Shown: in pieces, positions 1 through 34,273 of the stretch
Layout: every line of letters starts with the position of its first letter
Numbering within the stretch: position 1 is the stretch's first letter
Notes under the pieces: generated by a model
What the model was told of the DNA's origin: nothing
The model's database searches: none
Seen by the model: only the letters and a program-made list of their open reading frames with translations
Origin: Elusimicrobiota bacterium
Lineage (GTDB): Bacteria; Elusimicrobiota; UBA8919
DNA: 34,273 bases
NCBI GenBank assembly: GCA_016218625.1
Contig: JACRDL010000036.1
Span: 1 to 34,273 of the forward strand
Direction: 5' to 3'
Program-made: the position numbers and the translations under genes

Positions 1-2
1 CT

Positions 3-125
3 AATTTTGATATTATTTCTGATGCTGATATTTCAAAGGTCGAATCTTGGCTCAACAACAGACCGAGAAAATGTCTCGGGTTCTCTACTCCAAACGAGGT
101 TTTCAATTCGCACTGTTGCACTTAA
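3..125 (+). CDS. IS30-family transposase, C-terminal fragment (5' end outside window)
   Basis: The reading frame is open from the left edge to TAA at 123-125. The encoded tail contains LNNRPRKCLGFSTPNEVF, the characteristic end of IS30-family DDE transposases, where the final part of the catalytic domain precedes a short tail. The N-terminal part and the left terminal repeat lie outside the window. The right end of the element must lie in or just after the 27 bp separating this stop codon from the stop of the convergent CsgG-like gene. This is the only plus-strand gene I support. Identification rests on the conserved motif alone. I cannot tell whether the full element is intact. Confidence 0.85.
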   Translation, partial: NFDIISDADISKVESWLNNRPRKCLGFSTPNEVFNSHCCT

Positions 126-152
126 TGGTTGAATTCACCTCTTTGAAATTAT

Positions 153-1538
153 CTAAAAACCGAAACCCATTCCGAATATCGTCTGTCCGGTAGTCAAGGT
201 TACGCTGTCCGTTTCACCCTCAATGTCCCTTGTAAATGTAAATATATTTCCTGTTGAACGATATTCCAAGAATGCGGATGTTGATTCGCCTAATTTAACT
301 CTTAAACCGACAGGTATTCTGAATAAAAAACCAACATTAAATTGGTCCAGCGGTTTTCTAAATGTAGTGTCGTAAAACTGGTAGATGTAAGGCGATGTTG
401 TATTGTTCAGGGTCATACCTATTCCGAGCCCGATATATGGTTGCAATGTTCTACTTGAAAGCCGCAGCAACAGATCGCCGGCCATAAGATAGGTATTAAC
501 TTTGAAATAATCATCAACATAAAAACTAAATGATCTTGTTGAGTAGCCGTTTAAGGTTATCGTCGTTCTTTGTGCCGTGATTTGTTGGGCATAATGGGAT
601 ATTTCAAATTCACCGCCCACTAATTTTCCCGCGCCGAATCCGCCGACTCTAAAACCCCAAAGAGTGCCGGCATTTGCTGTTTCAAGATCTTTGAAACTTA
701 CTTCATAATAAGTAGGCCCGCCGTAAACTGTTCCGTCGCCATTTATGTCAAGAGCCAATTCATATTCATAAATTGGAGTTGAGTCATTTTTAAAACTCAG
801 ATCCATTTTGCCGCTGCCGCCGCCCAAGAAAACATCAAAGAACGAATCTCCTTTTGCTCGAGTATATGCAGGTTGATAATATGACGGTTGTTGTCCGGCA
901 CTCGGCTGTTGTTGTGCAGGTGAAGTTGTTGTCGGTTGTTGCGGCTGTCTAATTTCCGATGTCGGGACATCCGACCATATTTTTTTGATTTCAACCGATG
1001 ATGTGGCGATAACTTCCGCCGTTTCAGTATTTATAAGTCGTGCATTTATTTCCACCATCTGGTTTTCTACATCCAGAAGAGTTCCGGTTATAATTGCACT
1101 TACTCCTAATATCTTTCCGATTTTTTTTGTACTTTCAGCATCAATTATACCGGTTGTGCCGAGATTTTGCTCGCCTAAGACCTTTTCAAGAAGTTGTCTT
1201 TCTATAACCTGGAATTTTTTTAATTTTACTATGCGGGTTGTCAAGCGTTCGGAAACGATAGGTCCGCCGTCGGAAATTCTTTTGTCAAGATAGACGAAAG
1301 GCATTACGGCTATCTTAGGTTGAGGCAATAATGATGCCGACTCCGTGAACTCTTTTGCCATTTTAGTATACATATCCTCACGGGCAAAAGTTTTTGATGA
1401 TAATAATAACGACAAGATAAGCCACAGAATTACACGGAATTTCACAGAAGTTTTTTCTGTGTTTCTTCTGTGTGGTTCTGTGGCGCTTTTCAAATTCCGA
1501 TGCTTTAAAATAAACAGAATATAAAACTTTTTTTTCAT
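153..1538 (-). CDS. CsgG/FlgO-domain protein with C-terminal outer-membrane beta-barrel
   Basis: The ATG at 1538 is preferred because a GAGGAGG Shine-Dalgarno lies 11 nt upstream; a TTG nine codons earlier is unlikely. The protein is 461 aa. Residues 1-55 form an unusually long N-terminal region: a short hydrophobic run, about 30 residues encoded by a repeat element, then VILWLILSLLLSS ending near TFA, a plausible signal peptide. Residues about 70-185 resemble the CsgG/FlgO fold (KIAVMPF, VSERLTTRIVK, FQVIERQLLEKVLGEQNLG, GVSAIITGTL), known from outer-membrane-associated secretion and flagellar proteins. A Pro/Gln-rich linker (about 190-225) leads to a domain with alternating hydrophobic residues that ends GMGFGF, typical of a small outer-membrane barrel. 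It probably sits in or at the outer membrane. The exact role is unknown. It lies 30 bp after fmdB. Confidence 0.75.
   Translation of the reverse strand: MKKKFYILFILKHRNLKSATEPHRRNTEKTSVKFRVILWLILSLLLSSKTFAREDMYTKMAKEFTESASLLPQPKIAVMPFVYLDKRISDGGPIVSERLTTRIVKLKKFQVIERQLLEKVLGEQNLGTTGIIDAESTKKIGKILGVSAIITGTLLDVENQMVEINARLINTETAEVIATSSVEIKKIWSDVPTSEIRQPQQPTTTSPAQQQPSAGQQPSYYQPAYTRAKGDSFFDVFLGGGSGKMDLSFKNDSTPIYEYELALDINGDGTVYGGPTYYEVSFKDLETANAGTLWGFRVGGFGAGKLVGGEFEISHYAQQITAQRTTITLNGYSTRSFSFYVDDYFKVNTYLMAGDLLLRLSSRTLQPYIGLGIGMTLNNTTSPYIYQFYDTTFRKPLDQFNVGFLFRIPVGLRVKLGESTSAFLEYRSTGNIFTFTRDIEGETDSVTLTTGQTIFGMGFGF
1411..1510 (-). repeat. CACAGAA-type repeat inside the CsgG-like gene
   Basis: About 100 bp made of CACAGAA-like heptads with a loose inverted symmetry. 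It matches 21371-21471 over its whole length, including the flanking words GCATCGGAATTT and TGGCTTATCTTGT, but lies in the opposite orientation. Here it is read in frame as residues about 12-42 of the 461-aa protein and supplies part of the hydrophobic core of the signal peptide. Confidence 0.85.
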
Positions 1539-1568
1539 AAATGAATAATCCTCCTCAAAACCCAAAAA

Positions 1569-1805
1569 TTATTTAATTTTACATCCGGGACAGCAACCGG
1601 GAAAATTATTTGCCATATCGCAGGAGTTACTCGACGTTCCGCCGCAACTGCTGGATGAACTGCTTACTGCAAAAGTAGAAAACGTTCTGGTAATATCGTT
1701 GTCTCCGCATTTTTCACATTTAAGTTTTTCATTATTGCTTGTTACATTTACAAGCGATTCAAAACTTGCCCCGCACTTTTTACAGATAAAAGAATGTATA
1801 GGCAT
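1569..1805 (-). CDS. FmdB-family zinc-ribbon protein
   Basis: A 78-aa protein starting MPIHSF, close to the usual MPIYEY start of FmdB-type proteins. Two CxxC pairs (C8/C11 and C30/C33) form the small zinc ribbon that defines this family, first named after the formamidase regulator FmdB. A Ser/Cys/Gly-rich tail (SSSSSSCGG, CCPGC) follows and is also usual. The family's molecular function is not settled; a regulatory role is only a traditional label. The start ATG lies 7 nt after a near-consensus -10 box embedded in the end of trxB, so the mRNA is probably leaderless; no Shine-Dalgarno is present. Confidence 0.88.
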   Translation of the reverse strand: MPIHSFICKKCGASFESLVNVTSNNEKLKCEKCGDNDITRTFSTFAVSSSSSSCGGTSSNSCDMANNFPGCCPGCKIK

Positions 1806-1806
1806 A

Positions 1807-2739
1807 TTATTTAGTATATTCCATTTTTTTCAATTTGTCAAGATATTTTTCCGCTGAAAATGCCGCAATTGCCCCGTCGGAACAGGCGGTTACAACCTGT
1901 TTTAATAATTTTTTTCTGCAGTCGCCCGCGGCAAAAACTCCTGCTTTGTCAGTTTTCATTTCATCGTCGGTGATTATGTAACCGTTTTCATCAAGTTTTA
2001 ATATGTTTGTAAGATATTCAGTATTAGGAGTATAGCCGACAAACATAAAGACACCATTTACATTTATTTCGGTTTTTACAGAAGTTAAAATATTTTCTAC
2101 CATGACACTTTCAACTTTTTGAGCGCCTTTAATTTCAACGAGATGTGAATTCCATATGAAATTTATTTTTTTATTTGCAACCGCCCGTTCCTGTAAAATT
2201 TTTGTTGCACGCAGTTTATAGCGTCTATGAACCACCAAGACCTTGTCTGCAAATTTTGTAATAAAAAGCGCTTCTTCAATTGCAGTATCCCCTCCGCCGA
2301 CTACCGCAACCGTTTTATTTTTGTAAAGCGCTGCATCGCAGGTAGCACAGTAAGAAACACCTCTGCCTGTGAATTCTTTTTCGCCGGGGATACCTAATTG
2401 TTTGGGTTTTGCTCCGGTTGCTATTATTAAAGAAATCGCAGAATATATTTTCTCATCCGTTTTAATTTCTATGTTTTTTTCGGTGTAATTAACGGAAACA
2501 ACCTCTTGTAAAATAATTTTTAATCCGAATTTTTCCGCCTGAACTTTTAAATTCTTGACAAGTTGAAACCCACTGATACCGCCAGGAAATCCCGGATAAT
2601 TTTCAATAATATCGGATGATACCGCTTGCCCATTTATTGCATAATTGTCAATCAAAAGGCAATTAAGCCGTGCCCGTGCCGTGTAAATTCCGGCTGTTAA
2701 TCCAGCCGGCCCGCCGCCTATAATAATTACATCATACAT
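1807..2739 (-). CDS. trxB: Thioredoxin-disulfide reductase
   Basis: A 310-aa flavoprotein of normal family length. It reduces thioredoxin with NADPH in the cytoplasm. FAD-binding GGGPAG is at residues 8-13, the redox-active CATC at 131-134, the NADPH-binding loop GGGDTA at 148-153, and HRRYKLRA at 171-178, whose basic residues indicate NADPH rather than NADH. A second FAD motif, GVFAAGDCR, lies near the C-terminus. The ATG at 2739 directly follows a repeat (2745-2783) and has no visible Shine-Dalgarno. The upstream metallophosphoesterase ends 47 bp away. The last codons carry the fmdB promoter. Confidence 0.96.
   Translation of the reverse strand: MYDVIIIGGGPAGLTAGIYTARARLNCLLIDNYAINGQAVSSDIIENYPGFPGGISGFQLVKNLKVQAEKFGLKIILQEVVSVNYTEKNIEIKTDEKIYSAISLIIATGAKPKQLGIPGEKEFTGRGVSYCATCDAALYKNKTVAVVGGGDTAIEEALFITKFADKVLVVHRRYKLRATKILQERAVANKKINFIWNSHLVEIKGAQKVESVMVENILTSVKTEINVNGVFMFVGYTPNTEYLTNILKLDENGYIITDDEMKTDKAGVFAAGDCRKKLLKQVVTACSDGAIAAFSAEKYLDKLKKMEYTK
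1813..1841 (-). promoter_or_regulatory. Sigma70-type promoter of fmdB, predicted leaderless
   Basis: On the minus strand TTGACA (1841-1836), 17 nt, then TATACT (1818-1813). The -10 box ends 7 nt before the fmdB ATG at 1805, so transcription should begin at or next to the A of ATG. The whole promoter lies inside the last codons of trxB. Confidence 0.75.
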
Positions 2740-2744
2740 AGTTT

Positions 2745-2783
2745 TTAACCACAGAGCGCCCGAAGGAAGTCCCTTTAGGGGCG
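2745..2783 (-). repeat. Composite repeat upstream of trxB
   Basis: AACCACAG, the edge of the CACAGA repeat family, is followed by a 27-bp palindrome with arms CGCCC/GGGCG and an inner CCCTTTAGGG. It fills most of the 47-bp gap and stops 5 nt before the trxB ATG. The word GGGACTTCCTTCGG resembles the palindrome inside mutS at 14767-14800. Confidence 0.65.
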
Positions 2784-2786
2784 TTA

Positions 2787-3500
2787 TTATTTTCCATAAG
2801 ATAACCTCGTTATGAGCGGTTCTGGTAAAAACTTTTCACGCATTTTTGTTTGAACCTTTTCAATATCATATTCAACACGATGAAATGTAATTTTATTGTC
2901 TTCCAAAATTAAAAAACATGCACGGTTGTCGCCGTCACGCGGTTGTCCTACCGAACCGACATTTATTATGGATTTGGAGGTTATTTGCAAAGTTATATCC
3001 GTAGATAAACCCGTTATTCCGTTTTCAACCGTATAAACAAACGGATAATGACTATGCCCGATAAAGCATATTTGTGTTTCAAAAAACTGAAGATTATCTT
3101 GCATATCAGACGGTTTTATGAGATATTCATTTATTGATTCTCTCGGACTTCCGTGAACAACGGTAAAATTTTCAGTTTGAATTTTTTCCGGCAGTTCACC
3201 CAAAAACTTTTTATTTTCTTTCGTTAAAACGGATGATGTCCACAAAATCGCTGCCTTTGCATTATCATTAAACCAATTTATATCAAAAAGTCCAACCGCT
3301 GCCTTGTCGTGATTTCCCGCGACAATTTTTATGTTTTTTATTGACTTAATTTTTTCAACGCATTCATTAGGATTAGGACCATAACCTATTATATCTCCGC
3401 AGCAGATTAGCCCATCAACATTTTCAAGAGAAATTTTTTTAAGGACGCAATCTAATGCCTCAATGTTTGAATGAATATCGGAAAAAACGGCGAGTTTCAC
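2787..3500 (-). CDS. Calcineurin-like metallophosphoesterase (YfcE/diadenosine-tetraphosphatase-like)
   Basis: The GTG at 3500 is chosen because a -10 box lies exactly 7 nt upstream and the protein then starts directly at the family's first strand, KLAVFSDIHSN. The 237-aa protein has the full metal-binding set: D8/H10 (DIH), GD at 35-36, GNHD at 62-65, then VHGSP and GHSHYP. Families of this type hydrolyse phosphodiesters or dinucleoside polyphosphates; the substrate here cannot be told. It follows the WecG-like gene by 8 bp but appears to have its own promoter. A longer reading from a TTG at 3530 would add ten residues that do not fit the family. Confidence 0.85.
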   Translation of the reverse strand: MKLAVFSDIHSNIEALDCVLKKISLENVDGLICCGDIIGYGPNPNECVEKIKSIKNIKIVAGNHDKAAVGLFDINWFNDNAKAAILWTSSVLTKENKKFLGELPEKIQTENFTVVHGSPRESINEYLIKPSDMQDNLQFFETQICFIGHSHYPFVYTVENGITGLSTDITLQITSKSIINVGSVGQPRDGDNRACFLILEDNKITFHRVEYDIEKVQTKMREKFLPEPLITRLSYGK

Positions 3501-3507
3501 GAAAAGT

Positions 3508-3535
3508 ATTATACATAAAATTTTACACAAATCAA
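3508..3535 (-). promoter_or_regulatory. Sigma70-type promoter of the metallophosphoesterase, predicted leaderless
   Basis: TTGATT (3535-3530), 16 nt, TATAAT (3513-3508), then 7 nt to the GTG start at 3500. The -10 box contains the TAA stop codon (3511-3509) of the upstream glycosyltransferase gene. Confidence 0.7.
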
Positions 3536-4255
3536 CCGTATTTTTTCCTTAAAAATTTTTAATGCAAAAGAAAAAAGTTTTATAATTCTTAAAATTCTCC
3601 AAGGTTGCTGGGCTACCCGGAAAACCCACTCTATATTTCTGCCTATCATCCATTTCGGCGCCCGTCTTAAATTACCAGATATTACATCAAAACTTCCACC
3701 GACACCCATTGCGATTTTTACGCCCAATTTTTCAAGATTTTTGTTGAGCCATATTTCTTGAAAAGGAGTGTTTAATCCTGCGAAAAGTATTTCCGCCCCG
3801 GACGATTTTATCAGTGAAATTACAGCATGTTCGTTTCCTAAAAAATAGCCGTTATGGAATCCGGCGATTTTTAATTCCGGGAGTTTTTTTTTAATTTCAT
3901 CTGTTGCTTTTTTGATAATTTCTTCTTTAGCGCCGAGGAAAAAAACGGAATGTTTTTTTTGCTGTGCATAGTTAAGTATTGAAATCATGAAATCAATTCC
4001 TGGAATTTTTTCTGAAAGCGGAACTCTCAGAAATTTTGCAGCCCAGCGGACTCCCGCACTTTCGGGAATAACAAGTGCGGCTGTGTCAAAAATATTTTTT
4101 AACTTTTCGTTTTTGTGCGCTTCAAAAATCATTAAAGGATTTGCGGTTATTATTTGGTGCGGATTATTGTCGGTGAGATAACTGCCCACAAGAGTTAACG
4201 CATCAAAAAGTGAGATATTATCAATTCGTGTTGACAATATTTTTATTGACTCCAT
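3509..4255 (-). CDS. WecG/TagA/CpsF-family glycosyltransferase
   Basis: A 248-aa protein matching the family that transfers N-acetylmannosamine (or a related sugar) onto undecaprenyl-diphosphate-GlcNAc in surface polysaccharide synthesis. Visible family signatures are ITANPLMIFEAH, PESAGVRWAAKFL, PGIDFM, VFFLGAKEEI, FHNGYF, FAGLNTPFQEIW, GVGGSFDVISGNLRRAPKW and the C-terminal RVAQQPWR. The C-terminal Lys/Arg-rich helix probably contacts the membrane. It lies 14 bp after smc. No polysaccharide cluster surrounds it, so its polymer is unknown. Only a weak Shine-Dalgarno (GAG) is present. Confidence 0.92.
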   Translation of the reverse strand: MESIKILSTRIDNISLFDALTLVGSYLTDNNPHQIITANPLMIFEAHKNEKLKNIFDTAALVIPESAGVRWAAKFLRVPLSEKIPGIDFMISILNYAQQKKHSVFFLGAKEEIIKKATDEIKKKLPELKIAGFHNGYFLGNEHAVISLIKSSGAEILFAGLNTPFQEIWLNKNLEKLGVKIAMGVGGSFDVISGNLRRAPKWMIGRNIEWVFRVAQQPWRILRIIKLFSFALKIFKEKIRLICVKFYV

Positions 4256-4269
4256 CTTGATTATCTCAA

Positions 4270-7200
4270 TTAGTCATGCGAGGATGAAGCCGCAATCGTA
4301 GTTCTCCGTTCCCCTTCAAGATGCACGGAGATGATTTTGGAAATGCCGAGTTCTTCCATAGTTACACCATAGAGAACATTCGCCGACTCCATCGTGCGTT
4401 TGTTGTGGGTGATGACGAAAAACTGGGATGTTTTGGCGAACTCCTTAAGCATTCTCGTAAATCTTAATACATTTGCCTCGTCAAGTTGACCGTCAATTTC
4501 GTCAAGTATGCAAAACGGCGCGGGTTTTACCAGATATATTGCGAAAAGAATTGCTATTGCGGTAAGCGTTCTTTCTCCGCCAGAAAGAAGTGAAATGTGC
4601 TGAAGTTTTTTCCCCGGCGGCTGCGCTATGATGTCAATACCGGTTTCAAGAAGATTTCCTTCGTCGGTTAAAAGCAGATCCGCCTCGCCACCTTCAAATA
4701 ACTGGTTAAATATATTCCTAAAATTTTCACGGACTACTGTAAATGTTTTCTGAAAGTTTTGACGGGTGGTGATGTTGATTTTGTTTATCGCGTTATGCAG
4801 ATCCTCCCTTGCTTTTTCTAAATCCTCTTTCTGTTTTGTTAAAAAATTATACCGCTGTTCAAGTTGCTCATATTCTTCCGGCGCCGCAAGATTAACCGCA
4901 CCGAGGGTTTCTATTTTCTTTTTCAGTTTTTCAACCTCATCCTGCTCCATTGCCACGGCATTATAGTTATTTACGGCGTCTTCAATTGTGATTCCTTTTT
5001 CTTCTTTTATACGGTTTTCAATCTGCCTGATGTCCGATGATGTGCTTGAAACGGCTCTTTCAAGTGTTCGGATTTCATCCTGAATGGTATTCTGATGCGC
5101 CCTGTGAGTTCTTAAATTATTTTCAAGTTCAGTAATTGCGTTTTTGATTTCATCCCGTTCTTTTTCAATATTTTTAAGGAGATCATCTGCAGTATCTTTT
5201 ATAACAACGATTTTATTTATTTCAGCGGTTGAATCGGATATTATTTTTTCCATCGACGCGATTTTTTCCGCGGAGTCATTTAACCATTTTTTTGATTTTT
5301 CAATTTTTGCCGATGTAAGTTGATAGTTTTTATCAGCAGATTTAATTTTTTCTTTGATATTTTCCAACTGGGAACTTTTGACAGAAAAATCTATTTGTAT
5401 ATCTGTAAAGTCACGCTCCTGTGATTCTCGTTCCGCTTGGAGTTTTTTTATCAGGGAGGTTTGTTCAGAAAATCCGGTTTTTACTGAATTTTCCTGCGCG
5501 GCACATTTAGAAATCTTATCGTTCATTTCTATGATTTCCGACTCTTTTTCGATTTTTTGGTTGTTAAGATTTTCATATTCGGCGGATAAAATTGTAAGAT
5601 AATTAATGGAGGTTTTTAATGACTCTTCTGCCGACGAGAGTTCCGCCATAATCTGCATCAATTCATTTTTTTCAGTTTCCACTGAAACGGTAGCATTATG
5701 TAATTCTGTACCGGTTGAAGTAATTTCTTCCTGGTAATTTTTTATTGACTCGGTGAATTTGCCGATTTCACCGTTTATTGTTGCGGTTTCATTTTTAAGG
5801 CGGTTTATTTCCGCTGATATTTCCAGTGAGCCCCTTAACCGGTTTTCCGGAAGGACAGTTCCGCCGCTTATTAAACCTCTGCTATAAATATTTTCATTTT
5901 TTAGCGTTGCATCATCTAACAGAAACTCAACAATTTTTCTGAATTTCGGTTCGCAGTTGACAAGGTCAGAGATTTTTTTGCCGGAAAATACATTTGAATT
6001 TAAAATTTGCAATTTTTCAATTTCGGACATTATCAAAAATGATGCCCAGCCGTAGTTTCCATTTTTCAGCCAGTTAATTACTTCAATTGCGGTATTTTCG
6101 GTATCTACAATAATGTAATCGCTTTTCTCGCCGAGTGCCGATTGGACAACGGAAATATGTTCATCGCTGACAGTTATTATATCGCTTACCGTTCCGTGAA
6201 CCCGCCCATTGAAAGTTTCTTTTATTTTGGAATGTAATTCGTAATTTGAGTTGTGGCTTATCGCTTCCATCCGTGCAGCAAATTGCGCCCCTAATTCTTT
6301 TTTTGATAAAAGTTCATTCTGGTTTTTTTCTATCTCCGCACGCAGTTGATTTATTTTAGCCGAAAGGTTTTCAATCTTTTTCTTTTTTTCTTCCAGAGTT
6401 AAATTTACAACAGCAATTTTTTCTTTAAGTTCACTTACAGTTTTTTCCTGCTCATCTTTTTTGGACAGTGTCTCCCGTTCCTGAATTTTCTGTTTTTCCA
6501 TTCGGCTATTTATTTCTTTCAGGAATGAATCAACAGAAGTTTTTCTGTTGTGAAGTTCTGACAGTTCGGTGGCACACTTAAAAATTAATTGCCTTAAGTT
6601 CTCAATATCCGAATTTGTTTTTGTAATTTCCGAGATTAGTTTATTTTTCCGTTCGCTTTTTTCGGCAAGTATTTCCTTCGCGGATGAAACGACAATCTCT
6701 GCCTCCTCAAGTTCTTTTTTGGCAGCGGCTAATTCCATTGAATGATTATTCAGGTCTGTTTGTCCCTGCGCGATTTCCTGTTGGGATTCATTAACTCTGG
6801 CAAGATTTTCCTTTTTAGCGGTTTCGGAGGCATGTATTCGCTCGTTTAATATCGCGATGGATGAGTCGATTTTATTTGCCTCGGTGCGTTTTGATATAAG
6901 TTCATCCTCTTTTGCCGTCAGCGTAATTTTTAACTCCGAATATTTTGCATCCAGTTTATCTATCTCAATTGAGACATTTGAAAGTTTTTCATTTATCGCG
7001 GCAAGTTCTTTTAATTTTACCGAGTTGGTTTCTTTAACTTGTTGGTATTTTTGGACGAGAGAGTTGACCTCGTAATTTTTCAGTTCGTCAAGATATTTCT
7101 GGTACTGCCTCGCCTTTCTTGCCTGTGTGTCAAGTTTGCTTTTCTGGCTTTCAAGTTCCGAAAGTATATCGTTCAGTCGCAGCATATCCTGTGAAACCTT

Positions 7201-7746
7201 TTCAAGTTTTCTTAATGCCTCTTCCCGTTTTGATTTGTATTTTGCGACTCCCGCCACTTCTTCAAAAATATATCTTCTTTCCGCAGGTTTTGATTGCAGA
7301 ATAAAATCAATTTTTCCCTGCTCCATTATTGAATATGATTCCGTTCCGATTCCCGTATCCAAAAATAAATCTTTTATGTCTCTCAGACGGACAGGGGTTT
7401 TATTTAACTGATATTCCGATTCACCGGTCCTGAAAAGCCGGCGAGTAACAGATACTTCCGAGTAATCAATAGGAAGCACATTTTTTGAATTGTCAAAAGT
7501 TAAGGTTATTTCTGAAACGGAGGTTTGTTTTCTTTCCGATGTTCCGCTGAAAATAATATCTTCCATTTTTGTTCCGCGAAGCGATTTCGCCGACTGCTCG
7601 CCAAGAACCCATTTTATCGCGTCCGTAATGTTTGTTTTTCCGCATCCATTAGGGCCTACAATTGCAGTAATACCTTCTCCGAAATTGAGAACAGTTCTGT
7701 CCGCAAATGATTTGAATCCGCCGATTTCAATTGTTTTTAAGTGCAT
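4270..7746 (-). CDS. smc: Chromosome segregation ATPase SMC
   Basis: A 1158-aa protein of typical SMC length. Walker A GPNGCGKTN is at residues 31-39 and the N-terminal head runs to about residue 170. Two long coiled coils flank a hinge (about 490-620), which contains the conserved GRVHGTVSDII and ALGEKSDYIIVD. The C-terminal head has LSGGERTLTAIAILFAIY and the Walker B DEIDGQLDEANV; most SMCs have DEVDAALDDANV, so GQ in place of AA is slightly unusual. SMC homodimers compact and resolve the chromosome with ScpA/ScpB, which are not in this window. AAGGAG lies 10 nt before the ATG. A consensus promoter about 150 bp upstream drives it, with a repeat in the leader. Confidence 0.97.
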   Translation of the reverse strand: MHLKTIEIGGFKSFADRTVLNFGEGITAIVGPNGCGKTNITDAIKWVLGEQSAKSLRGTKMEDIIFSGTSERKQTSVSEITLTFDNSKNVLPIDYSEVSVTRRLFRTGESEYQLNKTPVRLRDIKDLFLDTGIGTESYSIMEQGKIDFILQSKPAERRYIFEEVAGVAKYKSKREEALRKLEKVSQDMLRLNDILSELESQKSKLDTQARKARQYQKYLDELKNYEVNSLVQKYQQVKETNSVKLKELAAINEKLSNVSIEIDKLDAKYSELKITLTAKEDELISKRTEANKIDSSIAILNERIHASETAKKENLARVNESQQEIAQGQTDLNNHSMELAAAKKELEEAEIVVSSAKEILAEKSERKNKLISEITKTNSDIENLRQLIFKCATELSELHNRKTSVDSFLKEINSRMEKQKIQERETLSKKDEQEKTVSELKEKIAVVNLTLEEKKKKIENLSAKINQLRAEIEKNQNELLSKKELGAQFAARMEAISHNSNYELHSKIKETFNGRVHGTVSDIITVSDEHISVVQSALGEKSDYIIVDTENTAIEVINWLKNGNYGWASFLIMSEIEKLQILNSNVFSGKKISDLVNCEPKFRKIVEFLLDDATLKNENIYSRGLISGGTVLPENRLRGSLEISAEINRLKNETATINGEIGKFTESIKNYQEEITSTGTELHNATVSVETEKNELMQIMAELSSAEESLKTSINYLTILSAEYENLNNQKIEKESEIIEMNDKISKCAAQENSVKTGFSEQTSLIKKLQAERESQERDFTDIQIDFSVKSSQLENIKEKIKSADKNYQLTSAKIEKSKKWLNDSAEKIASMEKIISDSTAEINKIVVIKDTADDLLKNIEKERDEIKNAITELENNLRTHRAHQNTIQDEIRTLERAVSSTSSDIRQIENRIKEEKGITIEDAVNNYNAVAMEQDEVEKLKKKIETLGAVNLAAPEEYEQLEQRYNFLTKQKEDLEKAREDLHNAINKINITTRQNFQKTFTVVRENFRNIFNQLFEGGEADLLLTDEGNLLETGIDIIAQPPGKKLQHISLLSGGERTLTAIAILFAIYLVKPAPFCILDEIDGQLDEANVLRFTRMLKEFAKTSQFFVITHNKRTMESANVLYGVTMEELGISKIISVHLEGERRTTIAASSSHD

Positions 7747-7762
7747 AGTCGCTTTGCTCCTT

Positions 7763-7851
7763 ACACGGAACTGACTCGGAACTTATACACAGAACTGAAG
7801 CAGAACTTTCTGTGTCTGTTCCGTGTTTTGTTCCGTGTCCGTTCAGTGTGT
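7763..7851 (+). repeat. CACGGAAC-type repeat in the smc leader
   Basis: About 88 bp of ACGGAAC/ACAGAAC direct units followed by their inverted forms (TTCCGTG, TTCTGTG). It is nearly identical to 12278-12365 in reverse orientation and related to 19820-19910. It lies in the 5' leader of smc, ending 17 bp before the ATG. Confidence 0.85.
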
Positions 7852-7892
7852 TTTTTTACCGAATTAGCACCTTCTTTTACCATCTTTTAGTA

Positions 7893-7921
7893 ATTATACA
7901 AAAAAGAAAAATTATTGTCAA
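7893..7921 (-). promoter_or_regulatory. Consensus sigma70 promoter of smc
   Basis: TTGACA (7921-7916), 17-nt spacer, TATAAT (7898-7893): a perfect match at both boxes. The predicted leader is about 140 nt and includes the repeat at 7763-7851. Confidence 0.85.
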
Positions 7922-7923
7922 GT

Positions 7924-7985
7924 CCTGTTAGAAATTTTCTAAAATTTTTTTGTTGAGGTAGCGATACTGCTATTTTTCTAACAGG
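7924..7985. repeat. CCTGTTAGAAA palindromic element between the 828-aa gene and smc
   Basis: Outer arms CCTGTTAGAAA (7924-7934) and TTTCTAACAGG (7975-7985), with an inner TAGC...GCTA palindrome (7959-7972) and a third TTTCTAA copy at 7936-7942. The outer arms and inner TAGC/CGAT words match the element inside mutS (15099-15142). It abuts the -35 box of the smc promoter. It may act in transcript ending for the upstream gene or be a mobile palindromic element. Confidence 0.7.
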
Positions 7986-8104
7986 GCAAGTAAAAAATTG
8001 ATTATTAAAACTTTTTGTTTTGGGATTAAAAGTCAAGGTATTAAAAAACCGCCGAGATGCCTTTATTCATTTGATATTTTCAGGTCAGGTTGTGATTATT
8101 ATTT
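7986..8104. other. AT-rich spacer with no recognised gene
   Basis: The gene-free stretch 7747-8104 holds the repeat, promoter and palindrome listed separately. In this remaining 119 bp I see no ORF with a start signal, no hairpin followed by a T-run and no RNA gene. Confidence 0.6.
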
Positions 8105-10591
8105 TTATTTGCTGAAAATGACGTCAATTTTCCTCTTATCGGAAACCAATTTATTTTTTTGGTCGTCGGTAAGCAGATAAGCGTAAAATATATCCGAGTC
8201 CTGTTCTGTCGCCGCCGCCTCAACAATACATCTGAATTTTTTCTCCGGTTCATTCATTTTCAGGTATATCCAACTGTTTTTTATGTCCTTGCTTTTAATC
8301 AGGTATTTTGCCCATTGTTCCAGCCGGATAATTTTTTCTATGTTTGATAACGAGCCGAAAATATTTTCATCTTTGTAGCCCGGCTGTCTTTTTTCCTGAA
8401 TTGAAACAAGCGTATTGACAATATCGTTGAGTATTATGTATGTTCCTTTTTCCCATTTCAGTTTAACTTCGTTATTCCGTTTTTCGGCGGAGAAATTACC
8501 GTAATTCAAATTCTCAAATTTGTAGTTTAATTCCAATTTTCTCTGATTAGCAGCGACTCTACCGGATTGTTTGATTTTAGAAACATCCGCCGATGTAATC
8601 TTTTGTGCCGATGCCGGCTTTTCAACCAGTTTTTTTGTCTTATTTTTTGCTGTTTTGTATGATGTTTGTTTTTTGGAAAGTTTGCCGATTATATCTTTTC
8701 TTGATGCAAGCGAAACCCCGCCATACAAAAAGAAACGCTGTCCCATAAGAGGATAATCACGGGAAGACAGCAGCTCCAAACACTCCGTTTTTTTGTTATG
8801 CCGATTTCTGTCTTCAAAAGGAATGTCCGTTTTGATTTTTATGCTATCAGTATTTTTATACCATGTTTCAAAATTCAGATTCCGTGTAACCGGTACCTCA
8901 AACAGGAAATCCAATAGGCGCGAATTTTCCTCTTTCAACACGGTGAAAATGCATCCCCATTTTTGTATCTGATTGAGTTTGTGGTATTGAGGTTCGTATT
9001 CCGCAACTTTCGGATAATGCATATCCCACCAGCCGAGGAATTCGGCGCTCTGAAAGTTCGGTTTTGTTTCTTTCCCTGGGAAAAGCGGATTTGACGAAGC
9101 CGCGTAAACCCGCGTTGCCGTCGGAGCGAATAACAGTTTGTTGCCGTAAATCTCAAAACCCTCCTGTCTTAAGCCAAACCACAGACGTGTCTTGGAAAGT
9201 TTTACAAAATCAGCCCAGTAAAGTTTTGGAACTTTTATTTCCGACATAGTTCTAAACCCGGTGATGTAATTTTTCGGAGCCAGTTCTTTGTAATCAAGCG
9301 CCCATAGTTTCGCGGTTAAGTCGGTGTAAAACAGTATCATTCCCGTCGGGCTACCCTGAAGCAATCCGTCGTAACGGGCATATTGATAGGAATTTTTCAT
9401 TTCAATATGTTGAAGCAGGTCGTCAAAACGGTGCCCGCCGGGTTCTTTGGAACTGGCAAATTTTCTGCGCATAATCAAAAACGGCTCAAGAGCAAACTGC
9501 TTTTTTATTTTTTCGGCAGAAGAAATAATCTTATCGGTAAAAGAATCTATCAAAGCGTTTAGTTCTTTATCCTGCGGATTAACAAACTGCACATCCTTTT
9601 TTGAGACCCTCAATAAATCATCCGATATGCCGGCATAATTAATCCCCGTGTCCAGCGAAAAACCAATATGGGCTTCCTGTTCCGACGGTTTTATATATGG
9701 TATTTTCTTGCGAATGTCATCTAATACTTGTGATTTTGCGACGGTACCTGATGATATCGCCTTTCTTAATTTTTTATCATTTCTGATAAGTTCTTCGTAC
9801 TTTTGATTTATAAAATTTTCATAATCATTTCTGTATTGTTTTTCTTTTTCTTTGCCAAATGGCATATTGTATGCCTGATATAAAGCTGCTATATCCTCTA
9901 AAAACAGCGAGCGGTCGCTGTTGTCGGAGTATTTCCGGCCACCGAAAACAACACTCTTTTCTTTCCACTGTACTTTTGTAATGTCATCTGTTTTACCTTC
10001 GGCAAAATCCTTAAAATCATCAAGCGTCTTTATTTCTTTTTCAAAATAATTGTATTCGTCAGAAAATATCCGCTTGTCAGAAACCGTTTTAATATAAAAA
10101 ATATTCAATAAACCTGAAGAAAAATCAACGGAGTATTCAAATATATGGACGGATTTTGGGACCGAGTTTGTTTCAGCAAATTTTTTATCTATGATGTTTC
10201 CGACAAGCGATTTCTCATCGGATTTGCCACGCTGCACGATAACTATACAGTCGTTACCGTCAATATACTTTATCCTGCCCGGTGAAATTTCTTTTTCAAT
10301 ACTACTCTTTAAGTACGGGTATCTCATCGGTAGGTCATTTTGCAGAATATCGGATGCTTTATCCGACGGAATGTTCAATTGCGACACCAATCCGTATAAT
10401 GCCCAATCTAACAGTTGTTCGTTTTTTTCATCTGCCGCAAGGGTTTCATAAAAAGAAAGCAATTCTGAAATATCTATACTGAAATTTTTTTGGTTTGTTA
10501 TCTTTTGAGAAGAAAAACGCGGTTCCACAGCACAAGTATTTGCCACAGGTAATATGAATATTAGGGAGGTAATTAAAAAAAGTTTTGTCAA
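8105..10591 (-). CDS. Large exported protein of unknown function
   Basis: 828 aa, not recognised. The start is TTG, 7 nt after the mutL stop, with AGGAAG about 10 nt upstream. Residues 1-21 (MTKLFLITSLIFILPVANTCA) form a clear type I signal peptide with a likely cut after CA. No lipobox or later membrane helix is evident. The mature protein is Lys- and aromatic-rich, without repeats. A basic, low-complexity linker around residues 645-690 (KKQTSYKTAKNKTKKLVEK) separates a large N-terminal part from a roughly 140-residue C-terminal part. The stretch GWWDMHYPKVAEYEPQYHKL is distinctive but I cannot place it. The protein is probably periplasmic or outer-membrane associated. Position between mutL and smc gives no clear functional link. 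Confidence 0.7.
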   Translation of the reverse strand: MTKLFLITSLIFILPVANTCAVEPRFSSQKITNQKNFSIDISELLSFYETLAADEKNEQLLDWALYGLVSQLNIPSDKASDILQNDLPMRYPYLKSSIEKEISPGRIKYIDGNDCIVIVQRGKSDEKSLVGNIIDKKFAETNSVPKSVHIFEYSVDFSSGLLNIFYIKTVSDKRIFSDEYNYFEKEIKTLDDFKDFAEGKTDDITKVQWKEKSVVFGGRKYSDNSDRSLFLEDIAALYQAYNMPFGKEKEKQYRNDYENFINQKYEELIRNDKKLRKAISSGTVAKSQVLDDIRKKIPYIKPSEQEAHIGFSLDTGINYAGISDDLLRVSKKDVQFVNPQDKELNALIDSFTDKIISSAEKIKKQFALEPFLIMRRKFASSKEPGGHRFDDLLQHIEMKNSYQYARYDGLLQGSPTGMILFYTDLTAKLWALDYKELAPKNYITGFRTMSEIKVPKLYWADFVKLSKTRLWFGLRQEGFEIYGNKLLFAPTATRVYAASSNPLFPGKETKPNFQSAEFLGWWDMHYPKVAEYEPQYHKLNQIQKWGCIFTVLKEENSRLLDFLFEVPVTRNLNFETWYKNTDSIKIKTDIPFEDRNRHNKKTECLELLSSRDYPLMGQRFFLYGGVSLASRKDIIGKLSKKQTSYKTAKNKTKKLVEKPASAQKITSADVSKIKQSGRVAANQRKLELNYKFENLNYGNFSAEKRNNEVKLKWEKGTYIILNDIVNTLVSIQEKRQPGYKDENIFGSLSNIEKIIRLEQWAKYLIKSKDIKNSWIYLKMNEPEKKFRCIVEAAATEQDSDIFYAYLLTDDQKNKLVSDKRKIDVIFSK

Positions 10592-10598
10592 TTACTTT

Positions 10599-12272
10599 TT
10601 ACTTCCTTAAAAACTTTCTGTCAAGTTCCTCTTTTGCGATTTTGATAATTGTCGGTCTTCCGTGAGGGCAGGTGTAGGGATTTTCCAATGCAAATAATTC
10701 TTCCAAAAGTTTTATTGCCTCCGCATCCGACAGTTTGTCGCCCGATTTTATGGCGGTTTTGCAGGCGGTTTTTATTATATCGTCAAGCAGCGTGTTTGAT
10801 GTCTCGCTTATTTCTCCGACTTTTTTCTTCCTTATTATTTCGTTGATTATATCTGCGATAACGACGGTCTCGCCGATAATGGCCGGAACCGATTTAACAG
10901 CATATGAATTTTTGCCAAATTCTTCAATGATAAAACCGATTTTTTCCAAACGGTCTTTTAATGTGGAAAGTATATCAAACTCTTTGGGTGACATTTCAAT
11001 ATTTAAGGGTATAAGTAAATTTTGCACGGGCAGATTTTTTTTATCAATGCTTTTCTTAAATTTTTCATAAAGAATTTTTTCCTGTGCGGCGTGCTGGTCA
11101 ACAATAAAAAGATTTTCATAATCCTTTGCCAGTATGTATAATTCAAAAATTCTTCCGATGTGCCGCAATGCCGGTTTTTTTTCTATAAATTGAGATTGTT
11201 TTTCTTTTGCGATATATTCAGTCGGTTGCGTTGAAATGCGTTCATCCGATTTTTGATACGGCGTATATGAAATTTCAGGTATCGTTTCTTTTGTAACAAT
11301 GTGATTCCGTATTGTCTGATAAATCAAAGAGTAAATCGCTCCCTCGTCCTTAAATTTAATTTCCCTTTTCGTCGGATGAACGTTTACATCAATTATATCA
11401 GGTTTGATTTCAAACGCTAAAAAAACCGCAGGATTTTCATTTCCATTCAAAAATTCGCTATAACCATTTTTAACGGCACTTAGAATCATTCTGGAGTTTA
11501 TAGGTCTTTTATTAACCGAGATGAAAATTCTGTTTCTGCTTAAAAATTTTATTTCGGATTTGCTTATAAAACCGTAAATTGAGATTTTTTCATGTTGCAG
11601 GTTCAGTTTAATAAGTTCAGTAAGGAAAACATTGCCGAAAATTTGCGCTATGCGGATTTTTAAGTTGGTTGCCGGAGAATAAGAAAAAAGTTCTTTACCG
11701 TCAGATGTTAAAGAAAATGCGATATTAAAATTAACCGCCGCATAATCCGTTAAAATAGAAATTATTTTATTTTTTTCGGTGTTGTCAGATTTAAGAAATT
11801 TCAGCCGTGCGGGAATATTCTGAAAAATATTTTTTACCTCAACCGTTGTTCCGCCGGGACAACCTTTGTCCTGCAAATTTGCTAATTTGCCGTCTTTAAT
11901 TTCCAGCAAAAAACCCGTTTTTGTATCCGGCGGTTTTGTGGTGATTAACATTGTAGAAACAGATGCTATTGAAGGCAATGCTTCGCCTCTGAAACCCATA
12001 GTATGGATTTTATCCAAATCCGTTATGTCGGAAATTTTGCTTGTTGAGTGTCTTTCAATAGACAACACTGCATCTTCTTTTGACATTCCACAGCCGTCAT
12101 CCGAAACGGATATGAGTTCCCTGCCGCTGTTTTTTATTTTAACCGCTATGTTTTTTGCGCCGGCATCCAGAGAGTTTTCAACAAGTTCTTTTACGACGGA
12201 AGCGGGTCTTTCAATTACTTCGCCTGCGGCAATTTTGTTTATCAAATCTAACGAGAGAACTTTTATCTTCAT
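10599..12272 (-). CDS. mutL: DNA mismatch repair protein MutL (endonuclease type)
   Basis: The ATG at 12272 begins MKIKVLSLDLINKIAAGEVIERPASVVKEL, the standard start of MutL (557 aa). An in-frame reading 33 codons longer runs through a repeat and is rejected. The GHKL ATPase shows ENSLDAGA, DDGCGM and GFRGEALPSI. The C-terminal domain has the zinc-binding endonuclease motif DQHAAQEKILYE (DQHA-x2-E-x4-E), ACKTAIKSGD and CPHGRP, so this MutL should nick DNA itself, as expected in bacteria without MutH. It is encoded in the same direction as mutS, with a PilZ gene between them. No Shine-Dalgarno is visible; a repeat ends 5 nt before the ATG. Confidence 0.96.
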   Translation of the reverse strand: MKIKVLSLDLINKIAAGEVIERPASVVKELVENSLDAGAKNIAVKIKNSGRELISVSDDGCGMSKEDAVLSIERHSTSKISDITDLDKIHTMGFRGEALPSIASVSTMLITTKPPDTKTGFLLEIKDGKLANLQDKGCPGGTTVEVKNIFQNIPARLKFLKSDNTEKNKIISILTDYAAVNFNIAFSLTSDGKELFSYSPATNLKIRIAQIFGNVFLTELIKLNLQHEKISIYGFISKSEIKFLSRNRIFISVNKRPINSRMILSAVKNGYSEFLNGNENPAVFLAFEIKPDIIDVNVHPTKREIKFKDEGAIYSLIYQTIRNHIVTKETIPEISYTPYQKSDERISTQPTEYIAKEKQSQFIEKKPALRHIGRIFELYILAKDYENLFIVDQHAAQEKILYEKFKKSIDKKNLPVQNLLIPLNIEMSPKEFDILSTLKDRLEKIGFIIEEFGKNSYAVKSVPAIIGETVVIADIINEIIRKKKVGEISETSNTLLDDIIKTACKTAIKSGDKLSDAEAIKLLEELFALENPYTCPHGRPTIIKIAKEELDRKFLRK

Positions 12273-12277
12273 ACTAA

Positions 12278-12365
12278 TCACGGAACAGACACAGAACAAG
12301 ACACGGAATGGACACGGAAAGTTCTGCTTCAGTTCTGTGTGTGAGTTCCGAGTCAGTTCCGTGCT
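12278..12365 (-). repeat. CACGGAAC-type repeat upstream of mutL
   Basis: Reverse-complement near-copy of 7763-7851, about 85 bp. It fills the 95-bp gap between the PilZ gene and mutL almost completely. Confidence 0.85.
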
Positions 12366-12367
12366 CT

Positions 12368-12808
12368 TCAATAATGTCCTTTTGCAATTCTCTGACAGTG
12401 CTCAAAATAACTGCATCCATATCTACAAATCGGTTTTTCACCGAGAAGAATTCTTGTTTCGCAGGAGTCAAAATTATCAGCCATTTTATTTATCACATCA
12501 GCAAGTTCTTTTTTAAGATTCAAAAACTGAACACCTAAAATATAGGAACCCTCTTTGTTTTCTACTCTTACGATATTACTTTTAACATTGTCAATTTTCA
12601 GGTCTTTTAAGTCAAAAGAAATTAAAATATTTTTACCGACGGTCAGCGGCGAAAAAGTTAAAAGCGCCATTCCGCCTGCCGAAAGATTTACCATAATTGC
12701 AGGACTTGATATTCCGGTTTTTGAACCCCGAATGCGCATTAAAACAGGTTTTATCAGATGATATAGAACTGGGAATCTTTTGGATTTTCTTTTTTCAGCG
12801 TCGTTCAC
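12368..12808 (-). CDS. PilZ-domain protein with C-terminal cysteine cluster
   Basis: 146 aa with GTG start; GGAG lies 6 nt upstream, at the edge of a repeat. Residues 7-11 (RKSKR) give the RxxxR motif and 41-46 (NLSAGG) the [D/N]xSxxG motif that together bind cyclic-di-GMP in PilZ domains; GVQF at 92-95 is the usual last strand. This predicts a c-di-GMP sensor in the cytoplasm. The tail (about 105-146) is not part of PilZ: four cysteines at 116, 128, 132 and 138 (C-x11-C-x3-C-x5-C) suggest a metal or Fe-S site. Target unknown. Location between mutS and mutL looks accidental. Confidence 0.85.
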   Translation of the reverse strand: MNDAEKRKSKRFPVLYHLIKPVLMRIRGSKTGISSPAIMVNLSAGGMALLTFSPLTVGKNILISFDLKDLKIDNVKSNIVRVENKEGSYILGVQFLNLKKELADVINKMADNFDSCETRILLGEKPICRYGCSYFEHCQRIAKGHY

Positions 12809-12821
12809 TTATTCTCCATTC

Positions 12822-12865
12822 GGTCGCTTTTGGCGACCTCACCCCTGACTAAAGTCAGGGGCTAC
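12822..12865 (-). repeat. Double-hairpin palindromic repeat between mutS and the PilZ gene
   Basis: Two adjacent palindromes: CCCCTGACT/AGTCAGGGG (12842-12861) and GGTCGC/GCGACC (12822-12838), with GTAG at the minus-strand 5' edge. It resembles 22926-22978, which has the same GTAG edge and a CGCCAAAAGCG centre. The mutS stop codon TAG (12864-12862) is part of the GTAG edge. Confidence 0.8.
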
Positions 12866-15519
12866 AATTTTTTTTTCCATTCGTAAATTTTCTTTAGTGC
12901 ATCTAATGGTTTCAACTCATCCGGATTGGTTTTTTCAATTTCATCAAGTATGGGTGATTTTGTAAGAATTTTTTCATCCGGCGGAATAAAAAGTTCCTGC
13001 TGTCGGGAATTTTTCTTATTGTAATTTTTCTCAAAAAAGGCAAGAAGTTCTTCCGACCTGTCAATTACTTTTTTCGGCAGTCCCGCTATTTTTGCTACAT
13101 GTATTCCGTAAGATTTATCGGCAGAGCCATCAATAATTTTGTGAAGAAAAAGAACATCCTCTTTCCATTCTTTAACCGCCACGCTTAAATTGATTATTTC
13201 ACCATGAATATCGGCAAGTTCCGTCAATTCAAAATAGTGTGTTGCAAAAAGTACTTTGGCGCCGAGAGGTTTCAAATATTCAATCGTCGCCCATGCGATG
13301 GAAAGTCCGTCAAAAGTGGAAGTTCCCCTCCCGACCTCATCCAAAAGAATAAAACTTTTTTTTGTTGCATTATCTAAAATGTTTGAAACCTCTTTCATCT
13401 CAACCATAAATGTTGATTCGCCTTGTGTCAGACGGTCAGAAGCCCCTATTCTAGTAAATATCGCATCAACAATTCCTATTTCCGCTTCCTTTGCCGGCAC
13501 AAAACTTCCCATCTGCGCCATAATAATAATAAGTGCCGTCTGTCGTAAATAAGTTGACTTGCCCGACATATTCGGTCCGGTGATTATAGCGATTCTTTTT
13601 TCGTTATCAAGTAAAATATCATTCGGTACGAATTGTCCGCCCAAAATTTTTTCTATAACAGGATGCCGTCCATCGGTAATTTTTATAATTGAAGAGGAAT
13701 TTACACTCGGTCTTATGTATCTGTTTTCGGATGCAAGTTCCGCCAGTGACGAAAACATATCAATACCTGAGATTGCTTTTGCATTGGTCTGTATTATTTC
13801 AATATCCCGCATAATTTCTTGGCGGATTTTCAGGAATATCTCATATTCAAGTGCGGATATTTTTTCTTCCGCCCCAAAAATCATGGATTCTTTTTGTTTA
13901 AGGGCTTCGGTAATAAACCTTTCCCCGTTTGCGATGGTCTGTTTTCTTATATAATCCTGCGGCGTCTTATCAAGGTTGGCTTTCGTAATTTCAATAAAAT
14001 ATCCAAAGACGGAATTGAACCTCACTTTCAGTGACTGTATCTGTGTTCTTTGTTTTTCCTCCGACTCAAATTTTGCAATCCAGTCCTTTGCATTTTTAGA
14101 GATAAATTTTAATTCGTCAAGGTCGCCGTTGTATCCGGCTTTTATAAGTCCGCCTTCTTTAACGGTTGCCGGCGGTTCGTTCACTATTGATTTTTCAATA
14201 GTGCTTACAACACCATCCACCGTTTTTAAGTCGGAAAAATAATTTTTTATAATTTCCGAACTGCCTAAAAAATCAGATGATTTAATCGCTTCCGAGATTT
14301 TATTTTTTATCAGAGGTATCACCATTAAACTTTTTTTAAGTGCAACCAAATCCCTGCCGTTTGCCGTCTGTGCGGAAATTCTTGAAAGCAACCTTTCTAT
14401 ATCCTGGCAGTTTTTTAATATCTCCCGTATTTCCAAACGCAAAAGTCCGTTTGTGATAAAAAACTCAACTGCATCCTGTCTGAAGGATACATTTTTTATA
14501 TCCAATAGCGGCTCCAGAATTGACTTTCTTAAAAGGCGCGCACCCATTGCTGTAACCGTTTTGTCCATTATTTCAAAAAGCGAACCGGTTCTGTTACCAG
14601 ATGAAATTCCCCCTACAAGTTCAAGATTTTTTATTACCAATTCATCCAGGGACATAAAATCATTGTCGGTAATTTTCCTGATTTTCTTTACATTAGTTAA
14701 CACATCCGGCTGCGTTTTTTCTATGTAAGAAATAACCGCAGAACAAACAATTTTGATATTTTTATCCCACAGGGATTCCTCCCGTGGGGACTCCCTGTGG
14801 TCGCTTCGGTCATTTTCCGCATCTGTGATTTTAAACTTTAATAAAGTATCTCCGGCAATTTCCGGAGAAAAGTTTATATCGTCCATAAAAGTTAAAACCG
14901 TTTTTTCTTTTTTTATTATTTTTATAAGATTTGTATTTTCCTGCTCGGATTTTGGAAGAATTATTTCAGAAGGAGTGTATTTCGCAAGATACATATTTAA
15001 TTTTCTATAGTGTTGGTCGTCGGAGATTGACAGGTTGTAAAAATCGCCGGTTGAAACATCAATAAAGGCAACTGCAAAACTTTTTTCAGAAGGGTAAACC
15101 CCGTTAGAAATATCGTAGCACGATGTGCCACTTCTAACGGGGTAAATCGCGCACAAAAAATTATTTATTTTTGCTTCAAGAAGATTTTCTTCCAGAACAG
15201 TGCCCGATGTGATAACCCTGATAACCTCTCTTTTTACAAGTCCTTTTGACTTTGACGGGTCTTCCATCTGTTCGCATATTGCCACAGTGAAACCTTCTTT
15301 TATCAGTCGGGCGACATAGTATTTATAGGAGTGATAAGGCACGCCGCACATCGGCACATTCTGACGAGATGTAAGCGTTAGCCGTAAAACCTTTGAGGCC
15401 GTTTTCGCATCGTCGTCAAACATTTCGTAAAAATCGCCGAGCCGGAAAAATAAAATTGATTCTTTATGTTTGTTTTTTATCTGCTGGTACTGATTCATTA
15501 AAGGCGTGAGTTTTGACAT
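12862..15519 (-). CDS. mutS: DNA mismatch repair protein MutS with two palindrome-encoded insertions
   Basis: 885 aa, slightly longer than most bacterial MutS1. The mismatch-reading Phe-x-Glu is in GDFYEMF (residues 28-34), Walker A is GPNMSGKST and Walker B ILLDEVGRGTST; the C-terminal helix-turn-helix and short tail are present. Two segments have no counterpart in ordinary MutS and coincide with palindromic DNA: residues about 127-143 (PVRSGTSCYDISNGVYP) and about 235-253 (NDRSDHRESPREESLW). Both are in frame and fall at surface loops between well-conserved blocks (after NNFLCAIY; before KNIKIVCSAV), so the protein is probably active. The ATG follows a repeat by about 7 nt, without a Shine-Dalgarno. 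Confidence 0.96.
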   Translation of the reverse strand: MSKLTPLMNQYQQIKNKHKESILFFRLGDFYEMFDDDAKTASKVLRLTLTSRQNVPMCGVPYHSYKYYVARLIKEGFTVAICEQMEDPSKSKGLVKREVIRVITSGTVLEENLLEAKINNFLCAIYPVRSGTSCYDISNGVYPSEKSFAVAFIDVSTGDFYNLSISDDQHYRKLNMYLAKYTPSEIILPKSEQENTNLIKIIKKEKTVLTFMDDINFSPEIAGDTLLKFKITDAENDRSDHRESPREESLWDKNIKIVCSAVISYIEKTQPDVLTNVKKIRKITDNDFMSLDELVIKNLELVGGISSGNRTGSLFEIMDKTVTAMGARLLRKSILEPLLDIKNVSFRQDAVEFFITNGLLRLEIREILKNCQDIERLLSRISAQTANGRDLVALKKSLMVIPLIKNKISEAIKSSDFLGSSEIIKNYFSDLKTVDGVVSTIEKSIVNEPPATVKEGGLIKAGYNGDLDELKFISKNAKDWIAKFESEEKQRTQIQSLKVRFNSVFGYFIEITKANLDKTPQDYIRKQTIANGERFITEALKQKESMIFGAEEKISALEYEIFLKIRQEIMRDIEIIQTNAKAISGIDMFSSLAELASENRYIRPSVNSSSIIKITDGRHPVIEKILGGQFVPNDILLDNEKRIAIITGPNMSGKSTYLRQTALIIIMAQMGSFVPAKEAEIGIVDAIFTRIGASDRLTQGESTFMVEMKEVSNILDNATKKSFILLDEVGRGTSTFDGLSIAWATIEYLKPLGAKVLFATHYFELTELADIHGEIINLSVAVKEWKEDVLFLHKIIDGSADKSYGIHVAKIAGLPKKVIDRSEELLAFFEKNYNKKNSRQQELFIPPDEKILTKSPILDEIEKTNPDELKPLDALKKIYEWKKKL
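14767..14800 (-). repeat. In-frame palindromic repeat inside mutS (second)
   Basis: Arms CCACAGGGA (14767-14775) and TCCCTGTGG (14792-14800) around a GGGGAC-containing centre; the homologous insert probably extends to about 14815 with a GGTCGCTTCGGTC tail. Translated in frame as about 19 residues of MutS. Confidence 0.8.
15099..15142 (-). repeat. In-frame palindromic repeat inside mutS (first)
   Basis: Perfect 11-bp arms CCCCGTTAGAA (15099-15109) and TTCTAACGGGG (15132-15142), with an inner ATCGT/ACGAT hairpin. It belongs to the same family as 7924-7985. Translated in frame as about 16 extra MutS residues. Confidence 0.88.
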
Positions 15520-15526
15520 AAGATTT

Positions 15527-15560
15527 AATCTGTGTTAATCTGTGTAATCTGTGGTTAAAA
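15527..15560 (-). repeat. Short AATCTGTG direct repeats upstream of mutS
   Basis: Three tandem units (AATCTGTGTT, AATCTGTGT, AATCTGTGG) ending GGTTAA. This is half of the AACCACAGAT-type element seen at 19318-19458. It lies between the miaB stop and the mutS ATG, about 7 nt from the latter. Confidence 0.7.
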
Positions 15561-15569
15561 GTTGTTGTC

Positions 15570-16652
15570 CTAACTTGTTTTATTATAAAAAATTGTGTTT
15601 AATCTTGCAAGTCTTTCTTTTTTAACTGACATCGGCACATCGTCTTTCATATTAAATGCTTCCGTATTTTCTCTCGGTGAATACTTAAAATTGAATGCCT
15701 TTGTGAAACCGGCTTTTTTTATGATGTCCAGTGTTTGCTGAAAATCTTTTTCTGTCTCAGTGGGAAAGCCGACAATTATGTCGGTTGTAACGGCAACGCC
15801 CGGTATTCTATTCTTAAGTTTTTTAATAATTTTCAGATATTTTTCTCTGGTATATTTCCTGTTCATAAGTTTGAGAATTTTATTTGAACCGGACTGCACC
15901 GGAAGATGAATCTGTCGTGTGACCTTTTTACACGAAGCGATTGTGTTGATGATTTTGTCGGACATATCTTTCGGATGGCTGGTCATAAAACCAATTTTTT
16001 TTAATTGAGGAATTTTATTAAGTTCAATCATCAAATCGGAAAAATCAAACTTACCGGATTTATAACTATTTACATTTTGCCCGAGTAGGGTTATCTCGCT
16101 TCTGCCCTGTGAAATAAGTTTTTTTACATCGGCAAGTATGTCCTTTTTAGGTCTTGATATTTCAGGTCCTCGCACCAACGGCACTACACAATAAGAGCAG
16201 AAATTGGAACAGCCTTTTGTTATGGTTATGAATTCCGTTCCTAAGTTTTTGTAACCTCCGACTTCAGTCGGAGGTTTGGTTTTTGGTTTTTCCGGTGTTA
16301 TGTCAATTGCATCCTTTACTATTTCAGAAAAATTTTCTATTTCCGTTGCAAGAATGATTTTATCAATGTAGGGGAACTTTTTTTTAAGTTTTTCTTTCAG
16401 CCGTGAAGCAACGCAACCTGTCACAAAGATTTTTAACTTTGCATTTTTAATTTTTAATTGTTTCAATTCTCCGATAAAACTGAACGCTCTCTCTTCGGCA
16501 TGTTGCCTAACCGTGCAGGTGTTGGCAATAATTATGTCGGCTTTGCTTATATCGTTGCGTTTTTCATAACCCGTATTAATCAGTTTTTCGGACATAAAAT
16601 CCGAATCGGCAACATTCATCTGACATCCAAATGTTTTTAGGTAAAATCGCAT
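15570..16652 (-). CDS. miaB: tRNA-2-methylthio-N6-dimethylallyladenosine synthase MiaB, lacking TRAM domain
   Basis: A 360-aa methylthiotransferase, whereas MiaB is usually about 430-450 aa. Three cysteines of the N-terminal UPF0004 domain that hold the auxiliary cluster are C10 (FGCQMN), C46 (NTCTVR) and C80 (TGCVAS). The radical SAM motif C148-x3-C152-x2-C155 is in KGCSNFCSYC. Downstream blocks GQNVNSY, SHPKDM, HLPVQSGS, TTDIIVGFPTET and FKYSPR match MiaB. The protein stops at LNTIFYNKTS, where the TRAM RNA-binding domain should begin. PPTEVGGY (127-134) comes from a palindromic repeat, in a variable linker just before the radical SAM motif. It heads the mutS-mutL direction of transcription. 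Confidence 0.93.
   Translation of the reverse strand: MRFYLKTFGCQMNVADSDFMSEKLINTGYEKRNDISKADIIIANTCTVRQHAEERAFSFIGELKQLKIKNAKLKIFVTGCVASRLKEKLKKKFPYIDKIILATEIENFSEIVKDAIDITPEKPKTKPPTEVGGYKNLGTEFITITKGCSNFCSYCVVPLVRGPEISRPKKDILADVKKLISQGRSEITLLGQNVNSYKSGKFDFSDLMIELNKIPQLKKIGFMTSHPKDMSDKIINTIASCKKVTRQIHLPVQSGSNKILKLMNRKYTREKYLKIIKKLKNRIPGVAVTTDIIVGFPTETEKDFQQTLDIIKKAGFTKAFNFKYSPRENTEAFNMKDDVPMSVKKERLARLNTIFYNKTS
16254..16275 (-). repeat. In-frame palindromic repeat inside miaB
   Basis: A perfect inverted repeat, ACCTCCGACT / AGTCGGAGGT, with a 2-nt centre. Read in frame as KPPTEVGGY in the linker between the UPF0004 and radical SAM domains. Confidence 0.85.
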
Positions 16653-16686
16653 ATTAACTTTTCTTCAAATGTTCCTTTTATCATAT

Positions 16687-17160
16687 TTATTTAATAAAAG
16701 AATCTTTTTTCCAAAATATCCTACTCGGAATTTTAACTATAAATTCTGCAAGTTGCTCTAAGTTAAATTGTCTTTGCACAATATCTTCTAAATATTCTGT
16801 TTTTAAGTCAGCATAGTCAGGTAATTTTCTTATAATATTTCTTAAAATATCTTTGTGAATTTCAATTGGAATATCTTTGTCCAAATATACATCTTCTATG
16901 GTCAATTCTTCTTTATAATTTGTAATTAACCCTTTAAATATAAGTTCTTGTTTATAAAAATACGAAAGAACTGTCCAGATTCTATGTTTTTTTTCAGTCA
17001 AAATATAACCGCGTATTATGAAGAAAAACGATATTATTGTCACAATAACAATTATTATTTTGACCAACATATTCCCACTTAAGAATATAAACGTGCTACA
17101 AGATATAAGCAAGATAAACTTCCATCCACTTTTGATTATTTGTTTTGCTGCTTTTATCAT
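16687..17160 (-). CDS. Small membrane protein of unknown function
   Basis: 157 aa, not recognised. Two closely spaced hydrophobic segments at about residues 15-31 and 33-51 form a helical hairpin with short Lys-rich ends. The rest (52-157) is a charged, probably helical cytoplasmic domain with no cysteine or histidine motif. The composition is more AT-rich than neighbouring miaB. The ATG at 17160 has no clear Shine-Dalgarno. It sits between miaB and a toxin-antitoxin pair; no functional link is evident. Confidence 0.6.
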   Translation of the reverse strand: MIKAAKQIIKSGWKFILLISCSTFIFLSGNMLVKIIIVIVTIISFFFIIRGYILTEKKHRIWTVLSYFYKQELIFKGLITNYKEELTIEDVYLDKDIPIEIHKDILRNIIRKLPDYADLKTEYLEDIVQRQFNLEQLAEFIVKIPSRIFWKKDSFIK

Positions 17161-17212
17161 ATGAGTTATACGGTCATCCTTAAATCCGGATAAAAAATTG
17201 CATATTTTTGAT

Positions 17213-17253
17213 TTACACTACATTTCTTATTTTTGAACATTTTTGTAGTGTAA
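17213..17253. repeat. Hairpin downstream of the toxin gene
   Basis: Perfect 10-bp arms TTACACTACA (17213-17222) and TGTAGTGTAA (17244-17253) around a 21-nt loop. No T-run follows on the minus strand, so it is not a classical terminator. It could be a transcript-end structure of the toxin-antitoxin operon or a member of the GTAG palindrome set. Confidence 0.55.
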
Positions 17254-17264
17254 GTGAGTATGTA

Positions 17265-17540
17265 TTAAATGCGTTTAATGACTGTTTTGTATATCATCAT
17301 ATCTTTACGTTGACCGATAGCAATAATTCTTACTTCAATATCGACTACTTGATAAATTATTCTCCAGTCACCCACACGGAGTTTTTTATAACCATGTAAA
17401 CTTCCATGAAGAAAAAAACCAAATTTTATCGGGTCAACCATTAGTTTATTTTCAATAGCATTAAGTATTCTTTCTGCAATTTCAGGAGTTAGTTGTGGGA
17501 TGTCTTCTTTTAATACTTTTGGATGGTATATTAGTTTCAC
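17265..17540 (-). CDS. RelE/ParE-family toxin
   Basis: 91 aa, normal length for the family. The pattern YHPKVLKEDIPQL, LHGYKKLRVGDWRIIYQV and IIAIGQRKDMMIY is typical of RelE-type toxins, most of which cut mRNA in the ribosome A site, while ParE members poison gyrase. The basic/aromatic residues K, R and the terminal RKD...Y fit a RelE-type active site, but the target is not certain. Its ATG overlaps the antitoxin stop by 4 bp (ATGA), the usual translational coupling with antitoxin first. Confidence 0.88.
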   Translation of the reverse strand: MKLIYHPKVLKEDIPQLTPEIAERILNAIENKLMVDPIKFGFFLHGSLHGYKKLRVGDWRIIYQVVDIEVRIIAIGQRKDMMIYKTVIKRI

Positions 17541-17773
17541 TTGCGTTTTTTTTCCCAGACCTGTTCGTGAGTTAATCCATTCTTTTTCCAGTTGAAATTC
17601 TTTTCTCTCTCAGAAGCTAATTTGTCAAAATATCTGTCTTCCATTATTTCCAGTGCTTTATGAATCAAATCACGGCAAATATAGGAAATAGAAACCCCTT
17701 CCTCTTTAGCGATTTCTTTTACCATCTTTCTAACGGGTGGTTCAAGCATTACAAGAGTTCTTTGATTACCCAT
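17537..17773 (-). CDS. Ribbon-helix-helix-type antitoxin
   Basis: 78 aa. The N-terminal strand RTLVMLEPPVRKMVKEIAKE followed by GVSISYICRDLIHKAL matches the ribbon-helix-helix DNA-binding fold common in type II antitoxins; the charged C-terminal half (NFNWKKNGLTHEQVWEKKRK) should wrap the toxin. GGAGGTG lies 7 nt before the ATG. A consensus-like promoter overlaps a 7-bp inverted repeat directly upstream, as expected for autorepression by the antitoxin or the toxin-antitoxin complex. Confidence 0.85.
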   Translation of the reverse strand: MGNQRTLVMLEPPVRKMVKEIAKEEGVSISYICRDLIHKALEIMEDRYFDKLASEREKNFNWKKNGLTHEQVWEKKRK

Positions 17774-17793
17774 ATTTAATCACCTCCGATATT

Positions 17794-17822
17794 AGTGTAT
17801 CATATTTGATACAGTTTGTCAA
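17794..17822 (-). promoter_or_regulatory. Promoter and operator of the toxin-antitoxin operon
   Basis: TTGACA (17822-17817), 17 nt, TACACT (17799-17794). A perfect inverted repeat TGTATCA-N4-TGATACA (17796-17813) covers the spacer and most of the -10 box, an ideal site for repressor binding. Confidence 0.8.
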
Positions 17823-17838
17823 GTAATTTTTTAATAAA

Positions 17839-19296
17839 TTATTTTTGCCTGAAGGATAGTAAAAGTGATGATACGGAAAAATACATAAAACCGAACTGGA
17901 AAAGCAGAATTAAGGGTGTAAGAAAATATAGCCGTGCTCTTATCGTGAGATAAAGTAAAACGGTGAAATATATCGCCATAAAAAGTTCCAGATAAAGAAT
18001 CAGATTTTTTTTGGATTTATATTTTTTGGCATTCTGTCTTGCGGTTTTACCGGTCATACCGTATTTCGGAGTTCTCACAAATTCGGAGTCGTATCCGTAA
18101 ATTCCTTCTAACACGCATTTGGAATTATTTATAGCAAGACCGATTCCGGCCGACATCAGAAACGGAATATATTTTACGGAGTCCCAAAAACTGTATCCGA
18201 GTTCTTTCTGCGATGTGTAATAAAAATATGCGATTGAAAATGTCCCGAGTAAAAATACAGGAACGTCAATCATAAAAAGATTTGTATTATTTGTGTTCAG
18301 TCGGACCAGAATTGCCGGAAGAAGTACCAGCGAAACAGCCGTAAGAAACAAATAAGAGAAATTGCTTGACAGATGAAATAATGCTTCAAGTTTAACTTTT
18401 AAGGGTGTGTCGCTTTTTAGTATTTTGCCGAGCAGTTTTTTTGCTACCTGTATCGTTCCTTTTGCCCATCTTCCCTGCTGGGTTTTGAAAGCGTTGACAT
18501 CAATCGGCAGTTCTGCCGGGATTACGACATCAGGAACAAAAATAAATTTCCAACCCTTAATCTGCGCCCTGTAAGATAAATCCATGTCTTCGGTGAGAGT
18601 ATCTCCCTGCCACCCGCCGGATGCCTCTATTGTTTTTTTCCGCCATATCCCGGCGGTGCCGTTAAAATTAAAAAATCTTCCCGAGCGGTTTCTTGCGGTA
18701 TGTTCAATTAAAAAATGTCCGTCTAAAATTATCGCTTGTATTTTCGTCAAAAGTGAATATTTTCTGTTTGAATGTCCCCATCTCGCCTGAACCATTCCTA
18801 TAGACTCTTCGTTAAAATAAGGCATAAGTTTTTTCAGAAAATCCGGTCTCGGAACAAAATCGGCGTCAAAGATAGCTATGAATTCTCCGGTTGCTTTTGC
18901 CATCCCGTTTTGCAATGCCCCCGCCTTAAAACCGGTTCTGTTATTCCTGTGAATATAAAAAATGTTGAAATTTTCTTTTTTGAATTTATTTACGGTTTCT
19001 TTTGCGATTTTTTGTGTTTCGTCAGTAGAGTCATCAAGAACCTGAATTTCCAGTTTGTCTTTCGGGTAATCCAACTTTACAATATTTTCTATTAAACGAG
19101 CGACGACATTCAGTTCATTAAAAACAGGAAGTTGCACGGTCACGGCGGGATAGGGGTTAACCAGTGGTTTTGTTTCGGGCGTTGCCTTTTTATATTTTTT
19201 GTAAAAATATATGAGAAAATATCTATGGCTTCCAAAAATTATTAGTCCGGATAAAGATATGAAATAGATAACAAGAAGAATGTTATTTGCCGTCAT
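17839..19296 (-). CDS. Membrane-anchored family 2 glycosyltransferase (cellulose synthase-like)
   Basis: 485 aa from the ATG at 19296; a TTG two codons upstream is an alternative. One N-terminal membrane helix (about 4-24) is followed by a cytoplasmic GT2 domain with the full processive set: LDD at 87-89, DAD at 144-146, TED at 235-237 and QQGRW at 273-277 (QxxRW). Several C-terminal membrane helices follow (about 310-385 and 430-485). Such enzymes polymerise or add beta-linked hexoses from nucleotide sugars at the inner membrane; related proteins are annotated as beta-glucan or glucosylceramide-type synthases. No partner (PilZ, BcsB) is adjacent, so the product is unknown. The gap upstream holds a nested repeat. 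Confidence 0.9.
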   Translation of the reverse strand: MTANNILLVIYFISLSGLIIFGSHRYFLIYFYKKYKKATPETKPLVNPYPAVTVQLPVFNELNVVARLIENIVKLDYPKDKLEIQVLDDSTDETQKIAKETVNKFKKENFNIFYIHRNNRTGFKAGALQNGMAKATGEFIAIFDADFVPRPDFLKKLMPYFNEESIGMVQARWGHSNRKYSLLTKIQAIILDGHFLIEHTARNRSGRFFNFNGTAGIWRKKTIEASGGWQGDTLTEDMDLSYRAQIKGWKFIFVPDVVIPAELPIDVNAFKTQQGRWAKGTIQVAKKLLGKILKSDTPLKVKLEALFHLSSNFSYLFLTAVSLVLLPAILVRLNTNNTNLFMIDVPVFLLGTFSIAYFYYTSQKELGYSFWDSVKYIPFLMSAGIGLAINNSKCVLEGIYGYDSEFVRTPKYGMTGKTARQNAKKYKSKKNLILYLELFMAIYFTVLLYLTIRARLYFLTPLILLFQFGFMYFSVSSLLLSFRQK

Positions 19297-19317
19297 AAGC
19301 AATAGTTTTTTTTATTA

Positions 19318-19458
19318 AACCACAGATGGACGCAGAAATGTCATTGCGGGTGAAACGAAGCAATCTCGGTTTTAATGATGGGATTGCCACGGTCTCCTTC
19401 GGAGACCTCGCAATGACAACTTTGTTGTCATCTGTGAAAATCTGTGTTATCTGTGGTT
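19318..19458. repeat. Nested repeat: CACAGAT element interrupted by a TCATTGCG element
   Basis: Outer arms AACCACAGAT (19318-19327) and ATCTGTGGTT (19449-19458). The interruption at 19339-19418 has its own arms, TGTCATTGCG and CGCAATGACA, plus a GGTCTCC/GGAGACC hairpin. The outer right arm supplies the TAA stop of the DksA-like gene. Confidence 0.85.
19339..19418. repeat. TGTCATTGCG palindromic element inserted in another repeat
   Basis: 80 bp, arms TGTCATTGCG/CGCAATGACA, inner GCAATC/GATTGC pair and hairpin GGTCTCC-TTC-GGAGACC (19391-19407). Its word composition (TCATTGCG, GAAGCAATC) matches a dispersed intergenic repeat type common in many bacterial genomes. Confidence 0.8.
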
Positions 19459-19804
19459 ACAAGGTTTTCTTGTCAAACTTCGGCTGACAATTCATGCAGT
19501 ACCGTGCATATGGCATTGCTTTAAGTCGCTCCGGCGGAATTTTTGCCGAACAATTTTCACAAAGTCCGTATTTGCCCGCTTCAATTTTTTTTAGTGCCGC
19601 ATCGATTGAATTAAGCATTACTTTTTCGTTGTCGCTCAATCCGAATATAAGTTCCTTTTCCTCGCTGTCGCCTGCCGCATCAACTTCGTCGCCGACATTA
19701 GGTTCCTGCAAGTCCTTTTGTTGCTTGTCTTTCACCGTTTTTAGTAAATCGTTTTTTTTCGCAATGAGAATTTTTTTCAGTTCATTTAAGTCCTTGACAT
19801 TCAT
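19457..19804 (-). CDS. DksA/TraR-family zinc-finger regulator
   Basis: 115 aa from the ATG at 19804, which has GGGGGG 4 nt upstream; seven further codons would not fit the spacing. An N-terminal coiled coil (about 5-75, with the acidic EVDAAGDSEEKE segment at its tip) is followed by a four-cysteine zinc finger, C82/C85 and C103/C106 (CENCSAKIPPERLKAMPYA between). DksA proteins enter the RNA polymerase secondary channel and help ppGpp adjust rRNA and amino-acid promoters; short TraR-like members act similarly. It lies downstream of the decarboxylase gene, separated by a repeat. Confidence 0.92.
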   Translation of the reverse strand: MNVKDLNELKKILIAKKNDLLKTVKDKQQKDLQEPNVGDEVDAAGDSEEKELIFGLSDNEKVMLNSIDAALKKIEAGKYGLCENCSAKIPPERLKAMPYARYCMNCQPKFDKKTL

Positions 19805-19819
19805 TTTTCCCCCCATAAA

Positions 19820-19910
19820 AACCACAGAACTGACACAGAACTCTACACGGAACTGGCACGGAATTATTCAGTGTCTGTTCCGTGTCTTGTTCCGCTTCTG
19901 TTCCGTGTTC
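19820..19910 (+). repeat. CACAGAAC/CACGGAAC repeat upstream of the DksA-like gene
   Basis: About 90 bp with CACAGAACTGACACAGAAC at one end and GTTCCGTG at the other; related to 7763-7851 and 12278-12365. It fills the gap between the decarboxylase stop and the regulator's ribosome binding site. Confidence 0.8.
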
Positions 19911-19912
19911 TT

Positions 19913-21367
19913 TTACTTAACGACTTTTACCGTTTTTAATGTATCCGTTTCCTGTCCGCTGATTCTTATATCCTTTGACGAAAGTTCAAAAAGATAATCG
20001 CAAATTTCTTTTGTTATTCTTTCTCCTGGAATAAGAATGGGAATTCCGGGAGGATAGGGTGTCAGCGTCTGGGCGGATATATGACCCGCTGCCTTATTTA
20101 ACGGAACCCGCTTTGAGTTCTTCTGAAAGAAAACATCCCGGGGAGTCATTACCATTTCGGTTGTCAATGACGGCAGGTTCAGATTCCAGTTTTTCTCGCT
20201 GCCGTGATATTTGATATCTATATCCTCCAGCGCGTTTACTAATTTTTGAACATCCGCTTTTGCGGAACCGATTCCCATAATTGCAATAAGATTAAAAAGG
20301 TCGGCGCAGTCAACCTGTATATTATATTGTTCGTTGAGTAAATCCTCTATTTCCAATCCCGACAATCCGGTTTTCGTAACATTCACGGTAAGTTTTGTGA
20401 CATCAAGGTCATAGCCCCGCGAACGAATATCCTCTCGCGTGAAACAGAAAAAATTTTTGAGGCGGTTTATTTTTTTTCTGCCGTATTCCGCAGCGTCTAT
20501 TATTTCCCCCAAAAGTTTTTCACCGTGAAGCACCGCCTGTCTTCTCGCTAAATCAATTGACGATAAGGTAAGATAGTTAGGGCTGGTCGTCTGCAACATT
20601 GATACAACTTTTTTGACGCGGTTGAAATCTATCCTGTCGGAATTGATATGAAGAACGGAGCCCTGTGAAAGCGCCGATAAAATCTTATGTACCGACTGAA
20701 CAACCATATCGGCATCCGCTTCAACAGCGGAGATAGGAAAGTCACGATGAAATCTCAGATGCGGTCCGTGCGCCTCATCAACCAAAAGAAGTTTATTGTT
20801 TTTGTGACAGATATTTGCGATTTCAAGAAGGTCGCTCGTTACTCCGTTATAGGTCGGACTTGTGATAAATACCGCTTTCGCTTCGGGAAATTTTTTGATT
20901 GCTTCTGCTATCTGGTCGGGTTCCGCATCAAGAATTATGTCAAGATTCTGGTCTATTTTAGGCTGTAACCATATCGGCCAAAGTCCCGCTAAAATTATTC
21001 CGCCCAAAACGGACTTATGAATATTTCTTGAAAGAATTATGGAATCACCGGGTTTACATGCGGATAAAAACATCGCCTGATTGCCGGACGAGGAACCGTT
21101 AACAAGGAACAATGACTGCTCAACCCCATATGCTTTTGCCATCAGTTCCTGCGCCTGTTTTATGCATTTTGTCGGGTCGTGCAATGAATCAACATCAGGA
21201 AAAACGGTTACATCAAAATAATATACATTTTTTCCGGTAAATGATAAAAGTTTTTTATCTATGCTTCTTCCGTTTTTGTGACCTGGCGTATGAAAAGAAA
21301 CCATCCGCTTTTTAGCGTGGTTATAGACCGCTTCAAACAATGGTGCTGCGTCTTGCTTTGTTTTCAT
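19913..21367 (-). CDS. Orn/Lys/Arg decarboxylase family protein (PLP, fold type I)
   Basis: 484 aa. Family signatures: SFHTPGHKNG (24-33), LVNGSSSGNQAMF (88-100), LVDEAHGPHL (195-204) and the PLP lysine K228 in VVQSVHKILSALSQGS, then QTTSPNY and a C-terminal domain with PYPPGIPILIPGE. These enzymes decarboxylate lysine, ornithine or arginine to polyamine precursors; the short form without the N-terminal wing domain matches SpeA/YaaO-type proteins of Gram-positives and many candidate phyla. The exact substrate cannot be read from the sequence. It has its own promoter overlapping the larE stop codon, with a repeat in the leader, and no visible Shine-Dalgarno. Confidence 0.9.
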   Translation of the reverse strand: MKTKQDAAPLFEAVYNHAKKRMVSFHTPGHKNGRSIDKKLLSFTGKNVYYFDVTVFPDVDSLHDPTKCIKQAQELMAKAYGVEQSLFLVNGSSSGNQAMFLSACKPGDSIILSRNIHKSVLGGIILAGLWPIWLQPKIDQNLDIILDAEPDQIAEAIKKFPEAKAVFITSPTYNGVTSDLLEIANICHKNNKLLLVDEAHGPHLRFHRDFPISAVEADADMVVQSVHKILSALSQGSVLHINSDRIDFNRVKKVVSMLQTTSPNYLTLSSIDLARRQAVLHGEKLLGEIIDAAEYGRKKINRLKNFFCFTREDIRSRGYDLDVTKLTVNVTKTGLSGLEIEDLLNEQYNIQVDCADLFNLIAIMGIGSAKADVQKLVNALEDIDIKYHGSEKNWNLNLPSLTTEMVMTPRDVFFQKNSKRVPLNKAAGHISAQTLTPYPPGIPILIPGERITKEICDYLFELSSKDIRISGQETDTLKTVKVVK

Positions 21368-21370
21368 ATG

Positions 21371-21471
21371 TTTTAGAGCATCGGAATTTCAAAAGCGCCA
21401 CAGAATCACACAGAAAAAACACAGAAATAATTTCAGTGAAATTCTGTGACATTCTGTGGCTTATCTTGTTT
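21371..21471 (+). repeat. CACAGAA repeat in the decarboxylase leader
   Basis: Full-length match to the repeat inside the CsgG-like gene (1411-1510), including GCATCGGAATTT and TGGCTTATCTTGTT at the ends. It ends 3 nt before the decarboxylase ATG. Confidence 0.85.
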
Positions 21472-21478
21472 GTCAGAT

Positions 21479-21507
21479 AGAATATAAAATTTTATAAAGT
21501 TTGTCAA
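21479..21507 (-). promoter_or_regulatory. Sigma70-type promoter of the decarboxylase gene
   Basis: TTGACA (21507-21502), 17 nt, TATTCT (21484-21479). The -35 box contains the TGA stop codon of larE. Confidence 0.75.
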
Positions 21508-22334
21508 GGTTTTTTTATTATTTTATTTAAACTTCCTGTTCTGTAGCCCTCCAAATCAAGCGTAATATATGCGTAGTTATATTTTGAAAGGATTGCAACT
21601 ATTTTTTTATGCATATCGTTTTTGAATATTCGGTTCAACTGGTTTTTATCAATTTCTATTCTCGCGGTATCCTGATAATCCCGTAGACGGAGATTTGTTA
21701 ATTGCAGTTTCTTTAATTCATTTTCCGCATCGCTTATTTTTTTTAATTTCTCCGGTGTAATTTTGTACCAGTAAGGAAATCTTGATGCTAGGCAGGGCGA
21801 TGCCTCTTTATTCCATGTTGGAAGTTTCATTTTTTTTGAAAGCAATCTTATGTCATTTTTAGAAAGTTCGGATTCCAAAAGCGGATGTTTGACGTTCCAT
21901 TTTTCGGCCGCTTTCATTCCGGGGCGGTAATCATCTCTATCGGAATAATTAGTCCCGTCGCAGATGATTTTTATTTTGTATTTTTTTGCGAGTTCCGCCA
22001 GCCGTCCGAAAAGTTCGTTTTTACACCAGTAACATCTGTCCGGTATATTGCGTACGAAGTTTTTGTTGCTCATTTCGCCGGTTTTCAGGAAAAGCTGTTT
22101 AATGCCGAATTGTTTAATATTTTTTTTTGCACAGGATAAATCATCTTTAGGATATGTCTGAGAAATCGCGGTGGCGGCTATAACATTTTTCTTGCCCAAT
22201 ATATCAACTGCAACTTTCAACAAAAATGTTGAATCAACACCACCAGAATAAGCAATTAGGACATTCTTGTAATTTTTCAAAATCTTTCTTAATTTTTCTA
22301 ATTTATGGTTTGAATCTCTTACCTGTTTCTGCAA
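21504..22334 (-). CDS. larE: ATP-dependent sacrificial sulfur transferase LarE
   Basis: 276 aa using the TTG at 22334, which has GGAGG 7 nt upstream; a GTG at 22343 would overlap that site. The PP-loop SGGVDST (30-36) adenylates the substrate. Also present are ISQTYPKDD, CYWCKNELF, ICDGTNYSD and SPCLASRFPY. LarE inserts sulfur into pyridinium-dicarboxylate mononucleotide to build the nickel-pincer cofactor of lactate racemase and related enzymes. Cys181 matches the sacrificial cysteine of the L. plantarum enzyme; C101 and C104 (CYWC) give the three-cysteine set of LarEs reported to carry a [4Fe-4S] cluster. LarB, LarC and LarA are not nearby. It overlaps the 3' end of the flavin reductase gene by 32 bp, so it is probably coupled. 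Confidence 0.92.
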   Translation of the reverse strand: MQKQVRDSNHKLEKLRKILKNYKNVLIAYSGGVDSTFLLKVAVDILGKKNVIAATAISQTYPKDDLSCAKKNIKQFGIKQLFLKTGEMSNKNFVRNIPDRCYWCKNELFGRLAELAKKYKIKIICDGTNYSDRDDYRPGMKAAEKWNVKHPLLESELSKNDIRLLSKKMKLPTWNKEASPCLASRFPYWYKITPEKLKKISDAENELKKLQLTNLRLRDYQDTARIEIDKNQLNRIFKNDMHKKIVAILSKYNYAYITLDLEGYRTGSLNKIIKKP

Positions 22335-22845
22335 ACCAGCCACCTCCGAGATGGTGAATTGTTTTTATTTTATCCGTCTTAATATATTCATCAAAAAGTT
22401 TGTCGTCAGCATCCGCATAAACGATTTTTGAGATAAAAAGTGTAACATCAATGTATTTGTATTGATTGATTACTTTGCATTCTATATGGGCGAAACATTC
22501 TTTTATTTTGGGAGGACTGATTTTTTTAGATGGGGTTGCTGTGAAATTTGCATTTTTAAACTTGTCAGTATTTTTACCGGACACAGAACCGCAATACAAA
22601 ACATTTTTTATAAGTTTTTTGTCGGGTATATTTATAACAAATTCTTTTGTTTGTTTGATTAACTTTTGAGAATATGCCTGTTCACCCATTGCTATTGCTA
22701 TAAGCGGCGGCTCGGAATTGACAACGGTAAGCCATGCGAGGGTCATTACATTCGGTTTGCCGGTTTTATCAGCAGTTGTAATTAAAACAACGGGTCCGTG
22801 ATTTATCAGCCGGTAAGCAATTTCCGGTTTAACATTTTTTAACAT
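22303..22845 (-). CDS. Flavin reductase-like domain protein
   Basis: 180 aa from the ATG at 22845, which sits exactly 7 nt after a -10 box. The first residues MLKNVKPEIAYRLINHGPVVLITT and the following KPNVMTLAWLTVVNSEPPLIAIAM match the FMN-binding flavin reductase-like split barrel; IPDKKLIKNVLYCGSVSGKNTDKF is also typical. Such proteins use FMN as cofactor or substrate for NAD(P)H-dependent reduction; the physiological partner is unknown. A longer reading of 43 codons would run through a terminator and a repeat, and is rejected. The gene overlaps larE. Confidence 0.88.
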   Translation of the reverse strand: MLKNVKPEIAYRLINHGPVVLITTADKTGKPNVMTLAWLTVVNSEPPLIAIAMGEQAYSQKLIKQTKEFVINIPDKKLIKNVLYCGSVSGKNTDKFKNANFTATPSKKISPPKIKECFAHIECKVINQYKYIDVTLFISKIVYADADDKLFDEYIKTDKIKTIHHLGGGWFAETGKRFKP

Positions 22846-22852
22846 ACAGGAT

Positions 22853-22880
22853 AGTATAGTTTTTTTTGAAAAAAAATCAA
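22853..22880 (-). promoter_or_regulatory. Sigma70-type promoter of the flavin reductase gene, predicted leaderless
   Basis: TTGATT (22880-22875), 16 nt, TATACT (22858-22853), 7 nt, ATG (22845). It starts directly after the T-run of the btuB terminator. No Shine-Dalgarno is present between promoter and start. Confidence 0.75.
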
Positions 22881-22881
22881 G

Positions 22882-22921
22882 AAAAAAAAAGTAGCCGACT
22901 CTTAATGGTCGGCTACTTTTT
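22882..22921 (-). terminator. Intrinsic terminator after the btuB-like gene
   Basis: A perfect 9-bp stem GTAGCCGAC/GTCGGCTAC with an 8-nt loop (22891-22916), followed on the minus strand by nine T residues (22890-22882). The stem has the same GTAG...CTAC edges as nearby palindromic repeats. Confidence 0.9.
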
Positions 22922-22925
22922 GACA

Positions 22926-22978
22926 TGTAGTGCGAGGATTTATCCTCGCCAAAAGCGACCATAAATGGTCGCACTACA
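22926..22978. repeat. Double-palindrome GTAG repeat downstream of btuB
   Basis: Outer arms TGTAGTGCGA (22926-22935) and TCGCACTACA (22969-22978). Two perfect inner palindromes, 22932-22949 (GCGAGGATT centre) and 22955-22972 (GCGACCATA centre), are separated by CAAAA. Same design as 12822-12865. Confidence 0.88.
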
Positions 22979-22990
22979 CATACATTTGTG

Positions 22991-24862
22991 TCAATCCCAC
23001 AGGTACAGATTTATACCGGCGGAATATGTTCTTCCGGGAAGCGGATAATTTTCACGGGAGACATATCTTCTGTCAAAAATATTTTCAACACTGAAAAATA
23101 CTTCTGACTGAAGAATTTTTCTGCTTACCCTTAAATTCGCAAGAGTATAACCGGGAATTTTATGCTCTTTCCAATCTTCCCATATTTGTTTGTGTGTATA
23201 TTCAACTCCAAGTTTTGTTTTGATTTCTAACGGTGCCGAATAATTCAGTCCGTAATTCAGACGATGTTTTGGAGTGTACTGTAATGTTTTATAGGTTCCA
23301 GTTTCTTTACCCATGCTTTCAAGAAAAGTATAATTTAAATTTTGTGTTATGTTTTTTATACTACTATTTTCTATCTCAAATTCAACTCCTCTTGAAAATA
23401 CTTTACCAACATTTGAAGGTGTATAAATTGAACTTGTCGGGCTAATTTTTGCCCACTGAATAAAATTTTTTATATCGCTGTAAAACAGTATTATCTTTGA
23501 AACTAAAATTTCTTTTAGTTTATACTCCATACCGAAATCGGTCCCGATAGATTTTTCAGGTTTGAGTTCCGGATTACCTACACCCATACCGGGAACATCT
23601 GCGTATAAATCATCAAATGTCGGTGCACGAAACGCCCGCCCGACAGTTGAAGAGAGTTTGAAATTATCACTGAGTTTGTAGATATTGACAACTCTCGGAT
23701 TCAACTGTCCGCCGAAAACATTGTTGTAATCATATCTTGTACCAGCAGTTGCTGTTAGACGTTCAAGGTTAAATGTTTTTTGGATAAAGATAGCAGAAGT
23801 ATCAGCCCATTTATCAATAACTGTTGTTTTAGTAAATTCGTTTTTTTTATTGCAGATGTCATGCTTTCCTTCAACTCCGGCAGTTATATTATGTAGTGTG
23901 TCGGCTTGTATAGTTCCTCCGAGAGTATCTGAGATGCCAATATCATCTTTTTGGGGGCTATCGGGGTCTCTAAGACGAAAATATTTCTGCTGAAAGTAAA
24001 TTTTGGATTGCAATTTTGTTTCATCCGAGAGTTTTTTTTCATAATTTAATTCATATACCTGTTTTCTTGTTTTCATATTCTGATTTGGTGTTTTTGCTGT
24101 TTGCTCTTTATCATTGTCATAATCAGCAATTTCTGTTTTGTTTGTTCCGGGTATTCCCAGTTCGTCATTGTGGTGATTTATAAATGTTCCGAATTTCCCG
24201 ATTTTGTCAAAATCATAGCCAATTTTTGATGAGAGATTTAAGCCGTCATATTCAGAATTTTCCCTGAACCCGTCGGATACATTTTTACTTCCTGAAAGAA
24301 AAATGTTTGCCTTTCCGGGTTTTGCAGAAAAATTCATTTTACAGGATTTTGTGCTGAAACTTCCATATTCAAGTCCAATTTCGGTTTTTGGTTTTGCGGT
24401 AATTGCTTTTTTTGTTATGATATTTACAACACCGCCAAGAGCGTTTGCACCGTAAAGTGCTGAAGAAGGTCCTCGCATAACTTCTATTCTTTCAATATTT
24501 TCAGTAGGTATTTCAGAAAGATTCGCTGAACCTGCCGCACTTCCCAAAATATCATTTACAGGTCTTCCGTCAACCATAACAAGAACCTGTTTTGATGAAT
24601 CCTTGCCGCCTCTTATATTTATTTCCGAATGCGCTCCCAGAGTTCCATATTTTAATACCTGAATGACCCCGGTTTTATTTTCCAAAATCTCACCAACAGT
24701 TTTTGCGTCTGACTTTTCAATTTCGTCTTCTGTTATTACAGTAATATTCGTCGCTGTTTTTTCAACAGGCACCTCCTTTCTCAATCCGATAAACACTGTT
24801 GTTTCCTGTGCAAAAAGCACACCCATTCCCAATAAAACTAAACCAACAAAAAACTTTTTCAT
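22991..24862 (-). CDS. btuB: TonB-dependent vitamin B12 receptor (BtuB-like)
   Basis: 623 aa. Signal peptide at residues 1-18 (MKKFFVGLVLLGMGVLFA), a possible TonB box close after it (TTVFIG), a plug domain with VGEILENKTGV, INIRGG, VLVMVDGRPVND, IERIEVMRGPSSALYGANALGGVVNIITKK, then a 22-strand-type barrel containing GRAFRAPTFDDLY, GNPELKPEKS and the final VENIFDRRY block. It imports a large ligand across the outer membrane using TonB/ExbBD. Corrinoid specificity is inferred from the cobalamin riboswitch directly upstream and the BtuFCD-CobO genes before it. Strong GGAGG 10-12 nt before the ATG. A terminator follows. Confidence 0.92.
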   Translation of the reverse strand: MKKFFVGLVLLGMGVLFAQETTVFIGLRKEVPVEKTATNITVITEDEIEKSDAKTVGEILENKTGVIQVLKYGTLGAHSEINIRGGKDSSKQVLVMVDGRPVNDILGSAAGSANLSEIPTENIERIEVMRGPSSALYGANALGGVVNIITKKAITAKPKTEIGLEYGSFSTKSCKMNFSAKPGKANIFLSGSKNVSDGFRENSEYDGLNLSSKIGYDFDKIGKFGTFINHHNDELGIPGTNKTEIADYDNDKEQTAKTPNQNMKTRKQVYELNYEKKLSDETKLQSKIYFQQKYFRLRDPDSPQKDDIGISDTLGGTIQADTLHNITAGVEGKHDICNKKNEFTKTTVIDKWADTSAIFIQKTFNLERLTATAGTRYDYNNVFGGQLNPRVVNIYKLSDNFKLSSTVGRAFRAPTFDDLYADVPGMGVGNPELKPEKSIGTDFGMEYKLKEILVSKIILFYSDIKNFIQWAKISPTSSIYTPSNVGKVFSRGVEFEIENSSIKNITQNLNYTFLESMGKETGTYKTLQYTPKHRLNYGLNYSAPLEIKTKLGVEYTHKQIWEDWKEHKIPGYTLANLRVSRKILQSEVFFSVENIFDRRYVSRENYPLPGRTYSAGINLYLWD

Positions 24863-24894
24863 ACTTTTTTCCTCCCTCCGAGAATATTTCCCAA

Positions 24895-25012
24895 AATAGA
24901 CAATCGGCCGGGCTCAACTTCAGATGACAGATCTGAATGTTATTACCGTTGCGGGGCAGCGTCCCGAATTACACGGGAACTTCCTTTGCCTATCCGGTAG
25001 ATTACATTTCTT
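24895..25012 (-). promoter_or_regulatory. Cobalamin riboswitch upstream of btuB
   Basis: Read on the minus strand, GGCAAAGGAAG, then a CCCGTGTAATTCGGG stem, then GCTGCCCCGCAACGGTAA, match the conserved core and B12 box of AdoCbl-type riboswitches (consensus around GCCCCGCCACTGTA). Further 3' is a GAAGTTGAGCCCGGCCGA segment comparable to the distal GGAAGNCAGGAGACCTGCC part, though divergent. Boundaries are approximate. B12 should lower btuB expression. No clear promoter is visible between the cobO stop and the riboswitch, so it may act inside the operon. Confidence 0.85.
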
Positions 25013-25053
25013 CTTTTTCCCGTCCTCTTCCCTACTTTTTTCGTCTCACCTCC

Positions 25054-25587
25054 TTAGTATTCTATTCCTTTTCTTCGTTGAATTCCTTTATCAAATGGAT
25101 GTTTAACTTTTTTTATTTCACTGACTAAATCTGCAATTTGAATTATTTTTTCTGTTGCATCGCGGCCTGTTAAAACGATTTCCAGATTTTCTGGCTTTTT
25201 ATTCAGTAATTCAAGTAATTCTTCTTCAGAAATAAATTTATCTCTGACGGAAATAAGAATCTCGTCAAGTATAAGCAGGTCATATTTTCTCTGTTGAAAT
25301 ATTTCTTCAATAAATTTAAGTGCTAAAAGACATTCTTCTCTGATTTTTTCTACCGGCTCATTTTTATAAAAATGCGGATGCCGTTCAGCGAATCTATAAA
25401 TATCCACACTAAGTTGTTTCAACAATTTTAGTTCACCATAATGTTCGTCTTTATGTTCTCCTTTATGAAAATTGATGTAGCACACTTTTAATCCGTGCCC
25501 GAGTGCCCTTGATGCAAGTCCTATTGCTGCCGTTGTTTTACCTTTACCATCGCCGGTATAAACCTGAACCAATCCTTTGTTTTTCAT
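25054..25587 (-). CDS. cobO: Cob(I)yrinic acid a,c-diamide adenosyltransferase (CobO/CobA/BtuR)
   Basis: 177 aa. The P-loop YTGDGKGKTTAAIGLASRALGHG (from residue 10) and the blocks CYINFHKGEH, ILDEI and VLTGRDA...LVSEIKKVKHPFDKGIQRRKGIEY match the CobO/BtuR family. It attaches the 5'-deoxyadenosyl group of ATP to cob(I)alamin or corrinoid precursors, in synthesis or salvage. AAGGAGG is 6-7 nt before the ATG, and btuD ends 12 bp upstream. Placement after the transporter fits adenosylation of imported corrinoid. Confidence 0.95.
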   Translation of the reverse strand: MKNKGLVQVYTGDGKGKTTAAIGLASRALGHGLKVCYINFHKGEHKDEHYGELKLLKQLSVDIYRFAERHPHFYKNEPVEKIREECLLALKFIEEIFQQRKYDLLILDEILISVRDKFISEEELLELLNKKPENLEIVLTGRDATEKIIQIADLVSEIKKVKHPFDKGIQRRKGIEY

Positions 25588-25599
25588 CGGTTTTCCTCC

Positions 25600-26382
25600 T
25601 TATGATGTTTCACCAGGGACTAAAAATATATATGGTTTATGTGTAACCGGATTTTCTTTTACAATGACCACAGTTCTGTAGACCTCCTCTATTGTTTGAT
25701 AAGTTAGCACTTCCTTCGGTATTCCGCTTTTGTGGATCAAACCGTTATTAAGCAACAATAACCTATTACAGTATTCACTTGCTAAATTAAGGTCATGCAG
25801 AACCATACACACTGTAAGACCGAAGTCCCTGTTTAATTTTTTTACAAGATCCAGAATTACTACCTGGTGGGTTATGTCCAGATGTGAAGTGGGTTCATCT
25901 AACAGAAGTAATTTCGGCTCCTGTGCCAATGCTTTTGCAATAAGAACAAGTTGTTTTTCTCCCCCGCTTGTTTCCGAGAGAAACCTGTCTTTTAACTTGT
26001 GAGTATCGGTTAAAACCAGACATCTTTCTGCAATTTCTAAATCCTTTTTTGTTTCTAAAAATTGAAATCTCTGAAAATATGGGATTCTGCCTAAAAGAAC
26101 AAATTCTTCAACGGTCATAAAATCTATATTAAAATCTTGCGGTACAACCGCTACTTTTTTAGCAAGTTCTTTTAATTCCATCTGTGCAATATTTTTTCCT
26201 TCAATGAGAATCAATCCCTGCCCTGGATTAAGTATTTTGGTTATTGCACGCAGGAGAGTAGTTTTTCCGGAACCGTTAGGTCCTATTATTCCTACAATTT
26301 CACCGTGCTGTATATTAAAATTTATATTTTGGAGAAAAAATTTCGAGTCGTATCCGCAAGATAAATTTCTTACCTCAAGCAT
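25600..26382 (-). CDS. btuD: Corrinoid ABC transporter ATPase (BtuD-like)
   Basis: 260 aa. Walker A GPNGSGKTT at about 35-43, Q-loop VVPQDFNIDF, ABC signature in ETSGGEKQLVLIAKALAQ, Walker B LLLLDEPTSHLD and the switch histidine in VLHDLNLASEYC. It belongs to the FecCD-partner ATPases (BtuD/FhuC/HmuV), which take up B12, siderophores or heme. B12 specificity comes from context: adenosyltransferase downstream, corrinoid synthesis genes upstream, B12 riboswitch nearby. The start codon overlaps the btuC stop (TAATG). Confidence 0.92.
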   Translation of the reverse strand: MLEVRNLSCGYDSKFFLQNINFNIQHGEIVGIIGPNGSGKTTLLRAITKILNPGQGLILIEGKNIAQMELKELAKKVAVVPQDFNIDFMTVEEFVLLGRIPYFQRFQFLETKKDLEIAERCLVLTDTHKLKDRFLSETSGGEKQLVLIAKALAQEPKLLLLDEPTSHLDITHQVVILDLVKKLNRDFGLTVCMVLHDLNLASEYCNRLLLLNNGLIHKSGIPKEVLTYQTIEEVYRTVVIVKENPVTHKPYIFLVPGETS

Positions 26383-27398
26383 TATTTTCCTCCCAGAACA
26401 ACCTGCTTTTTGCTCAAAGTATAAACAAAAAGAGAACCGCCGAGTATTCCGGTAATTACTCCGACGGGCAATTCCAGAGGAGAAATCACCGTTCTTGCTA
26501 ATGTATCACAGAAAATTAAAAAGATTGCTCCGCTTAAAAAGGAACTTATTAAAAGAATTCTATGGTCTCCTCCCACAAACATTCGCACAAAATGAGGTAC
26601 AACCAATCCCACAAAACCGATTATTCCGGATATGGAAACGCTGCAACCAGTAAGCAAAGATGCAAGAATAAAAAGCAATCTCTTGGTTTTTTCTACATTT
26701 ATACCCAAATGCAATGCTTCTTCTTCACCGAGAGAAAAAGCATTTAAGTCCAGACAGAAAAAATAAGAAATAATCAGTCCGAAAATAGAGACAAAAACCG
26801 CCAACTTTATAAGAAACCAGTTTGGCTCTTCTAACGAGCCCATTATCCAGAAAATAATTCCGTGAAGGTCTTCTACACGAGAGACAGCCATAATAAGCAT
26901 AATCAAAGACGAGGAAATAAAACTTATCATTACCCCTGTTAGAAGAAGCCCTTGAATTCTTAATATACCTCTTTTTATACTTAAAGAATACACGAGCAAA
27001 ATAATTAAAATAGCACCAAGAAAACCAAAAAGAGGCAATGAAAAAATACCGAGAATGTGGTTTAATCTTAAAACGATATTCAGGCATACGCCTAATGCTG
27101 CTCCGCCTGAAATACCGAGGGTATAGGGCTCAACAAGAGGATTTCTAAACATTCCCTGAAGGATTACCCCGGCTATGCTCAAACCGCCGCCTATGGCGAA
27201 GCCTAAAATAATTCTCGGTAAGCGGATATCAAAAATTATGCTGTATTCGGTAGTTCCTTTACCCTCAAAGATTAGAGAAATAACTTTTTTGAAAGGTATA
27301 CCTGCCGCACCGATACATAAAGAGAGAATACATACAGAAAGAAGAATCCCGCCTAAAAATAATATCCAAATAATCCATCTAAATAATTTCTTACTCAT
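26382..27398 (-). CDS. btuC: Corrinoid ABC transporter permease (BtuC-like, FecCD family)
   Basis: 338 aa, multi-helix inner-membrane protein of normal FecCD length. Landmarks are FDIRLPRIILGFAIGGGLSIAGVILQGMFRNPLVEPYTLGISGGAALG in the N-terminal half, GSLEEPNW in the middle, and SISGIIGFVGLVVPHFVRM with ELPVGVITGILGGSLFVYTL at the end. It forms a homodimeric channel for the ligand delivered by the periplasmic binding protein. The ATG overlaps the btuF stop by 4 bp, and its stop overlaps the btuD start. Confidence 0.93.
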   Translation of the reverse strand: MSKKLFRWIIWILFLGGILLSVCILSLCIGAAGIPFKKVISLIFEGKGTTEYSIIFDIRLPRIILGFAIGGGLSIAGVILQGMFRNPLVEPYTLGISGGAALGVCLNIVLRLNHILGIFSLPLFGFLGAILIILLVYSLSIKRGILRIQGLLLTGVMISFISSSLIMLIMAVSRVEDLHGIIFWIMGSLEEPNWFLIKLAVFVSIFGLIISYFFCLDLNAFSLGEEEALHLGINVEKTKRLLFILASLLTGCSVSISGIIGFVGLVVPHFVRMFVGGDHRILLISSFLSGAIFLIFCDTLARTVISPLELPVGVITGILGGSLFVYTLSKKQVVLGGK

Positions 27399-28213
27399 TT
27401 GTGTAATATTTCAGCTATTTCTTTCAGTACTTCAACAAAACTTTCCGGCGTGGGACTGCAAACTTTATCCGAATCAATAATATAAATTCTGTTATTTTTT
27501 ACTGCATTTATCGTTTTGTATTTCTGCCAGGTTTTTTTTTCTTTATCTCCCTGAATACCCATTGTAAGAATAATTATCACATCCGGATTTTGTTTGAGTA
27601 CTTCTTCCCGACTGTAAAGTCCTGTTTTTGCATTTTTAGCGATATTTATTCCGCCGGCGAATTCTATCAGGTCATTTATAAAATAATCTTTATTTGCAAC
27701 AAAAAGCGGATTTGCACCAATCTGAACTATTACTTTGAGTTTCGGCAATTTACTCATTTTTTGTTTTACAATATTTATTTTCTCTGTTGCTTCTTTAATT
27801 ATTTTATTTGCTTTCTGTTTCTTATTAACTATTTCTGATAGTTGTAAAAAAAATTCGCATAGTTCTGAAAATTTTTTTGCCGGGGAAAATGTAACAACAT
27901 TTACTTTAACATTCCGAAGTTTCTCTATTTGTCTGTTATCCATTATTGATGAACATAGAACAATATCAGGTTTAAGCGATATAATTTTTTCTAAATTCAT
28001 ATTTGTAAAAGTTCCGACAATTTCTTTATCTTTTACTTCAGGTAGTTCCTTGCAATAAAAACTTATTCCGACAATTTTATTTTCAACTCCTAAAAGGCAA
28101 AGAGATTTAGTTATTATAGGTGCTAATGAAATAATTTGTTGATATTGGTAGTCGGCGTTTAAACGCCGACTACATAAAATCAACAGAAGAGCAATAAAAT
28201 TTCTTAGTTTCAT
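27395..28213 (-). CDS. btuF: Corrinoid ABC transporter substrate-binding protein (BtuF-like)
   Basis: 272 aa from the ATG at 28213, whose ATGA overlaps the stop of the radical SAM gene; a 15-codon longer reading is rejected. The signal peptide hydrophobic run is NFIALLLILC (residues 5-14). The mature protein has IISLAPIITKSLCLLGVENKIVGIS, VGTFTNMNLEKIISLKPDIVLCS, NDLIEFAGGINIA and a C-terminal IYIIDSDKVCSPTPE, matching class III helical-backbone binding proteins such as BtuF. CSRRLNADY (14-22), at the end of the signal peptide, is encoded by a perfect 26-bp palindrome, so the processing site is uncertain. Cys14 might serve as a lipid anchor but the lipobox is poor. Confidence 0.9.
   Translation of the reverse strand: MKLRNFIALLLILCSRRLNADYQYQQIISLAPIITKSLCLLGVENKIVGISFYCKELPEVKDKEIVGTFTNMNLEKIISLKPDIVLCSSIMDNRQIEKLRNVKVNVVTFSPAKKFSELCEFFLQLSEIVNKKQKANKIIKEATEKINIVKQKMSKLPKLKVIVQIGANPLFVANKDYFINDLIEFAGGINIAKNAKTGLYSREEVLKQNPDVIIILTMGIQGDKEKKTWQKYKTINAVKNNRIYIIDSDKVCSPTPESFVEVLKEIAEILHK
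28148..28173. repeat. In-frame 26-bp perfect palindrome inside btuF
   Basis: Half-site GTAGTCGGCGTTT followed by its exact complement, fully self-complementary. It shares the GTAG...CTAC edges with 22891-22916 and 22926-22978. Read in frame at the signal-peptide/mature boundary. Confidence 0.9.
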
Positions 28214-29064
28214 GGCAAATTCAAAATTTGATTCATAGTAAAATATTCCATATTCCAATCGGGAATTACCGATTTAGATATTTTATCAATCTCCTTGAAT
28301 CTATCCAAAAGTTCATCTGCCCGAACCTCTATATGCTTATAAGGATCAGGTTTGTAAGCAGTTTCGGTCGTGTAAAACTCAACATTGTCCAAATATCTTT
28401 TGGCAACAGAATATGCCTTTCGCATCTCCTGATGAGTCGGTGTTCTTGAAACTTTCTTATCTAATTGTTCAGGTGCAAATTGATATATTTTGTAAGTTAT
28501 ATTTTTTGAAATTTGGCTTAAAAATTTTGCTATTTTTTTTATCTCCTCAAAATCCATTATATCAGGCATAAATATTGTCCGAACATAAAAGTTCAAATTA
28601 TAATGATGCAGTAACTTCACCGCCCTCAATATAGTAGCATTGCTTTTACCCGTATAGTGTTTATGGATTTTATCAGTATATGCTTTCAGGTCAAGTTTGA
28701 TATAATTTATATTCAGTGACTTTAACTCTTTGATTAAATTCCTGTCCAGCAAATAGCCATTTGTAGACATGCCAATTTTGTTGATATGCAAGTCACTTAA
28801 TTTTTGGATTAAAGAGATTAAATAATCTGCATTTGTTGTCGGTTCACCGCCGGTCATTTGAACATCATTAACCATTTCGCCGAGAATGACTTTTGAAGAT
28901 TTAATAAGTAAATTAAGAAGTTCTTCAACGGAAAAACTTCTTCCCATTTCCTTCTTGGCAATAGCAAAACATCCCTTACAGTTAAAATTACATCCGGCTA
29001 AATTAATTTTCACTTTTTTTGTAGGGCTTACTACAAATGTTAAAAACGGCACTTTTCTATACAT
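28210..29064 (-). CDS. Radical SAM protein, unknown substrate (second radical SAM of the B12 operon)
   Basis: 284 aa from the ATG at 29064, which overlaps the end of the restored Dph6-like gene by 8 bp. The radical SAM cluster motif is C25-x3-C29-x2-C32 (AGCNFNCKGC), GGEP is at 72-75, then STNGYLLD and KLDLKAYTDKIHKHYTGK. The lack of a SPASM cysteine cluster and the small size resemble the activating-enzyme-type (PflA-like) or PqqE-lacking-SPASM group; the reaction is unknown. It is tightly coupled to btuF (ATGA overlap). In this operon it could act on the peptide product, on a corrinoid, or on a partner enzyme. Confidence 0.82.
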   Translation of the reverse strand: MYRKVPFLTFVVSPTKKVKINLAGCNFNCKGCFAIAKKEMGRSFSVEELLNLLIKSSKVILGEMVNDVQMTGGEPTTNADYLISLIQKLSDLHINKIGMSTNGYLLDRNLIKELKSLNINYIKLDLKAYTDKIHKHYTGKSNATILRAVKLLHHYNLNFYVRTIFMPDIMDFEEIKKIAKFLSQISKNITYKIYQFAPEQLDKKVSRTPTHQEMRKAYSVAKRYLDNVEFYTTETAYKPDPYKHIEVRADELLDRFKEIDKISKSVIPDWNMEYFTMNQILNLP

Positions 29065-29252
29065 TGATAATTTCCAAAAACCAGTGATTATCTTTGAATA
29101 TTTTTCTGCCAATTTTAAACTTTAATAATTTTTTGAAAATTGGTCCATTATAAACGAATGTATGATATTCCCCGCCTTCACCGCAGAGGTCGACATTCCC
29201 TAATTTTTTTAAGTCCTCCACAAAACTTTTATTTATTTCTTTACCCAGCCAT
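29057..29252 (-). pseudogene. Detached C-terminal part of the Dph6-like ATP pyrophosphatase (frameshift)
   Basis: In the frame one base off from the preceding gene, the sequence reads KWLGKEINKSFVEDLKKLG, then VDLCGEGGEYHTFVYNGPIF and ends in TAG at 29059-29057. This is the missing C-terminus of the family (LGEYHTFVxDGPIF block). One base lost from an A-run (TTTT on the plus strand, 29252-29255) explains the break. It may be a real frameshift, programmed slippage or an assembly error. Confidence 0.8.
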
Positions 29253-29703
29253 TTTCATCTAAAAACTTTACATTTGTCGCAACAATAATTGCTTTAAATC
29301 CTGAATCAATAAATTCAGTAATCAATTTTTCTCTTTCCTCTTTCCATAAAGGCAAAATCGGAGTTATACCTATTTCTTTACAGACCCTTTCTACCCAATC
29401 CCTGTGTTCCTGTAAATCAATATCGCCGAATATGCCGCAAGAAATATTTTCTTTTTTAAATTCCGAAATAACTTTTTTAAATTCTTTTTCATAATTTTTC
29501 CACGAACTTTTTCTTTGAATAATCGGAATTCCGATTGAATCCGCCTGCAATTTTAATAAGTTTGAGGAAATACCGTGTGTCCGGGAATGTTTACCGTCTT
29601 CGGCAATCATATTAATAAGGAATGATACTTCATAATTTTTTAACGCTCTATATAAAGCAAGACAACTATCTTTACCGCCGCTCCAACAACAGAATGTTTT
29701 CAT
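29233..29703 (-). CDS. Dph6/ATP_bind_4-family ATP pyrophosphatase, truncated by frameshift
   Basis: 156 aa as read. PP-loop WSGGKDSCLALYRA (residues 8-21), EDGKHSRTHGIS, then CGIFGDIDLQEHRDWVERVC and ILPLWKEEREKL match the family of diphthine-ammonia ligase (Dph6) and its bacterial relatives of unknown function. Bacteria do not make diphthamide, so the bacterial substrate is different; an ATP-dependent amidation or thiolation is plausible. The reading stops at DENGWVKK, but the rest of the domain continues in another frame to 29057, giving about 215 aa if restored. Its ATG overlaps the cbpB-like stop by 4 bp (ATGA). Its place in the corrinoid operon suggests a role with the peptide or corrinoid. 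Confidence 0.85.
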   Translation of the reverse strand: MKTFCCWSGGKDSCLALYRALKNYEVSFLINMIAEDGKHSRTHGISSNLLKLQADSIGIPIIQRKSSWKNYEKEFKKVISEFKKENISCGIFGDIDLQEHRDWVERVCKEIGITPILPLWKEEREKLITEFIDSGFKAIIVATNVKFLDENGWVKK

Positions 29704-31103
29704 ATCTGCGTTACCTCCAAACTATTAAGCATTCCCTTATCCCAATTATCCCAGAGGTATGCATCCTCTTTACCATCGGCAATTAAACGTAATGCGTAGC
29801 GTGCCTGTTCCTCATAAAGTTCGCAAAAAGCACCTGGCTTTTCTATGGAACCACCCATTTCATTGGCTTCGGCAGGGCAAGGTGAACCACAGAAGTGACG
29901 AACAGCACAACGGGAACAGGGTTCAATATTTTCAATATGTCTGTTTGTAACAAGATTGAATGGTTCTGTTTTTAAAACTTTATTAATGTCATCTTTGAAA
30001 ATATTACCGCCTTTAAATTTTTCTAAACCAATAAACTCACTACAAGGAAATAAATCACCGCTACATGAAATTGCAAAAAAGCATCTTCCTCCGCCGCAGG
30101 GTGAGATGTCGCACATTAGTTGGCGCCCGCTTGGAGCAATGATACCCATCAAGACATTAGCAAAATTTGCCACCACAAGTTTACGCCCGGTTTTTTTATA
30201 AAGATGATAAGTACGGTCTAATGCCTTCAAGTAATGTTTTGATATCTGATAATCCACTGGTTTATACTGCCGGGCACCAGAGAGAGTGCAACGGATGGGA
30301 TTCAACATGCAAATCGGTACTTCCATCTTGTGTAAAAACTCAACTATTTTCGTAAGTGAGGACATATTTTTATTTGTTGTTGTGCAAATCACAGAATAAT
30401 TTTTGTAACCTCTGAGGCGATTTATTGCTTCTATTACATTTTGAAAGATACCCTTGCCATTCCAGTTTTTGCGTAGTTGATCGGCTACCTTTGCATTGTG
30501 GCCGTCAAGCGAAAGCCCGATACTTACTCCTCTTGAAGTCAAAAATTCTATCGCCTCAGCATCTAAAAGTGTGCCATTGGTCTGTATGCCGAAACGGAAA
30601 TATTTTCTAAATTTGTCTATAGCCGAAAAAACAGTTTTTTTATTAAGCATTGGCTCGGCACCATGGAAAACAATTTGTGGTTTTTGACCTTTAGGTAAGG
30701 TATGCTTAAAATAAATCTTTAGGATTTCAAGTGCTCTTGAAAGCTTCTCAACGGACATATTTTTTCCATTTTTACGTAAATTCTCAGGGATATAACAGTA
30801 TGAACAATTCAGATTACACCGGTCAGTAGGATTAAAATAAACTGCCGAGGGTTTCAAACCAAATCTCAGAATGTTCATCTCATTGACAAAAGATTTTTCT
30901 TTTTTGCGGTATTCGCGCAGATATGACGAGTCGGTCAAAGCCCGTCCAAGTCGGTTTTTTTTAACAAGTGACCAGAACGCGGTGTCCGCAGATATCAATC
31001 CGATATAGTCATTATGCCCGATATCTATAGGTTGAATCTGAAGCCCATTTCCTGTATTAAGATAAATTCCTTGAGACAATGCATAATTATTTACAATTTT
31101 CAT
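29700..31103 (-). CDS. Radical SAM/SPASM peptide-modifying enzyme, CbpB-like
   Basis: 467 aa. An N-terminal roughly 85-residue domain precedes the radical SAM motif C96-x3-C100-x2-C103 (DRCNLNCSYCY). GAEP at 149-152 is the SAM-binding equivalent, IQTNGTLLD follows, then a SPASM region with ten cysteines between 331 and 427 (C331, C336, C341, C347, C354, C396, C399, C405, C409, C427), enough for two auxiliary Fe-S clusters. Such enzymes typically modify ribosomal peptides. I recall a curated family CbpB, paired with precursor CbpA and found next to cobalamin genes; neighbourhood and the 35-aa gene upstream fit it well. AGAGG lies 4-5 nt before the ATG. A 13-bp hairpin separates it from the precursor gene. 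Confidence 0.82.
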   Translation of the reverse strand: MKIVNNYALSQGIYLNTGNGLQIQPIDIGHNDYIGLISADTAFWSLVKKNRLGRALTDSSYLREYRKKEKSFVNEMNILRFGLKPSAVYFNPTDRCNLNCSYCYIPENLRKNGKNMSVEKLSRALEILKIYFKHTLPKGQKPQIVFHGAEPMLNKKTVFSAIDKFRKYFRFGIQTNGTLLDAEAIEFLTSRGVSIGLSLDGHNAKVADQLRKNWNGKGIFQNVIEAINRLRGYKNYSVICTTTNKNMSSLTKIVEFLHKMEVPICMLNPIRCTLSGARQYKPVDYQISKHYLKALDRTYHLYKKTGRKLVVANFANVLMGIIAPSGRQLMCDISPCGGGRCFFAISCSGDLFPCSEFIGLEKFKGGNIFKDDINKVLKTEPFNLVTNRHIENIEPCSRCAVRHFCGSPCPAEANEMGGSIEKPGAFCELYEEQARYALRLIADGKEDAYLWDNWDKGMLNSLEVTQI

Positions 31104-31120
31104 TTTTCCTCTTTTTGTTC

Positions 31121-31162
31121 CGTCTGAAAGGTCCCGGAAAGAAGCACAAGACCTTTCAGACG
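31121..31162 (-). promoter_or_regulatory. Strong hairpin between precursor peptide and radical SAM genes
   Basis: Perfect 13-bp arms CGTCTGAAAGGTC (31121-31133) and GACCTTTCAGACG (31150-31162) around a 16-nt loop. No T-run follows, so it is not a standard terminator. In RiPP operons such hairpins often lower downstream expression or protect the precursor mRNA, keeping peptide in excess of enzyme; that role is inferred here. Confidence 0.7.
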
Positions 31163-31182
31163 ATTTAATCTAAAACCCGAAA

Positions 31183-31290
31183 TTATTTCTTATCCACAAG
31201 GATGTAATGGGAAAGACCGGTACCGGTTGTCTTGCATTTTTTTCGATAAGCAACAATATTTTTCTTCGTATTGCGTTTTGTTTTCTTCAC
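31183..31290 (-). CDS. CbpA-like ribosomal peptide precursor, 35 aa
   Basis: A small gene not long enough for usual gene callers. GTG start at 31290 with GAGGGGG about 8 nt upstream, lying in the last codons of the asparagine-synthase-like gene (stop at 31296), hence translational coupling. The peptide starts with a basic leader-like half (KKTKRNTKKNIVAYRKK, 9 Lys/Arg) and ends with CKTTGTGLSHYILVDKK, carrying a single Cys (19), His (28) and two Tyr (15, 29). It sits directly upstream of the SPASM radical SAM gene, the classical precursor position. It resembles what I remember of the CbpA precursor family. A GTG three codons earlier is possible but too close to the ribosome binding site. Confidence 0.78.
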   Translation of the reverse strand: MKKTKRNTKKNIVAYRKKCKTTGTGLSHYILVDKK

Positions 31291-31295
31291 TCGTA

Positions 31296-32219
31296 TCACC
31301 CCCTCTTTTTACAAATTACATAGCCACAAACATTACAGTGAAAAGCAGTGCGTTCCATTTCCGCTCTGCATCCAGGACATTTTTTTTGGTTGTTTTTGGG
31401 TTTTGGAATTTCTCCAACTTCCTTTCTGTAAATTTCATAATAATAAAGATGCTCTTTGTTAAAAAACTTTATGGGATAAATTTTTTTCTTTTTTTCAAAT
31501 TCGTCATCAGAAATTTTTGAACTGATAATCTCCCTTAATTTTGTCATACCAGAACCGTATTCCAACGGTCTTTTATTCTGCCATATAATTTCTTTGGGCA
31601 AATCCTTCTCAAATGCTTTTCTTAATATCCATTTGCCGAAAACCTTATTATGCTCTTTTCTTATTTTGAATTTTTTATCTATTGATAAAGCAAATTTAGT
31701 AAAGTTCTTGTCCATATACGGCTGTTCTATTTTTAATCCGAAATACTTCCCAATTTCATTTGAACTGAAATACATTTTTTTTGATATTTGTTGAATATAA
31801 TTATTCAAATTATTTATTTCTTTCATATAATCATACCCGCCAAAAAGTTCATCGCTTCCATCACCGGTCATTATGCTTTTTAACCCGAGTTTTTTGGCGA
31901 ATTTTAATCCAAAATAAACGGTTATATCATTAGGAATTGCAGGGTCAAAACTTTTCAGTATTTTTATTATTTGTGGTATTACAGAAATCGCTTCATCAGT
32001 TTTTATTGTCAGGTAATATGTTTTTAAGTGAAGAAATTTTTCCAACATTTTTGCGAATTTAAGGTCGGGCGCGAAATTTTCCAAACTTACATTTATCGCT
32101 GCAATATTTGGAGAGAGTACCGCTAAAATGCTTGTATCCAATCCGCCGGAGAAAAGCATTCCTTCGGCGGAATTTCGTTTTACAGATAACATCAATTTTT
32201 GTTTTAATTTATTAATCAT
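31296..32219 (-). CDS. Stand-alone asparagine-synthase-type ATP pyrophosphatase with C-terminal zinc ribbon
   Basis: 307 aa. The AsnB synthetase domain is recognisable from FSGGLDTS (23-30, PP-loop), IMTGDGSDELFGGYDYM, KIEQPYMDKNFTKFAL and RKAFEKDLPKEIIWQNKRPLEYGSG. The N-terminal glutaminase domain (catalytic Cys2) is entirely absent, so ammonia or an amine of another substrate must be used. The C-terminus adds a zinc ribbon, CPGC (281-284) and CNVC (295-298), with an extra C303. Glutaminase-free AsnB homologues activate carboxylates in macrolactam-forming RiPP pathways (lasso peptide cyclases), so it may act on the adjacent peptide or on a corrinoid side chain. Its ATG overlaps the cbiB stop (ATGA). 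Confidence 0.85.
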   Translation of the reverse strand: MINKLKQKLMLSVKRNSAEGMLFSGGLDTSILAVLSPNIAAINVSLENFAPDLKFAKMLEKFLHLKTYYLTIKTDEAISVIPQIIKILKSFDPAIPNDITVYFGLKFAKKLGLKSIMTGDGSDELFGGYDYMKEINNLNNYIQQISKKMYFSSNEIGKYFGLKIEQPYMDKNFTKFALSIDKKFKIRKEHNKVFGKWILRKAFEKDLPKEIIWQNKRPLEYGSGMTKLREIISSKISDDEFEKKKKIYPIKFFNKEHLYYYEIYRKEVGEIPKPKNNQKKCPGCRAEMERTAFHCNVCGYVICKKRG

Positions 32220-33148
32220 AATAAAACCAAGCCCGCAATCAAAAACAAGCCGGATGATATATACGCAATTTTTATACTTTTTTTAATATGTCCTTTATCT
32301 AATGGATGACAATTATCTCCGAGGAATGGTTTTGTCACAGCAATGGAGTTATAAAAATTCATTCCGCCTAACCGTATTCCCAATGCACCTGCAACAGCGG
32401 CCTCGGGAATATCACTTATCTGTCTATTTTTTAGCCCATCACGAAAAATTATCTTGAAAGAAGAAAACAAACTACATCTGCAAAATAAACTTGCTAAAGG
32501 TATAAGAAATATTGATAATATTGCGGGTATAAAATTTGCTATTGTGTCAATCTTAGCAGAGCACCATCCGAAGTCCCGATATTTTTCGTTATTATATCCA
32601 ACCATTGAGTCAAGAGTATTTATTGATTTGTAAGTTAATGCTAATGCCGGTCCGCCGATTAAAGCATAAAAAAGCGGGGAGATTATTCCATCAACAATGC
32701 TTTCAGCGATTGTTTCTATGGTTGCGCGAATAATTTCTCGTTCGTTTAAGTTTTCAGTATCTCTTCCTACAATCATAGATAATTTTTCCTTTGCTATATC
32801 TAAATCATTTTTTTTCAGTGCCCAATACACTTCCAAACTTTCTACTTTCAAGTCCTTTACCGATAAAGAAGTATAAATCAAGAAAATTGAAATTCCACAT
32901 CCAAAATAAAAATTAAAAGTAGTTGATAATTTTACAATCAAAAAAGTTACATAAAATGTTCCGCCAATAATTAAAAAAGCAAGAACAGTCCCGCCTGTTT
33001 TTTTATTTCCAAGTTTTTTCCTTAAAAAATTTTCAAGTATCTCAACCGTTTTACCTATTAATTTTACGGGATGAGGAAACCGCCTCGGGTCACCAAAAAT
33101 CAAATCCAGAATATATGCAATAGGGATAGTTAATAGTTCATAGTTCAT
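32216..33148 (-). CDS. cbiB: Adenosylcobinamide-phosphate synthase CbiB
   Basis: 310 aa, several membrane helices. The N-terminal block AYILDLIFGDPRRFPHPVKLIGK (GDP...PHPV) and the middle block VGRDTENLNEREIIRATIETIAESIVDGIISPLFYALIGGPALALTYKSINTLDSMVGYNNEKYRDFGWCSAK are diagnostic. It joins the aminopropanol phosphate arm to cobyric acid; the arm is made by the upstream CobD, so the two genes form one biochemical unit. Its ATG lies 11 bp inside the end of cobD, in a heptamer tandem repeat. In Pseudomonas nomenclature the same enzyme is called CobD. Confidence 0.96.
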   Translation of the reverse strand: MNYELLTIPIAYILDLIFGDPRRFPHPVKLIGKTVEILENFLRKKLGNKKTGGTVLAFLIIGGTFYVTFLIVKLSTTFNFYFGCGISIFLIYTSLSVKDLKVESLEVYWALKKNDLDIAKEKLSMIVGRDTENLNEREIIRATIETIAESIVDGIISPLFYALIGGPALALTYKSINTLDSMVGYNNEKYRDFGWCSAKIDTIANFIPAILSIFLIPLASLFCRCSLFSSFKIIFRDGLKNRQISDIPEAAVAGALGIRLGGMNFYNSIAVTKPFLGDNCHPLDKGHIKKSIKIAYISSGLFLIAGLVLL

Positions 33149-33154
33149 AGTTTA
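33127..33154. repeat. TAGTTCA heptamer tandem repeat across the cobD/cbiB overlap
   Basis: Four 7-bp units: TAGTTAA, TAGTTCA, TAGTTCA, TAGTTTA. Read on the minus strand they encode NYEL at the end of CobD and again NYELL at the start of CbiB, and contain the cobD stop and the cbiB start. Confidence 0.8.
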
Positions 33155-34235
33155 GAGTTTTGTTTAATTCGTTTATTAGTAAAAAGTTCTCATCCCTTTT
33201 TCTTACAGCAACACGAAAAAATTTATTATTTAATCCGCGGAAATTACTACAATTGCGAATTAGTATTCCTTTTTTCCCAAGTAAATCTGTAAGTTTATCT
33301 GAATTAAACTTATTCGTTGTAAGTTGACATAGAATGAAATTTGCTGATGGTGGATATGGTTTAAGTCCGGTTACCATTTCTAATTTCTTAAAAAATATTT
33401 CTTTTTCTTTAAGAATATATTCACGAGTTTGTTTGATATAAGATGAATCCTTAATTACCTCTTTGCCAACCAATTGTCCAAAACAGTTAACAGACCATGG
33501 TATCTGAAATTTAGAAATGTTTTTTATTATTTTTTTATTTCCAACGAGATATCCTACTCGGAGTCCAGGTATTGCAAAAAATTTAGTAAGTGACCTTAAT
33601 ACTATAATGTTTGAACTTTTAGCAGCGATTTTAACCATTGTTAAATTATCAGCATCTTTTACAAAATCAATGAACGCCTCATCTATTACGAGAGTAACAT
33701 TATACCTTCGGCAGTTTTTTATTAATGTTAGAAGTTCTTCTTTTGAAAATACAAATCCTGTAGGATTATTCGGGTTGCATAAAAAAATTAAATCTATTTT
33801 CGGTAAAAACTTAATTATTTTCTCAATTTTTATTTCAAAATTTTCAGTTTTTTTTGCTTTAAAAAAAACACACTTTCCGCCCGTCAAATTTACTGCTGTT
33901 TCATACTCGCTAAAAGTAGGTATTGGTATAAGAACCTTTTTTGGTTTTAATGCCTGAACAATAAGAAAAATCAGTTCAGATGAACCGTTTCCTATTAATA
34001 GATTTTCGGAACCGATTTTCAGGTATTTTTTAAGAGTATCTTTTAAGTCAGTACATTCAGAATCAGGATAATGGATTATAGAGTGTATGTTATTAGTTAT
34101 GATATTTTTTACACTTTTTGGTAATCCGAGAGGATTTATATTTGCGCTGAAATTGAGAATGTTTTCAGTATTATATTTTTTAATTGCTTCTGTAATATTT
34201 CCGCCGTGTAAAGTTTTCAATTTGTCCACCGCCAT
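33138..34235 (-). CDS. cobD: Threonine-phosphate decarboxylase CobD (PLP)
   Basis: 365 aa, fold type I PLP enzyme close to histidinol-phosphate aminotransferase. LHGGNI near the N-terminus, NFSANINPLGLP, NPNNPTG (154-160), DEAFIDF (185-191) and the PLP lysine K218 in RSLTKFFAIPGLRVGYL; the HGGN start and the place before cbiB favour CobD over HisC. It decarboxylates L-threonine-3-phosphate to (R)-1-amino-2-propanol phosphate for the nucleotide loop of cobalamin. The ATG at 34235 has no clear Shine-Dalgarno, and a GTG two codons later is possible. Only 38 bp lie upstream in the window, so the operon's promoter and earlier genes are outside. Confidence 0.93.
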   Translation of the reverse strand: MAVDKLKTLHGGNITEAIKKYNTENILNFSANINPLGLPKSVKNIITNNIHSIIHYPDSECTDLKDTLKKYLKIGSENLLIGNGSSELIFLIVQALKPKKVLIPIPTFSEYETAVNLTGGKCVFFKAKKTENFEIKIEKIIKFLPKIDLIFLCNPNNPTGFVFSKEELLTLIKNCRRYNVTLVIDEAFIDFVKDADNLTMVKIAAKSSNIIVLRSLTKFFAIPGLRVGYLVGNKKIIKNISKFQIPWSVNCFGQLVGKEVIKDSSYIKQTREYILKEKEIFFKKLEMVTGLKPYPPSANFILCQLTTNKFNSDKLTDLLGKKGILIRNCSNFRGLNNKFFRVAVRKRDENFLLINELNKTLNYEL

Positions 34236-34273
34236 TAATCAGTTCTGTTTCATAAAACTCAAATCGATTATTA

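Follow-up and report, generated by a model that had tools for sequence, protein, structure and literature searches.

A peptide and radical SAM/SPASM gene pair in a corrinoid-salvage operon of an Elusimicrobiota bacterium, and its link to cobalamin riboswitches

Why should genes for a 35-residue peptide and a radical SAM enzyme stand in the middle of a vitamin B12 operon, and what might the peptide do there? The question is raised by a contig of an Elusimicrobiota bacterium (assembly GCA_016218625.1, JACRDL010000036.1), whose whole analysed stretch of 34,273 nucleotides is called the window below. Bacterial genes repressed by B12 mostly serve synthesis, uptake or cobalt transport, or encode B12-independent isozymes. 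A peptide with its radical SAM maturase under a B12 switch fits none of these usual classes and therefore marks a missing step or molecule in a well-charted cofactor pathway.

The gene pair and its operon

Profile searches gave the gene order cobD-cbiB-asnB-cbpA-cbpB-dph6-rSAM-btuF-C-D-cobO-riboswitch-btuB, with the following features, all on the minus strand.

33138..34235, minus: cobD, threonine-phosphate decarboxylase (TIGR01140, 326.8 bits, cut-off 290.55)
32216..33148, minus: cbiB, adenosylcobinamide-phosphate synthase (TIGR00380, 222.5 bits, cut-off 165.9)
31296..32219, minus: asnB-like PP-loop amide ligase, operon mate (PF00733)
31183..31290, minus: cbpA, 35-aa precursor peptide VKKTKRNTKKNIVAYRKKCKTTGTGLSHYILVDKK (TIGR04164, 44.8 bits)
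31204..31236, minus: conserved CbpA core, C19 to Y29 (CKTTGTGLSHY), from the CbpA alignment
31121..31162, minus: inverted repeat between cbpA and cbpB (13-nt perfect arms, 31150-31162 and 31121-31133; no T-run behind)
29700..31103, minus: cbpB, putative radical SAM/SPASM peptide maturase (TIGR04163, 702 bits)
29057..29703, minus: dph6, DUF71-B12 (Dph6-like) ATP pyrophosphatase, frameshifted (PF01902 in both halves)
28210..29064, minus: operon mate encoding a second, activase-like radical SAM protein that has CNFNCKGC and lacks SPASM (PF04055, 88 bits)
25600..28258, minus: btuF-btuC-btuD type corrinoid ABC importer (Peripla_BP_2 in btuF; order matches locus L004)
25054..25587, minus: cobO/btuR, corrinoid adenosyltransferase (PF02572, 199 bits)
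24857..25008, minus: adenosylcobalamin riboswitch candidate before the btuB-like receptor gene (RF01482, 39.6 bits)
22991..24862, minus: BtuB-like TonB-dependent outer-membrane receptor (PF00593 and PF07715)

An earlier reading, made from the letters alone (the sequence-only reading), had proposed the order cobD-cbiB...btuFCD-cobO-riboswitch-btuB. The profile matches bear it out, with one gene to be added, that of the second radical SAM protein (28210-29064) between dph6 and btuF. The pair thus lies within a tight corrinoid-salvage operon, between nucleotide-loop genes and btuFCD. The BtuF-type profile match is below its cut-off. The sole riboswitch candidate precedes btuB and scores under the RF01482 gathering score of 50, but has an E value of 2e-4 and a clear B12 box; none stands directly before cbpA, and the head of the operon is past the contig end.

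The short reading frame taken in that reading for CbpA passes the curated TIGR04164 model (cut-off 35), and its C19 and H28 were placed correctly. It begins with GTG at 31290, directly after the asnB stop, with a GGGGG-type ribosome site ahead. As in the window, a counterpart precedes cbpB at 35 of the 36 loci surveyed, the conservation that had been expected. Two divergent copies score below the cut-off (L013 with 22.9 bits, L070 with 28.3 bits), and the family is therefore wider than the TIGR04164 peptide model. In L004 and L046, too, a hairpin lies between cbpA and cbpB; in the window the inverted repeat folds with -25.8 kcal/mol (z -2.7) and possibly sets CbpA:CbpB stoichiometry.

CbpB was likewise named correctly: it matches positions 2-428 of the 428 in TIGR04163, far above the cut-off of 375 bits. 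It contains PF04055 and PF13186 domains, and besides the CxxxCxxC motif it has 13 cysteines, where ten had been counted before. Eight of these are invariant in 36 homologues, one more is kept in 34 of the 36, and 11 cysteines altogether are invariant, providing for the SAM cluster and for a pair of auxiliary clusters. In an AlphaFold2 model (pLDDT 88.5) CbpB resembles CteB/anSME-like SPASM enzymes, with CteB (5WHY/5WGG) and anSMEcpe as best PDB matches. With the CxxxCxxC motif, auxiliary-cluster cysteines and the SPASM fold, it has the traits of a SPASM maturase, and its nearest other profiles and folds are those of the peptide maturases PapB, DynA, anSME and CteB. Residues 20-81 of the model form three strands and two helices, a possible RRE fold. 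The only other match that the CbpB scan gave among genome contigs (L005) was discarded as a 16-residue chance match.

Do the neighbouring genes belong to the same module? A peptide-modification unit of four genes had been suggested, in which the AsnB-like ligase, the Dph6-like PP-loop enzyme, CbpA and CbpB would jointly modify the peptide or join it to a corrinoid side chain. The order asnB-cbpA-cbpB-dph6, with tight overlaps, does recur in two separate genomes (the window and L004), and L004 also has a counterpart of the second radical SAM protein (30% identical). This arrangement is missing at other loci save for a dph6 homologue upstream in L014, and cbpA and cbpB are the only two genes that keep together over the 36 loci. 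The AsnB-type synthetase domain, without a glutaminase domain and with a zinc-ribbon-like C-terminal tail (CxxC...CxxC) as described before, is also encoded at the end of a cobO-cobU-cobT-cobS run of a relative that lacks cbpB (L081 in genome G006). For dph6, the Dph6-like family was recognised correctly from an ORF at 29233-29703, which covers only the N-terminal two thirds of the gene: a 1-nt frameshift in an A-run splits it from its C-terminal part, a second ORF at 29057-29221. In L004 the gene is intact, with 225 aa. A one-nucleotide indel, real or an assembly error, is the simpler explanation; programmed frameshifting was thought unlikely, there being no classical slippery heptamer. The PF01902 domain adjoins B12 salvage genes here in a broken reading frame, and the DUF71-B12 subgroup of COG2102 has been linked to B12 salvage also without cbpAB (PMC3541065). 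Since neither gene travels with cbpAB and each has a B12-salvage context of its own, we judge asnB and dph6 to be operon mates of the pair, and the joint four-gene module, the least probable of the readings considered here, was rejected.

Cobalamin riboswitches and genomic distribution

At most loci cbpAB is a stand-alone two-gene unit whose neighbours are unrelated or on the opposite strand, and at about 30 of the 36 no corrinoid gene adjoins it. Homologues lying mostly far from corrinoid genes were what the sequence-only reading had named as speaking against its B12 link, and literally this is what we see. The link nevertheless survives, because these very loci without corrinoid neighbours carry the riboswitch: 30 of the 36 have a cobalamin riboswitch on the same strand, 77-300 nt ahead of cbpA, against a background of only 0-12 such riboswitches per genome in 24 genomes checked. 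These leaders show the B12 link much better than the window operon does. At three more loci a riboswitch on the same strand precedes the cob/cbi gene run, 8-15 kb before cbpB. In the 36-locus survey, no riboswitch was found directly before cbpA in the window, L004 and L014. The Methylovirgula plasmid pHY1, on which cbpAB stands beside a Crp/Fnr gene and pqqADE and no riboswitch was found, is the one clear exception to B12 control.

A terminator hairpin follows the riboswitch in 14 of the 30 cbpA leaders, only about half, compared with 4 of 300 control stretches. With a riboswitch directly before cbpAB, often joined by an intrinsic terminator, expression is predicted to be off when adenosylcobalamin is plentiful.

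In embedded loci the pair keeps company with corrin genes: cbiC, cbiX and cbiM in L050, cbiC and bluB/cbiG in L012, cbiB-cobD in L051, cobT-cobS and btuFCD in L004. CbpB also tracks de novo corrin synthesis in Desulfobacterota, where CbiC is encoded in 29 of 31 genomes with CbpB versus 35 of 90 without it (Fisher p about 4e-8, which overstates the association because related genomes are treated as independent). The two remaining CbpB-positive genomes carry CbiG. A role solely in de novo corrin synthesis was rejected all the same, for G000 (though only 86% complete), G295 and G065 have cbpB and neither CbiC nor CbiG. The window genome lacks CbiC and CbiG; cbpAB stands there in a salvage operon, and one B12-binding-domain protein only was seen. 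The salvage-only lineage of the window narrows the options, as CbpA must be useful even where no corrin ring is made.

Could the modified peptide be a regulator or accessory subunit, tuning a B12-dependent enzyme or a B12-independent substitute? B12 riboswitches of delta-proteobacteria control B12-independent NrdDG as well (PMC545781), and a stand-alone regulated unit with a cytosolic peptide would suit such a role. The co-occurrence with corrin synthesis genes, some of it inside cbi/cob operons, argues against it, as does the lack of any adjoining nrd or met gene in the loci examined, and we regard this reading as unlikely.

Control by B12 starvation is also typical of uptake systems. Together with the basic character of CbpA (net charge 0 to +13 among homologues) and the TonB-type receptor and BtuFCD of the window operon, it might point to a metallophore secreted to bind cobalt or corrinoids, or to a bacteriocin against B12 users. 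In the stand-alone units, however, exporter, protease and immunity genes are absent, as is a signal peptide, and the core is near-identical between phyla, in contrast to antimicrobial peptides. The cobalt transporter CbiM is present in most CbpB-positive genomes, so cbpAB does not replace a cobalt importer. Secretion thus appears very unlikely to us; with exporter, protease and signal peptide absent from the unit, the putative product of CbpA probably acts in the cytosol.

A possible role for the putatively modified peptide

Our preferred reading, to which we give a probability of roughly 0.4, is that cbpA-cbpB is a minimal, B12-repressed, cytosolic RiPP-type cassette of the corrinoid and cobalt economy, whose modified peptide holds a corrinoid or cobalt. 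The predicted target of CbpB is the core at the C-terminus of CbpA, C..(5-7)..GLSH[YF], in which the spacing from Cys to GLSHY is variable. R16 (just upstream of the core), G25, L26 and H28 are invariant in 36 of 36 aligned peptides. Cysteine is present in 34 copies and replaced by serine in L013 and L015. Thus, of the two cobalt ligands proposed before, the histidine is invariant and the cysteine is not.

In the proposed mechanism, CbpB would alter the GLSH[YF]-containing core, and the product would be a small ligand in which the invariant histidine, in a site shaped by the modification, holds a corrinoid or cobalt; this step is the least certain. It would hold incoming cobinamide or cobalamin in transit in the window organism and other scavengers, and cobalt or late corrinoid intermediates in producers, and in this way it could improve the use of scarce B12. 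Alternatively, the histidine may merely be modified or recognised by CbpB. In broader terms, a ribosomal peptide under B12-riboswitch control, modified by a radical SAM enzyme, that works inside the cell as a carrier, a ligand or a cofactor precursor for corrinoids or cobalt is a tentative proposal, slightly more doubtful than the above.

A competing reading, somewhat unlikely in our view, makes CbpA a mere scaffold, as in PQQ or mycofactocin synthesis: CbpB would cross-link residues in the GLSHY core or excise them, after which general proteases would free a small cofactor that feeds the corrinoid (e.g. as lower ligand) or replaces B12 at scarcity. The two-gene logic, the very short precursor and the SPASM maturase do recall pqqA/pqqE, and control by low B12 would fit. 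The pair adjoins pqqA-pqqD-pqqE in Methylovirgula and bluB, a gene of lower-ligand synthesis, in L012, each adjacency being a single case; cobT-cobS are near it in L004, with asnB in between. Core Ser, Tyr and Cys each vary across the 36 copies, leaving no fixed aromatic pair, and dedicated later enzymes are absent beside cbpAB.

If the broader proposal, a peptide that serves as carrier, ligand or cofactor precursor, is true, this would be a RiPP dedicated to the economy of vitamin B12. The pair is conserved in Desulfobacterota, on an alphaproteobacterial plasmid and in the phylum of the window, and is small enough for a single co-expression test; the riboswitch indicates when to seek the product.

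Comparison with known systems

The family has been curated previously. Both window proteins are above the curated NCBIfam cut-offs for CbpA/CbpB (TIGR04164/TIGR04163), names that assign no function and that the Methylovirgula plasmid pair bears in its record. The literature searched contained no paper on TIGR04163/TIGR04164, a B12-riboswitch RiPP or a cobalophore.

The dph6 gene of the window stands beside cbpB and ahead of BtuFCD in a run that includes cbiB, as published for the DUF71-B12 subgroup (PMC3541065). It differs in being frameshifted, and cbpAB elsewhere manage without dph6.

Among maturases, PapB is the best other profile for CbpB (164.6 bits, short of the curated PapB cut-off) and CteB the best PDB fold (TM about 0.65-0.68; the SCIFF maturase cut-off is not reached). 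Cysteines 336/354/409 and 396/399/405/427 of CbpB match the spacing of PapB AC1 and AC2 within one residue. Unlike PapB, CbpB has extra conserved C331 and C341; these might occupy the AC1 position at which the substrate thiol is bound in PapB. CbpA differs from PapA and SCIFF in its single cysteine, which stands at a variable distance from GLSHY. The conserved acceptor cysteine expected of ranthipeptide/SCIFF precursors is kept in 34 of 36 copies, and its replacement by serine in one lineage does not support a thioether ranthipeptide as the universal product.

With PqqA/PqqE and MftA/MftC the pair shares a minimal precursor and a SPASM enzyme, a core near-fixed between phyla and an apparent house-keeping role. 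It differs from them in having no dedicated downstream enzymes, in its core and in its control by a B12 riboswitch.

Operon structure and extent of the peptide module

Both central genes had been named correctly from the sequence alone: CbpA scores 44.8 bits (TIGR04164, cut-off 35) and CbpB 702 bits (TIGR04163, cut-off 375). The minus strand reads cobD, cbiB, asnB-like, cbpA, cbpB, dph6-like, second radical SAM, btuF, btuC, btuD, cobO, a candidate AdoCbl riboswitch and a btuB-like receptor gene. Since the window is one entire contig (G000:C11), the operon head lies outside the visible sequence.

Features of the window surrounding cbpA (31183-31290) and cbpB (29700-31103), all on the minus strand
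31296-32219, minus: AsnB-like ligase, glutaminase-free, with a zinc-ribbon-like tail (also at L081:295-1218, minus, in a cob run of the relative G006)
31121-31162, minus: hairpin in the cbpA-cbpB interval, its 13-nt arms perfectly complementary
29057-29703, minus: Dph6-like (DUF71-B12) gene, its frame shifted by 1 nt within an A-run near 29257 (ORFs 29233-29703 and 29057-29221)
28210-29064, minus: second radical SAM gene, without SPASM, motif CNFNCKGC, between dph6 and btuF

A palindrome at 22858-22971, between the btuB-like and a flavin reductase-like gene, is probably an intrinsic terminator; its Rfam matches are at chance level.

A TIGR04163 search detected cbpB in 5 of 295 genomes from the window's phylum and in 31 of 345 from the phylum to which the Syntrophaceae MAG G296 belongs, and 10-20 kb around each of these 36 genes were compared. 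One other locus, L004, retains asnB-cbpA-cbpB-dph6-rSAM-btuFCD-cobO-btuB, preceded by cobT-cobS. Its second radical SAM protein is 30% identical to that of the window and equivalently placed; in the window this gene begins at 29064 and overlaps the stop of dph6. In nearly all remaining loci asnB and dph6 are both missing, L014 being the only one with a dph6 homologue, upstream of thi genes. At this locus (L014:9300-11103, genome G065), cbpA is degraded and the cbpB that follows it is intact; both lie in a thiG-thiH-thiF-thiE run that carries a TPP riboswitch.

Both neighbours also have salvage contexts of their own. In G006, which lacks cbpB, an AsnB-like ligase 68% identical to ours is the final gene of cobO-cobU-cobT-cobS-asnB, and the 294 nt behind it contain no CbpA motif; the protein is a candidate for an unrecognised corrinoid-salvage ligase. 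The Dph6-like protein is a member of the DUF71-B12 group, in which 75 of 102 proteins are encoded beside B12 transporter genes (PMC3541065). Its identity had been recognised in the sequence-only reading; the gene is split, through either real decay or assembly error. Both ORFs match PF01902, and each aligns with 65% identity to the intact 225-aa gene of L004. The four-gene peptide module proposed earlier is thus not borne out: the module consists of cbpA and cbpB, asnB and dph6 being independent salvage genes.

Cobalamin riboswitches and corrin synthesis

In 30 of the 36 loci, an RF00174 riboswitch precedes cbpA by 77-300 nt (median 117) on the same strand. Chance placement is very unlikely, because the 24 genomes checked contain only 0-12 such riboswitches each. 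Intrinsic terminator hairpins occur between aptamer and cbpA in 14 of these 30 leaders, versus 4 of 300 stretches drawn at random from these loci, an excess which suggests a transcription OFF switch. At L012, L049 and L050, cbpAB lie within a cbi/cob run with a same-strand riboswitch 8-15 kb upstream. The window, L004 and L014 depart from this arrangement, and their genomes gave no RF00174 match. Immediately upstream of cbpA in L012 lies bluB, encoding dimethylbenzimidazole synthase (L012:9010-9836; 244.6 bits, cut-off 150).

Among Desulfobacterota, 29 of 31 CbpB-positive genomes have CbiC and the remaining two have CbiG; of the 90 CbpB-negative genomes tested for CbiC, 35 have it (Fisher p about 4e-8, kinship ignored). 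The window, L004 and L014 form one clade (support 100/100), whose genomes lack both CbiC and CbiG. The pair therefore resides mostly in corrin makers, and the window's lineage carries it as a scavenger.

The CbpA peptide and the CbpB enzyme

CbpA was detected in 35 of the 36 loci and in Methylovirgula. All 36 peptides share a pattern of R, Cys (34/36), 5-7 residues and G-L-[STA]-H-[YF]. Every copy keeps G, L and H; Thr or Ala replaces Ser in three copies, Phe replaces Tyr in one and Ser replaces Cys in two. Divergent CbpAs, at 22.9 and 28.3 bits, are missed by the curated model. Hairpins similar in size to that of the window occupy the cbpA-cbpB interval of L004 and L046, all only moderately distinct from shuffles (z -2.7 for the window, -2.0 and -1.2).

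The AlphaFold2 model of CbpB (pLDDT 88.5, pTM 0.88) best matches CteB (5WHY, 5WGG) and anSMEcpe. Thirteen cysteines, rather than the ten counted previously, lie beyond CxxxCxxC; eight of them occur in all 36 homologues compared and C341 in 34. In the two loci with Cys-less CbpA, a single lineage, CbpB residues 142, 143 and 403 carry changes seen in no other homologue. L049, whose CbpA alone has Phe for Tyr, has Tyr for C341 in CbpB, a single case that may be chance.

Proposed role and comparison with known systems

Beyond what is established (the genes, their family, the placement behind B12 switches, the enzyme class and the conserved core), CbpA would be modified by CbpB, and the product would presumably stay cytosolic, as exporter, protease and signal are absent from the unit. 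We put the probability that the product is a His-bearing ligand, holding corrinoid or cobalt in transit, at roughly a third to two fifths. The main rival is a PQQ-like cofactor precursor. On Methylovirgula sp. HY1 plasmid pHY1 (L085:11804-16753), a further exception where a search revealed no cobalamin riboswitch, cbpA-cbpB are followed by a Crp/Fnr regulator gene and pqqA-pqqD-pqqE.

In PapB, cysteines 352/370/421 (AC1) and 408/411/417/440 (AC2) hold the auxiliary clusters, and the open AC1 site binds the substrate thiol (PMC10470005). CbpB cysteines 336/354/409 and 396/399/405/427 reproduce this spacing within one residue. CbpB differs in having the invariant C331 and near-invariant C341, either of which could fill the AC1 site left open in PapB. 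The present analysis contributes a survey of riboswitches, the finding that asnB and dph6 fall outside the module, a wider CbpA family and the occurrence in a scavenger lineage, all without precedent in the literature searched, which covered few subscription journals. As CbpA and CbpB were already named and curated, the window locus itself adds one further case to an existing family.

Follow-up and report, generated by a model that had tools for sequence, protein, structure and literature searches.

Does a 35-codon open reading frame lodged between two enzyme genes encode a product and, if so, what would that product do? The frame lies in a 34,273-nucleotide stretch of Elusimicrobiota DNA (the window; Table 1), and its minus-strand translation is MKKTKRNTKKNIVAYRKKCKTTGTGLSHYILVDKK. 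Judged from its sequence, it is a real gene encoding CbpA. The first-pass annotation had described it as a precursor gene with a good ribosome binding site, lying between a putative ligase and a radical SAM enzyme, and both points are borne out. Translation would begin at a GTG codon, with the ribosome-binding site AGGGGGTGAT ending 4 nt before it and overlapping the end of the AsnB-like gene (the putative ligase). The gene begins 5 nt past the AsnB-like gene, and a further 79 nt separate its end from cbpB, the radical SAM gene, which starts at 31103. The peptide scores 45.2 bits against NCBIfam TIGR04164 ("modified peptide precursor CbpA", cut-off 35) over residues 14-35 (E 4.7e-12), and with the adjacent CbpB over the TIGR04163 cut-off the two genes form a CbpA/CbpB system. 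Of the features that define a RiPP, CbpA shows a ribosomally made predicted precursor with an adjacent maturase gene. A Pfam scan of the peptide gave no match, and comparison with solved structures returned nothing up to E 10.

Table 1. Features of the window around cbpA.
Feature	Coordinates	Strand	Evidence or remark
CobD threonine-phosphate decarboxylase	33138..34235	-	TIGR01140 326.8 bits, cut-off 290.55
CbiB adenosylcobinamide-phosphate synthase	32216..33148	-	TIGR00380 222.5 bits, cut-off 165.9
AsnB-like ATP-pyrophosphatase	31296..32219	-	PF00733; operon neighbour
Ribosome-binding site of cbpA, AGGGGGTGAT	31295..31304	-	read from sequence
cbpA, CbpA precursor peptide	31183..31290	-	35 codons + stop, GTG start at 31290
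Conserved block of CbpA, I12-K35, IVAYRKKCKTTGTGLSHYILVDKK	31186..31257	-	per-column information, 81 distinct peptides; pN/pS
cbpA-cbpB intergenic hairpin, both 13-nt arms perfect	31121..31162	-	inverted repeat
cbpB, radical SAM/SPASM peptide maturase	29700..31103	-	TIGR04163 702 bits, cut-off 375
Dph6-like ATP-pyrophosphatase	29233..29703	-	PF01902; operon neighbour, 10/81 loci
Second radical SAM protein, activase-like	28210..29112	-	PF04055; operon neighbour, 4/81 loci
BtuF-like periplasmic binding protein	27395..28258	-	PF01497; BtuF match in same gene cluster
BtuC-like permease	26382..27398	-	PF01032 FecCD 313.5 bits
BtuD-like ABC ATPase	25600..26382	-	PF00005
Corrinoid adenosyltransferase, CobA/BtuR-like	25054..25587	-	TIGR00708 154.3 bits, slightly below cut-off 167.75
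TonB-dependent receptor, BtuB by context	22991..24862	-	PF00593, PF07715

The cbpA-cbpB intergenic stretch of the window, which holds the hairpin, has a folding energy of -25.8 kcal/mol, and no T run was found 3' of the hairpin. Strong folds of this kind occur in part of the relatives, with z < -2 against mononucleotide shuffles in 17 of the 45 intergenic stretches examined. Such folding hints that processing may enrich the precursor message.

How widely the pair occurs, and under what selection, was assessed from relatives of CbpB. An alignment search of genome contigs returned 226 loci, and the best 80, with CbpB 56-74% identical to that of the window, were kept. Directly upstream of the CbpB homologue, 77 of these 80 encode a GxG(L)(S/T/A)H(Y/F) peptide; at the other three, the homologue starts no more than 52 nt from the edge of its contig. 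The conserved block has the consensus (V/I)IAxRKxCxxxGTGLSHYIL. Across 81 distinct peptides its columns hold R in 81, K in 75, C in 77, T in 73, S in 76 and Y in 77 (Phe in the remaining four); (V/I)IA, G, G, L, H, I and L are conserved as well, though the search pattern itself partly imposes the constancy of G, G, L and H. Among 339 moderately close pairs the block evolves at a pN/pS of 0.23 and a dN/dS of 0.15, against a pN/pS of 0.56 in the variable N-terminal tail, where synonymous sites are near saturation. Codon-level conservation had been proposed as the check on the gene, and this difference indicates purifying selection. The proposal of a small precursor gene, strongly constrained and accompanied by the gene of a radical SAM/SPASM peptide maturase, is thereby upheld.

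The internal layout first proposed for the peptide fares less well. A leader and a core divided at the middle do not agree with a block spanning residues 12-35, nor with several full-length relatives of 29 residues. As these are the shortest complete peptides, the conserved block is nearly the whole peptide and leaves no room for a separate leader. The division into a basic half and a Thr/Gly-rich half can be traced, but the block already starts inside the basic half (IVAYRKKC), so that conservation extends beyond the C-terminal half. Of the residue make-up, the count of one tyrosine has to be corrected to two (Y15, Y29). The Cys is not a strict requirement, since 4 of the 81 distinct peptides have none at the aligned place; one of the four (L186) carries a Cys two residues earlier instead.

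These observations bear directly on the view taken at first reading, in which CbpA is a leader-core RiPP and the AsnB-like gene encodes its macrolactam or amide ligase. Gene order in the window is in keeping with that view, as is a weak similarity of the AsnB-like protein to the lasso cyclase model NF033535, at 28.1 bits far under the cut-off of 525. But the AsnB-like gene accompanies cbpAB at only 7 of 81 loci, which speaks against the ligase as maturation partner, and the 29-residue peptides come without a leader; the view is very improbable. The AsnB-like protein itself lacks the glutaminase half (NCBIfam AsnB matches start at profile position 210-234) and carries a CxxC...CxxC zinc ribbon at its C terminus. 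Found at 7/81 and 10/81 loci, the AsnB-like and the Dph6-like enzyme are both too infrequent to count as core partners.

Matches to the CbpA model occur in 4 of 340 genomes of the window's phylum, the window genome included, and none of the other three belongs to its genus or family, which suggests horizontal spread or repeated loss. In a sample of CbpB-positive genomes from a Desulfobacterota-like phylum (L291-L310), CbpA is present in 20 of 20: eight peptides fit the pattern and 12, read by eye, are variants with two extra residues between Cys-xxx-Gly and (T/V)GL(S/A)HY. This variant subfamily (e.g. L309, L292), in which the insertion between Cys and (T/V)GL(S/A)HY amounts to one or two residues, may fall below the TIGR04164 cut-off. 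A scan of viral contigs yielded only distant radical SAM relatives (19-38% identity), which were not used.

CbpB is predicted to bring its own means of peptide recognition. In an AlphaFold2 model (58 sequences, mean pLDDT 87.7), residues 23-81 fold into three strands and two helices ahead of the radical SAM and SPASM portions, and this predicted strand-strand-strand-helix-helix region resembles a RiPP recognition element. Among solved structures Foldseek ranks CteB first (5why and 5wgg, TM 0.67-0.76; 5why by itself 0.69-0.76), followed by anSME and ChlB, and the sequence profile agrees, with CteB (5wgg, E 2e-34) and anSME as nearest solved relatives. CbpB stays below the cut-offs of the SCIFF/ranthipeptide maturase models (TIGR03974, 127.5 bits against 425; NF047865, 164.6 against 340). 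That CbpA and CbpB are precursor and maturase is very probable.

The bond that CbpB would make is suggested by analogy. CteB links Cys to Thr, according to passages in PMC8326336 and PMC6231123, and the SCIFF thioether was first reported as Cys32-Thr37, with a later result involving Thr34, as a passage of PMC8326336 has it. In canonical CbpA the single Cys stands five residues before the T of GTG, which equals the first-reported SCIFF spacing. A Cys thioether on CbpA is accordingly given a chance just short of even. At the putative acceptor place T, A, I, V or M is found (V in the variants), a tolerance that a backbone-carbon bond would fit better than a bond to a hydroxyl side chain. The Cys-to-acceptor distance varies among the peptides, and three Cys-less peptides appear in a table of 54 genomes (described below), so a fixed thioether is not certain.

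The upstream DNA of the pair was examined for control elements. Rfam RF00174, the cobalamin riboswitch, was scanned for in the window and at the loci with more than 600 nt upstream, 73 of the 80; of the seven left out, one (L059) gave a match in a later scan. At 53 of the 73 scanned loci a riboswitch of the same strand has its end 124-315 nt upstream of the GxGL codons, at six it lies further off and at 14 none was found; at two loci (L043, L080) cbpAB is flanked by two riboswitches. A covariance model built from seven cbpA-upstream aptamers served for a second sample and for controls. The second sample, 20 of 32 CbpB-positive genomes of the Desulfobacterota-like phylum, was chosen before its upstream DNA was seen, and in all 20 the riboswitch lies 288-556 nt upstream of where the CbpB profile match begins. 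Among 38 ThiC-centred control stretches of CbpB genomes (L192 and L201, on CbpB contigs, being left out) there was one clear match and one marginal (E 0.07). It is thus almost certain, from these upstream sequences, that the pair is B12-controlled across many bacterial phyla. Defined by RF00174 upstream on the same strand, membership in the cobalamin regulon holds for the family and not for the window: no riboswitch was found in the window or its assembly, and the head of its operon probably lies beyond the contig end, as the operons of two relatives (L009, L013) suggest.

Such control sits poorly with an ordinary RiPP, that is, a signal or antibacterial peptide whose B12 regulation is incidental. 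The small precursor and a radical SAM/SPASM maturase of the thioether group would suit such a product, but the core is nearly invariant across phyla, unlike antibiotics, and the riboswitch is present at all members of the second sample. Moreover, no recurring immunity gene was noted, and no recurring peptidase or exporter adjoins cbpAB among the loci examined, although a peptidase elsewhere in the genome is possible. An ordinary RiPP is therefore improbable.

The surroundings of cbpAB point in the same direction as the riboswitch. In the window, the genes around the pair form, as far as sequence assignments go, an operon serving corrinoid uptake and the late steps of assembly (Table 1). Downstream of the TonB receptor lies a LarE-type sulfur transferase (21504-22343; TIGR00268 304.3 bits, cut-off 150). 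Three relatives of the window (L009, L013, L021) combine CobU, CobT, CobS, CbiB, the Dph6-like protein, BtuF and BtuC with cbpAB in one run; in two of them (L009, L013) the operon includes BtuB too and has a riboswitch at its head. No run of ring-synthesis genes was found in these three operons. Across the family, at least one of ten B12 families lies within 10 kb at 33 of 81 CbpB loci (the 80 plus the window), against three of the 40 control stretches, and of those three one is itself a CbpB contig; CobD and CbiP were left out of these counts, their profiles having drifted to other proteins at the same eight control loci. With known B12 genes near only 33 of the 81 loci, the B12 link rests largely on the riboswitch. 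A neighbouring riboswitch, a member of the ten families within 10 kb, or both accompany cbpA at 68 of 73 loci; the other five have neither. Since none of the ten families comes within 10 kb of the pair at 40 of the 53 riboswitch loci, riboswitch-cbpA-cbpB often forms a stand-alone unit. One such unit was observed on a single contig of 6,500,104 bases (G672, L291).

An operon with uptake genes might mean that the modified peptide works outside the cell, as a "corrinophore" that is made under B12 shortage, exported, binds corrinoid or cobalt and is taken up again. Riboswitch control of cbpAB would be expected of such a scavenger, the window and its relatives place BtuF, BtuC and a TonB receptor in the same operon, and the invariant His, though demanded by the search pattern, could serve as a ligand. 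Yet neither an exporter nor a cleavage motif or peptidase recurs beside cbpAB, and the 40 riboswitch loci devoid of the ten B12 families within 10 kb count against it as well. A scavenger is unlikely, if still worth weighing.

Which step of cobamide formation the pair might serve was approached through gene content. In three loci (L057, L081, L083) cobT directly follows cbpB, giving riboswitch-cbpA-cbpB-cobT, and in two more (L039, L053) it does so as truncated frames. A profile of 54 CbpB genomes (covering 50 of the 80 loci, plus four genomes) contains CobT in 47, CbiC in 35 and BluB over the cut-off in six. Among the 19 without a CbiC match, 15 have CobT, which implies that genomes can retain cbpAB without ring synthesis. 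In both genomes with two long CobT matches, one CobT comes right after cbpB. One of these two genomes, that of the riboswitch-cbpA-cbpB-cobT locus L081 (G386), separately encodes a 587-aa BluB-CobT fusion next to CobS (L232 6152-7915).

A sample of 325 genomes from one phylum extends the comparison to CbpB-negative genomes. CobT is present in 30 of 32 CbpB-positive genomes (completeness 95% or more) and in 209 of 293 CbpB-negative ones (Fisher p 0.005, no phylogeny correction); besides the two exceptions, the window's own 86%-complete genome has no CobT match. At least two ThiC-family genes, taken as Bza-like copies, occur in 2 of the 30 CobT-positive genomes with CbpB and in 80 of the 209 without it (Fisher p 3.4e-4, again uncorrected for phylogeny), while BluB is rare in both groups. 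Of the CobT-positive, CbpB-negative genomes, 121 of 209 also have neither BluB nor a second ThiC. To lack both known routes, as measured, is therefore common, and purinyl cobamides would explain it. Cys-less CbpA occurs in three of six BluB-positive genomes (L004, L006 and L080, all with BluB over the cut-off; two of the three from one genus) and in none of 48 BluB-negative ones. Taken together, the CobT, ThiC, BluB and Cys-less counts incline towards a step at the nucleotide loop or the lower ligand, and a lower-ligand role of CbpAB is suggested by this gene content.

Stated in full, that role would have CbpAB make, from the peptide, the base (or its carrier) for CobT, as an alternative to BluB or the anaerobic Bza route. 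Frequent CobT with scarce BluB, fewer ThiC-family genes beside CbpB, the restriction of Cys-less CbpA to BluB-positive genomes, and cobT placed after cbpB, with a separate BluB-CobT fusion in one such genome, would all agree with it. Against these stand the uncorrected counts, with two of the three Cys-less cases from one genus; the many CbpB-negative genomes equally short of BluB and a second ThiC; and the replacement of Tyr by Phe in four peptides. No chemistry known to us would derive a base from such a peptide. The idea that CbpAB and BluB or Bza strictly replace one another is rejected, as BluB (six genomes) or BzaB (a match over the cut-off in L015's genome) coexists with CbpAB in at least 7 of the 54. 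Nor do CobT motifs separate CbpB-positive from CbpB-negative genomes: some CobTs adjoining cbpB read MPxWALGR instead of KPxGSLGR, and this was rejected as a specificity marker on finding it in CbpB-negative genomes too, several minus-strand rows being left out. The lower-ligand module is unlikely in this specific form, about on a par with the scavenger.

The explanation preferred here is broader: a riboswitch-controlled, CbpB-modified CbpA with a role late in the pathway. It builds on the observed gene pair, selection, riboswitch and B12 gene context and on a predicted CbpB fold, and as a whole it is held tentatively, its probability somewhat under one half. When corrinoid is scarce, the riboswitch would permit expression of cbpA-cbpB. 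CbpB, with its own peptide-recognition region, would bind the short peptide and modify its conserved block. The likeliest modification is a thioether like that made by CteB, which would join Cys to the residue (T, V, A, I or M) preceding Gly-Leu-Ser-His-Tyr. The product would be a conserved intracellular cofactor-type or helper peptide, not an antibiotic-like one. It would act in nucleotide-loop/lower-ligand assembly or corrinoid uptake and not in corrin ring synthesis; action at a late cobamide step is nearly, but not quite, an even proposition.

Known systems offer partial parallels. PQQ and mycofactocin each arise from a short, strongly conserved precursor and a radical SAM/SPASM enzyme, are widely shared, and are cofactors rather than antibiotics. 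CbpA and CbpB share the short, conserved precursor and the enzyme type but differ in that no PqqD-type partner or peptidase was noticed with cbpAB, and PQQ and mycofactocin models are not among the best 25 NCBIfam matches listed for CbpB. The Bza genes belong to the B12 regulon. Like the Bza and BluB routes, CbpAB occurs beside or together with CobT, and it too is in the B12 regulon; it differs in its peptide substrate, and no sequence relation was seen. The SCIFF system is closest through CteB, the nearest solved relative of CbpB by profile and fold, and through the N-terminal recognition region; CbpB is nonetheless far under the SCIFF maturase cut-off, CbpA has one Cys against six in SCIFF, and B12 control belongs to the CbpAB side. 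With the catalogued NCBIfam CbpA/CbpB family there is no difference: the window pair exceeds both curated cut-offs in the same gene order. The model name cobo_pep suggests that its author knew of a cobalamin link. No paper on CbpA/CbpB function or a riboswitch link was found in open-licence PubMed Central, so the family is already catalogued and its function apparently not described. The finding added here is that cbpAB is tightly tied to the cobalamin riboswitch, which the literature found does not state.

A peptide/radical-SAM pair kept near-unchanged under riboswitch control across many phyla implies a general B12-related job, and points to an unrecognised step in obtaining or finishing vitamin B12-type cofactors. 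In one survey, as given in a passage of PMC6461909, the lower ligand is predictable for only 58% of predicted cobamide producers, so a new module would matter for microbial B12 exchange. That CbpAB is a ribosomal route to a cobamide component, radical SAM chemistry on the peptide supplying or carrying the lower-ligand base or a nucleotide-loop part for its partner CobT, is more doubtful than either the scavenger or the lower-ligand module. If true, part of the cobamide family would be encoded by a peptide gene, and this route would help to explain those producers whose lower ligand is not now predictable.

Follow-up and report, generated by a model that had tools for sequence, protein, structure and literature searches.

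In the window, the 34,273-nucleotide stretch of Elusimicrobiota DNA analyzed here, a stand-alone AsnB-type synthetase is encoded directly ahead of a short precursor peptide and within a set of vitamin B12 genes. This arrangement raises the question of whether the enzyme forms an amide bond on the peptide or on a corrinoid. The original prediction had treated an isopeptide or amide bond in the peptide as a concrete possibility, with amidation of a corrinoid intermediate as the alternative. Here we use AsnBL, a name coined in this analysis, for the AsnB-like clade that contains the protein. Gene context argues for the alternative: AsnBL most likely amidates a corrinoid carboxylate during salvage, and a role in attaching the nucleotide-loop linker is the main rival.

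The predicted anatomy of the region at 31296-32219 (synthetase domain, ribbon, and coupling to cbpA) is real and far beyond chance. The protein matched the Pfam family Asn_synthase (PF00733, E 8.1e-32), and its nearest solved chain was Escherichia coli AsnB (1ct9, 2.5e-22) in an alignment that begins at AsnB residue 210 and covers the synthetase domain only. Because the intact PP-loop already starts at residue 24, there is no space for a class-II glutaminase, and no glutaminase family was found among the Pfam matches of the window protein or of 22 family members. The other Pfam matches of the window protein were zinc-finger-like or due to chance, and zinc-ribbon models matched part of the members. 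The gene ends with AAG AGG GGG TGA, followed by TACGA and the GTG start of the 35-aa ORF, so that the AGGGGG lies 8 nt ahead of this GTG; the ribosome binding site of the precursor gene is thus contained in the last AsnBL codons, as had been proposed. Scores against curated AsnB models were 152.9 for NF006949 (cut-off 499) and 101 for TIGR01536 (cut-off 267.1), a shortfall that is explained in part by the missing glutaminase domain. No curated family covers AsnBL: all NCBIfam scores of the window protein lie far under cut-off.

On the minus strand, the gene order is CobD, CbiB, AsnBL, CbpA, CbpB, a broken DUF71 gene, a radical SAM gene, BtuF, BtuC, BtuD, CobO, and a BtuB-like receptor (Table 1), and the whole is a corrinoid uptake and salvage cluster. 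The last 4 bases of the CbiB gene (32216-32219), its stop included, are also the first of AsnBL. Two pieces make up the DUF71-B12 gene, a frame at 29233-29703 and a further PF01902 fragment at 29066-29263, with intervening stops. Either the assembly is wrong here or the gene has recently become a pseudogene; loci L020 and L163 carry intact relatives. The downstream fragment carries EGGEYH, and the motif of this subgroup is given as ENGEF/YH in the DUF71 paper (PMC3541065). The radical SAM protein of the window and that encoded at 4254-5138 (+) of L020, both from CbpB/AsnBL loci, are 51% identical.

Table 1. Features of the AsnBL gene and its surroundings in the window
Feature	Position	Strand	Description
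AsnBL ORF	31296-32219	-	ATG start, 307 aa; stand-alone AsnB-type synthetase (PP-loop ATP pyrophosphatase) domain with C-terminal zinc ribbon
PP-loop SGGLDTS	32130-32150	-	AsnBL residues 24-30
GDGSDE motif	31848-31865	-	AsnBL residues 119-124; counterpart of AsnB GEGSDE
Lys216	31572-31574	-	Aligns with E. coli AsnB Lys449; Lys in 36/36 AsnBL rows
Zinc ribbon CPGC...CNVC	31326-31379	-	Cys281/284/295/298; all four invariant in 22/22 aligned relatives
Shine-Dalgarno AGGGGG of cbpA	31299-31304	-	Within the final two AsnBL codons
CobD (threonine-phosphate decarboxylase)	33138-34235	-	TIGR01140, 326.8 bits (cut-off 290.55)
CbiB (adenosylcobinamide-phosphate synthase)	32216-33148	-	TIGR00380, 222.5 bits (cut-off 165.9)
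CbpA precursor peptide	31183-31290	-	35 aa, GTG start; TIGR04164, 44.8 bits (cut-off 35)
CbpB radical SAM/SPASM peptide maturase	29700-31103	-	TIGR04163, 702 bits (cut-off 375)
DUF71-B12 PP-loop ATPase gene	29066-29703	-	Frame broken in assembly; PF01902; EGGEYH on downstream fragment
Radical SAM gene	28210-29112	-	No curated name over cut-off (NCBIfam search)
BtuF, BtuC, BtuD-type ABC importer genes	25600-28258	-	PF01497, PF01032, PF00005; BtuF NCBIfam match below cut-off
CobO/BtuR corrinoid adenosyltransferase	25054-25587	-	PF02572, 7.5e-59
BtuB-like TonB receptor	22991-24862	-	Best NCBIfam match TIGR01779, 218.5 bits (under cut-off 599.7); PF00593
Possible AdoCbl riboswitch ahead of BtuB-like gene	24857-25008	-	RF01482, 39.6 bits, E 2e-4 (below gathering score 50)

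In the window's phylum, four of 294 genomes (G000, G006, G204, and G270) were found to encode AsnBL-type proteins without a long N-terminal frame, and three more weak matches lay inside frames of 556-618 aa. An alignment of the four was used for one scan of genome contigs with two short patterns, and 345 genomes of a second phylum, to which a Desulfobacterales MAG belongs, were searched as well and supplied 12 of the 36 loci considered below. The set of at least 36 AsnBL loci is a sample, not a census. For the 345 genomes, AsnBL was called at E < 1e-100 (13 genomes); in the other 36 genomes, the best matches had E-values between 1e-27 and 1e-58 and lay for the most part in frames of some 500-630 aa. 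L037, which has an insertion and no ribbon, was excluded from the 36, the ribbonless L036 and L054 were retained, and G311, a doubtful AsnBL case, is among the 25 genomes searched and outside the 36. A 300-aa frame of the CbpB genome G632 had neither PP-loop nor ribbon in the inspected part. None of the 20 matches in a pattern scan of viral contigs was a relative, and the annotated entries among the 40 listed of 60 plasmid matches all bear asparagine-synthase names.

The loci of this sample span archaea, Dehalococcoidia, Omnitrophota, Nitrospirota, and relatives of Desulfobacterales. The four-Cys pattern is present in 34/36, the exceptions being the fragment L036 and L054, in which it is absent. 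In a tree built by a quick method, with some long rows and with 26 conventional AsnB synthetase domains (E. coli AsnB included) hand-picked out of 85 candidates, the 36 AsnBL sequences fell on one side of a branch and the AsnB domains on the other (SH-aLRT 99). Orthology to an AsnB that makes free asparagine, which the original prediction had named as an outcome that would speak against it, was not observed; AsnBL is a separate branch. Lasso cyclases were also sought as an outgroup, and none exceeded the cut-off in 20 genomes.

Next to AsnBL, B12 genes are frequent. A cob/cbi nucleotide-loop, adenosyltransferase, or CbiZ gene was located within 6 kb in 20/36 loci, with reference proteins that had been checked against Pfam or NCBIfam. 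When BtuF plus BtuC was also accepted, linkage was counted in 24/36 AsnBL loci versus 1/49 conventional AsnB control loci, the controls sharing their scan with some of the AsnBL cases. The 12 loci in which linkage as counted was absent, some of them on short contigs, are L018, L028, L030-L036, L039, L167, and L169; the thaumarchaeal members among them (L031-L036) include long flanks and had no B12 genes beyond a general ABC match. An Rfam scan of 21 loci placed a cobalamin riboswitch upstream of AsnBL, on the same strand and with no opposing gene between, in 12, and in L019 AsnBL is the first gene after the riboswitch, about 130 nt behind it. A particularly clear arrangement, that of L163, has on one strand a riboswitch followed by BtuB-like, CobU, CobT, CobS, CbiB, CobD, AsnBL, DUF71, BtuF, BtuC, and BtuD genes. 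AsnBL therefore belongs to B12 uptake and salvage operons in several lineages of bacteria and archaea, and the amide bond it makes is probably on a B12 precursor taken up by the cell and not on the small peptide encoded beside it. This context is informative about the pathway of AsnBL, not about its reaction. Of the two readings in the original prediction, amidation of a corrinoid intermediate is the favored one.

AsnBL is often found next to DUF71, which is encoded within 6 kb in 18/36 loci; in 13/36, the two genes share a strand and lie no more than 300 bp apart. The DUF71-B12 subgroup of PF01902 resembles AsnBL in being a PP-loop ATPase of B12 salvage operons, but belongs to a different PP-loop family. 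According to the parts of the 2012 study by de Crecy-Lagard that deal with this subgroup (PMC3541065), its role in B12 salvage was predicted from gene context, its authors proposed a CbiZ-like function as a route parallel to CbiZ, and a reviewer objected that PP-loop ATPases form amides and do not cleave them. With AsnBL as a second amide-forming PP-loop enzyme beside DUF71-B12, a ligase step would fit better. In the same parts of that paper, the sole mention of AsnB concerns a glutaminase-AsnB-DUF71 fusion of a few archaea, and we found no report of AsnB-type genes in B12 operons in the open-access literature. CbiZ was detected in 7/25 genomes searched, is located beside AsnBL in 4/36 loci, and shares the cluster in L020, L023, and L029, so AsnBL is not simply a substitute for CbiZ, and replacement of CbiZ was rejected. 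Two fusions were seen at AsnBL loci. L021 encodes, at 4962-6398 (+), DUF71 fused to a BtuF-type periplasmic-binding-protein domain (PF01902 and PF01497), an odd joining of a cytoplasmic-type ATPase to a binding-protein domain. L023 encodes, at 5214-7277 (+) and directly ahead of AsnBL, a BtuF-type binding protein fused to CbiZ (PF01497 and PF01955).

CobQ/CbiP, taken as the marker of cobyric acid synthase, exceeded the cut-off in 2/37 genomes, G399 and G311, which amounts to 1/36 AsnBL genomes. Partial sub-threshold CobQ matches were present in six Thaumarchaeota, G295, and G313. The rarity of CobQ/CbiP suggests that most bacterial AsnBL carriers are salvage-only, as judged by this marker alone in a set that includes several incomplete genomes. 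Thaumarchaeal members may differ from these bacterial carriers.

We then consider the peptide. Both CbpA and CbpB (TIGR04164 and TIGR04163) exceed cut-off beside the window AsnBL, and as NCBIfam already names the two families, the peptide system as such is known, although no paper naming either model was found in the open-access literature; Haft and Basu (2011) is reportedly a source on such systems. It is quite improbable that AsnBL modifies CbpA by an isopeptide, a macrolactam, or a C-terminal amide. What speaks for such a reaction is the coupling of the genes in the window, an overlap of AsnBL with CbpA in L020 much like that in the window, and an adjoining cluster in L021, but the order in L021 (CbpA, CbpB, AsnBL) is unlike that of the window, and the three AsnBL encoded beside CbpB form no subclade, being dispersed through a bacterial clade of 19 rows. 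The distributions are also separate. CbpB exceeded the cut-off in 3/25 genomes (G311 included) and in 0/12 added genomes, that is, in 3/36 AsnBL genomes. Conversely, it was found in 5/294 genomes of the window's phylum, where G000 is the sole genome with both CbpB and AsnBL, and none of 31 CbpB genomes among the 345 of the other phylum carries AsnBL, a zero overlap with the 13 AsnBL genomes that does not show exclusion because only 1.2 would be expected. Since AsnBL is missing from 4/5 and 31/31 CbpB genomes, the CbpA/CbpB pair occurs without AsnBL, which is not a constant component of the system. AsnBL occurs mainly without the peptide gene, an outcome that the original prediction had named as speaking against its peptide reading. 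Around the 30 examined CbpB loci of the other phylum (L133-L162), the simple CbpA motif YRKxCxxxGTGLSHY was seen near 13, and few B12 genes lay within 1.5 kb.

In lasso precursors, an Asp or Glu is located 7-9 residues from the core start. In the window CbpA, the only candidate for this position is D33, the sole acidic residue of the 35. Three of nine CbpA sequences checked have no acidic residue at all, which means that isopeptide formation through a side chain is not general, and the core holds no conserved acidic residue. The lasso cyclase model NF033535 does share distant synthetase-domain homology with AsnBL (17/22 members match at 1e-3 or better, best 4.4e-13), but the window protein scored 28.1 bits against a cut-off of 525, has about half the length of the model, and has a B12 context. 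A lasso or isopeptide cyclase was rejected on distribution, model score, and CbpA residues, and this part of the prediction is left without support. The same holds for the suggestion that the ribbon docks the peptide, as the ribbon is kept in relatives without CbpB. In the account favored below, the ribbon would be a fixed structural part of the AsnBL family.

The fold and the conserved residues bear on the chemistry. An AlphaFold2 model from a 22-row alignment (pLDDT 93.2, pTM 0.90) matched human ASNS (Z 28.5, rmsd 2.3) and E. coli AsnB (Z 26.7, rmsd 2.2) with 272 aligned residues each, followed by beta-lactam synthetase (Z 25.6) and carbapenam synthetase (Z 24.0); the absence of other fold families from the match lists was not counted as evidence. 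AsnBL thus has in common with AsnB and ASNS a predicted fold, the PP-loop (35/36 rows, the remaining row being the fragment L036), and the equivalents of AsnB Asp351 and Lys449 (36/36), and differs in its missing class-II glutaminase, its ribbon, its separate clade, and two positions, Gly428 (36/36 versus 3/26 AsnB rows) and Glu453 (29/36 versus 0/26; AsnB numbering). The beta-lactam and carbapenam synthetases are ligases derived from AsnB that are not known to make asparagine themselves; they retain an N-terminal glutaminase-like domain in chains of about 500 aa, whereas AsnBL lacks such a domain and carries the ribbon. Thiolation and the ligation of other amines are also within the range of PP-loop enzymes, a point against the reading of AsnBL as an ammonia-using amide ligase. 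The Arg of the TTIR motif, which we take to be the aspartate-binding residue of AsnB, is present in 11/36 AsnBL (0/22 in the bacterial clade) and in 7/26 AsnB rows; because most conventional AsnB rows lack it too, the argument that the aspartate site is lost was dropped. Together, the sequences and the model suggest that AsnBL is active as an adenylating ligase and has a substrate pocket of its own, in which, with no glutaminase present, the nucleophile would have to be free ammonia or another amine.

These properties leave several substrates to be weighed. An ammonia-dependent asparagine synthetase whose location in B12 operons is incidental has in its favor that the nearest characterized relatives and folds are asparagine synthetases, and that the sole other PF00733 match in G000 is weak (a 225-aa frame on C73, E 5.3e-7). 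This is an unlikely account, given the riboswitch and B12 linkage, the distinct clade with its own conserved positions, and the long conventional AsnB frames that coexist with AsnBL in many genomes; on clade and context, a plain asparagine synthetase was rejected. Moreover, an AsnRS match at 1e-60 was absent in 12/24 AsnBL genomes searched (G311 left out). No AsnRS match was found in G000, G006, G204, and G270, so that, judged from AsnRS only, translation in these genomes has no obvious need for a supply of free asparagine.

A target in the B12 import machinery, either a protein or a small molecule, could be proposed because BtuB or BtuF is encoded near AsnBL in 15/36 and 19/36 loci, respectively, and zinc ribbons, which often mediate protein contact, might provide a contact element. 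No conserved target was seen, and cob genes occur with no importer gene found within 6 kb in L017, L026, L027, L038, and L054, which makes such a target very doubtful. More weight, although still that of a minority view, is given to a nucleotide-loop or linker step, in which AsnBL together with DUF71-B12 would join an amine other than ammonia (e.g., aminopropanol or a variant) to cobyric acid at its f-side-chain carboxylate, or would drive a CbiZ-independent loop exchange. AsnBL is directly associated with CbiB, CobD, and CobS in several loci, and the proposed parallel of DUF71-B12 to CbiZ (PMC3541065) would suit this role. On the other hand, CbiB and CobD themselves perform the step and are encoded near AsnBL in 10/36 and 12/36 loci, so AsnBL would be redundant at those loci. 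Replacement of CbiB by AsnBL was rejected, as CbiB sits beside it.

We therefore slightly favor a function of AsnBL as an ATP-dependent, AMP-forming amide ligase of corrinoid (vitamin B12) salvage, with the pathway read from gene context and the reaction suggested by the enzyme family. After import of the corrinoid, AsnBL, possibly with DUF71-B12, would adenylate a carboxylate of the salvaged corrinoid and couple it to free ammonia, and the amidated corrin would thereby become usable by CbiB, CobU, CobT, and CobS. The overlap of AsnBL and cbpA in the window would then be the operon packing of two B12-linked genes. A more specific and tentative version, which is possible but has less than even chances, is that corrinoids that are damaged or under-amidated are remodeled or amidated anew by AsnBL and DUF71-B12, acting as a pair of PP-loop ligases that use ammonia.

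AsnBL points to an ATP-dependent step of vitamin B12 salvage without an assigned gene, and to a riboswitch-linked family spread over Omnitrophota, Nitrospirota, Thermodesulfobacteriota, Chloroflexota, and Archaea. It is set apart from CbpA/CbpB, a system to which a peptide cyclase would otherwise be wrongly ascribed, and offers a candidate partner for the long-unexplained DUF71-B12. If the two ligases do form a corrinoid-repair pair, this would explain the presence of two amide-forming ATPases beside the importer in salvage loci, and would allow salvage-only bacteria and archaea that lack cobyric acid synthase to use degraded B12.
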